Below are positions 1 through 50,460 of a stretch of DNA of 50,460 nucleotides, one piece after another. This DNA is from Rhodobacterales bacterium HKCCSP123 (GTDB lineage Bacteria; Pseudomonadota; Alphaproteobacteria; Rhodobacterales; Rhodobacteraceae): contig WVSO01000017.1 of the NCBI GenBank assembly GCA_015689745.1, forward strand, positions 1 through 50,460, read 5' to 3'. Positions within the stretch are counted from its first letter, which is position 1; every line of letters starts with the position of its first letter. Below the pieces are notes generated by a model. The model was given only the letters and a program-made list of their open reading frames with translations, had not been told where the DNA came from and did not search any database. Position numbers and translations under genes: made by a program.

Positions 1-164
1 AGCTTGAATCACGCAGCCCAGGAACCCTCAAGATGGTTTATGGGTCCTGACCCTAGACGCCGTAAACAGGGGTAAAGCCATACAGATTGATCAGTCATCC
101 AAGCGACCCATCGGCGCTAAAGTTGCGAAAGTAGCGCGTGTTCAGGAACTAGGGTGAGCACCCC

Positions 165-221
165 GTAGGGTGGGCTTCCGCCTCACCACCCGCGCGTCCG
201 TAGAGCGCAACCCCACCCTAC
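165..221. repeat. REP-like inverted pair (BIME) at the 3' end of the RAYT gene
   Basis: A GTAG-headed imperfect palindrome lies at 165-187: GTAGGGTGGGC, TTCC, then GCCTCACC. A related copy lies inverted at 201-221, reading GTAGGGTGGGG on the minus strand. A GTAG head followed by an imperfect hairpin is the known signature of REP elements recognised by RAYT proteins, and an inverted pair is the usual BIME layout. The TAG stop codon of the adjacent RAYT gene (218-220) is the TAG of the second copy's head. The 11-nt head of the first copy recurs exactly at 20382-20392. Membership of the REP class is inferred. Confidence 0.65.
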
Positions 222-859
222 ACCCCCAAATCCATCCCCGGCACATACCGCCCATCCCGATGCACCGACGACCACGGCCAATCCTCCGGCCGCGCGACGA
301 ACCCGTGTTTCACCGGGTTCCACCAGCAATACCGCAGAAACGCCCGGTATTCCGCCTCATCCCGAACGTGATGTTCCCAGAACCGCCGTTGCCACACCGC
401 CTGTTCGCGTTTGTCATGCCGTAGGCCGGGCTTCAGCCCGGCATATCTGCCCGACCGAACGACCGGGAGCTCCGTGGGGTAGTCGTATGCCGGCTGCAAA
501 CGAAATGTCGGTGATGCCGGCTGCGCCGACAATGCCGGTGATGCCGGGCTGAAGCCCGGCCTACATCCGGGAATATCCGTTTCGTATTTATCCCGCACCG
601 CCCGCGTGAACCGCGCCTTGATCGCCCCCCATCGCACCCCATACGCCCGGTCCCCCGGCGGCATCTGCCACACCGCATGCATGTGATCCGGCAACACCAC
701 CCACGCCTCGATCCCGAAGGGCCGCTCGGCCTTCGTCACCCGCACCGCCTCCCGCAACAGGCCCACCTCGCGCACCAGCACGTCCCCGCCCCGCGCGGCA
801 AGCGCGACGGTGAAGAAGACCATGGCCCCGGTCACGGGCGGGCGGCGGTAGACGGACAT
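218..859 (-). CDS. REP-associated tyrosine transposase (RAYT, HUH family) with an in-frame REP insertion
   Basis: Product of 213 aa related to TnpA_REP/RAYT single-strand nucleases that cut and join REP sequences. The HUH motif is visible as DHMH (His59, His61), and the C-terminal LRYCWWNPVKHG holds the probable catalytic Tyr177, followed by the family-typical PEDWPWSSVH. The start at 859 is chosen because family similarity begins at MSVYRRP; upstream in-frame sequence has no similarity and overlaps the next gene. Residues about 99-147 are low-complexity Pro/Ala/Ser sequence encoded by two inverted REP-like palindromes and the spacer between them, placed in the linker between the HUH and Tyr halves. 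The frame stays open. Whether the lengthened enzyme is active cannot be judged from sequence. The stop codon lies in another REP head. Confidence 0.8.
   Translation of the reverse strand: MSVYRRPPVTGAMVFFTVALAARGGDVLVREVGLLREAVRVTKAERPFGIEAWVVLPDHMHAVWQMPPGDRAYGVRWGAIKARFTRAVRDKYETDIPGCRPGFSPASPALSAQPASPTFRLQPAYDYPTELPVVRSGRYAGLKPGLRHDKREQAVWQRRFWEHHVRDEAEYRAFLRYCWWNPVKHGFVARPEDWPWSSVHRDGRYVPGMDLGV
421..444 (+). repeat. REP-like palindrome, copy 1, inside the RAYT gene
   Basis: This 24-nt element starts GTAGGCCGGGC and closes GCCCGGCAT around a TTCA centre, giving a 7-8 bp GC stem with the GTAG head typical of RAYT substrates. It is the exact reverse complement of 541-564. Confidence 0.75.
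541..564 (-). repeat. REP-like palindrome, copy 2 (inverted), inside the RAYT gene
   Basis: Exact 24-nt reverse complement of 421-444, separated from it by 96 nt that include a direct repeat of CGGTGATGCCGG (509-520 and 536-547). The whole block 421-564 is 144 nt, exactly 48 codons, so the RAYT reading frame is kept. Confidence 0.75.
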
Positions 860-893
860 GCCCCCACCCTCGCCCGAAACGGTTAACCGACCG

Positions 894-1169
894 TCATCGC
901 GCCCCGCGCACCGCCTCCGGGTGCTCCGCCAGGAACCCCCGCAGCAACGCAAACAACCGCTTCGCCTCGGCCACCTCGTCGGCATGCAGCGCCGCGCGGA
1001 TGTCATCACACAGCTTCCCCTGCAGCGCCTGCGGCCCGCCGTGCTCGTGCATCATCCGTTCGATCTCGGCCACCGCGGCTTCGTCGCTGATGTGGTCATG
1101 CGCCGCGATCTGCGCGATCTCGTCCCGCGTCAGGCTGCACATGTCTTCCATGTCCTCGAGCGATATCAT
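894..1169 (-). CDS. Small conserved Rhodobacterales protein, unknown function
   Basis: A 91-aa, probably cytosolic, helical and acidic protein with no signal peptide or membrane segment. Its opening (ISLEDMEDMCSLTRDEI) resembles a small family I recall from Rhodobacterales without known function. ATG at 1169 is preceded by a strong Shine-Dalgarno (GGAGGGGGG). Upstream on the same strand there is a TATCAT -10-like hexamer (1205-1210) and an FNR-type box centred at 1239.5, about 41.5 bp before the start point the hexamer predicts. That is class II activator geometry, so oxygen-responsive expression is likely. Function is not assignable. Confidence 0.75.
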   Translation of the reverse strand: MISLEDMEDMCSLTRDEIAQIAAHDHISDEAAVAEIERMMHEHGGPQALQGKLCDDIRAALHADEVAEAKRLFALLRGFLAEHPEAVRGAR

Positions 1170-1232
1170 GCTCCCCCCTCCATGCCCGATGTCATCATCT
1201 TGTCATGATACCACCGCAAGGGGATGCGCGGC

Positions 1233-1246
1233 TTGATCGGGGTCAA
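1233..1246. promoter_or_regulatory. FNR/FnrL-type box upstream of the 894-1169 gene
   Basis: TTGATCGGGGTCAA matches the FNR consensus TTGAT-N4-ATCAA with one mismatch and is a clean inverted repeat of TTGA/TCAA. Relative to the minus-strand gene it sits about 41.5 bp before the start point predicted by the TATCAT at 1205-1210. It could also serve a transcript leaving to the right. A direct repeat TACGGGA lies just beyond (1271-1277 and 1282-1288), spaced one helical turn. Confidence 0.6.
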
Positions 1247-1289
1247 ATCCGGCGCCGCTGCGACTGTAGTTACGGGATCACTACGGGAA

Positions 1290-1898
1290 CACGACGGGAT
1301 GCCTACGCCGGCTTTCCCTTCGCAGGCGCAGAAAAAAGCCCCCGTCGGACACCCCTCCGCAACCCCTTGGAGCGCCGCCCGGAATCACCCTTCTCCACCG
1401 GGTGATCCACGGTTTCCTCCACAAGAAATTTCCATGCTGCAGTGCTACGCGCTTGCCCGACTCGGGGGGCTTTTGTCACCGTCATCCTACCGCAAGGGGC
1501 AACCCGGGCGGGGCGCGACGGGCCCAGGAGCCGGCAGCGGAAAGACCCGCAGACATGATCCGCGGGACGGGATGCGAACTGGTGGGCGCCACGGGGCGGA
1601 ACCGGGAAATTGGTCCGAGGATCAAGGACTTGGGGAAGCGACCAGGCGTTCGGGTCGGGTAGCGCGCTGCATCGGCCCCTGTCTTCGGGCAGGGGGGATG
1701 CGGTGGCCCACGGGGGTCGGTCGCAAGACCGGAGACCGGGGGAAGGTGGACGGGGTCTTCGGGCCGCGGGCACCGGGAAAGGGTCGTCTCCGGACGGGCC
1801 GATCCTAAAGGGCGAGACGCCCCTCGGGGCGCCTGGTTCGAGAGAAGACGTCAGGCAATGCGAAGACCGCGTCCAAGCACCTGGCGTCTTCTTCTTTT
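1290..1898 (+). ncRNA. Candidate structured noncoding RNA in a gene-free region (1170-2142)
   Basis: No open frame between 1170 and 2142 looks like protein, yet the stretch carries an ordered series of hairpins. One is an extended stem at 1669-1701 capped by C(UUCG)G. Another is CGGTC-GCAA-GACCG at 1718-1731, then GGTC-TTCG-GGCC at 1754-1765, CGCCC-CTCG-GGGCG at 1818-1831, and weaker stems CGACC/GGTCG (1639-1657) and CCCGC/GCGGG (1546-1566). The series ends in a 14-bp terminator-like stem. I found no RNase P, tmRNA, SRP or group II intron signature. The start is a guess placed just after the FNR box, and only the terminator suggests plus orientation. The region may instead be untranscribed GC-rich spacer. 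Confidence 0.3.
1842..1898 (+). terminator. Long-stem terminator-like hairpin
   Basis: Bases 1842-1855 (GAGAAGACGTCAGG) pair with 1880-1893 over 14 bp, with one internal and one terminal G-U pair, around a 24-nt loop. A pyrimidine run CTTTTCC follows. The U-tract is short, so strength is uncertain. Confidence 0.5.
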
Positions 1899-2066
1899 CC
1901 GGGGAAGCGGGCGAGGCCGACCAAGCCAGCCCCGCCCAGACAATGCGACCGCGTCGTACGCACCTGTGCCGCAAGGGGTATGGGTGCTCTTGGTCGTTTG
2001 CAACCAGATATCGTGGTCGCCCCGCCGATCCCGCCCCGGTCTGGCAAAGCCGCAACAGGCCTGCGC

Positions 2067-2080
2067 TTGACCCGGATCAA
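2067..2080. promoter_or_regulatory. FNR/FnrL-type box upstream of the 2143 gene
   Basis: TTGACCCGGATCAA matches TTGAT-N4-ATCAA with one mismatch and the TTGAC-N4-ATCAA variant common in Rhodobacter FnrL sites. Its centre (2073.5) is 69.5 bp before the ATG at 2143. A class II start point would fall near 2115, although the -10 there (TAACCT) is weak. The cytochrome b561 gene follows 61 bp after the small gene, so both may be controlled together. Confidence 0.6.
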
Positions 2081-2142
2081 GGGGCGCGATGCCCAGACCT
2101 GCTAACCTGATGGGAAAACGCGTCCTTTCATCGGAGGCCGAG

Positions 2143-2322
2143 ATGCGCCTGTTCTTCCTGATCTTCTCCCTCGCTGCCACGGTCCTTGCCGGCATGGGCG
2201 TCACCGCCGCGCTCGCCGCAGGCCTCGCCGGGTGGCAGCCGATCGTGGGCTCCGCCGCCATCGGGGCGGTCCTGGCCATTCCCGCGGCCTGGATCGCGAC
2301 CGGGTGGATCAGGGCACTCTGA
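2143..2322 (+). CDS. Small two-TM membrane protein
   Basis: A 59-aa hydrophobic protein with two predicted transmembrane helices (about residues 2-24 and 33-52) joined by a short GWQP turn. The ATG at 2143 is chosen because CGGAGG sits 5 nt upstream and the hydrophobic helix begins at once; the longer frame to 2089 has no ribosome site. Similar short proteins occur in Rhodobacterales and are, as I recall, sometimes mislabelled CTP synthetase; nothing here resembles that enzyme. It sits between an FNR box and a cytochrome b561 gene, which hints at a membrane or respiratory role, but function is unknown. Confidence 0.7.
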   Translation: MRLFFLIFSLAATVLAGMGVTAALAAGLAGWQPIVGSAAIGAVLAIPAAWIATGWIRAL

Positions 2323-2383
2323 CCTCGCGCGGGGCGCGCGGGCATGCTAGGTTTCGCAAAGGTCCTGGTTCGGAGGGTGCGAG

Positions 2384-2875
2384 ATGAAAAATCCCAGTGG
2401 TTACAGCCGGATGCAGATCACCCTGCACTGGGTGGTCGTGGTGTTGGTGGCGCTACAATACCTCCTGCACGAAGGCATGTCGGACGCCTATGACGTGGCC
2501 GAGGAAACCGGCATCTACGCGCTGAGTACGCCCGTCATCGGCCATATCGCGGGCGGCGCGCTGATCCTGCTTCTCGCCTGCTGGCGGCTGATCCTGCGCA
2601 ACGACCGTGGCGTTCCCGCCGCGCCCGCGGGCGAGCCCGAGGTGTTCCGCCGCCTCTCGCATGTCGCGCATCTGGCCGTCTATGCCCTCCTGATCCTCCT
2701 GCCCGTCAGCGGCGCGCTCGCCTGGGGCGGGCAGATCGAGGCGGCCGGAGAGGCGCACGAGGCACTGAAGACGCTGTTCCTTCTCCTGATCCTCGCCCAT
2801 GTCGGTGCCGTCGCCGTGCATCAGCTGGTCTGGAAGACCGGGCTGATGAAGCGGATGATGCGGGCCCAGGACTAG
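2384..2875 (+). CDS. cybB: Cytochrome b561 family protein
   Basis: A 163-aa inner-membrane b-type cytochrome of the bacterial CybB family, which passes electrons between quinone pools and other carriers or scavenges superoxide. Four hydrophobic helices are visible (about 11-29, 50-70, 93-113, 131-150). The opening YSRMQITLHWVVV is the family signature, and membrane histidines His15, His54, His96, His139 and His146 include the expected haem ligands. GGAGGG precedes the ATG. The gene overlaps by 4 nt tail-to-tail with the hydrolase gene on the other strand. The physiological partner is not shown by context. Confidence 0.88.
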   Translation: MKNPSGYSRMQITLHWVVVVLVALQYLLHEGMSDAYDVAEETGIYALSTPVIGHIAGGALILLLACWRLILRNDRGVPAAPAGEPEVFRRLSHVAHLAVYALLILLPVSGALAWGGQIEAAGEAHEALKTLFLLLILAHVGAVAVHQLVWKTGLMKRMMRAQD

Positions 2876-3627
2876 CCGAAGAAGGCCGCGACGGAGGCCT
2901 CGAACTCGCGCGGGCGGTCGGCATGAAGCCAATGACCCGCGCCGGGAATCTTGGCGAATTTCGCGTTCGGGAACAGGGCCTTGATCGCCGGGCGGTCCTC
3001 TCGTCCGACGTAGTCCGACTCTGCCCCGGCCAGGAAGAGCGCGGGCCCCTCGAAGCTGCCGCCGAGATCCGGCCAGCCCAGGATCAGGGGCATGTCCCGC
3101 TCGAGCACGTCGAGGTTCAGCCGCCAGCGCTTCCCCTTCACGTCCAGCGATTGCAGCAGGAAGGCGCGGACGCCAGGCTCGGCCACATGGGCGGCCAGTT
3201 GCCGGTCGGCATCCCCGCGCGTCTCGATCCGGGACAGGTCGATCTCGCGCATGGCATCGACGAGGTGCTGCTGCGTGTGGCCATAGGCGACCGGCGCGAT
3301 ATCGGCGACGATCAGGCGGCGCACGACGGCCGGAGTGGTCAGGGCCAGGGCCATGGCCGCCTTGCCACCCATCGAATGCCCCAGCACGTCCGCCTGTCCG
3401 CCGTGGGCGGCGATGACCTCGGCCAGGTCGGCGGCAAGATCGGGATACCCATGCGCGCCCTTCCAGGGGCTTTCACCGTGGTTGCGCATGTCGACCGTGA
3501 GAACGCGGCGCGTTGCCGAGAGCCGCTTGGCGATGACGCCCCAGTTGCGGGCCGAGCCGAAGAGGCCATGGGCGATCAGGATGGGCGGTTGGGCGGTGTC
3601 CTCGCCCTGCACGACGGTGTTCAGCAT
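2872..3627 (-). CDS. Alpha/beta-fold hydrolase (YbfF-like esterase)
   Basis: A 251-aa cytosolic hydrolase. The oxyanion segment HGLFGSARNW (20-29), nucleophile elbow GHSMGG (Ser85) and the catalytic-histidine segment GAGHWLHADRP (His232) are all in place. VDMRNHGES (45-53) is typical of the YbfF/esterase branch, whose members hydrolyse short acyl esters including acyl-CoA analogues. Length is normal (about 250-260). It is convergent with cybB (4-nt overlap) and divergent from the membrane protein gene at 3741. The natural substrate is unknown. Confidence 0.85.
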   Translation of the reverse strand: MLNTVVQGEDTAQPPILIAHGLFGSARNWGVIAKRLSATRRVLTVDMRNHGESPWKGAHGYPDLAADLAEVIAAHGGQADVLGHSMGGKAAMALALTTPAVVRRLIVADIAPVAYGHTQQHLVDAMREIDLSRIETRGDADRQLAAHVAEPGVRAFLLQSLDVKGKRWRLNLDVLERDMPLILGWPDLGGSFEGPALFLAGAESDYVGREDRPAIKALFPNAKFAKIPGAGHWLHADRPREFEASVAAFFG

Positions 3628-3740
3628 GGCCAGAGAGATAGGCGAGCGCGGGCGGGAAAGGCCAGCGGAAACCGCGGGCTTGAGCCAAGGCCCGGCGCTG
3701 CCGTATCTTTTCGGCGTTCCGGCTTTGGGGGGCCGATTCC

Positions 3741-4112
3741 ATGACAGGCGACGCAGTGAACGCGGTAAAGGACGAGTTGCGCGAGATGATCGCCGAACGG
3801 CTCAACGTGCGCGCCCGCAGCTTCGAAGGCGCCGTGCGCCGTGCCGGCCGGCTTCTTCCGGCACAGGCGCGCCGCGCCGCGGCCGAGATCGCCGCCTGCG
3901 AGGCGCGTCTCGCCCACCCGAAGCTGGCCGCGAAAACCGACCCCGCCGTGATCACCCGCGCGGCGGCCACGATCCGCGACGTGCTGAGCCGTTACAGGCC
4001 GGGCGCACGCGCGGCGCGTGACCGGTCCTTCCTCATGGCCGAGATCGGGTTCAAGCTGGCCGCGCTCATCGGCCTGGGCCTCGTCTTCCTGCATTGGCAG
4101 ACCGGGGTCTGA
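3741..4112 (+). CDS. Hypothetical protein with C-terminal membrane anchor
   Basis: A 123-aa protein. Residues 1-98 are basic and helical with many Arg/Ala (MIAERLNVRARSFEGAVRRAGRLLP), and residues about 101-117 form one transmembrane segment (FKLAALIGLGLVFLHW). The soluble part is therefore a cytosolic helical domain tethered to the inner membrane. Similar short proteins occur in Rhodobacterales, but I do not recognise a named family. It starts just after the divergent hydrolase gene and ends 10 nt before the convergent pirin gene. Confidence 0.7.
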   Translation: MTGDAVNAVKDELREMIAERLNVRARSFEGAVRRAGRLLPAQARRAAAEIAACEARLAHPKLAAKTDPAVITRAAATIRDVLSRYRPGARAARDRSFLMAEIGFKLAALIGLGLVFLHWQTGV

Positions 4113-4121
4113 GCCCGGCCG

Positions 4122-5033
4122 CTAGTGCGCGGGCTTGATGAAGGTCCCGTTCCGGAGATCGCGCATCGCCTGCTGCAGTTCGGCCTGCGTGTTCATGACG
4201 ATGGGCCCGTGCCAGGCGACGGGTTCCTCGATGGGCGCGCCGGAGATCAGGAGGAAGCGCACCCCATCGGGTCCGGCCTGAACCGTCACCTCGTCGCCGG
4301 TGCCGAACCGGATCAGCGTGCGGTCACCGGAGAGGTCGCGGATGTTGACCTCACGGCCCATCACCTCTTTTTCCAGCAGCACCCCCTGCGGCGCCGAGGC
4401 GTCGGAGAAGGCGCCGCCCCCCTGGAAGACATAGGCGAAGGCGCGGCGGTAGGTGTCGATGCGGAAGGTCTTCTTCACGCCCGCGGGCACGGTCACGTCA
4501 AGGTATTGCGGATCGGCGGCGATGCCGTCCACCGGCCCGCGCTTGCCCCAGAACTCGCCCGTGATGACGCGGACATGGGTGCCGTCGTCGTCGGTCACCT
4601 CGGGAATGTCTGCGCCCGCGATGTCCTGGTAGCGGGGCGCGGTCATCTTCTGGCTGCCGGGCAGGTTCCCCCAAAGCTGGAAGCCGTGCATCTGCCCCCT
4701 TGCGTTCCCGAGCGGCATCTCCTGGTGCAGGATGCCGGAGCCCGCGGTCATCCATTGCACCGAGCCCGCCCCGAGACGGCCGGTATTGCCCAGGCTGTCG
4801 GAATGCTCGACCGTGCCTTCGAGCACGTATGTGATCGTCTCGATCCCGCGGTGGGGGTGCCAGGGAAAGCCCTTCTTGTAGAACATCGGGTCGTCGTTGC
4901 GGAAATCGTCGAACAGGAGAAACGGGTCGAGTTCCGTCGGGTCCTGGAACCCGAAGGCGCGGTGCAGGTGGACGCCCGCCCCCTCCATCGTGGGCTGGGC
5001 GCGACGGGTTTCGATAACGGGACGGATGGACAT
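4122..5033 (-). CDS. Pirin family protein (bicupin)
   Basis: A 303-aa protein with two cupin domains. The N-terminal domain carries the metal site: His59 and His61 in PWHPHRGIETITYVLEG, then His103 and Glu105 in GSGILHQEMP. Bacterial pirins with these ligands bind iron; some are quercetinases, others have unproven roles. The C-terminal half (from about 175) is the pirin_C cupin. ATG at 5033 is chosen because AAGAGG lies upstream and family similarity begins at MSIRPV; 35 further codons to 5138 are unrelated. The substrate is unknown. Confidence 0.88.
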   Translation of the reverse strand: MSIRPVIETRRAQPTMEGAGVHLHRAFGFQDPTELDPFLLFDDFRNDDPMFYKKGFPWHPHRGIETITYVLEGTVEHSDSLGNTGRLGAGSVQWMTAGSGILHQEMPLGNARGQMHGFQLWGNLPGSQKMTAPRYQDIAGADIPEVTDDDGTHVRVITGEFWGKRGPVDGIAADPQYLDVTVPAGVKKTFRIDTYRRAFAYVFQGGGAFSDASAPQGVLLEKEVMGREVNIRDLSGDRTLIRFGTGDEVTVQAGPDGVRFLLISGAPIEEPVAWHGPIVMNTQAELQQAMRDLRNGTFIKPAH

Positions 5034-5182
5034 GGGCGCGGCCTCCTCTTGGCTATGGCGGAGATGTAGCGGAGGCGGCGTGAACCGCAATGCCGGGCAG
5101 ATCACGGCGTCTGTGCGCCGGTGCAGAGGTCTCGCCAAGGCGGGCGCGACAGGGTAAGGGGCGGCGAGGCGGAGCGAGGCAC

Positions 5183-5710
5183 ATGGCGAAGCGCAAGACC
5201 ACCGACCCGGACGAGGTGCTGGCCACCATCGACCCGCACCCGATCCGGCGCGGCTTCACCACGGGCGTGGTTGGGGTGCTGGGCACGCTCCTGATCTATC
5301 TCGCGGCGACACATCCGCCCGCTGACCTCGCCTGGCTCGCGTTCCTCGTTGCGATGGGGCTTGGCGCGCTCTACCTGTCGTGGCGGGTCTGGACAGCGAC
5401 GGCGGTCACGCTGGAACTGACACGCAGCGCGCTGCGCGAGCGTGATGGAGCGCAGCGTGTCCTTTTCACCCTCGACGAGGTCGACAGCGTCGATCGCTCC
5501 ATCTTTGCCTTCAAGCCCGCCGGCGGATTCCTGGTGCGGCTCAAGGCCCCGACGACGCGCGGGCGGGTCTATGCACCGGCCCTCTGGTGGCGGGCGCGCA
5601 GGCGCGTGGCCGTCGGCGGTGCCACGGCCAATGCACAGGCCAAGAGCGTCGCGGACCTGATCAAGGTCATGCAAGCCGAGCGCGACGGAGAGCTGCCGAA
5701 GCAGCCCTGA
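5183..5710 (+). CDS. Hypothetical two-TM membrane protein
   Basis: A 175-aa protein. Residues 1-23 are polar, two adjacent transmembrane helices span about 24-42 and 46-67, and the remaining ~105 residues form a soluble domain likely on the cytoplasmic side, with alternating hydrophobics that suggest beta structure (AVTLELTRSALRERDG, RVLFTLDEVDSVDRS). That layout resembles bacterial PH-domain-like membrane proteins, a suggestion only. The start at 5183 fits a purine-rich GGCGGAGCGAGG upstream. It is convergent with the dehydrogenase gene 4 nt away. Confidence 0.7.
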   Translation: MAKRKTTDPDEVLATIDPHPIRRGFTTGVVGVLGTLLIYLAATHPPADLAWLAFLVAMGLGALYLSWRVWTATAVTLELTRSALRERDGAQRVLFTLDEVDSVDRSIFAFKPAGGFLVRLKAPTTRGRVYAPALWWRARRRVAVGGATANAQAKSVADLIKVMQAERDGELPKQP

Positions 5711-5714
5711 CCCG

Positions 5715-7148
5715 TCAGATCCCCTTGGCCTTGTAGGCCGCCGCCACCCTGTCGATGCTGACCAGGAACGCGGCTGTTCGCAGGTCGGATACGTCTTCCC
5801 GGCCATGCCAGACCTCGCGCATCGACTGGTAGGCGGCGCGCATCGTGTCGTCGAGACCCGAGCGGACAAGCTCCAGTTCGCCGGCACCACGCAGGTATTT
5901 CTGCTTGAAGTCGGGGCTGAGGGTCCAGCCGACCCCACTGTCCGCCGAGAGCCGTTCCAGTTCATCGACGATCAGCTGATGACGCGCCTCTTCCTGGCGG
6001 CGCTGCATGCGCCCGAACCGGATGTGGCTGAGGTTCTTGACCCATTCGAAGTAGGAGACCGTCACGCCACCCGCGTTCGCGTAAAGGTCGGGGATGATGA
6101 CCGCGCCCTTGTGGCGGAGGATCTCGTCGGCGCCCGCCGTCACCGGGCCGTTCGCGGCCTCGATGATCAGGGGCACCTTGATCTCGGCGGCGTTCTGCAT
6201 GTTGATCACCCCCTCGAGCGCCGCGGGGATGAGGATATCGGCCTCGGCTTCGAGCAGCCGGGCGCCCTCGGGGTAATAGGTGCCGAAGGGGCAGTCCTTC
6301 ACCCCACCGTGCCGCACGATCCAGTCTCGAAGGCCCGCGATGTCGAGTCCCTCGGGGTTCTCGACCGCGCCGTCCCGCTCGATCACATGGGTGATCCTGC
6401 AGCCATCCTCCGTGCTCAGGAAGAGGGCCGCGTGATAGCCCACGTTGCCGAGGCCCTGCACGATCACCCGCTTGCCATCGAGCGTGCCGGACAGGTTGGC
6501 CTTGGCCACGTCGTCGGGGTGGCGAAAAAACTCCTGCAAGGCGTATTGCACGCCACGCCCGGTAGCCTCGACCCGCCCCTGGATGCCGCCGGCGTGGGGC
6601 GGTTTGCCGGTCACGCAGGCGCGGGCGTTGATGTCGGTGGTGTTCATGCGGGCGTATTGGTCGGCGATGATCGCCATCTCGCGCTCGCTCGTGCCCATGT
6701 CGGGGGCGGGCACGTTCTGCGCGGGGTGGATCAGGTCGCGCTTGATCAGCTCATAGGCGAACCGGCGGGTGATCTTCTCCAGTTCGTCCTCGTCCCAATG
6801 GCGCGGGTCGATGCAGAGCCCGCCCTTCGAGCCGCCGAAGGGCGCCTCGACCAGGGCGCATTTGTAGGTCATCAGCGCGGCGAGCGCCTCGACCTCGTCC
6901 TGGTTGACGGAGGGCGCGTAGCGGATGCCGCCCTTGACCGGCTCCATGTGTTCGGAATGGACGGACCGATAGCCGGTGAACGTGTGGATCTCTCCCCTCA
7001 ACCGGACGCCAAATCGCACGGTGTAGGTCGCGTTGCAGACGCGGATCTTGTCCTCGAGCCCCGGCGGCAGGCGCATCAGCGCGGCGGCCCGGTTGAACAT
7101 CAGATCGACAGACTGGCGAAAGCTGGGTTCACCCGTCACGGCGTTCAT
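5715..7148 (-). CDS. gdhA: Glutamate dehydrogenase (Glu/Leu/Phe/Val dehydrogenase family)
   Basis: A 477-aa cytosolic enzyme interconverting glutamate and 2-oxoglutarate plus ammonia. The substrate site motif PFGGSKGGL (103-111) gives catalytic Lys108, the KGGIRY segment (72-77) binds substrate, and the Rossmann motif GLGNVG is present in the C-terminal domain. The long variable end and NAD-type fold suggest the catabolic or dual-cofactor branch, but cofactor choice is not certain. ATG at 7148 has AGAGGAA upstream; 11 codons further upstream are in frame but unsupported. It is divergent from the Tad-like genes across a 236-bp spacer. Confidence 0.88.
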   Translation of the reverse strand: MNAVTGEPSFRQSVDLMFNRAAALMRLPPGLEDKIRVCNATYTVRFGVRLRGEIHTFTGYRSVHSEHMEPVKGGIRYAPSVNQDEVEALAALMTYKCALVEAPFGGSKGGLCIDPRHWDEDELEKITRRFAYELIKRDLIHPAQNVPAPDMGTSEREMAIIADQYARMNTTDINARACVTGKPPHAGGIQGRVEATGRGVQYALQEFFRHPDDVAKANLSGTLDGKRVIVQGLGNVGYHAALFLSTEDGCRITHVIERDGAVENPEGLDIAGLRDWIVRHGGVKDCPFGTYYPEGARLLEAEADILIPAALEGVINMQNAAEIKVPLIIEAANGPVTAGADEILRHKGAVIIPDLYANAGGVTVSYFEWVKNLSHIRFGRMQRRQEEARHQLIVDELERLSADSGVGWTLSPDFKQKYLRGAGELELVRSGLDDTMRAAYQSMREVWHGREDVSDLRTAAFLVSIDRVAAAYKAKGI

Positions 7149-7314
7149 GTGCGGTTCCTCTCGTTGTCGCGGACCGTGCATCCGGCCCGCCAGATCGCCC
7201 TCAGGAGGGCATAGTCACCCCCCGCGATGCAACCCGTGCATAGTGCATGGATCTGTTAATGATCGATGAATTTCGCGATTGGAGCGTCGTACCGCCTCAT
7301 TTTCGCCTTGCTGT

Positions 7315-7325
7315 GGTGTGACACC
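7315..7325. promoter_or_regulatory. Perfect 11-bp palindrome in the gdhA/tad divergent spacer
   Basis: GGTGT-G-ACACC lies 60 bp before the vWA gene start and about 170 bp before gdhA. It is a possible operator with no assigned regulator. Confidence 0.35.
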
Positions 7326-7384
7326 GACCGCCGGAGTTGTGTGCCTGTATCGGTGCAGTGTCTTTACGAGTCGGAGTTGAGTAC

Positions 7385-9037
7385 ATGCACCAAGGGTGCA
7401 CAGCAGAACCCGCCAAGCGCCTGGCCCGGGGCTGTCTTCGCCTCCTGCCGCAGCGCTTCGTCCGGCGAGAGGACGGCACGGTGACGGTGTTCGCGGCGAT
7501 CGTCTTCGTGCTCATGGTCGGCGTCGGCGGCATCGCGGTCGACATCATGCGCTTCGAGACACAGCGCGTGCAGCTGCAATACACGCTCGACCGCGCCGTC
7601 CTGGCCGCCGCCTCGCTGTCGCAGACGATCGACCCGAACCTCGTCGTCGAGAGCTATTTCGAGACGGCGGGGCTGAACGACTACCGCCTTGCCGTGCGCG
7701 TGGAGGAGGGTGTGAACTTTCGCCGGGTCGAGGCCCAGGCCGAAATGGAACTGCAGACCCTCTTCATGTCGATCTTCGGCCAACGCGTGATGACCTCGCC
7801 CGCGGCCGGGGCCGCAGAAGAGCGGGTCCGCAACATCGAGGTCTCGATGGTGCTCGACATATCGGGCTCCATGGCACAGCAGAGCCGGATGACGAACCTG
7901 AGGCCTGCGGCGCGCGACTTCGTCACCTCGGTGCTTTCCGACAACGCCAACCCCGCAAACGACCAGCTCGTCTCGATCTCGATCATCCCCTACAACGGGC
8001 ACGTGAACGTGGGCACCAGGCTCAGCTCGGTGTTCCAGCTGACGGACGAACACACCTTTTCGCGGTGTTCGCGCTTCTACTGGGAAGATTTCACCGTTTC
8101 GGGCCTGAACCCGAGTGTGCCGATTCAGCGGATGGCGCATTTCGACATCACCTCGAGCACATGGTCGGACCCGATCTCGAACCCGCGCTGTCCGACCAGT
8201 GATTACGGGGCGATCCTGCCATGGTCCAACAGCGAAGCGGAGCTTCACGCGCTGATCAACAGCCTGGAGCCCGGCGGCACGACGGCGATCGACGCGGGCA
8301 TGCGCTGGGCCGTGGCGCTGCTTGACCCGATGGCACGTCCGGCACTCGGCGGGCTGAATTCGGTCGGTCTTGTTCACGACGATTTCGTCGGCCGACCTGC
8401 CGACTACTCCGATGACGAGACGCTCAAGATCGTCGTGCTGATGACGGACGGCGCGAACACCGATCAATACGATGTCATGGAACAGTACCGCGACGGCCCC
8501 AGCCCCTTCTGGCGCGACCCGGACGACGGCGACTTCTCGGTCTACTACGCCCAGTGGGACCTCTATTGGCACGAGGATCATGACACCTGGCGGAGCTACC
8601 CCGACGGCGGCGACGACAACGACGCGCTGCGCCTCGACTATGCCGATCTTTGGCACCACATCCCCGTGGGCGAGGTCGATGAGGACCTGTTCCATCGCGA
8701 CGCCTGGGAAGAGCACGACAACCAGGACTCCTCGGTGAACTGGTGGCGCCGCTCGGTGATCGAGGACATGGCCGAACTCTATGATTTCTGGAATATCGTC
8801 GACATCTATGTCTGGGCCGACGAAGGCGACCGCCGCCTGCGCGCGATCTGCGACGTGGCGCATGCGCAGGACATCGTGGTCTTCTCGATCTCGTTCGAGG
8901 CACCGACCCGCGGCCAGCAGGTGATGCGCTACTGCGCCTCGTCCGATGCGCATTACTACGACGTGAACGGCCTCGACATCTCGAACGCCTTCGCGTCGAT
9001 CGCGCGCACGATCAACCAGCTTCGCCTCGTCCAGTGA
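7385..9037 (+). CDS. TadG-like pilus-assembly protein with a vWA domain
   Basis: A 550-aa protein. Residues about 26-56 give the Tad/TadE-type leader (RREDGTVTVFAAIVFVLMVGVGGIAVDIMRFETQR), which tethers it to the inner membrane with the rest in the periplasm. A von Willebrand A domain follows, with MIDAS motif DISGSM starting at Asp158 and TDGANT near 354. Between about 362 and 482 the vWA fold is interrupted by an acidic segment rich in Trp, Tyr, His and Asp. ATG at 7385 has a modest CGGAG upstream; a TTG at 7337 would add 16 poor residues. Two TadE/F-like genes follow, but the ATPase and secretin genes of a Tad system are not here. Confidence 0.8.
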   Translation: MHQGCTAEPAKRLARGCLRLLPQRFVRREDGTVTVFAAIVFVLMVGVGGIAVDIMRFETQRVQLQYTLDRAVLAAASLSQTIDPNLVVESYFETAGLNDYRLAVRVEEGVNFRRVEAQAEMELQTLFMSIFGQRVMTSPAAGAAEERVRNIEVSMVLDISGSMAQQSRMTNLRPAARDFVTSVLSDNANPANDQLVSISIIPYNGHVNVGTRLSSVFQLTDEHTFSRCSRFYWEDFTVSGLNPSVPIQRMAHFDITSSTWSDPISNPRCPTSDYGAILPWSNSEAELHALINSLEPGGTTAIDAGMRWAVALLDPMARPALGGLNSVGLVHDDFVGRPADYSDDETLKIVVLMTDGANTDQYDVMEQYRDGPSPFWRDPDDGDFSVYYAQWDLYWHEDHDTWRSYPDGGDDNDALRLDYADLWHHIPVGEVDEDLFHRDAWEEHDNQDSSVNWWRRSVIEDMAELYDFWNIVDIYVWADEGDRRLRAICDVAHAQDIVVFSISFEAPTRGQQVMRYCASSDAHYYDVNGLDISNAFASIARTINQLRLVQ

Positions 9038-9048
9038 CGGGATAGATC

Positions 9049-9612
9049 TTGGGACACCTCATTTCCCATATCCGCAGCTTCGCACTGGACGAGCGGGCGA
9101 CATCCACGATCGAGTTCGTGATCATGTTCCCGGTCGTGATCATGCTGTTCATCGCGGCCTTCGAAACCGGCATGATCCTGTCGCGGCAGGTGCTCCTCGA
9201 GCGATCGCTCGACGAGGCGGTGCGCATCCTGCGGCTGGTGCGGACCCTCGTCGATCCGGACACCGGCGACCCGCGCCCGCTGACCGCCGCGGACGTTCAG
9301 GATGCGATCTGCGACAACACCAGCTCGATCCCGCGCTGCGACGAGGTGCTGGTCGTGCAGCTGACGCGCGTAAACCGGCAGACCTATGACATCCCGACGC
9401 CCGATGTCGTCTGCGTGGACCGGAACGACCTGACGATCCAGCCCAGCAACTCCTTCGAACATGGCCAGAACAACGAGTTGATCCTGATTCGCACCTGCGC
9501 CGTCGTCGACCGGATCCTTCCGATTTCCGGTTTCGGCCTGAACCTTGTCCGCGACGACACCGGGGGCATGCACATCGTCGCGTCGTCGGTCTTCGTGAAC
9601 GAGCCGCAGTAG
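9049..9612 (+). CDS. TadE/TadF-like pseudopilin
   Basis: A 187-aa protein with the class III (Flp/TadE) leader LDERATSTIEFVIMFPVVIMLFIAAFETG, where cleavage would precede the hydrophobic helix near residues 15-20. The rest is a periplasmic domain containing four cysteines able to form disulfides. The only start near the leader in this frame is TTG at 9049, because a stop codon lies 6 nt upstream; no strong ribosome site is seen, so coupling to the preceding gene is likely (11-nt gap). It is a minor pilin or assembly factor by family. Confidence 0.78.
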   Translation: MGHLISHIRSFALDERATSTIEFVIMFPVVIMLFIAAFETGMILSRQVLLERSLDEAVRILRLVRTLVDPDTGDPRPLTAADVQDAICDNTSSIPRCDEVLVVQLTRVNRQTYDIPTPDVVCVDRNDLTIQPSNSFEHGQNNELILIRTCAVVDRILPISGFGLNLVRDDTGGMHIVASSVFVNEPQ

Positions 9613-9624
9613 GGAGAACCGGAG

Positions 9625-10194
9625 ATGCCATTCAAACTGCTCCGCCGCTTCTGGAAAGACACCTCCGCCGCCGTCGCGATGGAAGCGGTGATCATCACTC
9701 CCGTCCTCGCCTGGGCCTTCATCGGCAGCTTCGTGGTGTTCGACGCGTTCCGCACCTACAACACCTCGATCAAGGCGACCTACGCCGTCGCCGACATCCT
9801 GTCGCGCCAGACCAACACGGTCTACGCCTACGACATCGAAGGGATGACGCGCATCTTCGAGCACATGGTCCGCAACCACGGCGACGCACGGCTCCGGGCG
9901 ACCCAGATCATGTACGATGCGAACACGGACACCTACTCGGTGGATTGGTCCCATGCGACCAACGGCGAGGCGCGCCTCTTCACGGCGAACCTCATCGATC
10001 TCGAAGGCCGCCTGCCCATCATGGCACATGCCGAAAGGATCCTCCTCGTGGAGACCTACATCCCCTACCGCCCCGCCTTCGATGCCGGTCTGAGCCTTCT
10101 GACCTTCGAGAACTTCACCTTCACACGTCCGCGCTACGCAGGTCAGGTGCCGTTCAATCCGACCGTCACGGCACCCCCCGCGCAGACAAGCTGA
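9625..10194 (+). CDS. TadE/TadF-like pseudopilin
   Basis: A 189-aa protein with a short basic N-terminus, then WKDTSAAVAMEAVIITPVLAWAFIGSFVVFDAF, the TadE-like leader with Glu at the +5-like position and a hydrophobic helix. The remainder is predicted periplasmic and ends in a Pro/Thr/Ala tail. A good ribosome site (AGGGAGAACCGGAG) precedes the ATG. It is 12 nt after the previous gene, so the three Tad-like genes form one operon. A hairpin at 10200-10216 follows. Confidence 0.78.
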   Translation: MPFKLLRRFWKDTSAAVAMEAVIITPVLAWAFIGSFVVFDAFRTYNTSIKATYAVADILSRQTNTVYAYDIEGMTRIFEHMVRNHGDARLRATQIMYDANTDTYSVDWSHATNGEARLFTANLIDLEGRLPIMAHAERILLVETYIPYRPAFDAGLSLLTFENFTFTRPRYAGQVPFNPTVTAPPAQTS

Positions 10195-10199
10195 TCCGT

Positions 10200-10216
10200 C
10201 GCCTGCGACACAGGCG
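10200..10216 (+). terminator. Hairpin after the Tad-like operon
   Basis: CGCCTG-CGACA-CAGGCG forms a perfect 6-bp stem 6 nt after the last Tad-like gene. There is no U-tract, so it may be an mRNA end-protecting stem rather than an intrinsic terminator. Confidence 0.35.
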
Positions 10217-10298
10217 ATGTCGCGCCGAGGCTTTCCTTCGCCGGACGGTCGTTGAATAGTGCCGCAAAACCCCGCGCGGGCGACCGACAGGAACCATC

Positions 10299-11552
10299 AT
10301 GCGCTATTCAGGCTGGCAGGTGCTGGCACAGGGAATCTTGGGCAATCGCGGCTGGCGTCCCGCCTGGCGCGACCCCGCCCCCAAGGACGCCTATGACATC
10401 GTCATCATCGGCGGCGGCGGCCACGGCCTTGCCACCGCGTTCTATCTCGCCAGCGAGCACGGGCTGACCAATATCGCCGTGCTCGAGAAGGGTTACCTCG
10501 GCGGCGGCAACGTGGGGCGCAACACCACGATCGTGCGCGCGAACTACGGTCTGCCGGGCAATTCCGAGTTCTATTCCCATTCCCTGAAGCTCTGGGAGGG
10601 GATGGAGCAGGCGCTGAACTACAACGTGATGCATTCGCAGCGCGGCATCATCAACCTGTTCCACTCCGACGGCCAGCGCGACGCCTATGCCCGCCGCGGC
10701 AACGCCATGATCAACCAGGGCGACGACGCGATCCTTCTCGACCGCGAGGGGTGCCGCAAGCTTCTGCCCTATCTCGATTACGAGCAGACGCGCTTTCCGA
10801 TCTACGGCGGGCTCTACCACCCGCGCGGCGGCACGGCGCGACACGACGCCGTCGCCTGGGGTTACGCCCGCGCCGCCGACCAGAGGGGCATCGACCTGAT
10901 CCAGAATTGCGAGGTGACGGGCATCGACATCGAGGGCGGTGTCGTGAAGGGCGTGCAGACCACCCGCGGCGCGATCCGGGCCAAGAAAGTGGCGATCGTC
11001 GTGGCGGGGCGCTCCAGCCAGGTGGCCGCGATGGCCGGGATGCGCCTGCCGATCGAAAGCCATGTCCTGCAGGCCTTCGTCACCGAGGGGCTGAAGCCCT
11101 GCATCGACCATGTCGTGACCTATGGCATGGGACATTTCTACATCAGCCAGTCCGACAAGGGCGGTCTCGTCTTCGGCGGCGACCTCGATTTCTACCCGTC
11201 CTATGCCGCGCGCGGCAACCTTCCGATGGCCGAGCACGTGGTCGAGGCGGGCATGACGCTGATGCCGATGATCGGCAAGGCGCGGATGCTGCGCAGCTGG
11301 GGCGGGATCATGGACATGTCGCCCGACGGCTCGCCCATCATCGACAAGACCCACATCGACGGGCTCTACCTGAATTGCGGCTGGTGCTACGGAGGGTTCA
11401 AGGCCGTCCCCGGCTCGGGCCATACCTTCGCCCACCTGATCGCCACCGACCGCCCGCACGAGGCCGCGGCGCGCTACCGCCTCGACCGTTTCGCCACCGG
11501 CAGGGGATTGATGGATGAAGAAGGCACCGGCTCTCAGCACAATCTGCACTAG
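10299..11552 (+). CDS. soxB: Sarcosine oxidase beta subunit
   Basis: A 417-aa flavoprotein subunit of heterotetrameric sarcosine oxidase, which oxidises N-methylglycine to glycine with one-carbon transfer to tetrahydrofolate. The FAD-binding motif GGGGHGLATAFYLA (38-51) and the PRGGTARHD segment are clear; the latter's His182 matches the residue that carries covalent FMN in this family. The end is unusual: after RFATGRGLMDE the usual Ala-rich tail is replaced by GTGSQHNLH, and the last 38 nt overlap the start of the next gene. It heads the operon soxB-orf-soxD-soxA-soxG. Confidence 0.93.
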   Translation: MRYSGWQVLAQGILGNRGWRPAWRDPAPKDAYDIVIIGGGGHGLATAFYLASEHGLTNIAVLEKGYLGGGNVGRNTTIVRANYGLPGNSEFYSHSLKLWEGMEQALNYNVMHSQRGIINLFHSDGQRDAYARRGNAMINQGDDAILLDREGCRKLLPYLDYEQTRFPIYGGLYHPRGGTARHDAVAWGYARAADQRGIDLIQNCEVTGIDIEGGVVKGVQTTRGAIRAKKVAIVVAGRSSQVAAMAGMRLPIESHVLQAFVTEGLKPCIDHVVTYGMGHFYISQSDKGGLVFGGDLDFYPSYAARGNLPMAEHVVEAGMTLMPMIGKARMLRSWGGIMDMSPDGSPIIDKTHIDGLYLNCGWCYGGFKAVPGSGHTFAHLIATDRPHEAAARYRLDRFATGRGLMDEEGTGSQHNLH

Positions 11553-12012
11553 CATGATCGCTGCCCTCTCTCCCCTGCCCGCGATGGCGACGCCGCAAGG
11601 CTGCTACGCCAGCACCTTTGACGCGGCGCACCTCGCGGCGCACCCGGATCAGGTGGTGCAGACGCTTGCCCTCTACTTCACGCCGGACGCGAACCGCGAG
11701 GGCGTCGCCCGCGTGGAACTGCGCGCCGTGATGGCCCGGCAGGGCCACGCGGCGCGGCGTGGCGTCGGCGGTGCCGGGCTGGAGGAATTCGGCCTTTGCG
11801 ATCCGGAGGGAACCTGCGTCATCGCCTGCGACGGCGGCATGTTCCGCATCCTGTCGGCCGACACCGAAGCCGTCGAGATCGAGACGAGCCACGCCCGTGT
11901 CTCGGCCCAGCCCTGCACGCCGGGCATGCCCATCTCGACGCTGGCCGACGTCCCCGGCGAGATCACCACATATCGCCTGACCCGCGCGCCCGAGAGCGCT
12001 TGCGGCCGCTGA
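11515..12012 (+). CDS. Secreted hypothetical protein inserted in the sox operon
   Basis: A 165-aa protein with a Sec signal peptide (residues about 1-25, cleavage after AMA) and a mature part with six cysteines that could form disulfides in the periplasm. It starts 38 nt inside soxB in another reading frame (ATG at 11515 behind AGGGG) and ends 20 nt before soxD, so it is co-transcribed with sox genes. Canonical soxBDAG operons have no such gene. The family is not recognised. Since the oxidase itself is cytosolic, a direct enzymatic role is unlikely. Confidence 0.7.
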   Translation: MKKAPALSTICTSMIAALSPLPAMATPQGCYASTFDAAHLAAHPDQVVQTLALYFTPDANREGVARVELRAVMARQGHAARRGVGGAGLEEFGLCDPEGTCVIACDGGMFRILSADTEAVEIETSHARVSAQPCTPGMPISTLADVPGEITTYRLTRAPESACGR

Positions 12013-12032
12013 CAGAAGGACCGAGGAGCCCC

Positions 12033-12302
12033 ATGCAAATCCCCTGCCCCATCTGCGGCGCGCGCGATCTCCGGGAGTTCACCCCGAAGGGCCATGCAAG
12101 CTATCTCGACCGCCCGGCCGAGGACGCCGACGCGCAGGCGTGGAACGACTACCTCCACCTGCGCGAGAACCCGGCAGGCGACACGCGCGAACTCTGGTAT
12201 CACGGCGCGGGTTGCGGCGCCTGGCTGGTGGTCGAGCGCAACACCGTGACCCATGCGGTCAAGGGCGCTACGCTTGCGCGGGAGATGCGCGATGCGGGTT
12301 GA
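12033..12302 (+). CDS. soxD: Sarcosine oxidase delta subunit
   Basis: An 89-aa subunit with the typical MQIPCPICGARDLREF opening; Cys5 and Cys8 of CPIC begin the zinc site, completed by a later HGAGC segment (His/Cys near 59-63). ELWYHGAGCGAWLVVERNT and a VKGA end are family-typical, and length is normal (85-100). ATG at 12033 has GAGGAG upstream. Its last 11 nt overlap soxA, giving translational coupling that suits stoichiometric assembly. Confidence 0.92.
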   Translation: MQIPCPICGARDLREFTPKGHASYLDRPAEDADAQAWNDYLHLRENPAGDTRELWYHGAGCGAWLVVERNTVTHAVKGATLAREMRDAG

Positions 12303-15225
12303 CGGGCGCGGGCTGATCGACCGGACCCAGCCGGTCACCTTCCGGTTCGATGGCCGCTCGGTCACCGGCTACAAGGGCGACACCGTCGCCTCGGCGCTTC
12401 TGGGCAAGGGCGTCAAACTCATGGCCCGGTCCTTCAAGTATCACCGCCCGCGCGGCGTTCTGACCGCCGGGTCCGAGGAACCCAACGCGCTGATGGAGGT
12501 GGGCACGGGTGCCGCGATGACGCCCAACACGCGGGCCACCGTGCAGGAGATCTACGACGGTCTCGTGGTGCAGAGCCAGAACCGCATCGGGCCGCTCGAC
12601 CGGGACCTGTTGTCGGTCAACGACGCGCTCTGGCCGTTCCTGAGCGCGGGCTTCTACTACAAGACCTTCATGTGGCCGCGCGCCTTCTGGGAACGGCTTT
12701 ACGAGCCGGTGATCCGCCGCGCCGCGGGCCTTGGCCGGATCACGAAGGCCGCAAGCCCGGAGCGGCACGAAAAGGCCTTCGCCTTCTGCGACGTTCTAGT
12801 GATCGGCGGCGGGCCTGCCGGCCTGATGGCCGCTCTGACCGCTGCCAAGGGCGGGGCGGACGTCATACTTGCAGAAGAAACACCCGAGCCGGGCGGCAGG
12901 CTGCTCTCCGACAGCCAGGAGATCGATGGCACGCTCGCCGCCTATTGGGTCGAGGATATCCTGAAGGAGTTGCAGGCCACCGGACGCGTCCGGGTGATGA
13001 CCCGAACCACCGTGACCGGCGCCTATGACGACGGCAGCTACGGCGCGCTCGAGCGTGTCGCGCGCCATGTCGCGCCTGCCGACGACCTGCCGCCGGAATG
13101 CTTCTGGCGCATCCGGGCGAAGCAGGCGGTGCTTGCTGCCGGCGCCCATGAGCGGCCCATCGCCTTCCCGATGAACGACCGGCCCGGCATCATGCTGGCG
13201 GGCGCGGTGCGGACCTACCTCAACCGCTACGGCGTGGCCCCGGGGCGCAACGTGACCATCTTCGCCACCAACGACGACGCGCACCGCACGGCGGTGGAGC
13301 TGCTCGACGCGGGCGTGAAGGTCGCCGCCGTCATCGACAGCCGTACGGGCGTGACCGCGCAGGGTGACTACCGCCTGATCGAGGGCGGACAGGTCATCGG
13401 CACCAAGGGGCGGCAGGGGCTGAGCCAGATCACCTACCGCGCGGGTGGCAGCACCGACACGCTGATCACCGATTGCCTTGGCATGTCGGGCGGCTGGAAC
13501 CCGGTGGTTCACCTGACCTGCCATCTTGGCGCGCGGCCCGTCTGGGACGCAGAGGCGAAGATGTTCCTGCCCGCCCCCGGCGCCGTGCCGGGGATGACGC
13601 CCGCGGGCGCCTGCAACGGCGCCATGTCGACGGCGGCCTGCCTGCGCGAGGGCCAGGAGGCCGGCAAGGCCGCGCTGAAGGCGCTGGGGCTGCGCGCGCC
13701 GCGGGGCCTCTCGGTGCCCGAGGCCGAGGATGATCCGGGCCGGGCACAGGCGCTCTGGCATATCGAGGGCAAGGGGCGGGCCTGGCTCGACTTCGCCAAT
13801 GACGTCACGACCAAGGACGTGAAACTGGCCGCGGCCGAGGGCTATGCCTCGGTCGAGCACATGAAGCGCTACACGACGCAGGGGATGGCGCCGGACCAGG
13901 GCAAGAGCTCCAACATCAACGCGCTGGCGCTGCTGGCGGACGCGACCGGCCGCGGCATCCCCGAGACGGGGACGACGACCTACCGCCCGCCCTTCATCCC
14001 CGTGACCATGGGCGCGATGGGGGCCTTTGCCGAGGGGCACGGTTTCGCCCCCGAGCGGCGCACGACGAGCGACGCGGCGGCCCGCGCGCGCGGTGCGCCG
14101 ATGATCGAGGCGGGGCTGTGGTTCCGGCCCTCCTACTTCCCCGCACCGGGCGAGACGACCTGGCGCGAGGCCTGCGACCGCGAGGTCGCCATGGTGCGAA
14201 GCGCCGTTGGCGTGGTCGACGTCTCGACGCTGGGCAAGATCGACATCCAGGGGCCGGATGCGGGCGCCTTCCTCGATTTCGTCTACACCAACATGTTCTC
14301 GACCCTGCCGGTCGGGCGCGCGCGCTATGGCCTCATGCTGCGCGAGGACGGTCATGTCATGGACGACGGCACCACCGCCCGTCTGGGACAGCATCATTAC
14401 GTGATGACCACCACGACCGCCGCCGCCGGGCAGGTCATGGCGCACCTGGAATTCGTTTCGCAGGGCCTGCGGCCCGATCTGGATGTGCGGATCATCTCGG
14501 CCACCGAGCAATGGGCGCAGTTCTCGGTCGCGGGGCGCCTGGCGCGGGCGCTTCTGAACGGCATCCTCGACCAGCCCATCGACGACGAAAGCTTTCCCTT
14601 CATGGCCTGCGGCGCGGTGAAGGTGCACGGGGTGAACGGGCGGCTCTTCCGCATCTCCTTCTCCGGCGAACATGCCTACGAGATCGCCGTACCCTCGCGC
14701 TACGGCGATGCGCTTTACCGTGATCTGGTGGCGCGGGCCGAGGCGTTGGGGGGCGGGGCCTACGGGATGGAGGCGCTGAATGTCCTGAGGATCGAGAAGG
14801 GCTTCATCACCCATTCCGAGATCCATGGCCGCGTCACCGCCTATGACATCGGCATGCAGCGCATGCTGTCGGCGAAAAAGGATTTCGTCGGCAAGGCCGC
14901 GGCCGCGCGGCCCGGCCTGCTGGAACCGGGGCGCGAGCGGCTGGTGGGCTTGCGGCCGGTGGAGGCGGAGGGCCGCCTGACCGCCGGTGCCCGGCTCTTC
15001 AAGGATGGCGACCCGCACACCCGAGTGCATGACCAGGGCTATGTCACCTCGGTCGGATATTCGCCGACGCTGGGGCACATGATCGGGTTGGGCTTCCTGC
15101 GGCACGGGCCGGAGTGCGAGGGGCACGAGATCGAAATGGTCGATCACCTGCGCAAGGTGAAGACGCGGGTCGAGGTGGTGAACCCCGTCTTCTTCGACCC
15201 GGATGGAGGGCGCGCCCGTGGCTGA
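12292..15225 (+). CDS. soxA: Sarcosine oxidase alpha subunit
   Basis: A 977-aa subunit. Residues 1-100 resemble a plant-ferredoxin-like N-terminal domain without its iron-sulfur cysteines (PVTFRFDGRSVTGYKGDTVASALL). A dinucleotide-binding domain follows (VLVIGGGPAGLMAALTAA, about 165-185), and from about 610 a GCV_T/aminomethyltransferase domain binds folate (VGVVDVSTLGKIDIQGPDAG, FSGEHAYEIAVP). Length is usual (about 1000). ATG at 12292 lies inside the end of soxD. It supplies the NAD site and the tetrahydrofolate site where 5,10-methylene-THF is formed. Confidence 0.93.
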   Translation: MRVDGRGLIDRTQPVTFRFDGRSVTGYKGDTVASALLGKGVKLMARSFKYHRPRGVLTAGSEEPNALMEVGTGAAMTPNTRATVQEIYDGLVVQSQNRIGPLDRDLLSVNDALWPFLSAGFYYKTFMWPRAFWERLYEPVIRRAAGLGRITKAASPERHEKAFAFCDVLVIGGGPAGLMAALTAAKGGADVILAEETPEPGGRLLSDSQEIDGTLAAYWVEDILKELQATGRVRVMTRTTVTGAYDDGSYGALERVARHVAPADDLPPECFWRIRAKQAVLAAGAHERPIAFPMNDRPGIMLAGAVRTYLNRYGVAPGRNVTIFATNDDAHRTAVELLDAGVKVAAVIDSRTGVTAQGDYRLIEGGQVIGTKGRQGLSQITYRAGGSTDTLITDCLGMSGGWNPVVHLTCHLGARPVWDAEAKMFLPAPGAVPGMTPAGACNGAMSTAACLREGQEAGKAALKALGLRAPRGLSVPEAEDDPGRAQALWHIEGKGRAWLDFANDVTTKDVKLAAAEGYASVEHMKRYTTQGMAPDQGKSSNINALALLADATGRGIPETGTTTYRPPFIPVTMGAMGAFAEGHGFAPERRTTSDAAARARGAPMIEAGLWFRPSYFPAPGETTWREACDREVAMVRSAVGVVDVSTLGKIDIQGPDAGAFLDFVYTNMFSTLPVGRARYGLMLREDGHVMDDGTTARLGQHHYVMTTTTAAAGQVMAHLEFVSQGLRPDLDVRIISATEQWAQFSVAGRLARALLNGILDQPIDDESFPFMACGAVKVHGVNGRLFRISFSGEHAYEIAVPSRYGDALYRDLVARAEALGGGAYGMEALNVLRIEKGFITHSEIHGRVTAYDIGMQRMLSAKKDFVGKAAAARPGLLEPGRERLVGLRPVEAEGRLTAGARLFKDGDPHTRVHDQGYVTSVGYSPTLGHMIGLGFLRHGPECEGHEIEMVDHLRKVKTRVEVVNPVFFDPDGGRARG

Positions 15226-15769
15226 GCTGATCGCGAAATCCCCCGCCCGCGGCCTGACCCCGGTCGAGGCCGGTGGCGTGACCCTGACCGAGGCACCGAT
15301 GGGGCCGATCTGGGCCGTGATGCCCTACCGCGGCAAGGGCGCAGCCCTGTCGGCGGCGCTCGAGGCAGCGCACGGCCTGGGCTTTCCGGCGCCGGGCCTT
15401 CTGGCAGAGACCGGGGACGCCCGAATCGCCTGGAGCGGACTGGACCAGGCCTTCCTGATGGGTGTCATGCCGGACAGGGCGCTTGCCGCGCATGCGGCGC
15501 TGACCGATCAGTCCGACGCCTGGACGCATCTCGTGCTCGAGGGTGCTGCCGTGCGCGACGTGCTGGCGCGCTGGATGCCGGTGGAGCTGTCACCAAGCGC
15601 CTGCCCGCCCGGCAGCGCCCGGCGCAGTCTGGTGGGGCACATGACGGCCCTTGTCCTGCATCCGGGCGGCGACCGGTTCGAGATCCTCGTCTTCCGGTCG
15701 ATGGCCGCCACGGCGATCCACGAACTGACCCGTTCGATGCGCGCGGTGGCGGCGCGCCGCGAACTCTGA
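15218..15769 (+). CDS. soxG: Sarcosine oxidase gamma subunit
   Basis: A 183-aa subunit of the heterotetramer, a GCV_T-like fold without known catalysis. GTG at 15218 is chosen over ATG at 15203 because GGAGGG (15205-15210) sits 7 nt before it and the family opens with MAELI. GTGGCTGA makes an 8-nt overlap with soxA. A Cys-Pro-rich SPSACPPGSARRSLVGHM stretch and a final ATAIHELTRSMRAVA helix are typical. The folate genes often found after sox operons (purU, folD, fhs) are absent here. Confidence 0.88.
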   Translation: MAELIAKSPARGLTPVEAGGVTLTEAPMGPIWAVMPYRGKGAALSAALEAAHGLGFPAPGLLAETGDARIAWSGLDQAFLMGVMPDRALAAHAALTDQSDAWTHLVLEGAAVRDVLARWMPVELSPSACPPGSARRSLVGHMTALVLHPGGDRFEILVFRSMAATAIHELTRSMRAVAARREL

Positions 15770-15771
15770 GA

Positions 15772-16185
15772 TCAGGTGTCGGCAAGGGGGCTGACGCCCC
15801 TGAGTTCCATCGCGGCCTCGATGATCACGGCCATGTCGGCGGCGAGCTCACGGTCGCCATAAGACCCGTCCGCGGCCCGGCGGGACCAGGTGCGGTGGGC
15901 GTTCCTCAGCTGGGCGTCGGTGAATTCGGTCGGGTCGGCGAACAATGCAAGCCGCCGCTCGACGGTGGGCGGATCGAAGGTCTGGACCTGCCCGCCGGTC
16001 AATCGCGCGAGGACGACCTCGTCCGTGCCCGGAGCCGCGGCCCTCTGGGGCGGCGCGCCGCCATGAGCCATCACATAGGCGGACATTCCCGCGACGCAGA
16101 TCGCCGCGGCGACGAGGAACCCCGTTCGCGTCGGAGCCGCACCCCGATCGCTTATCCAGAAGACCCTCAACGCTGCAAACATCAT
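15772..16185 (-). CDS. Hypothetical membrane-anchored protein
   Basis: A 137-aa protein with one N-terminal transmembrane anchor (about 21-40, TGFLVAAAICVAGMSAYVMA) and a small predicted periplasmic domain of helical character (DAQLRNAHRTWSRRAADGSYGDRELAADMAVIIEAAMELRG). The start ATGATG at 16185 follows GGTGGAG. The family is not recognised. It is convergent with soxG (2-nt gap) and divergent from dnaG. Confidence 0.65.
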   Translation of the reverse strand: MMFAALRVFWISDRGAAPTRTGFLVAAAICVAGMSAYVMAHGGAPPQRAAAPGTDEVVLARLTGGQVQTFDPPTVERRLALFADPTEFTDAQLRNAHRTWSRRAADGSYGDRELAADMAVIIEAAMELRGVSPLADT

Positions 16186-16331
16186 GACGCTCCACCCGTG
16201 TCCAGGTCACGATGGCGGCGAAGTTTGACGGCATTGGGACGAAACCGGGAACACCTCCGGGCGTTTTCATCCCCAGACTTTCGCGTGCAGCCCGCTGGAC
16301 AGGTCCCTCGCCCCCCCCGATATTGCGGGTC

Positions 16332-18281
16332 ATGAGCCTGCCTCCCGGATTCCTCGACGAGTTGCGCAACCGTGTCTCGATCTCCCAGGTCGCAGGCCGC
16401 AAGGTGATCTGGGACACCCGGAAGTCGAACCAGGCCAAGGGCGACCTCTGGGCACCCTGCCCTTTTCACCAGGAAAAGACCGCCAGCTTTCACGTCGATG
16501 ACCGCAAGGGGTTCTACTACTGCTTCGGATGCCACGCGAAGGGCGACGCGATCCGCTTCGTGCAGGAGACCGAGAATGTCGGCTTCATGGAGGCGATCGA
16601 GATGCTCGCCCGCGAGGCCGGGATGCAGATGCCCGCACCTGATCCACAAGCGGCCCGGAAGGCCGACCGCAACACCGAGCTTGCCCGCGCGACCGAGGCC
16701 GCCGTCGCCCATTTCCGGCTGCAGCTGAAGACGCAAGGCGCGGCCGAGGCGCGCGCCTACCTCGATCGGCGCGGGCTCGACCAGGCCACGCTCGACCGGT
16801 TCGAGATCGGGTTCGCGGCGGATGCCTGGCAGGGGCTGTGGGATGCGCTCAAGTCCAAGGGCTTTTCGGATGAGGTGCTGCTCGAGGCGGGGTTGGCCAA
16901 GCCCAGCCAGAAGGGCGGCAAGCCTTATGACACCTTCCGAGGGCGGATCATGTTCCCGATCCGCGACCCGCGCGGGCGCTGCATCGCCTTCGGTGGTCGG
17001 GCGATGGACCCGAACGACAGCGCGAAATACCTGAACTCGCCCGAGACGGCGCTCTTCGACAAGGGCCGTACGCTCTACAACCACGGTCCCGCTCGGGAGG
17101 CCGCGGGCAAAGGCCAGCCACTGATCGTGGCCGAAGGCTACATGGACGTGATCGCGCTGGTGCGCGCGGGTTTCGAGGCGGCGGTCGCGCCCCTTGGCAC
17201 GGCGATTACCGAGGACCAGCTGCGCCTTCTGTGGCGCATCGCGGACGAGCCGATCATCGCGCTGGACGGCGACACCGCGGGCCTGCGCGCCGCGATGCGG
17301 CTCGTCGACCTGGCGCTCCCGATGCTCGAGGCCGGAAAGACGCTTCGCTTCTGCATCCTGCCCGAGGGACAGGACCCCGATGACCTGTTGAAGGCACGGG
17401 GGCCCGAGGCGATGCACGCGCTTCTGGAGGGGGCCGAGCCGCTGGTGCGGATGCTCTGGCGGCGCGAGACGGAGGGCCGGGTCTTCGACACGCCCGAGCG
17501 GCGCGCGGCGCTCGACCGCAGCCTGCGGCAGGCGATCTCCCGCATCCCCGACCAGGGTCTTCGCCGCCACTACGGCGAAGCCGTGGGCGAACTGCGCCGC
17601 GTTCTCTTTCGTCCGCCCGAAAGGCAGATGCCGGGCCGGGGCGGCTGGCCTCGTGGCCATGGCCGGGGTTTTGCCGAAGCCCAGGCCCCGCTGGCCGAGA
17701 CGCGCAGCTCGGCCCTGGGGTCAGGCGCGCTTTCGGCGGATGATCTCAGGGTAACGCTGATCCTCGCCACGCTGTACCGCTACCCGGAGCTGCTGGACCG
17801 GTTCGAAAGCGACCTCGACCGCCTGAGACCCCGCCACCCCGACCATGCGGCGCTTGCGGACCTTCTTCTGGCGACCGAGGCCGCCGACGCCGATGGCGTG
17901 GCGGCGGACTGTGCCGCCCGGGGCCTCGGCCGTACCCTTGAAAGCCTGCTCGGGATGGCCCATCTGCGCATATCGCCGGTTCTTCAAGGTGCGCCGTTGC
18001 CGGAAAAGGCCATCACGACCCTCACCGAGGAGTTCGCCAAGTATCATGCCGCCCGCGCGCTTGAGGCCGAGATGTCCGAGGCCCTCGAAGACCTCGAGGC
18101 CGCCGAAGAGGGCGATCCGCGCCTCGTGCGCCGCCTGAACCACGCGGTACAGAGCCGGATCAAGGCCGGCCGACCGGCTGCCGGTGACGGGACCGGCGCT
18201 GTCAGCGAAGACACAACGGCGCTGTCGCAAGGGTTGCGTGCCTTGATAGAGGCGCGCGTCTGGGAGAAGAAAAGCCGGTAA
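16332..18281 (+). CDS. dnaG: DNA primase
   Basis: A 649-aa primase that makes RNA primers at replication forks and works with DnaB helicase. The CHC2 zinc ribbon is clear: Cys43, His46, Cys64 and Cys67. The Toprim core has EGYMD (Glu268-Asp272) and ALDGDTAG (Asp312, Asp314), which bind magnesium. The C-terminal region from about 440 is the helicase-interaction part. The start [11 protein letters not shown] at 16332 matches the family; the 40 upstream codons are unrelated. It precedes rpoD by 112 bp, a remnant of the classical macromolecular-synthesis arrangement without rpsU. Confidence 0.95.
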
Positions 18282-18290
18282 GCGCCCTAT

Positions 18291-18307
18291 GCGAATCAGT
18301 GATTCGC
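18291..18307. promoter_or_regulatory. GANTC-containing palindrome upstream of rpoD
   Basis: GCGAATCA-G-TGATTCGC is a perfect 8-bp inverted repeat with a 1-nt centre. Each arm contains a GANTC site (18292-18296 and 18301-18305), the target of the alphaproteobacterial cell-cycle methylase CcrM. It sits 87 bp before the rpoD ATG. Confidence 0.45.
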
Positions 18308-18393
18308 GCTACATAAGTTGCATACGAAAAGGTTCGACTCGGTCTCGCACTCCGGTTGCACCCTCGCCACGCTACGCCAAAGGACAGTTGCCC

Positions 18394-20381
<1,988 letters not shown>

Positions 20382-20385
<4 letters not shown>

Positions 20386-20435
20386 GGTGGGCAATCCTGC
20401 TCACCACACCGGCTCGGCGGGCAGGTTTGCCCACC
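20382..20435. repeat. REP-like inverted pair overlapping the rpoD stop codon
   Basis: The first copy (20382-20405) reads GTAGGGTGGGC, AATCCT, GCTCACC. The second (20416-20435), read on the minus strand, is GGTGGGCAAACCTGCCCGCC and differs from the matching part of the first at three positions; its GTAG head is degenerate. The first 11 nt are identical to the element at 165-175 beside the RAYT gene. It may also terminate or stabilise rpoD mRNA. Confidence 0.65.
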
Positions 20436-20451
20436 GCGCGGAGCCTGACCA

Positions 20452-20685
20452 ATGACCGCCCTTCGCCGCCTGCTTGATCCGCTGCCGCTGAGCGTTCTGT
20501 TGATGGCCAGCCTGACCCTCGGCCTCGCCCCCTTCGCGCCGGAGCCGCACGTCTGGGAGAAGCTGAAGATGCTCGCGGCCGGCACCCTGACGCAACCGAT
20601 CGACATCTTCGACCTTGCGATGCACGGGCTGCCGTGGCTCCTTCTGCTGCTCAAGCTGACCATCGGCCGTCCGGCACGCGGCTGA
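20452..20685 (+). CDS. Small membrane protein
   Basis: A 77-aa protein with two hydrophobic stretches (about 13-28 SVLLMASLTLGLAPFA and 55-70 DLAMHGLPWLLLLLKLTIG) joined by a polar loop containing EPHVWEKLKMLAAGTLTQPIDIFD. The HVWEKLKML and PIDIFD segments recall short uncharacterised Rhodobacterales proteins, some labelled RND-transporter-like. The ATG follows a weak purine-rich site. It stands between the rpoD REP pair and a HlyU-like gene. Confidence 0.7.
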   Translation: MTALRRLLDPLPLSVLLMASLTLGLAPFAPEPHVWEKLKMLAAGTLTQPIDIFDLAMHGLPWLLLLLKLTIGRPARG

Positions 20686-20751
20686 TCCGCGACCCTTTCC
20701 CGAAGGACCAAGGGCCGCTACCTTTGGCGAAACGACCAACCCGGAGGCCCC

Positions 20752-21021
20752 ATGTCCCTCTTCTCCAAGCTCTTCGGCGGCGGCGGAAAGCCTGCAAAGG
20801 ACCCCGAGGTCTACAAGGAGTTCCGCATCTTCCCCGAGCCGCAATCGGCCAGCGGGGGATATCGCCTTGCCGCCCGGATCGAGAAGGAGGTGGGCGGCGA
20901 GACCAAGGTCCATCACATGATCCGTGCCGACCAGATCCAGGACGCGGAAGAGGCCGAGGCCTTTTCCATCCGCAAGGCGAAGCAGCTGATCGACGAACAG
21001 GGTGAGCGGCTCTTCGGCTGA
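20752..21021 (+). CDS. hlyU: HlyU-like protein
   Basis: An 89-aa protein matching the HlyU family: FRIFPEPQSASGGYRLAARIEKEVGGETKVHHMIRADQIQDAEEAEAFSIRKAKQLIDEQG covers the whole domain. The family is named after the Vibrio haemolysin regulator, but these short alphaproteobacterial proteins have the fold without proven DNA binding, so a regulatory role is uncertain. GGAGG sits 7 nt before the ATG. It is followed by an AT-rich promoter region and a cytochrome c gene. Confidence 0.82.
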   Translation: MSLFSKLFGGGGKPAKDPEVYKEFRIFPEPQSASGGYRLAARIEKEVGGETKVHHMIRADQIQDAEEAEAFSIRKAKQLIDEQGERLFG

Positions 21022-21044
21022 CCGACGGTTCCGGCTCTTTTCCG

Positions 21045-21100
21045 CGCGACCATAAAATTATCATTGTTTATTATTGTGTTTGATATTCATTACTGTCGGC
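21045..21100 (+). promoter_or_regulatory. AT-rich promoter region of the cytochrome c gene
   Basis: About 50 bp of strongly AT-rich sequence (TAAAATTATCATTGTTTATT onwards) stands out in an otherwise GC-rich window, 45-95 bp before the ATG at 21143. TTGTTT and TATTCA-like hexamers are present. No regulator box was assigned. Confidence 0.45.
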
Positions 21101-21142
21101 GATAGCCTCGTCTTGCGCGAACGCAGCGAGATGGAGGAGCTC

Positions 21143-21574
21143 ATGCGACGCAGTCTTCTTGAAGTGGCGATTTCCGGTGTTGTTTTCCTCGGGGGCGCGC
21201 TCGGCGCGGCAGCCCAGGACACCGCGCCGGGATACACCGACTACGGCTTCAACCTGTTCCAGGAGAATTGCGCCGTCTGTCATGGCCAGTCCGGTCACGG
21301 AGACGGTTCCGTCGCCGAGCTTTTCGCGGTCCGTCCGCGCGATCTGTCCATGATGGCCACGGAGAACGGCGGTGTCTTCCCCTTCGAAGCGGTTGCCGCC
21401 TCGATCGACGGTCGACAGATGATCCGCGGCCACGGCAGCGAGATGCCCGTGTGGGGCAACGCCCTGTCAGCCGAGGCACAGGCCATGGTTCTGCCCAACA
21501 TGGAAACCGCCGAGGAGGTGGTCCAGGGCCGGATCCTCGCGATCACCTACTACCTGCAGTCGATCCAGAGGTAG
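21143..21574 (+). CDS. Periplasmic class I cytochrome c
   Basis: A 143-aa secreted monohaem cytochrome. The signal peptide is about residues 1-25 (cleaved near GAAA/QD), the haem site is CAVCH near residue 45, and GHGSEMPVWGN holds the probable axial Met. The Q-N-C-A-V-C-H-G-Q-S-G-H-G-D-G context is typical of small soluble c-type cytochromes of electron-transfer chains. ATG at 21143 has GGAGGA 5 nt upstream; an in-frame ATG 12 nt earlier is less well placed. The electron partner cannot be named from context. Confidence 0.85.
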   Translation: MRRSLLEVAISGVVFLGGALGAAAQDTAPGYTDYGFNLFQENCAVCHGQSGHGDGSVAELFAVRPRDLSMMATENGGVFPFEAVAASIDGRQMIRGHGSEMPVWGNALSAEAQAMVLPNMETAEEVVQGRILAITYYLQSIQR

Positions 21575-21607
21575 CGGCAAAACGGACAGCGCAGGGCCGC
21601 CGGGCCG

Positions 21608-22597
21608 TCAGGAACGCAGCCGCTGCAGGATGTCGGCGGCCGCGGAGTCCGGCGTCATCCGCCCCTCCGCGACGGCCTCCGCGGTCACCGCCATGGCCTC
21701 GCGCACCTGGGGATCGTCGCGCAGCCTCGACAGCAGGCCCGCGCGCACCTCCTCCTCGAACCAATGCGCGGCCTGCTCGGCGCGGCGGCGGTCCCACCAG
21801 CCGTGATCCTTGCGCCATCGGGCCAGCGCCTGCACTTCGGTCCAGGCCCCTTCCAACCCGTCGCCCGTCACCGCCGAGACCGGCATCGCCTTGGGAAAGC
21901 CCTCCGGGTCCTGAGGGCGCTTGCGCAAGAGGCGCAGCGCGCCGGCGTAATCGGCGACCGTGCGAGTGGCTGCAGGCTTCAGGTCGCCATCGGCCTTGTT
22001 TACGAGGACCAGGTCCGCGATCTCCATGATCCCGCGCTTCACCCCTTGCAACTCGTCGCCACCCGCGGGGGCAAGAAGCAACACGAAGAGATCGCACATC
22101 TCGGCGACCATGGTTTCGGACTGGCCCACGCCCACGGTCTCGATCAGCACCACGTCGAAGCCCGCCGCCTCGCAAAGTGTCACCGCCTCGCGTGTGCGGC
22201 GCGCGACGCCGCCCAGGTGCGAGGCCGAGGGTGAGGGCCGGATGAAGGCCGCGCGCTCGCGGCTGAGCCGTTCCATGCGCGTCTTGTCACCCAGGATCGA
22301 CCCGCCCGATCGGGACGAGGACGGATCGACCGCCAGAACGGCGACCTTCAGACCGGCCTCGACCAGCGCCATTCCGAAAGCCTCGATGAAGGTCGACTTC
22401 CCCACGCCGGGTGTCCCCGAAAGACCGATCCGCAAGGCCTGCCGGCCGTGGCCGCGCAACGTCTCGATCAGGGTGGTCGCCTGCGCGCGGTGATCGGACC
22501 GCGTGCTTTCCACCAGCGTGACGGCCCGCGCGAGCGCACGTCGATCACCCGCGAGAATGCGGGCGGCGAGATCGTCCTGTGGCGCGGCATCCGTCAT
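21608..22597 (-). CDS. meaB: MeaB/ArgK-type GTPase
   Basis: A 329-aa G3E-like GTPase that guards adenosylcobalamin loading and protects methylmalonyl-CoA (or ethylmalonyl-CoA) mutase. The P-loop GTPGVGKS spans 61-68, then VDPSSSRSGGSILGDKTRM, the switch ETVGVGQSE and the base-specificity VNKAD motif. The C-terminal helices include WWDRRRAEQAAHWFEEEVRAGL. The start at 22597 is set by family length, and the reading frame extends open far upstream by chance. No mutase gene is adjacent. It is divergent from hrpB across 189 bp. Confidence 0.9.
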   Translation of the reverse strand: MTDAAPQDDLAARILAGDRRALARAVTLVESTRSDHRAQATTLIETLRGHGRQALRIGLSGTPGVGKSTFIEAFGMALVEAGLKVAVLAVDPSSSRSGGSILGDKTRMERLSRERAAFIRPSPSASHLGGVARRTREAVTLCEAAGFDVVLIETVGVGQSETMVAEMCDLFVLLLAPAGGDELQGVKRGIMEIADLVLVNKADGDLKPAATRTVADYAGALRLLRKRPQDPEGFPKAMPVSAVTGDGLEGAWTEVQALARWRKDHGWWDRRRAEQAAHWFEEEVRAGLLSRLRDDPQVREAMAVTAEAVAEGRMTPDSAAADILQRLRS

Positions 22598-22786
22598 GGA
22601 AGGGTCGTCTTTCTTGCCTTGGGTCCGGCGCGGCGGGCCATCGTGCCGTGCCGGTCCCGTTATGTGCCCCGCTCGGACGGGGACTGTCCAGTCTCCGCGC
22701 CGAGGTCCGATGCCGCGGGGTGGCCTGTCGCGGCTTTGGTGTTGACGCCGCCGCGGGCGCCGTCTCTCCTTGGGGAGATCCGCATC

Positions 22787-25216
22787 TTGAGACGAGACCA
22801 CGCCGCCTTGGCCCTGCCCATCGACGATATCCTGCCCGCGCTGGCCGCGGCGCTGGCGGGCCATGGCCGCGCCGTCTTGCAGGCCCCGACGGGGGCGGGC
22901 AAGACGACGGGCGTTCCGCCCGCGCTGCTGCCCCATGTCACGGGCCGCATCGTGATGCTGGAGCCGCGCAGGCTGGCCGCGCGTGCGGCAGCCGAGCGCA
23001 TGGCCGAGATGATGGGCGAGGAGGTCGGCCGAACGGTCGGCTACCGCATCCGCGGTGAGCGCGCGGTCTCCGACGCAACGCGGATCGAGGTCGTGACCGA
23101 GGGCATCCTGACACGGATGCTGCAGGATGACCCCGAGCTGCCCGGCGTCGCCTGCGTGATCTTCGACGAATTCCACGAACGCTCGTTGAACGCCGATCTC
23201 GGGCTGGCGCTGGCGTGGGAGGTGCGACAGGCGCTGCGTCCGGACCTTTGGCTGGTCGTCATGTCGGCGACGCTGGACGCCGCACCCGTGGCGGCGCTGA
23301 TGGACGACGCGCCGCTCCTGACCTCCGAGGGGCGCGCCTGGCCGGTCGAGACGCGACACCTGGAGCGGCCCGCAGCACAGGGCGCACGGCTGGAGACGGA
23401 GGTGGCCGAGTTGGTCCTCCGCGCGCTGGAGGAGGCCGAGGGCGGGTGCCTCGTCTTCCTGCCCGGCGAGGGCGAGATCCGGCGCGTCGCGGCCCGGCTC
23501 GAGGGGCGCTTGCCCCGTGAGGTGCGCCTCCACGCACTGTATGGCGCGATGAAGATCGACGATCAGCGCGCGGCGATCCGGCCCGCGACCGAGGGGCGCA
23601 AGCTGGTACTCGCGACTGCCATCGCCGAAACCTCGCTCACGATCGAGGATATCCGGATCGTTGTCGACGCAGGTCGCGCCCGGCGGTCGCGGTTCGATCC
23701 CGGATCCGGCATGTCGCGGCTGGTCACGGAACCGGTGAGCCGGGCCGAGGCAGACCAGCGGCGCGGACGCGCGGGACGCGTCGCGGCCGGCGTCTGCTAC
23801 CGGATGTGGACGAAGGGGGCCGAAGGGGCCCTTCCCGCCTTTCCGCCCGCCGAGATCGAGGCGACGGACCTTGCCGCCCTCGCGCTGGAACTCGCGCTTT
23901 GGGGCGGGGCCGAGGGCCTCGCCTTCCTCACCCCGCCACCCGCGACCGCGCTGGCCGAGGCGCGGGCGCTCCTTGCCAACCTCGGAGCCCTGGATGACGC
24001 TGGCCGGATCACGGCGCATGGACGCAGTCTGGCGCGCCTGCCACTGCATCCGCGACTGGCGCACATGGTGGTAAGGGGCGGACCCGGCTCGGCACGGCTG
24101 GCGGCCCTCCTGGCAGAGCGTGACCCGCTTCGCGACCGGGGGACGGACCTTGCGCTGCGGATGCGGGCGCTCGAAGATCCGGGCGGGATGAACGCCGATC
24201 GCGGCGCGATCGCCCGCATCCTGCAGGAGGCGAAGCGACACAAGCGCCACGAGGGCGGCGCGCCCCTGTCGCTCGGGGCACGGGCAGCACTGGCCTACCC
24301 CGACCGGATCGGCCTGCGGCGCGAGGGAGACGCACCGCGCTACGTGCTGTCGGGAGGAAAGGGCGCGGCCCTTCCGGAGGGTGACGCGCTGGCCGCCCAG
24401 CGGCTGATCGTGGCGGTCGACCTCGACGGCGACCGGCGGGAAGCGCGCGTGCGGCAGGCGGCGGCCCTCTCCGAGGCGGAGCTGCGCGCCCTCTATGGCG
24501 ACCGCATAGGATGGGTCGATGCCTGCCACTGGTCGAAACGGCATCGGCGGGTCGAGGCGCGTCAGCAGGAACGCTTCGGCTCGCTGGTGCTGGATGACCG
24601 GATCTGGCGCGATGCGCCGGCCGAAGCGATGACCGCGGCGCTGATGGAGGGCATCCGTGACCTTGGACTTGAGGCGCTGAACTGGACGAAATCCGCGCGG
24701 CTTCTGCGCGCAAGGGTGGCGGTCTCGGGCGTGGCTGACGTCTCGGACGAGGCGCTTCTGGCCGCGCTCGAGGACTGGGCCGCGCCCTTTCTCGTGAAGG
24801 AACGCAGCGCAGCCGATCTCGCCCGTTTCGACCCGATCGAGGCGCTGCGCACATGGCTTGGCCATGCCGCGCTTCAGGAAGTGGAGCGGCTTGCGCCGGC
24901 GGCCTGGGACAGCCCGCTGGGACGGTCCATCGCGATCGACTACGCGGGTGAGGTGCCCGAGGTCGCGCTGCGCCTGCAAGAGGTCTTCGGCACGACGGTG
25001 CATCCCGTTGTCGGGCCGGACCGGGTACCACTGAAGATGGTGCTGCTCTCGCCGGCGGGACGACCGGTTCAGGTGACGACGGATCTACCCGGCTTCTGGG
25101 ATGGCACCTACGCCGATGTGCGCAAGGAGATGCGCGCACGCTATCCCAAGCATCCCTGGCCAGAAGACCCGAGAACCGCCGATCCGACCTTGCGGGCGAA
25201 GCCACGGGGGCGGTAG
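22787..25216 (+). CDS. hrpB: ATP-dependent helicase HrpB
   Basis: An 809-aa DExH-box RNA helicase-like protein of the HrpB family. Motif I is APTGAGKT (Lys39), motif II DEFHERS, motif III SAT, and motif VI QRRGRAGR. The HA2 and HrpB C-terminal domains follow and end with the family-typical PKHPWPEDP. The start is TTG at 22787 with GGGGAG 8 nt upstream, because family similarity begins just after (LPIDDILP); a GTG at 22739 is an alternative. The TAG stop is followed by GCCGGG, so the last bases match the head of the REP copies in the RAYT gene. The cellular role of HrpB is poorly known. Confidence 0.9.
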   Translation: MRRDHAALALPIDDILPALAAALAGHGRAVLQAPTGAGKTTGVPPALLPHVTGRIVMLEPRRLAARAAAERMAEMMGEEVGRTVGYRIRGERAVSDATRIEVVTEGILTRMLQDDPELPGVACVIFDEFHERSLNADLGLALAWEVRQALRPDLWLVVMSATLDAAPVAALMDDAPLLTSEGRAWPVETRHLERPAAQGARLETEVAELVLRALEEAEGGCLVFLPGEGEIRRVAARLEGRLPREVRLHALYGAMKIDDQRAAIRPATEGRKLVLATAIAETSLTIEDIRIVVDAGRARRSRFDPGSGMSRLVTEPVSRAEADQRRGRAGRVAAGVCYRMWTKGAEGALPAFPPAEIEATDLAALALELALWGGAEGLAFLTPPPATALAEARALLANLGALDDAGRITAHGRSLARLPLHPRLAHMVVRGGPGSARLAALLAERDPLRDRGTDLALRMRALEDPGGMNADRGAIARILQEAKRHKRHEGGAPLSLGARAALAYPDRIGLRREGDAPRYVLSGGKGAALPEGDALAAQRLIVAVDLDGDRREARVRQAAALSEAELRALYGDRIGWVDACHWSKRHRRVEARQQERFGSLVLDDRIWRDAPAEAMTAALMEGIRDLGLEALNWTKSARLLRARVAVSGVADVSDEALLAALEDWAAPFLVKERSAADLARFDPIEALRTWLGHAALQEVERLAPAAWDSPLGRSIAIDYAGEVPEVALRLQEVFGTTVHPVVGPDRVPLKMVLLSPAGRPVQVTTDLPGFWDGTYADVRKEMRARYPKHPWPEDPRTADPTLRAKPRGR

Positions 25217-25297
25217 GCCGGGACATGGGGGCCCTGCCCCCGTCACGCGCCGTGCGCGCGCGTCCCGGGATATCCGGGAAACGGAGAAGGACAGGCC

Positions 25298-27442
25298 ATG
25301 CGTGACGGGGCCAATGTGCCGCTGGTGAGGGAACTGGTGCTCGTGGGTGGCGGGCACACCCATGCGCTCGTCCTCCGCCGCTGGGGAATGAAACCCGTGC
25401 CGGGCGTGCGGCTGACACTCATCAACCCCGGACCGACTGCGCCCTATACCGGAATGTTGCCCGGCCATGTCGCGGGGCATTATCCGCGCGAGGCGCTTGA
25501 TATCGACCTCGTCCGGCTGGCGCGTTTTGCCGGTGCGCGGCTCATCCTCGGCGCCGCCAACCTGATCGACCCGGTGGCGCAGCGGGTGCAGGTCCCCGGG
25601 CGCGCACCCATCGCCTATGACCTGCTCTCGATCGACATCGGAATCACGTCCGACATGGCAGAGCTGCCGGGTTTTGCCGAGCATGGCATCGCCGCAAAGC
25701 CGCTCGGGCCCTTCGCGGATCGCTGGGCGTCCTATTGTGCTGGCGACGGGCCGGCGCGGGTCGCCGTCATCGGCGGCGGCGTGGCCGGGGTGGAGCTTGC
25801 GCTGGCCGCGGCACACCGGTTGCAGGGATCGGGGCGCGCGGCGGCGGTCACGGTGGTGGACCGGGGCGCATTGCTGGACGGGGCGCCGGAACGGGCGCGC
25901 GTGCGGCTGCGAGCGGCGCTGTCGGCGCATGGAATCGAGGTGATCGAGGGGCAGGCACCGGTCGAGGTGACGCGCGACGCCCTGCGGCTGGCCGATGGGC
26001 GCGAGATCGCCGCCGACCTGACCATCGGCGCGGCCGGCGCCGTGCCGCATCGGTGGCTGGCGGATTGCGGAATGGAGATGACCGGCGACGGTTTCATGGT
26101 GGTTGACGAAACGCTGCGCTCCGTCAGCCACCCCGCGGTCTACGGTGCCGGCGATTGCGTGCACCTGAGCCATGCGCCCCGGCCCAAGGCGGGGGTCTTC
26201 GCCGTGCGCGCGGCGCCCGTCCTGGCCTGGAACCTGCGCGCGGACCTGACCGGCGCGCAACGCCGCAGGTTCCGGCCGCAACGCGATTTCCTGAAGCTCG
26301 TGTCGCTGGGCGGCAGGGCCGCGCTGGCCGAGAAGGCCGGCCTCGTGCTGGCGGGTCCGGCGATGTGGCGCTGGAAGGACGGGATCGACCAGAGATTCAT
26401 GGAAAGGTTCCGCGACCTGCCCCGGATGCCCGCCCCGGTGGCACCGCGCGATGCCGCCCGTGGCGTGGCCGAGGAGCTGGCGGGCCCGCCCCCCTGCGGC
26501 GGTTGCGGTGCGAAGCTGGGCGCGGGAGCGCTGAGCGGTATCCTCGGCGGCGCGCCGGGCGATGACGCCGCTGTGCTCGAGGTCGGCGGCGCGCGACAGG
26601 TCATCTCGACAGACCACCTGCGCGGGTTCGCCGAGGACCCGGTGCTGGTCGCGCGGGCAACCGCGGTTCATGCGATGGGCGACATCTGGGCGATGGGTGC
26701 GCGCCCGCAGGCGGCGGTGGCCAACGTGATCCTGCCACGCATGGCGGCGCGGATGCAGGGCGCGTGGCTCGACGAGGTGATGGAGGCCGCGCGAGAGGTC
26801 TTCGCAGCCGAAGGGGCCGAGATCGTCGGCGGGCACTCTTCGATGGGGGCGGAACTGACGATCGGCTTCACGGTGACGGGCCTTCTCGGGGGGCGGGCGG
26901 TGACGCTGGAGGGCGCGCACCCGGGCGACGCGCTGGTGCTGAGCCGCGGGATCGGAACCGGCGTCGTGCTCGCAGGCGAGATGCGGATGCAGGCGGCGGG
27001 CGCCGAGGTCGCGGCCTGTTGGGGCCAGATGGTGACGCCGCAAGGCACGGCGGCGGCGATCCTCGGGCCGGCGGCCCATGCAATGACGGATGTGACGGGT
27101 TTCGGGCTTGCGGGGCATCTCGGCAACATCTGTGCCGCCTCGGGCGTCGGAGCGGAGGTGGCGCTGGACACCCTTCCGGTGCTGCCCGGCGCGCTGCGCC
27201 TGTCGGAGGCGGGGGTTCGCTCAACGCTTCATGACCAGAACCGGGCGGCGCTCGAAGGACGGGTGGCGGTGCCTGCAACGGCGCTTGCCGCGCTGGTTTT
27301 CGACCCGCAGACGGCAGGCGGATTGCTGGCCGCCGTGCCGGAGCGCGAGGCTGACAGGCTCGTGACCGGCCTGACCCAGGCGGGCTTCGATGCGGCGCGG
27401 ATCGGGCACGTCACGCAGGGCTCCGCCATCCGTTTCACCTAG
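25298..27442 (+). CDS. selD: SelD selenide,water dikinase fused to an N-terminal FAD oxidoreductase
   Basis: A 714-aa two-domain protein. Residues 1-380 form an NADH-dehydrogenase-like FAD enzyme (VLVGGGHTHALVL, then VIGGGVAGVE near 155-165 and the FAD-closing VYGAGDCVHL). Residues about 395-714 are selenophosphate synthetase, with the catalytic pair Cys403 and Lys406 in PCGGCGAK and ATP-binding GxGDDAAV and HSSMG segments. Selenophosphate serves selenocysteine and selenouridine synthesis. This fusion is known in proteobacteria. No selA, selB or mnmH gene is in the window. GGAGAAGGA precedes the ATG, and the stop overlaps the convergent lrp stop (CTAG). Confidence 0.92.
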   Translation: MRDGANVPLVRELVLVGGGHTHALVLRRWGMKPVPGVRLTLINPGPTAPYTGMLPGHVAGHYPREALDIDLVRLARFAGARLILGAANLIDPVAQRVQVPGRAPIAYDLLSIDIGITSDMAELPGFAEHGIAAKPLGPFADRWASYCAGDGPARVAVIGGGVAGVELALAAAHRLQGSGRAAAVTVVDRGALLDGAPERARVRLRAALSAHGIEVIEGQAPVEVTRDALRLADGREIAADLTIGAAGAVPHRWLADCGMEMTGDGFMVVDETLRSVSHPAVYGAGDCVHLSHAPRPKAGVFAVRAAPVLAWNLRADLTGAQRRRFRPQRDFLKLVSLGGRAALAEKAGLVLAGPAMWRWKDGIDQRFMERFRDLPRMPAPVAPRDAARGVAEELAGPPPCGGCGAKLGAGALSGILGGAPGDDAAVLEVGGARQVISTDHLRGFAEDPVLVARATAVHAMGDIWAMGARPQAAVANVILPRMAARMQGAWLDEVMEAAREVFAAEGAEIVGGHSSMGAELTIGFTVTGLLGGRAVTLEGAHPGDALVLSRGIGTGVVLAGEMRMQAAGAEVAACWGQMVTPQGTAAAILGPAAHAMTDVTGFGLAGHLGNICAASGVGAEVALDTLPVLPGALRLSEAGVRSTLHDQNRAALEGRVAVPATALAALVFDPQTAGGLLAAVPEREADRLVTGLTQAGFDAARIGHVTQGSAIRFT

Positions 27443-27870
27443 AGGGCACGGTCGAGTTTCGTCGAGAGATGGATCAGGCTTTCGGAGGAGCGAACGCCCT
27501 CGATCTCGCCGATCCGGTCAAGAACGGCGTCGAGCGCCGTGGTCGTGGGCGCGCCCACCTCGAGCAGCAGATCGACCCGGCCCGAGATGGTATGGATGCG
27601 CTCGACCTCGGCAATGGACTTGAGGCGGGCGAGGATGCCGGGCTGACTGCGCGGCTCTATCGAGACGAGCACGCTGGCCCGGATACGGCCCGCGCGCAGC
27701 GCCTCACCCAGGCGCAGCGTGTAGCCCGAGATCACGCCCGAGCTCTCCAGCCGCTCCAGCCGCGCCTGCGCGGTCGATCGCGCGACCTTGAGCCGACGCG
27801 CGATGACGGCGACCGACATGCGCGCATCGCCCGCCAGAAGCCGGAGGATATCGCGGTCGAGATCGTCCAT
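27439..27870 (-). CDS. Lrp/AsnC family transcriptional regulator
   Basis: A 143-aa regulator with an N-terminal winged helix-turn-helix (LDRDILRLLAGDARMSVAVIARRLKVARSTAQARLERLESSGVI, residues 3-46) and a C-terminal RAM/AsnC ligand-binding domain. The ATG at 27870 is chosen because the domain starts with MDDLDRDIL. It is divergent from a PLP-dependent decarboxylase, and two palindromes in the shared 130-bp spacer are natural operator candidates. It probably controls its own gene and the neighbour in response to an amino acid. Confidence 0.88.
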   Translation of the reverse strand: MDDLDRDILRLLAGDARMSVAVIARRLKVARSTAQARLERLESSGVISGYTLRLGEALRAGRIRASVLVSIEPRSQPGILARLKSIAEVERIHTISGRVDLLLEVGAPTTTALDAVLDRIGEIEGVRSSESLIHLSTKLDRAL

Positions 27871-27885
27871 GTCGGCCCTCCGCCG

Positions 27886-27933
27886 AATGATTTCGTCATT
27901 ATGCCGACAGTTTTTAGCATTTCGCGCAAAATG
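27886..27933. promoter_or_regulatory. Two palindromes between lrp and the decarboxylase gene
   Basis: AATGA-N5-TCATT lies at 27886-27900 and CATTT-N6-AAATG at 27918-27933. Their centres are about 32 bp apart, near three helical turns, which suits cooperative binding by an oligomeric Lrp/AsnC regulator. Confidence 0.5.
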
Positions 27934-28000
27934 ACCAGCGAAATCGCCGAGCTGTTGCGGCATGATTCACCCGAGGCGAACAAGGCAGGAGGTCGGGCAC

Positions 28001-29146
28001 ATGACCATGACTCAGGCGTTTCACCGGACCCCGCGAGACTACCTTCTGGCCGAGGAACCGGACGATCCGGTGCTGTTTCTTTCGCCCGAGACATTGCAGG
28101 CAACCGCGCGACGGTTCCTCGACGGTTTCCCGGGGCTCGTGACTTACGCGGTCAAGGCGAACCCGGGCGAAGCGGTTCTGGGCAACCTCCTGGCTGCCGG
28201 GATACGGGGCTTCGACGTGGCCTCTCCCGCCGAGATCGCGCTCGTCCGCTCCCTCGCCCCGCGTGCCGCGCTGCACTACAACAACCCCGTCCGCTCGCGG
28301 GCCGAGATCGCCATGGCCGGGGGCCATGGTGTCACCTCTTGGAGCGTGGATGCACCGGGAGAACTGGAAAAACTCGCCGCGTGCGGCGTCCAGCGTGGCT
28401 CCGAGGTGGCCGTGCGCTTCGCCCTTCCGGTCTCTGGTGCGGCCTATGATTTCGGCGCCAAGTTCGGCGCGTCCCCGAAGCTGGCTGCCGATCTGCTCGC
28501 CCGCGTGGTCAAGCTGGGCTATCGCCCCGCGCTGACCTTTCACCCCGGCACGCAATGCATCGAGCCTGCGGCCTGGACGGCCTATATCGACCGTGCGCGC
28601 GACATCGCCTGGGCGGCCGGGGTCACGCTGGAACGGCTGAACGTCGGCGGCGGCTTCCCGGCCCGCAGGAACACCGCGGACATCCCGCCGCTCGGCGCGA
28701 TCTTCGAGGGGATCGCCGGGGCGACCTGCGCAGCCTTCGGCGGGCACGCCCCGGCGCTGGTCTGCGAACCGGGTCGTGCGATGGTGGCAGAGTCGGTCAG
28801 CCTTGCCCTCAGGGTCAAGGCCCTGCGCGGGGCCGAGGTCTACCTGAACGACGGCATCTATGGCGCGCTGGCGGAAATGCCGATCATGGGGATGACCGAC
28901 CGGCTGCGCGTCATGGCCCCGGACGGCACTCCGCGGAGCGGCGCGGCGACGGGACGCCTGATCTGGGGGCCGACCTGCGACAGCCTCGACCGCATTCCCG
29001 GCACGGTTCTGCTGCCCAGCGACATGGCCGAGGGCGATTATCTTCTGATCGACGGCATGGGGGCCTATTCCACCGCGACGGTAACGCGGTTCAACGGCTA
29101 CGGCGGTTTGCGCATGGCGACGGTGCAGGCGCTGGCCGAGGCCTAG
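28001..29146 (+). CDS. PLP-dependent ornithine/arginine/lysine decarboxylase (fold III)
   Basis: A 381-aa enzyme of the alanine-racemase-fold decarboxylase family (eukaryotic-type ornithine decarboxylase group), which makes polyamines such as putrescine. The PLP lysine is in TYAVKANP (about residue 46), HPGTQC and NVGGGFPAR form the phosphate-binding region, and GPTCDSLD carries the cross-subunit catalytic Cys. AGGAGG precedes the ATG at 28001. Length is normal (370-400). It is divergent from an Lrp-type gene. The precise substrate (ornithine, lysine or diaminopimelate-like) is not certain; the sequence best fits ornithine. Confidence 0.85.
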   Translation: MTMTQAFHRTPRDYLLAEEPDDPVLFLSPETLQATARRFLDGFPGLVTYAVKANPGEAVLGNLLAAGIRGFDVASPAEIALVRSLAPRAALHYNNPVRSRAEIAMAGGHGVTSWSVDAPGELEKLAACGVQRGSEVAVRFALPVSGAAYDFGAKFGASPKLAADLLARVVKLGYRPALTFHPGTQCIEPAAWTAYIDRARDIAWAAGVTLERLNVGGGFPARRNTADIPPLGAIFEGIAGATCAAFGGHAPALVCEPGRAMVAESVSLALRVKALRGAEVYLNDGIYGALAEMPIMGMTDRLRVMAPDGTPRSGAATGRLIWGPTCDSLDRIPGTVLLPSDMAEGDYLLIDGMGAYSTATVTRFNGYGGLRMATVQALAEA

Positions 29147-29220
29147 CGCCTCTGGACACCAGCGTCAGCCTGCCTAGTGTCCGGTTCGACGGATGGATCA
29201 GGCAGGAAGGGGCACGAGGG

Positions 29221-31518
29221 ATGAGCAAGTTCGGAACAAGTCAGCCGGTGACGCGGTTGGAGGACAGCCGCTTCCTGACCGGCAAGGGCCGCTACGTGGA
29301 CGACATCGCGCCCCCGGGCGCGCTTCATGCCTATGTCCTGCGCAGCAGCACCGCACATGCCGATCTCGTGTCGCTGGACGTGTCGGATGCCCGCACGGCG
29401 CCCGGTGTCCACCTCGTTCTCACGGCGGCCGACCTGGCCGAGGCCGGACTGAAGAACGCCATGAAATATTCGCCGGTCAAGAATGGCGACGGCTCACGCC
29501 CGCCGACCCCGCCCCGCCCGATCCTGGCCGAGGGGCGCGTGCGCTTCGTGGGCGAGGCGATGGCCTTCATCGTGGCCGAGACACTGGCCGAGGCCAAGGA
29601 CGCTGCCGAGATGATCGTCTTCGACCTCGACGACCGGCCCGCGAAACTCGACATCGCTCCAGGGGGCGAAACCCTCCATGACGCGGCGCCCGACAACGTC
29701 GCTTACGACTTCGCCATGGGCGACGAGGCGGCGACCGCGGCGGCGATGGCGAGGGCGGCCCATGTCGTCACCCACACGAGTTACGACAACCGCGTCATCG
29801 TCAACAGCATGGAACCCCGCGGCTGCCATGCCGAGACCGACGGGGACCGCATCCACCTCGCCGTCAACGGACAGGGGGTCTGGGCCACCAAGGGCGAGCT
29901 TGCCAAGTGGCTGGGCTGGCCGGAGGAGCGCATCCGTGTCACCAACCCCGACGTCGGCGGAGGGTTCGGGATGAAGGGGATGAACTATCCCGAGTACCTG
30001 CTCGCGGCCCATGCCGCGCGCCTGCTGGGCCGCCCGGTGCGCTGGATCGGCGAGCGGACGGAATCGATGCTGTCCGACAACGGCGGGCGCGACCTGACCG
30101 TGACGACGACGCTGGGCTTCGACACGGACCTGAAGCTGGTGGCCTTCCGAACGGACAGCCTGTCGAACATGGGGGCCTATTCCTCGAATTTCGCGATGAA
30201 CATCCAGTCGTCGCTCTATTCCAAGGTGCTCACCGGCACCTATGACGTGCAGACCTACCATTTCCGCAACCGCGGCATCTACACCAACACCACCCAGATC
30301 GATGCCTACCGCGGCGCCGGCCGGCCGGAGGCGATCTACGCGCTCGAGCGCGCGATGGATTTCGCGGCGCGCGAACTGGGTGTCGATCCCGTGGAACTGC
30401 GGCGGAGAAACTTCATCCCTGCGGCGGCCTTTCCCTACAGGAGCGCCACGGGCGAGCTGTACGACGTCGGCGATTTCGAACGCGTGCTGGACCGCGCGAC
30501 AGAGGAGGCCGACATCGCGGGCTTTGCCGCCCGGCGAAAGGCCTCGGAAGCGGAGGGAAGACTCCGCGGGTTGGGGATTTGCTATTACATCGAGTCCATT
30601 CTCGGGGACCCGTCCGAAACGGCGACGATCGAGATCACGGAGACGGGTGCGAAGGTCTATGTCGGCACCCAGTCGAACGGCCAGGGACACGAGACGGTCT
30701 ATGCGCAGCTCCTGCATGACCAGACCGGCCTTCCGCTCGAGACGATCGAGATCGTGCAGGGCGACAGCGACCTGATCGCGACGGGCGGGGGCACGGGCGG
30801 ATCACGCTCGGTCACGGTTCAGGGAATGGCGATGCGGGCGACGGCGGAGACGCTGATCTCGGGGTTGTGTGCCTTTCTGGGGGACGAGATGGACCAGCGC
30901 GACGTGACGTTCGAGCCCGGGGAAGGCGTGTTCCGAGCCCCTGGCTCGAACATCGTCGTCACCCTGCTGGAGGCCGCCGGGCGCGCCCGCGCCGCGGGCC
31001 GCGCCGATCTGGCGAAGGTCACCGAGACGCGGACCCTTCCGGGGCGCTCCTACCCCAACGGCTGCCACGTCGCCGAGATGGAGATCGACCGGGAGACCGG
31101 GGCGACGCGGGTCGCGCGCTACACGGTGGTGGACGATTTCGGCAACCTGATGAACCCGCGGCTGGCCGAGGGGCAGGTCCATGGCGGCGTGGCACAGGGC
31201 ATCGGCCAGGCGCTGACCGAGCATGTCGTCTACGACGCCGACGGCCAGCTTCTGACGGCGACCTTCATGGATTACGGGATGCCGAGGGCCGACGACATGC
31301 CCTTCGTCGCCTTCACCACCGAGGCGGTGCCCTCGACCGCCAACCCCCTCGGCATGAAGGGCTGCGGAGAGGCAGGGACGGTCGGCGCGCTGGCTGCGGT
31401 GGCCAATGGCGTGCTCGACGCGCTCTGGCCCCTGGGGGTCAGGCAGGTCGACATGCCCTTCACGCCGTCGCGCGTCTGGTCCTACCTGCACGAAGGGGAG
31501 GCGGTTGCTGCGGAATAG
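29221..31518 (+). CDS. Molybdenum hydroxylase large subunit (CoxL-like, form II type)
   Basis: A 765-aa molybdopterin cytosine dinucleotide-binding subunit of the xanthine dehydrogenase/CO dehydrogenase family. The active-site loop is AYRGAGR (362-368), the form II signature; true form I CoxL has AYXCSFR, so CO oxidation is not implied. The cofactor segment GGGFGMKG and the catalytic Glu in KGCGEAGTVGA near the C-terminus are present. ATG at 29221 has a purine-rich site. The small iron-sulfur and medium FAD subunit genes are not next to it, unlike most such operons. The following DUF2235 gene overlaps its end. Confidence 0.88.
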   Translation: MSKFGTSQPVTRLEDSRFLTGKGRYVDDIAPPGALHAYVLRSSTAHADLVSLDVSDARTAPGVHLVLTAADLAEAGLKNAMKYSPVKNGDGSRPPTPPRPILAEGRVRFVGEAMAFIVAETLAEAKDAAEMIVFDLDDRPAKLDIAPGGETLHDAAPDNVAYDFAMGDEAATAAAMARAAHVVTHTSYDNRVIVNSMEPRGCHAETDGDRIHLAVNGQGVWATKGELAKWLGWPEERIRVTNPDVGGGFGMKGMNYPEYLLAAHAARLLGRPVRWIGERTESMLSDNGGRDLTVTTTLGFDTDLKLVAFRTDSLSNMGAYSSNFAMNIQSSLYSKVLTGTYDVQTYHFRNRGIYTNTTQIDAYRGAGRPEAIYALERAMDFAARELGVDPVELRRRNFIPAAAFPYRSATGELYDVGDFERVLDRATEEADIAGFAARRKASEAEGRLRGLGICYYIESILGDPSETATIEITETGAKVYVGTQSNGQGHETVYAQLLHDQTGLPLETIEIVQGDSDLIATGGGTGGSRSVTVQGMAMRATAETLISGLCAFLGDEMDQRDVTFEPGEGVFRAPGSNIVVTLLEAAGRARAAGRADLAKVTETRTLPGRSYPNGCHVAEMEIDRETGATRVARYTVVDDFGNLMNPRLAEGQVHGGVAQGIGQALTEHVVYDADGQLLTATFMDYGMPRADDMPFVAFTTEAVPSTANPLGMKGCGEAGTVGALAAVANGVLDALWPLGVRQVDMPFTPSRVWSYLHEGEAVAAE

Positions 31519-32584
31519 GTCCCTCCGGTCCTGGATCACAGGGTATCGCGGCGCCCCGCGGCGCCTGCCCCCGCCACAGCACGCCACCTGCACCCATGTC
31601 GTCCTGCTGGACGGCACCATGTCGTCGCTCGCGCGGGGGCGCGAGACGAACATCGGCCTGACCTACCGCCTGCTGCAGGAGGTTCCGACCAGCGCGAATG
31701 TCACGCTCTACTACGAGCCGGGCATCCAGTGGCGCGGCTATCGCCGCTCGGTCGAGGTGCTGGCGGGCGTGGGCATCAACCGGCAGATCAAGCGCGCCTA
31801 CCTGTTCCTTGCCAGGAACTACCGTCCCGGCGACCACATCATCTTGATGGGGTATTCGCGGGGGGCCTATGCGGTCCGGTCGCTGGCCGGGCTGATCGAC
31901 CGGATGGGTCTCCTGCGGACCGCGCAGATCGCCCCCGAGACGCTCGACCGGATCTACGACTGCTACCGCACCGATCCCGACAGCGCCGAAGCGCGGGCGC
32001 TCAGGCTGGCGCGGTGTCATGCCGATGTGCCGATCCGCTTTCTCGGCGTCTACGACACGGTCCGCGCGCTGGGGCTCCGCTGGCCGGGCCTGTGGCGGGT
32101 GGTGCCGGTGCCCCACCCGTTCCATTCCCACGGCCTCGGCCCCGCGACCCGGATCGCGCGGCACGCGCTGGCGCTGGACGAACGGCGGGATGCCTACGCT
32201 CCCGTGCTGTGGGAGACGACCGGCGAGCAGGCGAAGACCGGGCAGGTGCAGCAGGTCTGGTTCCGCGGCAGCCATGGCGACATCGGCGGCCAGCTTGACG
32301 GCGTCAGCGCGGCGCGACCGCTGTCCAATATCCCTCTGGTCTGGATGCTGGGCGAGGCCGAGGCCGCGGGCCTGCCCCTGCCGGTGCATTGGCGCAACCG
32401 GTTCCTGACGTCGAACCGCGCGCCGGGCATCGGGATGAACCGGGGGGGCGGGAAGCTCTTCTTCATCCGGCATCGCCGCGCCGTGGGGCTCGACCCCTCC
32501 GAACGCCTGCATCCGACGGCGTGCGGTACGGACGGAGCGCTTGGGGTGCGCCTGCCTCTCGGCCAGGTCCGCCCGATGGCCTGA
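31505..32584 (+). CDS. DUF2235 alpha/beta hydrolase (Tle1-like fold)
   Basis: A 359-aa protein of the DUF2235 group, whose fold is that of type VI phospholipase effectors and fungal relatives. LLDGTMSS opens the domain, GYSRGAYAVRSLAG gives the nucleophile serine motif, and GSHGDIGG supplies the catalytic His/Asp end. The preferred start is TTG at 31505 with GGGGAGG 4 nt before it, giving a 14-nt overlap with the preceding gene and likely translational coupling. No signal peptide and no secretion-effector neighbours are visible, so a toxin role is not supported. Confidence 0.8.
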   Translation: MLRNRSLRSWITGYRGAPRRLPPPQHATCTHVVLLDGTMSSLARGRETNIGLTYRLLQEVPTSANVTLYYEPGIQWRGYRRSVEVLAGVGINRQIKRAYLFLARNYRPGDHIILMGYSRGAYAVRSLAGLIDRMGLLRTAQIAPETLDRIYDCYRTDPDSAEARALRLARCHADVPIRFLGVYDTVRALGLRWPGLWRVVPVPHPFHSHGLGPATRIARHALALDERRDAYAPVLWETTGEQAKTGQVQQVWFRGSHGDIGGQLDGVSAARPLSNIPLVWMLGEAEAAGLPLPVHWRNRFLTSNRAPGIGMNRGGGKLFFIRHRRAVGLDPSERLHPTACGTDGALGVRLPLGQVRPMA

Positions 32585-32744
32585 GGGAGCCGCCTTGCCG
32601 CGCATCTCGGCGCTTCGCGCCTGCGTCAGCGACGGCGGTGGCAGCCCGTTCCGGGCTGCGGTCGGCGCAGAACGGTGGACGTGGCGCGGGATGGTGGATG
32701 CCGTGCCGTGCGTATTTGGAGAAAGATGAAGGCGCGGGCCGCGG

Positions 32745-33515
32745 TCAGGCGAAGGGATCGGCCGGGTAGCCGACGCCGGTGAGGTAGAGACCCTCGGGCG
32801 GGGCGACCGGACCGCAGGCGGCGCGGTCGGCGGCCTTCAGCGCCGCGAGGACATCCTCGGGCGACCAGGCCCCCGCACCGACGCGTTCCAGCGTGCCGAC
32901 GATGGAGCGGACCTGGTTGTGCAGGAAGGAGCGCGCCCGCAGGTGGAAGCGGACCTCGGTTCCGTGGGGCAGCGGGACCACTTCGACCGTGACGTCGTCC
33001 AGTGTCTTCACGGGGCTGTTCGCCTGGCAGATCGACGCGCGGAAAGTGGTGAAGTCGTGCCGTCCGACGAGATGAGCGGCCGCAGCACGCATCGCGGACG
33101 CATCCGGCGGGCCGCCGCGGACATGCCAGGCGAGGCCTGCCTCGTGGACGAGCGGCGCACGGCGGGCGATCAGGCGGTAGGTATAGCGCCGCTCGATCGC
33201 CGAGAAGCGTGCGTGCCAGTCGTCGGGCACGCGGGCGCAGGCCACGATGGCCACGGGCGCTGGCTTCAGGTGCCAGTTCAGCGCCTCGGAGAGGCGGAAG
33301 GGGTCCCAGTCCTTCCCCATGTCGGCATGGGCGACCTGCCCGGTCGCGTGAACGCCGGCATCCGTGCGGCCAGCCGCGGCGATCGACGGCAGGCCCGGTT
33401 CGAGCGCGGCCAGCGCCGCCTCGATCGCGCCCTGCACCGAGGGCTGGTCGGCCTGGCGCTGCCACCCGGCGAAGGGCGCGCCATCGTATTCCACCTGGAA
33501 GGCATAGCGGGGCAT
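32745..33515 (-). CDS. truA: tRNA pseudouridine(38-40) synthase
   Basis: A 256-aa enzyme converting uridines 38-40 in the tRNA anticodon stem-loop to pseudouridine. Catalytic Asp52 is in GRTDAGVHA, and RYTYRL and [15 protein letters not shown] match the core. Length is normal (about 260). ATG at 33515 ([12 protein letters not shown]) is favoured by family alignment; an in-frame ATG lies 12 nt upstream and neither has a strong ribosome site. It is convergent with the DUF2235 gene across 160 bp of noncoding DNA. Confidence 0.92.
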
Positions 33516-33638
33516 GGGGCGCGACATAGGCGCAAAGACCCCACGCCGCCAAGGGGGGAAACGCAGGGCCATTCGCCCCCTCGCAATGGGCGCCCGCGAT
33601 GCTTAGTCTCCTCACGAGGCGGCAAAGGGGCGCGGAAC

Positions 33639-35051
33639 TTGGTCATCGGAACGATCGCGGACAGGCTGGGGCGTGGGATCGAGGGCGCGGCCCAGGGCGT
33701 CTCGGGCCTGTTCTTCGAACCGGTGATCCGGCTGGGGGTCACGGGGCTGAGCCGCGCGGGCAAGACCGTCTTCATCACCTCGCTCGTCGCCAACCTCATG
33801 GACCGGGGGCGGATGCCGGGGCTGGAGGCCGCGCGGTCGGGGCGGATCGAGGCGGCCTTCCTTCAGCCGCAGCCAGACGACACGGTACCGCGCTTCGATT
33901 TCGAGGAGCACCTCGCCGCGCTGACGGGCCCGGCGCCGCATTGGCCGGACTCGACACGGTCGGTGTCGGAATTGCGGCTTTCGCTGAGGGTCAGGCCCCG
34001 TGGACTGCTCTCGGGGCTTCAGGGGCCACGGACGGTGCATCTCGATATCGTGGATTACCCGGGCGAGTGGCTGCTCGACCTCGGACTGCTCGAGCAGGAT
34101 TTCGCGAGCTGGTCGCGCGAGGCGCTGTCGCGGGCCGAAATGCGCGGCGAGGCCGCGGCCTATCGCGCGGCGCTCGAGGGGCTGGACCCTTCGGCGAGGC
34201 TGGATGAACCCGTGGCCGCCGCGCTGGCGCGGAAATGGACGGCCTACCTGACGGCGGCACGGGGCGCGGGTTATTCCGACTGCACGCCGGGTCGGTTCCT
34301 GTTGCCCGGCGACCTCGAGGGGTCCCCTGCGCTGACCTTCGCGCCGCTTCCGCCGTCGGAGGCCCCCCGCGGCTCACTGGCCCGCGAATTCGAGCGGCGG
34401 TTCGAGGCCTACAAGACGCAGGTCGTCAAGCCCTTCTTCCGGGCGCATTTCGCGCGGATCGACCGGCAGATCGTGCTGGTGGACACACTGGGGGCGATCC
34501 ATGCGGGGCCGCGCGCGCTGGAAGACCTGCGGCAGGCGCTCTCCGGCATCCTGGGGGCATTCCGGCCAGGGCGGAACGCGTTTCTTGCAGGCCTGCTGGG
34601 GCAAAAGCGGGTCGATCGCATCCTCTTTGCCGCGACCAAGGCCGACCACCTGCATCATTCCCAGCATGATCGGCTTGCGCAGATCATGGGGGCGCTCGTC
34701 ACCGACGCCCGCCGGCGCGCCGATTTCGCGGGCGCCGAGACGCAGGCCATGGCCATCGCCGCGCTGCGCGCCACGGTCGAGGAGACGCGGGTCGTGAACG
34801 GGGCGGAGCTGGACCTTGTCAGGGGCACGCTGCTGGACACGGGCAAGCCGGCGGCATTGCATCCGGGCGACCTGCCGGCCGATCCTTCCGCGCTGCTGGC
34901 GCCTGCGAAACAGGGGGCGGAGCGGTGGCTGGACGGCGATTTCGGGGTGATGCGCTTCGCGCCCGCGCCGCTCAGCCTGCGGACGGGCGACGGGCCGCCG
35001 CATATCCGGCTGGACCGTGCCGCGGAATTCCTGCTGGGGGACAGATTGTGA
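33639..35051 (+). CDS. ycjX: YcjX family (DUF463) GTPase-like protein
   Basis: A 470-aa protein with P-loop GLSRAGKTVFITSLV near the N-terminus and a conserved DYPGEWLLDL segment, both hallmarks of YcjX. In E. coli ycjX sits with ycjF in a phage-shock/heat-shock linked locus. Start: TTG at 33639 with AAAGGGG about 8 nt upstream; no ATG or GTG suits. The stop overlaps the next start as GTGA, so the two proteins are translationally coupled, which mirrors ycjX-ycjF. It has no membrane helix, so membrane recruitment would need the next protein. Confidence 0.87.
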   Translation: MVIGTIADRLGRGIEGAAQGVSGLFFEPVIRLGVTGLSRAGKTVFITSLVANLMDRGRMPGLEAARSGRIEAAFLQPQPDDTVPRFDFEEHLAALTGPAPHWPDSTRSVSELRLSLRVRPRGLLSGLQGPRTVHLDIVDYPGEWLLDLGLLEQDFASWSREALSRAEMRGEAAAYRAALEGLDPSARLDEPVAAALARKWTAYLTAARGAGYSDCTPGRFLLPGDLEGSPALTFAPLPPSEAPRGSLAREFERRFEAYKTQVVKPFFRAHFARIDRQIVLVDTLGAIHAGPRALEDLRQALSGILGAFRPGRNAFLAGLLGQKRVDRILFAATKADHLHHSQHDRLAQIMGALVTDARRRADFAGAETQAMAIAALRATVEETRVVNGAELDLVRGTLLDTGKPAALHPGDLPADPSALLAPAKQGAERWLDGDFGVMRFAPAPLSLRTGDGPPHIRLDRAAEFLLGDRL

Positions 35052-36049
35052 GCGAGAGACGCAAGGGCCCTGTCCTGATCGAACTGGAGGACGCAGCCGG
35101 GCCGGGCCCGCGGGACGCGCCGCCGGTGCCCGAGTCCCTGGCCCCGCCCGAGGGGCGGGCGATGCAGATGGTGGCGACGCTGGGCGCCCGGCGGCCGAAC
35201 CGATTGGCCCGGGTCTTCTGGGGGGCGCTTCTCGCGTTGGTGGGTTTCGCCGCCTCGCTGGCGGCCTGGGACTTCGTGACCGGCCTTCTGGCCTCGAACC
35301 CGGTTCTGGGCTGGACCGCCGCGGCGTTGGTGGGCCTCGTTCTGGTGACGCTGATCCTGATCGCGCTGCGGGAACTGGCGGCGTTTTCGCGCCTCGGGCG
35401 GCTCGATGACCTGCGGCGCGAGGCGGAACATGCGCTGTCGGCGGGCGACTTGCCCGCGGCGCGGCGCGTGGCCGGGCGGCTGGACGCGCTTTATCGCGGG
35501 CGTCCCGAACTGGCGCGAGGGCGCGACGAGATGGCCAAGCGGCGGGACGAGGTCTTCGACGCCGAAAGTCTTCTGGCGCTGGCAGAGGCGGAGCTGATGG
35601 CGCCGCTCGATGCGGGGGCCCGGATCGAGGTGGAGGCCGCGGCCCGGCAAGTCGCGACCGCGACGGCGCTGGTGCCGCTGGCCTTGGCCGACGTGGTGGC
35701 CGCCTTGACCGCCAATATCCGCATGATCCGGCGCATCGCCGAGATCTACGGCGGCCGGTCGGGCACGTTGGGGTCATGGCGCCTGACGCGGGCGGTGCTG
35801 GCGCATCTGGTTGCCACCGGGGCTGTCGCCATAGGGGATGACCTGATCGGGTCGGTCGCGGGCGGCTCGGTCCTGTCGAAGGTCAGCCGCCGCTTCGGCG
35901 AGGGGGTGGTGAACGGCGCATTGACCGCGCGGGTCGGCGTGGCCACGATGGAGGTCTGCCGCCCCCTGCCCTTCGGCAAGGGGAAGAAGCCGGGGGTCAC
36001 CACACTGGTGCGCCGGGCGCTGACGGGGCTTTTCGGGAGCACGACATGA
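35048..36049 (+). CDS. YcjF/TIGR01620 family membrane protein
   Basis: A 333-aa inner-membrane protein with two helices (about 57-77 and 84-105) followed by a cytosolic C-terminal DUF697-like domain containing VEAAARQVATATALVPLALADVVAALTANIRMIRRIAEIYGGRSG. GTG at 35048 overlaps the stop of ycjX by 4 nt, and its stop overlaps the next ATG by 4 nt (ATGA). The tight chain ycjX-ycjF-chaC suggests one transcript. Membrane-stress function is inferred from E. coli YcjF and not shown here. Confidence 0.85.
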   Translation: MSERRKGPVLIELEDAAGPGPRDAPPVPESLAPPEGRAMQMVATLGARRPNRLARVFWGALLALVGFAASLAAWDFVTGLLASNPVLGWTAAALVGLVLVTLILIALRELAAFSRLGRLDDLRREAEHALSAGDLPAARRVAGRLDALYRGRPELARGRDEMAKRRDEVFDAESLLALAEAELMAPLDAGARIEVEAAARQVATATALVPLALADVVAALTANIRMIRRIAEIYGGRSGTLGSWRLTRAVLAHLVATGAVAIGDDLIGSVAGGSVLSKVSRRFGEGVVNGALTARVGVATMEVCRPLPFGKGKKPGVTTLVRRALTGLFGSTT

Positions 36050-36774
36050 GCGATCCGTTCCGGCACCACCCCGGTCTGCGCGACAAGATCAAACCGGCGG
36101 CCGAGTCCTTCTTTCGCACCTTCACCACAGAAACGGCCCGCGCGATCACAGAGGCGAACGGCCTCGAGGACACCTTCCCCTACCACAGCGACGCGACGCG
36201 CGAGGCGCTGAGGGCCGAGGTGCTGGCAGGTCACGAGGGGGACCTGCTGGTCTTCGCCTATGGCTCGCTTCTGTGGGACCCGGCGATGGAGTTCACCGAG
36301 GTGCGCCGCGCGCATGCGCCCCGACATGCGCGGCGGTTCATCCTCGTCGATACCTTCGGCGCGCGCGGCACGGAGGAGGCACCGGGCCTGATGGCCGCGC
36401 TTGACGAGGGGGCGGGCTGCGACGGGCTGGTGTTCCGCCTCGCGGCCGAGACCGTGGACCGCGAGACCGAGATCCTGTTCCGGCGCGAGATGATCGGGCC
36501 GGGCTACCATGCGCGCATGGTGCCCGTGGTGGTCGACGGCGAGGAGACGCGGGCCCTGACCTTCATCGCCGACCATGACGACCCGCTGATGCAAGGCGAT
36601 ATCACCCGCGCCGAGCAGGTGCGGTATGCCGCCACCGGCCAGGGGTTCCTCGGCACGAGCTACGACTACCTCGCCAGCACCGTCGCGCATCTGGCCGAGA
36701 TGGGGATCGAGGACGCGGAGGCCTCGGCGCTCCTGGCGGAAGTCGATGCGCTGCGCAGAGGCAGCCCCCCGTGA
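36046..36774 (+). CDS. Gamma-glutamylcyclotransferase (ChaC-like)
   Basis: A 242-aa cytosolic enzyme that splits gamma-glutamyl peptides, typically glutathione, into 5-oxoproline. The substrate-binding loop YGSLLW is at 72-77, and the conserved catalytic Glu lies in LFRREMIGPGY near residue 148. The ~45-residue N-terminal extension is longer than in E. coli ChaC. It overlaps the upstream gene by 4 nt (ATGA). The link between glutathione turnover and the ycjX/ycjF pair is only positional. Confidence 0.85.
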   Translation: MSDPFRHHPGLRDKIKPAAESFFRTFTTETARAITEANGLEDTFPYHSDATREALRAEVLAGHEGDLLVFAYGSLLWDPAMEFTEVRRAHAPRHARRFILVDTFGARGTEEAPGLMAALDEGAGCDGLVFRLAAETVDRETEILFRREMIGPGYHARMVPVVVDGEETRALTFIADHDDPLMQGDITRAEQVRYAATGQGFLGTSYDYLASTVAHLAEMGIEDAEASALLAEVDALRRGSPP

Positions 36775-36805
36775 CATTGCCGGCGGGGAGGGGCAGAACG
36801 GTCCA

Positions 36806-37762
36806 ATGACCGCCACCATCGCCCAACCGCACGCCGACCGCCCGCTTCTCGGCATCCTGCTGATGCTGGGCTTCTGCGTGCTCATCCCCTTCTCGGACGC
36901 GCTGGCCAAGCTTCTGGGCGAAGATTTCCCGCTTCTGCAGCTGATCCTCGTGCGGTTCATCGCGCAGGCCGGGTTGCTTCTGCCTTTCGCACTGGCGCGG
37001 GGGGCGGCGATCTTTCCCTCTTCACGCGTGGTGCGCCTGGCCACGCTCCGGACGTTGCTGCAGATCGCCGGCATCGGGATGATGTTCACCGCGCTGCGAT
37101 ACCTGCCGCTGGCCGACGCCGTCGCCATCGCCTTCGTGATGCCCTTCATCATGCTGCTGCTGGGCAAGTTCGTGCTGGACGAGGAAGTCGGGCCACGGCG
37201 CCTTGGCGCCTGTGTGGTGGGGTTCATCGGCACGCTGATGGTGATGCAGCCGAGCTTCGTCGCCGTGGGCTGGCCCGCGCTCCTGCCACTTGGGGTGGCA
37301 TTGATCTTCGCCTTCTTCATGCTGGTCACGCGTCAGGTCGCGAAGGAGATCGACCCGATCGCCCTTCAGGGTCTGACGGGCCTGATCGGATTGCCCATCC
37401 TGCTGCCGCTGCTCCTCATGCCCGCGATCGGGGGCGAACCGCCGCTGACCGGGTGGACCGCGCCGGGAGAGGCCACCGCCCTCTGGCTGCTGGTGGCCCT
37501 CGGGATCACCGGGTCGCTCGGCCATCTGCTGATGACATGGTCGCTGCGCTTCGCGCCCTCGGCGACGCTGGCGCCCATGCAGTACCTCGAGATCCCGGTG
37601 GCGACGCTGGTGGGCTTCCTGATCTTCTCGGAATTCCCCAACGGCCTTGCGCTCATGGGCATCGCCGTGACCATCGCCGCCGGGCTCTACATCGTCTTCC
37701 GCGAAAGCGCGGTCAGCCGGGCGGCGTCCCGGGTGGGAACGCCCGCCCCTCCCGCGGGCTGA
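36806..37762 (+). CDS. DMT superfamily transporter (EamA)
   Basis: A 318-aa inner-membrane protein with ten predicted helices in two EamA repeats of about 140 residues; FSDALAKLLGEDFPLLQLILVRFIAQ is typical of helices 1-2. These carriers export amino acids or metabolites; the substrate is not predictable. ATG at 36806 (MTATIAQPH) is chosen by helix position. It lies 31 nt after the ChaC-like gene, so it may share its transcript. Its last 50 nt overlap the convergent FAD monooxygenase gene. Confidence 0.87.
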   Translation: MTATIAQPHADRPLLGILLMLGFCVLIPFSDALAKLLGEDFPLLQLILVRFIAQAGLLLPFALARGAAIFPSSRVVRLATLRTLLQIAGIGMMFTALRYLPLADAVAIAFVMPFIMLLLGKFVLDEEVGPRRLGACVVGFIGTLMVMQPSFVAVGWPALLPLGVALIFAFFMLVTRQVAKEIDPIALQGLTGLIGLPILLPLLLMPAIGGEPPLTGWTAPGEATALWLLVALGITGSLGHLLMTWSLRFAPSATLAPMQYLEIPVATLVGFLIFSEFPNGLALMGIAVTIAAGLYIVFRESAVSRAASRVGTPAPPAG

Positions 37763-38918
37763 GCGCGGGCATCGGCGGGACAAGGTCGCCGCAGACGAGC
37801 CGGGTGAGGATGCCCTGCACCGGCCAGGCACGGCTGACGGGCGCAAGGACATGGTCGCGCAACACCGGAAGCGCCGTGCTGTCGGACTGGTACTGCGGGG
37901 TGAAGGCCGCACTCATGGCCTGGTAGGCCGCGACATGCCAGCGCCGCGCACCGGCATAGAGGCGCAGTGCCTCCTCGCCACGGGCCTGCCGCAGCGCGCG
38001 GGCCAGCGCCAGCGCATCCAGAAGCGCCATGTTCGCCCCCTGCCCCAGCTGCGGGCTGGCGCGGTGGGCGGCATCGCCGATATGCGCGATCCCCTCGGAC
38101 CAGGGGCGCTTGAGCGACCCGTGGGTGTAGCTGGCGAAGGTGAAATCCGACTTGCCCAGCCGGTCGTGCAGGAACGGCGCGATCTCGGGCCAGAGCGCGA
38201 TGGCCCCGGCCCGCCAGGCGGCGAAGGACTCCGCGCGCCAGGCGGCGATCCCGTCGGCCTTCAGCGAGTAGAAGACGGCGGCCATGGGCCGGTCCGGCCG
38301 CGCGGGCAGCGCGCCGACCGGAAGGACGCCGAGCATCCGGTCGGCCCGGCGATAGCGCTGGCTCAAGTGCCGGCGTGGCAGTGCGGTCTTCTCGGGCCAG
38401 GGCACGGTTGCCCAGACCGCGCCGTAGATCAGCGGGCGTGCCGTGAGCGGCGACAGGACGGAGCCGGCGCCGGCCGCATCGACGATCAGGTCGAAGGGGC
38501 CCGCACGGCCGCCGTCCTCGAAGCGGAGATGCTGGCCGTCACGTTCGGCAACGGGATGCGCGGGCAGGAGCTGCGCCCCCGCGCCAAGAGCGGCGGCATG
38601 GATGACGTGGAACAGCGCCGCCCGGTGGATGCCAAGGCCCTTGCGGTCATCCTCTTGACCGTAGGCGACGGACAGCACGACCCGGCCCGATGCGGTGTCG
38701 CCGAACATCGCGTCGAGCGGCTGGCCCAGGGCGCGCGCCGCCGACCCCGCCTCGATCTCGTCCAGCACGGCAAGGCCCACGGGCTGCACCACCAGGCCCG
38801 ATCCGACGGGCCTGGGGGCCGTGAAGCGATCGAACACGGTCACCTCGTGCCCGTCCCGCGCCAAAAGCGCCGCGGCGGCCAGCCCGCCGATCCCTGCTCC
38901 TGCGATCCCGATCTTCAT
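37713..38918 (-). CDS. FAD-dependent monooxygenase (PHBH/UbiH fold)
   Basis: A 401-aa flavoprotein. The dinucleotide motif GAGIGGLAAAALLARDGHEVTVFD is at the N-terminus, and GDAAHRASPQLGQGANMALLDALALARAL is the FAD-ribityl motif of class A monooxygenases. It probably hydroxylates an aromatic or similar ring using NAD(P)H and O2; the substrate is unknown. ATG at 38918 is chosen by the motif spacing (Met-Lys-Ile-Gly-Ile-Ala). The 3' end overlaps the DMT transporter gene by 50 nt, tail to tail. It is divergent from the VIT1-like gene. Confidence 0.87.
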   Translation of the reverse strand: MKIGIAGAGIGGLAAAALLARDGHEVTVFDRFTAPRPVGSGLVVQPVGLAVLDEIEAGSAARALGQPLDAMFGDTASGRVVLSVAYGQEDDRKGLGIHRAALFHVIHAAALGAGAQLLPAHPVAERDGQHLRFEDGGRAGPFDLIVDAAGAGSVLSPLTARPLIYGAVWATVPWPEKTALPRRHLSQRYRRADRMLGVLPVGALPARPDRPMAAVFYSLKADGIAAWRAESFAAWRAGAIALWPEIAPFLHDRLGKSDFTFASYTHGSLKRPWSEGIAHIGDAAHRASPQLGQGANMALLDALALARALRQARGEEALRLYAGARRWHVAAYQAMSAAFTPQYQSDSTALPVLRDHVLAPVSRAWPVQGILTRLVCGDLVPPMPALSPREGRAFPPGTPPG

Positions 38919-39016
38919 GGGCGGCAAGGTAGCGGGCGGGTCCCGGGGGGCCATGCGGCAAGGCGGCGCTTGATCCATCGCAAGGCAGGGGGCGGCAGCT
39001 TCGCTACCGTCGGGCC

Positions 39017-39745
39017 ATGACCAACTCACCCGCCAAACCCGAACACGGGCACAGCCAGGCCGAGGTCGAGGCGCGGATCAGCGCGCCCTCGGGCCGCGGC
39101 TACCTGCGCGACATGATCTACGGCGGCATCGACGGCGCGGTGACGACCTTCGCCATCGTCGCGGGTGTGGCCGGTGCAGGCCTTTCGACGGGCGTGATCC
39201 TGGCCCTTGGCATCGCGAACCTTCTCGCGGACGGGTTTTCCATGGCGGCGGGAAACTACTCCGGCACCAAGGCGGAACGGGACGACACGCGGCGGCTGGC
39301 GCGGGTCGAGCGGCGGCACCTCAGGGACGACCCCGACGGCGAACGCCGCGAGATCCGCGAGATCCTGCGCCTGAAGGGCCTGAAGGGCGAGGTGCTCGAG
39401 GCCGCGACCGACCAGATCGCCGCCGATCGCGAGGCCGCGGTGACCCTGATGCTGACGGACGAATACGGCCTCGCCCCGGTCGAGCCGCACCCGATGCGCG
39501 CGGCGCTGGCCACCTTCGGGGCCTTCCAGGTGGCGGGCGCGGTGCCGCTCATCCCCTTCCTGCTCGGCCTGCCCGAAGCTTTCCGGCTGGCCGCAGGGAT
39601 GACCTTTGCCGTGTTCTTCGCCATCGGGGCGGCGAAAAGCCTCTGGTCCGAGGCGCCCTGGTGGCGCTCGGGGCTCGAGACGCTGCTGATCGGCGGGCTG
39701 GCGGCGGCGGTCGCCTACGGCGTCGGATCGCTCTTCGCGCATTGA
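39017..39745 (+). CDS. VIT1/CCC1 family transporter
   Basis: A 242-aa inner-membrane protein of the VIT1/CCC1 (DUF125) family, which moves Fe2+ or Mn2+. DMIYGGIDGAVTTFAIVAGVAGAGLS (about 31-56) is the first helix region with its conserved Asp/Gly, and NLLADGFSMAAGNYSGTKAE follows. A charged cytosolic loop (about 90-150) precedes three more helices near the C-terminus. Metal specificity is not certain. Its stop region overlaps the -35 area proposed for the ileS leader transcript. Confidence 0.87.
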   Translation: MTNSPAKPEHGHSQAEVEARISAPSGRGYLRDMIYGGIDGAVTTFAIVAGVAGAGLSTGVILALGIANLLADGFSMAAGNYSGTKAERDDTRRLARVERRHLRDDPDGERREIREILRLKGLKGEVLEAATDQIAADREAAVTLMLTDEYGLAPVEPHPMRAALATFGAFQVAGAVPLIPFLLGLPEAFRLAAGMTFAVFFAIGAAKSLWSEAPWWRSGLETLLIGGLAAAVAYGVGSLFAH

Positions 39746-39747
39746 CC

Positions 39748-39776
39748 TTTACGGGCCTGCGCGCGCGTCCTATACC
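39748..39776 (+). promoter_or_regulatory. Putative sigma-70 promoter for the ileS leader
   Basis: TTTACG (39748-39753) and TATACC (39771-39776) are separated by exactly 17 bp. The expected start point, about 7 nt after the -10, is 39783-39784, so the transcript would begin at or next to the ATG of the small leader ORF. Confidence 0.45.
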
Positions 39777-39783
39777 GCCGGTC

Positions 39784-39834
39784 ATGACGCATCCTTTCAC
39801 CATCGTCATTCGAATTACCGGCCCGGCGCTCTGA
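39784..39834 (+). CDS. Candidate leader peptide upstream of ileS
   Basis: A 16-codon ORF encodes MTHPFTIVIRITGPAL, with three Ile codons (residues 7, 9 and 11) and one Val in five codons. It uses ATT, uncommon in this GC-rich window. It ends 88 nt before ileS. Immediately over its stop codon a hairpin forms: CCCGGCGCTC (39822-39831) with GAGCCGCCGGG (39841-39851), one bulged base, and a second stem GGTGC/GCACC at 39856-39875 follows. An Ile-rich leader before ileS is the arrangement expected of translation-coupled attenuation. No U-tract terminator is seen, so the mechanism is inferred. Confidence 0.45.
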   Translation: MTHPFTIVIRITGPAL

Positions 39835-39922
39835 GACATTGAGCCGCCGGGACAAGGTGCTTGAGCTATCGCACCGCCCCTCGTATTCCCCGACACGACC
39901 CGACAGATGAGGAGCGCCCGAG

Positions 39923-42889
39923 ATGTGCGCTGATACCCCCGACGTGGACTACAAAGACACGCTGAACCTTCCCAGGACCGAGTTCCCGATGCGCGCGGGC
40001 CTGCCCAAGCGCGAGCCTGACTGGCTGGCCCGCTGGGAGAAGATCGGCGTCTACGACCGCTTGCGCGAGAAGGCGGCGGGCCGCCCCCCCTTCACGCTGC
40101 ATGACGGCCCCCCCTACGCGAACGGCAATCTCCACATCGGCCACGCGCTGAACAAGATCCTCAAGGACATGGTGGTGCGCTCCCAGCAGATGTCGGGCAA
40201 AGATGCCCGCTACATCCCCGGCTGGGACTGTCACGGCCTGCCGATCGAGTGGAAGATCGAGGAAGCCTACCGCGCCAAGGGGCAGGACAAGGACAAGGTC
40301 GACGTGGTCGACTTCCGCCAGGAGTGCCGCCGCTTCGCCGAAGGCTGGATCGACGTCCAGCGCGAGGAGTTCAAGCGGCTGGGCGTCACCGGGACATGGG
40401 ACAAGCCCTACCTGACGATGGATTTCCACGCCGAGCGCGTGATCGCCGAGGAATTCCAGAAATTCCTGATGAACGGCTCGCTCTATCAAGGCTCCAAGCC
40501 CGTGATGTGGTCGCCCGTCGAAAAGACGGCGCTGGCCGAGGCCGAGGTGGAGTACCACGACCGCCAGACGGATGCGGTCTGGGTGCCGTTCGAGGTGGTG
40601 GATGTCGCCCATCCCGAGGCGGACGGCGGCGGCAAGCTGTCGGACCTCGACGCCGACACGGTCGAGCGTATCGCCTCGCTCTCGACAGCCAAGGTGGTGA
40701 TCTGGACCACGACGCCCTGGACCCTCCCGCAGAACCGCGCGATCTGCTTTGGCCCCGACATCTCCTACGGCCTTTACGAGATCACCGGCCGCCCCGAGGA
40801 ATGCTGGGCGCGGATCGGCGACCGCTACCTCCTGGCCGACAATCTGGCCGAAGAGGCGCTTGGCGCGATGCGGCTCGAGCCATCGATGTATCGCCGCCTG
40901 CGCGATCTGGGTGCGGAAGAACTGGCGACGCTCACCTGCGCCCACCCGCTGCGAGGCGCGACGGGTGCGGAGGGAGAATGGGACTATGACGTCCCTCTCT
41001 TCCCCGGCGATCACGTCACCGACGATGCGGGCACGGGCTTTGTTCACACCGCCCCCAGCCACGGCGACGACGACTTCGAGATCGGGCGCAAGCACGGGCT
41101 CGAGATGACCTGGAACATCCTCGACGACTCGAGCTTCCGGGCCGACCTGCCCTTCTTCGCGGGCGAGCAGATCATCAAGCCCAACGGCAAGCCCGGCAAC
41201 GCCAACAAGGTCGTCATCGACAAGCTGATCGAGACCGGCAAGCTCCTGGCGCGCCGCCGCATCACCATCTCGGATGCGCATTCCTGGCGCTCCAAGGCCC
41301 CCGTCATCCGCCTCAACCGTCCGCAATGGTTCGCGGCCATCGACAAGCCGCTCGGCGACGGGATGGACGAATACGGCGAGACGATCCGCACCCGCGCCCT
41401 GACCTCCATCGACCAACTGGTCGAGTGGACCCCCAGGACCGGGCGCAACCGCCTCTATTCGATGATCGAGGCACGGCCGGACTGGGTGCTGTCGCGCCAG
41501 CGTGCCTGGGGCGTGCCGCTGACCTGTTTCGTGAAGAAGGGCGCAGCGCCCACCGATCCCGATTTCCTGCTGCGCGATCCGGCCGTCAACGCCCGCATCC
41601 TCGACGCCTTCGAGGCCGAGGGGGCGGATGCCTGGTACAAGCCCGGCGCGAAGGCGCGCTTCCTGGGAAATGAATACGATCCGGAAGAGTGGGAGCAGGT
41701 CTTCGACATCCTCGACGTGTGGTTCGACAGCGGCTCGACCCACGCCTTCGTCCTGCGCGACCGCGAGGACGGGTCCGAGGACGGCATCGCCGACCTCTAT
41801 CTCGAAGGAACCGACCAGCACCGCGGGTGGTTCCACTCCTCGATGCTGCAGGCCTGCGGCACCATCGGGCGCGCGCCCTATCGCGGGGTTCTGACCCACG
41901 GGTTCACGCTGGACGAGAAGGGCATGAAGATGTCGAAGTCCATCGGCAACACCGTCGCCCCGCAAGAGGTCATCGACCAGTACGGCGCCGATATCCTGCG
42001 GCTCTGGGTGGCGCAGGCGGATTACACCGTCGATCTTCGCATCGGCCCCGAGATCCTGAAGGGCGTGGCCGACAGTTACCGGCGTTTGCGCAACACGATG
42101 CGCTTCATGCTGGGCTCGCTGGCGGATGTGACCTCGGCCGACCGGGTGGAGCCCTCGGAGATGCCCGAGCTGGAACGCTGGGTGCTGCACCGGTTGTCGG
42201 AACTCGACGAGGTGGTGCGAAAGGGCTACGCCGCCTACGACTTCCAGGGGGTGTTCCAGGCGCTGTTCAACTTCGCGACCACGGACCTGTCGGCCTTCTA
42301 CTTCGACATCCGCAAGGATGCGCTCTACTGCGACGGCGACACGCCCCGGCGGCGGGCCGCGCGGACCGTGCTCGAGATGCTCTTCGAGCGGCTGACCACA
42401 TGGCTCTCGCCGGTCCTGGTCTTCACGATGGAAGAGGTCTGGCTGGAGCGGCATCCGGGCGACGCGTCGAGCGTGCATCTGCAGGACTTCCCGGAAACGC
42501 CGGCCGCATGGCGCGACGAGGCGCTGGCGGCGAAATGGGCCGGCATCCGCCGCGTCCGCCGCGTGGTGACCGCAGCCCTCGAGGTGCAGCGCCGCGACAA
42601 GGTGATCGGCGCATCGCTGGAGGCGGCTCCGCTGGTACAACTCGCCGACCCGGAACTGGCGGCGACGCTGAGGGGCGTCGACATGGACGACCTTTGCATC
42701 ACCTCGGCGCTCACGGTGATGGAGGGCGAGCCGCAGGATGACGCATTCCGCCTCGACGATCCAGGAATCGGCGTCGTCTTCCACCGCGCGGATGGCGAGA
42801 AATGCCAACGCTGCTGGAAGATCCTGCCCGATGTGGGCAGCCACGCCCACCCGGGCGTCTGCGGGCGCTGCGACAGCGCGCTCGGCTGA
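39923..42889 (+). CDS. ileS: Isoleucine-tRNA ligase
   Basis: A 988-aa class I aminoacyl-tRNA synthetase that charges tRNA-Ile. The HIGH motif is at 71-74 (HIGH within [11 protein letters not shown]) and KMSKS at 669-673. The C-terminal zinc site is CQRCW and CGRC. The editing domain that removes valine is in the middle. The start has GAGGAGCG upstream. The stop is followed 7 nt later by a strong terminator hairpin. Upstream lies a candidate Ile-rich leader ORF, which would give feedback on charged tRNA-Ile. Confidence 0.96.
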
Positions 42890-42896
42890 GACGGGA

Positions 42897-42920
42897 AAGG
42901 GCGGCCCCGCGGCCGCCCTT
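42897..42920 (+). terminator. Hairpin terminator after ileS
   Basis: AAGGGCGGCC (42897-42906) pairs perfectly with GGCCGCCCTT (42911-42920) around a CCGC loop, 10 bp, then CGCATTTG. The stem is strong, the U-tract weak. Confidence 0.7.
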
Positions 42921-43002
42921 CGCATTTGCGCACAATGCTTCGCGCCTTGGGTTCTGCGCCGTCACGCCCTACCTAAGCCTTGGAACGCAACAGGAGGTCC
43001 CG

Positions 43003-43872
43003 ATGTCGGAACAGGAACGCTACGAGCCGCCAAGGGTCTGGACCTGGGACAAGGAGAACGGCGGCAAGTGGGCCAGCCTGAACCGCCCCATCGCAGGTCC
43101 GACCCACGAGAAGGAACTGCCGGTCGGACAGCATCCCTTCCAGCTCTACAGCCTTGCCACGCCCAACGGCGTAAAGGTCACGGTGATGTTCGAGGAATTG
43201 CTGGCCGCAGGCCATGCCGCCGAATACGACGCCTGGTTGATCAGGATCAGCGATGGCGATCAGTTCGGTTCGGGCTTCGTCGAGGTAAACCCGAACTCGA
43301 AGATCCCCGCATTGGTGGACCGCTCCGGCCCCCAGCCCGTCCGTGTCTTCGAATCCGGTGCGATCCTGCTGCACCTGGCCGAGAAGTTCGGCGCCTTCCT
43401 CGGCCAGCCCTCGGACCGGCCCGAGCTTCTCTCGTGGCTGATGTGGCAAATGGGCAGCGCGCCCTACCTGGGCGGCGGCTTCGGGCATTTCTACGCCTAC
43501 GCGCCCTACCCGATGGAATACCCGATCAACCGCTTCGCGATGGAGACGAAGCGCCAGCTCGACGTTCTCAACCGGCATCTCGAGGGGCGGGAGTGGATGG
43601 TGGGCGACGCGCTGACCATCGCCGATATCGCGATCTGCCCCTGGTACGGCCGCCTTGTGAAGGGCGAGGCCTACGAGGCGGGCGAATTCCTGTCCGTTCA
43701 CGAATACGAGAATGTCGTGGCCTGGGCCGACCGGTTCTATGCGCGGCCCGCCGTGAAACGCGGGATCATGGTGAACCGCACCCACGGTGCACCCGAGATG
43801 CAGCTCAGGGAACGGCACGACGCCTCGGATTTCGAGACGAAGACGCAGGACAAGGTGCAGGCCGCCGAGTGA
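43003..43872 (+). CDS. yghU: Glutathione transferase-like disulfide-bond oxidoreductase (YghU type)
   Basis: A 289-aa cytosolic GST-fold protein. The thioredoxin-like domain begins HPFQLYSLATPNGVKVTVMFEELLAAG, and residues about 75-120 include the glutathione-binding NPNSKIPALVDRSGP and FESGAILLHLAEKFG. The C-terminal helical domain has the YghU/Nu-class extension ending in QLRERHDASDF. ATG at 43003 follows AGGAGG. Its stop overlaps the next gene (GTGA). In E. coli YghU reduces disulfides and organic hydroperoxides. Confidence 0.87.
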   Translation: MSEQERYEPPRVWTWDKENGGKWASLNRPIAGPTHEKELPVGQHPFQLYSLATPNGVKVTVMFEELLAAGHAAEYDAWLIRISDGDQFGSGFVEVNPNSKIPALVDRSGPQPVRVFESGAILLHLAEKFGAFLGQPSDRPELLSWLMWQMGSAPYLGGGFGHFYAYAPYPMEYPINRFAMETKRQLDVLNRHLEGREWMVGDALTIADIAICPWYGRLVKGEAYEAGEFLSVHEYENVVAWADRFYARPAVKRGIMVNRTHGAPEMQLRERHDASDFETKTQDKVQAAE

Positions 43873-44105
43873 CCCCGGACGATACCCGCATCGCCGAGGT
43901 GCTGATGGACCTCGCGCATCAGCGCGGGACGGGGCGGAGCTTCTGTCCGTCCGAGGCCGCCCGAGCCCTGTCCGATGACTGGCGTCCCCTGGTGGCGGAG
44001 GTGCGCCGCGTCGCGGCGGGGCTTCCGCTTCGTGCCACGCAAGGGGGCGTCACGGTCGACCGGGTGACGGCGCGGGGACCGATCCGCCTGGGCCTTCCGA
44101 CATGA
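43869..44105 (+). CDS. DUF3253 domain protein
   Basis: A 78-aa small protein with GKT-less DUF3253 layout: RIAEVLMDLAHQRGTGRSFCPSEAARALSDDWRPLVAEVRRVAAGLPLRATQGGVTVDRVTARGPIRLGLP. The family looks like a winged-helix fold, possibly nucleic-acid binding, function unknown. The GTG start at 43869 overlaps the previous stop by 4 nt, and its own stop overlaps the next ATG. This chain yghU-DUF3253-ogt suggests shared control of electrophile or alkylation defence. Confidence 0.8.
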   Translation: MTPDDTRIAEVLMDLAHQRGTGRSFCPSEAARALSDDWRPLVAEVRRVAAGLPLRATQGGVTVDRVTARGPIRLGLPT

Positions 44106-44557
44106 GCCGGGCGGCCCTCGACACGCCGCTCGGCCCGGTCTGGGTCGAAGCGCGGGACGGGGTCATCACGGCAAGCGGCTGGGGAGAGGCCGCGCGCCGG
44201 AGCGATGACCCACTGATTGCCGAGGCTCTGCTGCAACTGGCGGAGTATTTCCGGGGATCACGGCAGGTGTTCGACCTGCCGCTGGAGCATGGTCGGACTG
44301 GTTTTCGGGCCGCGGTCCTGGCCGCGCTCTCCGCAATCCCCTTCGGCGAGACAAGGACCTACGGCGAGGTGTCGAAGCAGATCGGCGCCCCGGCCCAGGC
44401 CATTGGCCAGGCCTGCGGCGCGAACCCGCTGCCGATCCTCATTCCATGTCACCGGGTGCTGGGGGCAAAGGGCCTCGGCGGGTTCAGCGCGCCGGGCGGG
44501 ATCGAAGCGAAGGTCTGGCTGCTGCGGCACGAGGGGGCCGGAGGACTGCTGATCTGA
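44102..44557 (+). CDS. ogt: Methylated-DNA--protein-cysteine methyltransferase (Ogt type)
   Basis: A 151-aa suicide enzyme that takes alkyl groups from O6-alkylguanine in DNA. The acceptor cysteine is Cys116 in IPCHRV, the DNA-binding helix-turn-helix is in the TYGEVSKQIGAPAQAIGQACGANP segment, and GFSAPGGIEAKVWLLRHEG is the end motif. There is no Ada regulatory domain. It overlaps DUF3253 by 4 nt (ATGA) and is convergent with ygfZ across 41 bp of AT-rich spacer. Confidence 0.92.
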   Translation: MSRAALDTPLGPVWVEARDGVITASGWGEAARRSDDPLIAEALLQLAEYFRGSRQVFDLPLEHGRTGFRAAVLAALSAIPFGETRTYGEVSKQIGAPAQAIGQACGANPLPILIPCHRVLGAKGLGGFSAPGGIEAKVWLLRHEGAGGLLI

Positions 44558-44598
44558 CCTCGTGAAAATCTGATGAACTCACAAGTTTATTCACAAGG

Positions 44599-45354
44599 TT
44601 AATTGCCCTTCCATGTCACTTTTGCATCTCCCGCGGTCAGCTCCCCCTTGGCCCGGTCGAAGCGCAGATAGGCGATCCCCTTCCCGCCTGCCTGCGTGTA
44701 GAGCGTGCCCGCGGGCCTTTCGCCGACCATGATCGGAGTGCCGACGGGCGCTTTGCCGGCGACCTCCACGGTGACCAGACCCTTGCGCAACTCGGTCTTG
44801 TGCTTCATCCGCGCGGTCACCTCCTGCCCCACGTAGCACCCCTTGCGGTGGTCCACGCCCGACAGGCGATCGAAGCCTGCTTCGAGGATGAAACTGTCCT
44901 CGGGGATCAGTTCCACCCCGGTTTCGGGCACGCAGGCCGCAACGCGGATCGCGTCCCAGTCGATCACGGGTGCGCTGCCCTCAATCCCGTAGCCGCGCCA
45001 GCCGAGCGACGGGTCGCGCGGATCGGCAAAGGCCCCGTCGGGCGCCGCGCCGAGACCGCGGACCACCGGCAGGCCGCTGTCCTCGATCGTCACGTCGGCG
45101 CGCAGCTTGTACATCATCAGGCGCTGCGCCAGCCGCGGCGCGGCGTCGGCCTTGACGTCGAGCAGGATGTCCTCGCCACGGTTCAGCAGGAAGAAGTCGA
45201 ACAGGTACTTCCCCTGCGGCGTCAGCAGCGCGGAATAGACCAGCCCCGCGCCCGGCGCGGCCAGATCGCGTGTCACGAGCCCATGCAGGAATCCCTCGCG
45301 GTCGGCCCCGCCGATCCGCAGCACCATCCTGTCATCCGCGCGTTCGCCCGGCAT
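44599..45354 (-). CDS. ygfZ: YgfZ folate-binding protein (iron-sulfur maintenance)
   Basis: A 251-aa protein of the GCV_T-like YgfZ/IBA57 family, which helps maintain [4Fe-4S] enzymes such as MiaB and binds tetrahydrofolate. The signature KGCYVGQE is at 171-178 with conserved Cys173. The reading frame opens GTG-ATG-ATG; the second ATG at 45354 is chosen because GGAGG ends 5 nt before it. The gene is divergent from the aminotransferase gene at 45484. Confidence 0.9.
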   Translation of the reverse strand: MPGERADDRMVLRIGGADREGFLHGLVTRDLAAPGAGLVYSALLTPQGKYLFDFFLLNRGEDILLDVKADAAPRLAQRLMMYKLRADVTIEDSGLPVVRGLGAAPDGAFADPRDPSLGWRGYGIEGSAPVIDWDAIRVAACVPETGVELIPEDSFILEAGFDRLSGVDHRKGCYVGQEVTARMKHKTELRKGLVTVEVAGKAPVGTPIMVGERPAGTLYTQAGGKGIAYLRFDRAKGELTAGDAKVTWKGN

Positions 45355-45483
45355 CATCACCTCCGTTGATCCGACACCCCACAGCTAATCAACAGCCGCG
45401 CCCGCGCCAAGGCATACCCGCCGATTGACCCTGCCGGGGGGGCGCTTTACCTCTCCAGCGTCCGCGACGGAGGAACCCCCGCC

Positions 45484-46680
45484 ATGAGCCTTGCCAACGG
45501 CCGCCACTACCTCGCCATTCCCGGCCCCTCGGTCATGCCCGACCGCGTGCTGCAGGCCATGCACCGCCCCGCGCCGAACATCTACACCGGCGAGCTGGTG
45601 GAGATGACGGCGAGCCTCGTGCCCGATCTCAAGGCCATTGCCCGCACCGACCACAACGTCGCCATGTACATCGCCAACGGTCATGGCGCGTGGGAGGCGG
45701 CGCTTGTCAACACGCTCAGCCGCGGGGACCGCATCCTGATCCTCGGGACCGGGCGCTTCTGCCTCGGTTGGGGCGAGATGGCCGAGGCCATGGGCGTCGA
45801 TTGCCAGATCATCGATTTCGGCCCGCGCTCGGACATCGACATGGCCCGCGTCGCCGAGGCCCTCGAGGCGGACACGGAGCATCGGATCAAGGCCGTTCTG
45901 GCGGTTCAGGTCGATACCTCGACCAGTGTGAAGAACGACATCCAGGGGTTGCGCGAGACGTTGGACGCGACGGGCCATCCCGCGCTTCTGTTCTCCGACA
46001 ACATCGCCTGTCTTGCCTGCGACGAATTCCACATGGACGACTGGGGTGTCGACGTGATGGTCACGGGCAGCCAGAAGGGGCTGATGACGCCGCCCGGCAT
46101 GGGCTTCGTCTTCTTCAACGACAAGGCCGACCGCGCGCGAGAGACCGCGGATCTTGTCACACCCTACTGGGATTGGCGCCCGCGCGTCACGCCCGAAGAA
46201 TACTACCGCTATTTCAACGGCACCGCGCCGACGCATCACCTTTACGGACTGCGTACCGCGCTCGACATGATCGTCGAGGAGGGGCTGGAAAACGTCTGGG
46301 CGCGCCATGCGACGCTCGCCCGCGCGATCTGGGCCGCCATCGAGGTCTGGGGGCAGGCGGGGCCCGTGCGCCCCAACATCGCCGATCGCACCAAGCGCAG
46401 CCACGCCGTGACGACGATCAACTTCGGACCCGGCAACGGCCAGCGCCTGCGCGACTGGATGACCGCCAATGCGGGCGTGACGCTGGGTATCCCGCTTGGC
46501 GGAGTCGAAGGCCGCGATGCGCAGAAGGAGGATTTCCTGCGCATCGGTCACATGGGCCATGTCAACGCGCATATGGTGCTGGGCGTCATCGCCAACCTTC
46601 AGGCCGGAATGACCGCGCTGCAGATCCCGCACGGGCCGACCGGACTCGAGGCGGCCGTCAGGATCATCGCCGAAGGATGA
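45484..46680 (+). CDS. Class-V PLP aminotransferase (alanine/serine-glyoxylate type)
   Basis: A 398-aa enzyme. The PLP lysine is Lys198 in TGSQKGLMTPPG, and GPSVMPDRVLQAMHRPAPNIYTGE opens the family. FSDNIACLACDEFHMDDWGVDV supplies the cofactor-binding Asp. Members use glyoxylate as amino acceptor with serine, alanine or aspartate; the exact donor cannot be fixed, and no hydroxyaspartate-cycle genes are nearby. GGAGGAA precedes the ATG. Confidence 0.86.
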   Translation: MSLANGRHYLAIPGPSVMPDRVLQAMHRPAPNIYTGELVEMTASLVPDLKAIARTDHNVAMYIANGHGAWEAALVNTLSRGDRILILGTGRFCLGWGEMAEAMGVDCQIIDFGPRSDIDMARVAEALEADTEHRIKAVLAVQVDTSTSVKNDIQGLRETLDATGHPALLFSDNIACLACDEFHMDDWGVDVMVTGSQKGLMTPPGMGFVFFNDKADRARETADLVTPYWDWRPRVTPEEYYRYFNGTAPTHHLYGLRTALDMIVEEGLENVWARHATLARAIWAAIEVWGQAGPVRPNIADRTKRSHAVTTINFGPGNGQRLRDWMTANAGVTLGIPLGGVEGRDAQKEDFLRIGHMGHVNAHMVLGVIANLQAGMTALQIPHGPTGLEAAVRIIAEG

Positions 46681-46683
46681 ACG

Positions 46684-46896
46684 TCAGCGCCGGAATGCGG
46701 CGCCGATCTCGGCGTCGCGTGACTTGCGCGCCAGGGCCATCTCGGCGTCGTGCTGTCGCTCGCAAAGCCTGAGAAGGCCGTGCGTCAGAAATGCCGCGCC
46801 GATTACGCCGACCGGGCCCGTCCAGACCCACAGGACGAAGAGGGAAAAGACCATCAGGGCGAGGCCCATCGCGTAGAAGACCGAGAAATGGGACAT
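46684..46896 (-). CDS. Small membrane protein
   Basis: A 70-aa protein with two membrane segments (residues about 6-25 and 28-42) and a charged tail (RLCERQHDAEMALARKSRDAEIGAAFRR). The hydrophobic pattern and GPVGVIGAAF turn suggest a real small membrane gene, although no ribosome site is strong. It ends 3 nt after the aminotransferase gene, tail to tail. No family is recognised. Confidence 0.55.
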   Translation of the reverse strand: MSHFSVFYAMGLALMVFSLFVLWVWTGPVGVIGAAFLTHGLLRLCERQHDAEMALARKSRDAEIGAAFRR

Positions 46897-47000
46897 CGCC
46901 GGGCCTCGCCGAGAATTCGCTGACCCGAATGGTAGTGTCAGAATGTCGCAGGGGAAGGTCGGCGTCCGAAATTCCTGGCAGCAAGCCCTCAGCCCGTGGA

Positions 47001-47369
47001 TCAGGGCGCGTTGCGCTCGAGCCAGGCGCGCATGTAGGCGATCTCCTCTTCCTGCGCGGCGATGATGCCCTCGGCGAGCGCGCGCAGTTCGGCGTCGTCA
47101 CCATGTTCGAGCAGGATCCGCGCCATGGCGACCGCGCCCTCGTGATGGGCGATCATGCCACGGGCGAAGTCGACGTCGGCATCGCCGGAATAGGCGATGT
47201 CCATCCCGGCATGCATCTCGGCATTGGCCGCTCGGAATGCGGCTTCGGCGGGACCGGTCACGGTGGTGGCATGAGAGGCATGGGCCGAATGATCGGCCTG
47301 GGCCACGGCCTGGCCTGACGAGAGAACCGCCAGCGCGAGGCCGGCGATGGCGATGGCAGAAAGACGCAT
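47001..47369 (-). CDS. DUF305 family periplasmic protein
   Basis: A 122-aa secreted protein with a Sec signal peptide (about 1-23, ending GQAVA/QA), then His-rich [10 protein letters not shown] and the DUF305 helix [50 protein letters not shown]. The [12 protein letters not shown] motif with adjacent histidines is the family signature, often associated with copper or metal handling. ATG at 47369 is the last before the signal peptide. It forms a separate minus-strand unit beside the HisC-like gene. Confidence 0.85.
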
Positions 47370-47425
47370 GTGAGTGCTCCGGATGATGCGACCGAAGTCA
47401 GCGTCGCGGCGCGGGATTCGGCAAG

Positions 47426-48544
47426 TCACTCTCGCGTGAGGGACCGGGCCTCGGACAGCGCGACCGGCAGGGCGACCGTGAAGGCGTCGATGTTGCCGGG
47501 CGTGCCTACGGACACGCGGATGCAGCGGTCCTGTGGCGAGGTGAAGGGCATCCGCACGAAAATGCCCTGCGCGACAAGGCTCTTCAGAACCGCGCGGGCG
47601 AAATCCCCGTCGTCTCCGCAGTCGATGGTCACGAAATTCGTGGCCGAGGGCAGCGGTGACAGGCCGTTGTCGCGCGCGACCGCCGCGATGGCCTCGCGCG
47701 CCTCGCCGATGCGCGCCACGGTCGCGCGCAGGTAGTCCTGATCCGCGAGTGCCTCGAGCGCGCCGGCCTGCGCCACGCGGCCCATGCCGAAATGGTTGCG
47801 GATCTTGTTGAAGGCCGTCACGAAATCGGCCTGCGCCAGGCCGTAGCCCACCCGAAGGCCTGCGAGCCCGTAGGCCTTTGAGAAGGTGCGGAAGCGAATG
47901 ACGCGGGGATGCGACATGTCCAACGGCGGAATGGCCCCTTGGGGGGCCGTGTCGGCATAGGCCTCGTCCAGCGCCAGGACGGTCCCCTCGGGCAGGGCGT
48001 CGATCATCGCCTGCACGGTGGCCGCGTCGTGCCAGCTTCCCATCGGGTTGTCCGGGTTGGCGAAGTAGATGAGCTTCGCGTCCACCTCGCGCGCCTTTTC
48101 CACCAGCGCCTCCGGGTCTTCGGCGTCACCCGAATAGGGCACCTTGTGCAGCACGCCCCCGAAGCCCGCGACATGGTAGTTGAAGGTCGGATAGGCCCCA
48201 TCCGAGGTCACCACGGCGTCGCCCGGCGCCACGAGAAGACGGACCAGATAACCGAGAAGACCGTCGATCCCCTCGCCCACCACCACGTTCCCGGCTGAAA
48301 CCCCGTGATGGGCCGCAAGCGCGTGGCGCAGCTCCCAGACCTCCGGGTCGCCGTACATCCAGGCATCCTGCGCGGCCCTTGCCATCGCCGCGACTGCGCG
48401 CGGGCTGGGGCCGAAGACGCTTTCGTTCGCACCGAGCCGGGCCGCGAAGGCGGCGCCGCGGGCACGTTCCTGTGTTTCGGGGCCGACAAAGGGAACCGAG
48501 GCCGGAAGGGTCTGGACGAGGGGGGTGTAGCGCGGCTGTGTCAT
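47426..48544 (-). CDS. Class I/II PLP aminotransferase (histidinol-phosphate type)
   Basis: A 372-aa aminotransferase resembling His[10 protein letters not shown] (163-171) contacts PLP, LALDEAY holds the pyridine-binding Asp, and Lys223 in [20 protein letters not shown] is the Schiff-base lysine. His operon neighbours are absent, so the enzyme may act on histidinol phosphate, phenylalanine or another amino acid. The start at 48544 is [10 protein letters not shown]. It is divergent from a tiny Tat-signal gene. Confidence 0.84.
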
Positions 48545-48619
48545 GGACGGAGCAGAAGCCCGAAAATTCCCCGCTTCGCAAGGGTTGAGCGCGCGGACGC
48601 CCCACGCCAGGGTCCGGGC

Positions 48620-48787
48620 ATGACCGACCTGGGCCGCCGTCGCTTCCTGATCCTCACCCTCGCCGCCACGGGGGCCGCGCGCCTCGGCGTGACGGGGACC
48701 GGGCGCGTGGGCGCACGGCGCGTCGTGACGCTCGTCTACGACAAGGGACTGGGCATGATGCGGGCCATCGACAGACTGGCGCCCTGA
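48620..48787 (+). CDS. Tiny Tat-signal protein, unknown
   Basis: A 55-aa ORF (MTDLGRRRFLILTLAATGAARLG...). The RRRFLIL motif with a following hydrophobic stretch is a twin-arginine signal, so the mature protein would be about 30 residues exported folded. Only RRVVTLVYDKGLGMMRAIDRLAP remains after the signal. It is too small for a domain family and I do not recognise it. It lies between a divergent hisC-like gene and lldD. Confidence 0.5.
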   Translation: MTDLGRRRFLILTLAATGAARLGVTGTGRVGARRVVTLVYDKGLGMMRAIDRLAP

Positions 48788-48828
48788 TCGCACGCAGGGT
48801 GATCTGCCGCATTGCGACCCACCCCCAT

Positions 48829-48853
48829 AATTGGTAAAAAAATCCGACCAATT
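48829..48853. promoter_or_regulatory. Palindromic operator upstream of lldD
   Basis: AATTGGT and ACCAATT form perfect 7-bp arms separated by 11 nt. Half-sites of TTGGT/ACCAA type are used by GntR/FCD regulators such as LldR and PdhR, but those usually have a 3-nt spacer. A CATAAT at 48826-48831 overlaps the left arm, so binding would block a promoter there. Confidence 0.55.
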
Positions 48854-48885
48854 CGCAGCCGGCCTTGTGGAAGGGAGCCCGCGTC

Positions 48886-50049
48886 ATGCCGAAGATCACC
48901 GAGATCGAGGACCTCAAGCGCATCTACAAGCGGCGCGTGCCCAAGATGTTCTACGATTACGCCGAGACCGGCAGCTGGACCGAACAGACTTTCCGCGACA
49001 ATTGTTCCGACTTCGACGAGATCCGCCTGCGCCAGCGCATCGCGGTCGACATGGACAACCGTTCGACAAGGGCGAAGATGGTCGGGCAGGACTACGCGAT
49101 GCCGGTGGCACTCGCCCCGGTCGGGCTTTGCGGCATGCAAGCGGCCGATGGCGAGATCAAGGCCGCCCGTGCCGCCGAGACGTTCGGCGTTCCCTTCACG
49201 CTCTCGACCCTCTCGATCTGCTCGATCGAGGATATCGCGAGCCACACGACCAAGCCGTTCTGGTTCCAGGTCTACACGCTGCGCGACGACGATTTCATGC
49301 AGCGCCTGTTCGCGCGGGCCAAGGACGCGAAGTGCTCGGCGCTGGTCATCACGGTCGACCTGCAGATCATGGGTCAGCGCCACAAGGACATCAAGAACGG
49401 CCTGAGCGCCCCGCCCAAGCTGACGCCGGCGTCGATCCTGAACCTTGCCACCAAGGTGGGATGGGGCCTCGAGATGCTGCAGACCAAGCGCCGCTTCTTC
49501 GGCAATGTCGTCGGCCATGCCAAGGGCGTCTCCGACCCCGGTTCGCTCGCCTCCTGGACGGCCGAGGCCTTCGACCCCTCGCTCGACTGGGAGCGGATCC
49601 GCGAGTTCCGCCGCCGCTGGGACGGCCCCGTGATCCTGAAGGGGATCCTCGACCCCGAGGATGCGAAGATGGCGCTCGACGTGGGCGCGGATGCCATCGT
49701 GGTGTCGAACCACGGCGGGCGGCAACTGGACGGCGCACTCAGCTCGATCCGCATGCTGCCGCAGATCATGGATGCCGTCGGCGACAAGATCGAGGTGCAT
49801 CTCGACAGCGGCATCCGCTCCGGACAGGACGTACTGAAGGCGCTGGCGCTGGGCGCGAAGGGCACGATGATCGGGCGGGCCTTCGTCTACGGACTCGGCG
49901 CGATGGGCCAGAAGGGCGTCACCCGCGCGCTCGAGGTGATCCACAAGGAACTCGACACGACCATGGCGCTTTGCGGAGAGCGCGACGTGGCCAACCTGGG
50001 GCGGCACAACCTGCTTCTGCCCGAGGATTTCGCGACGCGCTGGAAATGA
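48886..50049 (+). CDS. lldD: FMN-dependent L-lactate dehydrogenase / alpha-hydroxy-acid oxidase
   Basis: A 387-aa FMN enzyme of the (S)-2-hydroxy-acid oxidising family, most like membrane-associated L-lactate dehydrogenase feeding the quinone pool. The N-terminal YDYAETGS loop, Lys252 (VILKGIL) and active-site His276 in SNHGGRQLDGA are conserved. ATG at 48886 follows AAGGGA; the longer frame from 48865 (MWKGARVM) lacks such a site. A palindrome 33-57 bp upstream suggests a repressor. Exact substrate (lactate or glycolate-like) is not proven. Confidence 0.88.
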   Translation: MPKITEIEDLKRIYKRRVPKMFYDYAETGSWTEQTFRDNCSDFDEIRLRQRIAVDMDNRSTRAKMVGQDYAMPVALAPVGLCGMQAADGEIKAARAAETFGVPFTLSTLSICSIEDIASHTTKPFWFQVYTLRDDDFMQRLFARAKDAKCSALVITVDLQIMGQRHKDIKNGLSAPPKLTPASILNLATKVGWGLEMLQTKRRFFGNVVGHAKGVSDPGSLASWTAEAFDPSLDWERIREFRRRWDGPVILKGILDPEDAKMALDVGADAIVVSNHGGRQLDGALSSIRMLPQIMDAVGDKIEVHLDSGIRSGQDVLKALALGAKGTMIGRAFVYGLGAMGQKGVTRALEVIHKELDTTMALCGERDVANLGRHNLLLPEDFATRWK

Positions 50050-50208
50050 CCAGGCGCCATTCGCAAGGCTTAACCATTTGTTTCGAATTGTCTGTTTCCG
50101 ACCGTACGGTTGCGGATCATCCGCCCCTGGGCTAGGCGCGTCGCATCGGAATTGACGGTGCAAAACGCCCCCCGCGGGAAAACCCGGTCGCAGCCCCATG
50201 GAACCGGG

Positions 50209-50460
50209 ATGATGGAAACGGAAGCATCGCGCGCCTTGTTCGAGCGCGTGCTGGAGGCGCTGACCCGCGCCGAAGGCGACGGCATGGCCCTGACGGCCAC
50301 CTTCACGACCTTGGAACAGGAGGCGCGGGCGCTCGCACTGATCCGGGCGCTCCTGTCGGCGGAAGACGCCTTGCGGGCGACCTTCGCGGGGGAGGCCTCT
50401 ACGCTGCGCGAAGCCGGGCTCGCCCGCCGCGCCGCGCTGGCGCTGGCCATCGGCGCGGAC
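50209..50460 (+). CDS. Partial CDS at the window edge, unknown
   Basis: An open frame begins ATG-ATG at 50209 (MMETEASRALFERVLEALTR...) and runs to the end of the window without a stop, 84 codons so far. Codon use is GC-rich and like neighbouring genes. The visible part is alpha-helical, rich in Ala, Leu, Glu and Arg, with no signal peptide. The family is not recognised and the true start could be the second ATG. The 158-bp spacer after lldD holds a perfect palindrome ACCGTACGGT. Confidence 0.55.
   Translation, partial: MMETEASRALFERVLEALTRAEGDGMALTATFTTLEQEARALALIRALLSAEDALRATFAGEASTLREAGLARRAALALAIGAD

Follow-up and report, generated by a model that had tools for sequence, protein, structure and literature searches.

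REPs inside genes

What keeps RAYTs (REP-associated tyrosine transposases, also TnpAREP) matched to their REP populations is, as we see it, an unsettled question in the field. REPs can be arranged as REPINs, in which two REPs are inverted. Rickettsia palindromic elements are palindromic repeats located in frame in protein genes and, in this respect, resemble the RAYT linker described here; to our knowledge, they are not linked to any transposase with a resident copy of its substrate.

The text of Di Nocera 2013 (PMC3733652), where the Rickettsia elements are named, reports GTAG/CGTC REPs in frame in coding genes, with more than half of the intragenic inserts being dimers or groups that encode 20 to 30 amino acids, and notes that the termini of transposase genes can be overlapped by the repeats at their flanks; the passages on intragenic REPs stress replication and repair genes and name no RAYT with internal REPs, the full list being in the supplement. 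BIMEs are described in PMC8266576, according to which CT is a cleavage site used by other TnpAREPs. The closest precedent is found in the main text of Quentin 2018 (PMC6006769), which describes tnpAREP genes that, in addition to flanking REPs, contain REPs in frame, as a rule located between HuH and Y, and calls the latter unique to subclass 2.4 (Figure S10 may hold further cases). This subclass, characterized by the motifs NH[IFV]H and YIxNNP, is represented in Cyanobacteria, Bacteroidetes and various phyla, and the variable region is considered there to have possibly little impact on activity. Thus, in-frame REPs inside tnpAREP genes are already in print for subclass 2.4. None of the literature matches listed in our search, which covered titles and abstract openings, names REPs inside Rhodobacteraceae RAYTs. 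New here are the association of long linkers with REPs, the match of REP types, the dual constraint and the switch of linker type in Roseicyclus. Judging from sequence comparison, the linker is probably a kept cognate cassette that is dual-coded, exchangeable and carries the enzyme's own REP.

The RAYT gene and its expanded linker

The window, that is, the entire 50,460-nt stretch of Rhodobacterales bacterium HKCCSP123 DNA analysed here, encodes a RAYT of 213 amino acids (218-859, stop codon included) on the minus strand, with the ATG start at 859 and the TAG stop at 220-218. The protein matches NCBIfam NF047646 (REP_Tyr_transpos; E 8.1e-45, 152.3 bits, cut-off 80), which bears out the gene of the original prediction, where no strand was given; a Pfam search of the protein detected no family at E 0.001. 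Its closest solved structure, both by sequence and by fold, is 4er8, a REP-associated tyrosine transposase with a REP hairpin, and the predicted model of the RAYT superimposes with 4er8 at TMt 0.82, with the HUH and Tyr parts in the TnpAREP fold. The HUH motif D58-H59-M60-H61 (677-688, minus strand) and the putative catalytic Tyr177 (329-331, minus strand) are evident in the translation and in an alignment of 50 sequences, where H59 and H61 are invariant and D58 and Tyr177 are each present in at least 90%, in agreement with the catalytic residues proposed previously. Elsewhere in the window, positions 1170-2088, between a small frame at 894-1169 and a frame that starts at 2089, contain just overlapping open frames on both strands.

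Like the subclass 2.4 proteins, the window RAYT has REPs between HuH and Y. Unlike them, it has DHMH rather than NH[IFV]H and YCWWNP rather than YIxNNP, and comes from Rhodobacteraceae, with a conserved peptide and matched REP types in the linker. Among 170 RAYT genes of the wider set introduced below, the HUH motif takes the forms DHxH (143), NHxH (8), EHxH (4) and GHxH (1) and was not found in 14; a Y pattern had no match in 42 of the 170, and YIxNNP is absent from the 14 commonest forms listed.

The two catalytic halves are separated by an expanded linker (residues 86-155; 210 nt, 395-604, minus strand), compared with 60 or 63 nt in most REP-less relatives. RAYT residues 1-88 align with 4er8 residues 1-88, and residues 154-202 with 92-140, so that 65 residues of the RAYT stand against 3 of 4er8 between the aligned blocks. 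Immediately after the linker, W156-Q157, E162-H163 and R166 (362-394, minus strand) align with W94, Q95, E100, H101 and R104 of E. coli TnpAREP (4er8), a region tied to the recognition of GTAG in the main text of PMC6006769, where the part played by W94 is described as unclear. The table of that paper has a WQ entry for subclass 2.4; the WQ pair is present in 164 of the 170 genes and also at this position of the E. coli protein, which belongs to another subclass.

Within the linker lies an exact 24-nt inverted pair of REPs of type A (GTAGGCCGGGCTTCAGCCCGGC), 96 nt apart, with the GTAG heads outward. The first arm in gene order (541-564, minus strand, head at 564) is read xGT AGG, and the second (421-444, plus strand, head at 421) lies within the codons of YAGLKPGLR (residues 139-147). 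Together, arms and spacer form a 144-nt block of 48 codons, the reading frame being open throughout. The layout of the original prediction, an exact pair with GTAG heads and a 96-nt spacer making up an open 48-codon block between the HUH and Tyr halves, is thereby confirmed. Two 27-nt direct repeats (487-513 and 514-540, together 487-540, minus strand), 74% alike, account for most of the Pro/Ala-rich stretch, which largely consists of these repeats. Between them and the second arm are the codons of the inter-arm peptide L131-R138 (LPVVRSGR; 446-469, minus strand), which is conserved, with its synonymous sites free, across 26 genes. Both AlphaFold models have low confidence over the linker, and therefore, we claim no structural role for it. 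At three or fewer mismatches, the 22-nt core of the REP occurs twice in the window, both times in the RAYT gene, compared with a mean of 0.00 in 100 shuffles, which rules out a chance origin of the pair.

For the RAYT mRNA, pairing of the two arms into a stem of 24 bp is predicted (-89.9 kcal/mol, z of -7.1). The arms, which are kept as hairpins, could accordingly pair into one long transcript stem and damp translation or attract the RAYT protein; given that many related linkers have one arm and that any such inverted pair folds in this manner, we regard control at the mRNA level as quite improbable.

REPs at the gene ends and in the host genome

The gene is followed by a pair of degenerate REPs of type B (GTAGGGTGGGGTTCCACCCCACC), located at 165-187 (plus strand) and 199-221 (minus strand), with 1 and 2 mismatches to this type, so that the RAYT is flanked by REPs; the GTAG head of the REP at 199-221 supplies the stop codon. 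A stop codon derived from the downstream REP was detected in 72 of the 170 RAYT genes (38 of the 75 with long linkers and 34 of the 95 with short ones). The same frame, xxG TAG, would stop translation within the gene, and the first in-gene arms are read xGT AGG in 38 of 40 cases. Downstream of RAYTs, 58 REP pairs with GTAG heads outward were found; comparison of the in-gene and downstream spacers for likeness gave no useful signal (own 11.9, other 10.4).

The host genome contains 20 copies of the 22-nt core at two or fewer mismatches, the two in-gene arms included, and the core is thus a repeat family. The genome search that had been suggested along with the original prediction therefore places the pair in the genome's own GTAG REP family, and the arms combine the GTAG head, the hairpin and the many copies that define such REPs. 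The in-gene unit, two inverted REPs, resembles a REPIN or BIME. Unlike a REPIN, it does not recur as one unit in the host genome: the whole 144-nt block has no second place there (the best partial match, 52/144, comprises an arm and some adjacent bases), and the other close inverted pairs, in four stretches examined, have their heads inward and lie 10-16 nt apart.

The same genome has a further in-frame type A REP in a gene for an RlmL-like RNA methyltransferase (L227:656-1858, contig C31), where it lies inside the part that matches the methyltransferase domain PF01170. Hence, tolerance alone can place REPs in genes.

Association of long linkers with REPs

An even sample of 248 genomes across the family yielded NF047646 matches in 94, over the cut-off in 76. 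From these, 90 loci were examined, of which 88 gave a linker (L216 and L219 gave none) and, after one duplicate was dropped, 87 are unique; the loci examined were matches over the cut-off, all except one located at the end of a contig (G103). A GT[AG]G-headed hairpin was detected in 38 of the 46 long linkers (at least 66 nt), from 36 genomes, and in none of the 41 short linkers (less than 66 nt) of this sample. In a wider set of 170 RAYT genes (211 minus 41 duplicates), which is biased in that it includes the 80 best matches to the window gene, REPs were found in 62 of the 75 long linkers, as against 5.7 on average when the letters were shuffled 20 times, and in 2 of the 95 short linkers, compared with 2.5 in shuffles. 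Elsewhere in the long-linker genes, background hairpins occur in 8 of 75 N halves and 11 of 75 C halves. Some linkers hold a pair and many a single REP. Among eight genomes in which the over-cut-off RAYTs have short linkers, one (G030) has many REPs. All these family counts come from related genes and genomes, which are non-independent samples.

As expected from the original prediction, relatives with 60- or 63-nt linkers lack the insert; homologues thus do not all share a palindrome-free linker of the same length, nor is the element restricted to a single place in the genome. Because many related genes carry REPs at this position and part of the extra segment is conserved, the insert looks kept rather than accidental. 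The possibility raised originally that the insertion inactivates the gene, which would then be on its way to loss, could find support in two frameshifted Roseicyclus orthologues (see below). It is nevertheless highly improbable, considering that all 87 unique genes of the even sample are in frame at the linker, that the HUH and Tyr residues and the frame of the window gene are kept, and that the inter-arm peptide is conserved.

The tree of the family (L052, L115 and L138 excluded) shows 29 presence changes by parsimony and few supported forks; its resolution is too poor for a family-wide count of independent gains. In a survey of the class, 48 of 289 genomes gave matches, 14 of them over the cut-off, and 28 loci other than that of the window, 12 over the cut-off, were examined; no REP-like hairpin was detected in 24 linkers, 23 from outside the family and one from the same family, many of them in matches below the cut-off. 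One locus of this survey, L264, is doubtful and has a stop in its linker.

Dual constraint on the second arm and the inter-arm peptide

Codon use was compared in 26 genes chosen by a peptide pattern, GRYAGLKP or one of its variants, that extends over the beginning of the second arm; in these genes, the inter-arm peptide xLPVVxSGR precedes the arm. The columns included were degenerate, with the majority residue in at least 60% of the genes for arm and spacer and at least 85% for the core of the gene. Codon homozygosity, the probability that any two genes use an identical codon, reached 0.88 over the 9 columns of the arm, 0.51 over the 33 of the core and 0.28 over the 7 of the spacer, with the arm above the core at p 5e-5. 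After removal of near relatives, the values for the remaining 20 genes were 0.84, 0.50 and 0.29, with the arm still above the core (p 2e-4). The spacer is read as free at synonymous sites, not as freer than the core, because its residues are mostly four- and sixfold degenerate. Of the 208 stem cells of the second arm, 206 are paired when G-T is counted, and 23 of the 26 genes retain an intact GTAG head. Compensatory changes were observed at two stem pairs; a double change from C-G to G-C in four genes replaces LK with VN, and one of these four has a second double change.

The frozen arm, next to a conserved peptide with free synonymous sites, indicates constraint on the arm at the DNA or RNA level and on the peptide at the protein level; the frozen sites of the arm may reflect either selection or homogenisation. 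Under the preferred reading of a kept cassette, a mobile-element sequence would have turned into conserved protein while its DNA form was kept. In L093, L094 and L200, the inter-arm peptide is kept while the second arm is altered, with no GT[AG]G-headed hairpin detectable by our criteria; in these genes, the protein part may have outlasted the REP.

Local REP jumps could also have left inserts simply in the one loop that survives them in frame, with neither DNA nor peptide having a function. Such neutral tolerance comes close to the view expressed in the main texts of PMC6006769 and PMC3733652, and is compatible with the low confidence of the linker in the models, with the in-frame REP of the RlmL-like gene and with the 13 of 75 long linkers of the wider set in which no REP was detected by our criteria. 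For the type A cassette, this explanation is already strained by the codon data, given the frozen synonymous sites of the arm (0.88 against 0.51), the compensatory stem changes and the conservation of the inter-arm peptide, and we consider it unlikely.

In-gene REPs match flanking and genome types

Of the 44 genes that combine in-gene with flanking GTAG REPs, 32 have a best pair of 94% identity or more, compared with a mean of 6.3 and a maximum of 13 genes in 1000 shuffles. The two arms of one gene are likewise similar (0.94 alike against 0.78 shuffled; 34 genes). Among types A, E and B, the commonest one genome-wide is that of the in-gene REP in 22 of 22 genomes tested, among them all 19 whose copies number more than two. 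These figures cover 22 of the 27 sample genomes with an A, B or E cassette, of which three have one or two copies; copies at the RAYT itself are included, just three types are counted, and the patterns of A and E overlap in an intermediate that each of them matches at 2 mismatches. G120, which has B and E genes, was counted for E, and G197, G254, G081, G156 and G021 (A or B cassettes) were left out along with the genomes with only C, D, F or G. The match to the genome type fails in those Roseicyclus genomes that have type B linkers, where the A and B copies number 5 and 5 in G004, 11 to 6 in G005 and 17 to 6 in G009.

The correspondence with flanking and genome types, together with one linker that is a chimaera of two types, is what would be expected if gene conversion or repeated re-insertion kept the arms similar to the copies in the genome without any selection on them. 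Such homogenisation leaves the conserved inter-arm peptide unexplained. It also fits poorly with the persistent asymmetry of the arms (GGCGGG left, GCCGGG right) in L088, L096, L097, L102 and L194, the flanks of L096 and L102 showing the same asymmetry. On balance, this explanation appears somewhat unlikely.

Switch of linker type between Roseicyclus orthologues

RAYT matches were found in 11 of the 13 Roseicyclus genomes compared, that of the window included. In each of seven other Roseicyclus genes, taken as orthologues, this linker contains a REP pair, which belongs to one of two types, A in G001, G010, G003 and G007 and B in G004, G005 and G009. Recurrence of REP pairs in the same linker in the genomes of other species rules out both a pair private to the host genome and an assembly artefact. 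In G003 (R. marinus, L040), a relic left arm of type B is followed by a full type A cassette.

In a DNA tree of the two gene halves without the linker, a single clade of type A genes is rejected (p-AU 1.2e-6), as is a single clade of type B genes (p 0.001), and L040 of G003 (type A) is the sister of L043 of G004 (type B) with support of 98/98. The fewest changes of linker type on this tree are two; the C half taken alone leaves the switch between G003 and G004 without resolution. Given the rejection of both clades, the linker type switched while the halves stayed orthologous. The switch may have occurred either by homologous recombination or by a REP-directed process.

A scenario consistent with these observations is that the enzyme, or REP-directed recombination nearby, put cognate REPs into the sole tolerant loop, after which the inter-arm peptide would have been recruited as part of the protein. 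Self-insertion of the REP pair is plausible. The arms might then persist because a RAYT with a resident substrate would keep the enzyme and the REP family linked, or because they could serve as a self-binding site through which the RAYT gene can be bound by its own product; that one of these is the reason for the kept arms is a tentative suggestion, which we take to be possible. A matching REP in the RAYT's own reading frame would provide a built-in link between enzyme and REP, and the natural cassette swaps on nearly the same enzyme core that are available in this family make specificity and linkage directly testable.

The end of the linker adjoins W156-Q157, E162-H163 and R166, in the region associated with GTAG recognition, which makes a role in recognition conceivable. 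Accordingly, one could envisage the linker as an exchangeable module bounded by REPs that is read twice, as a DNA substrate that ties the enzyme to a REP family and as a REP-encoded peptide that helps to set the REP that is recognised. We consider this unlikely; if true, a cassette swap such as that in Roseicyclus would re-pair the transposase with another REP family.

Among the orthologues, the gene of G001 (L041) is split into two frames before the linker, and that of G007 (L042) has a frameshift inside the linker; these changes might reflect decay of the gene in some species or, alternatively, assembly errors. The L041 linker of 275 nt, the longest in the 170-gene set, is an artefact of the frameshift before the linker. 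The other RAYTs of the genus include four with linkers of 62-63 nt and one, L047 of G012, with 78 nt, and no REP was detected in any of these; L049 and L050 have no linker by the pattern used, and a weak match in G008 was left out. In G006, 11 type A copies coexist with the lack of a RAYT match, so that REPs there might have outlasted the RAYT gene or had no need of it.
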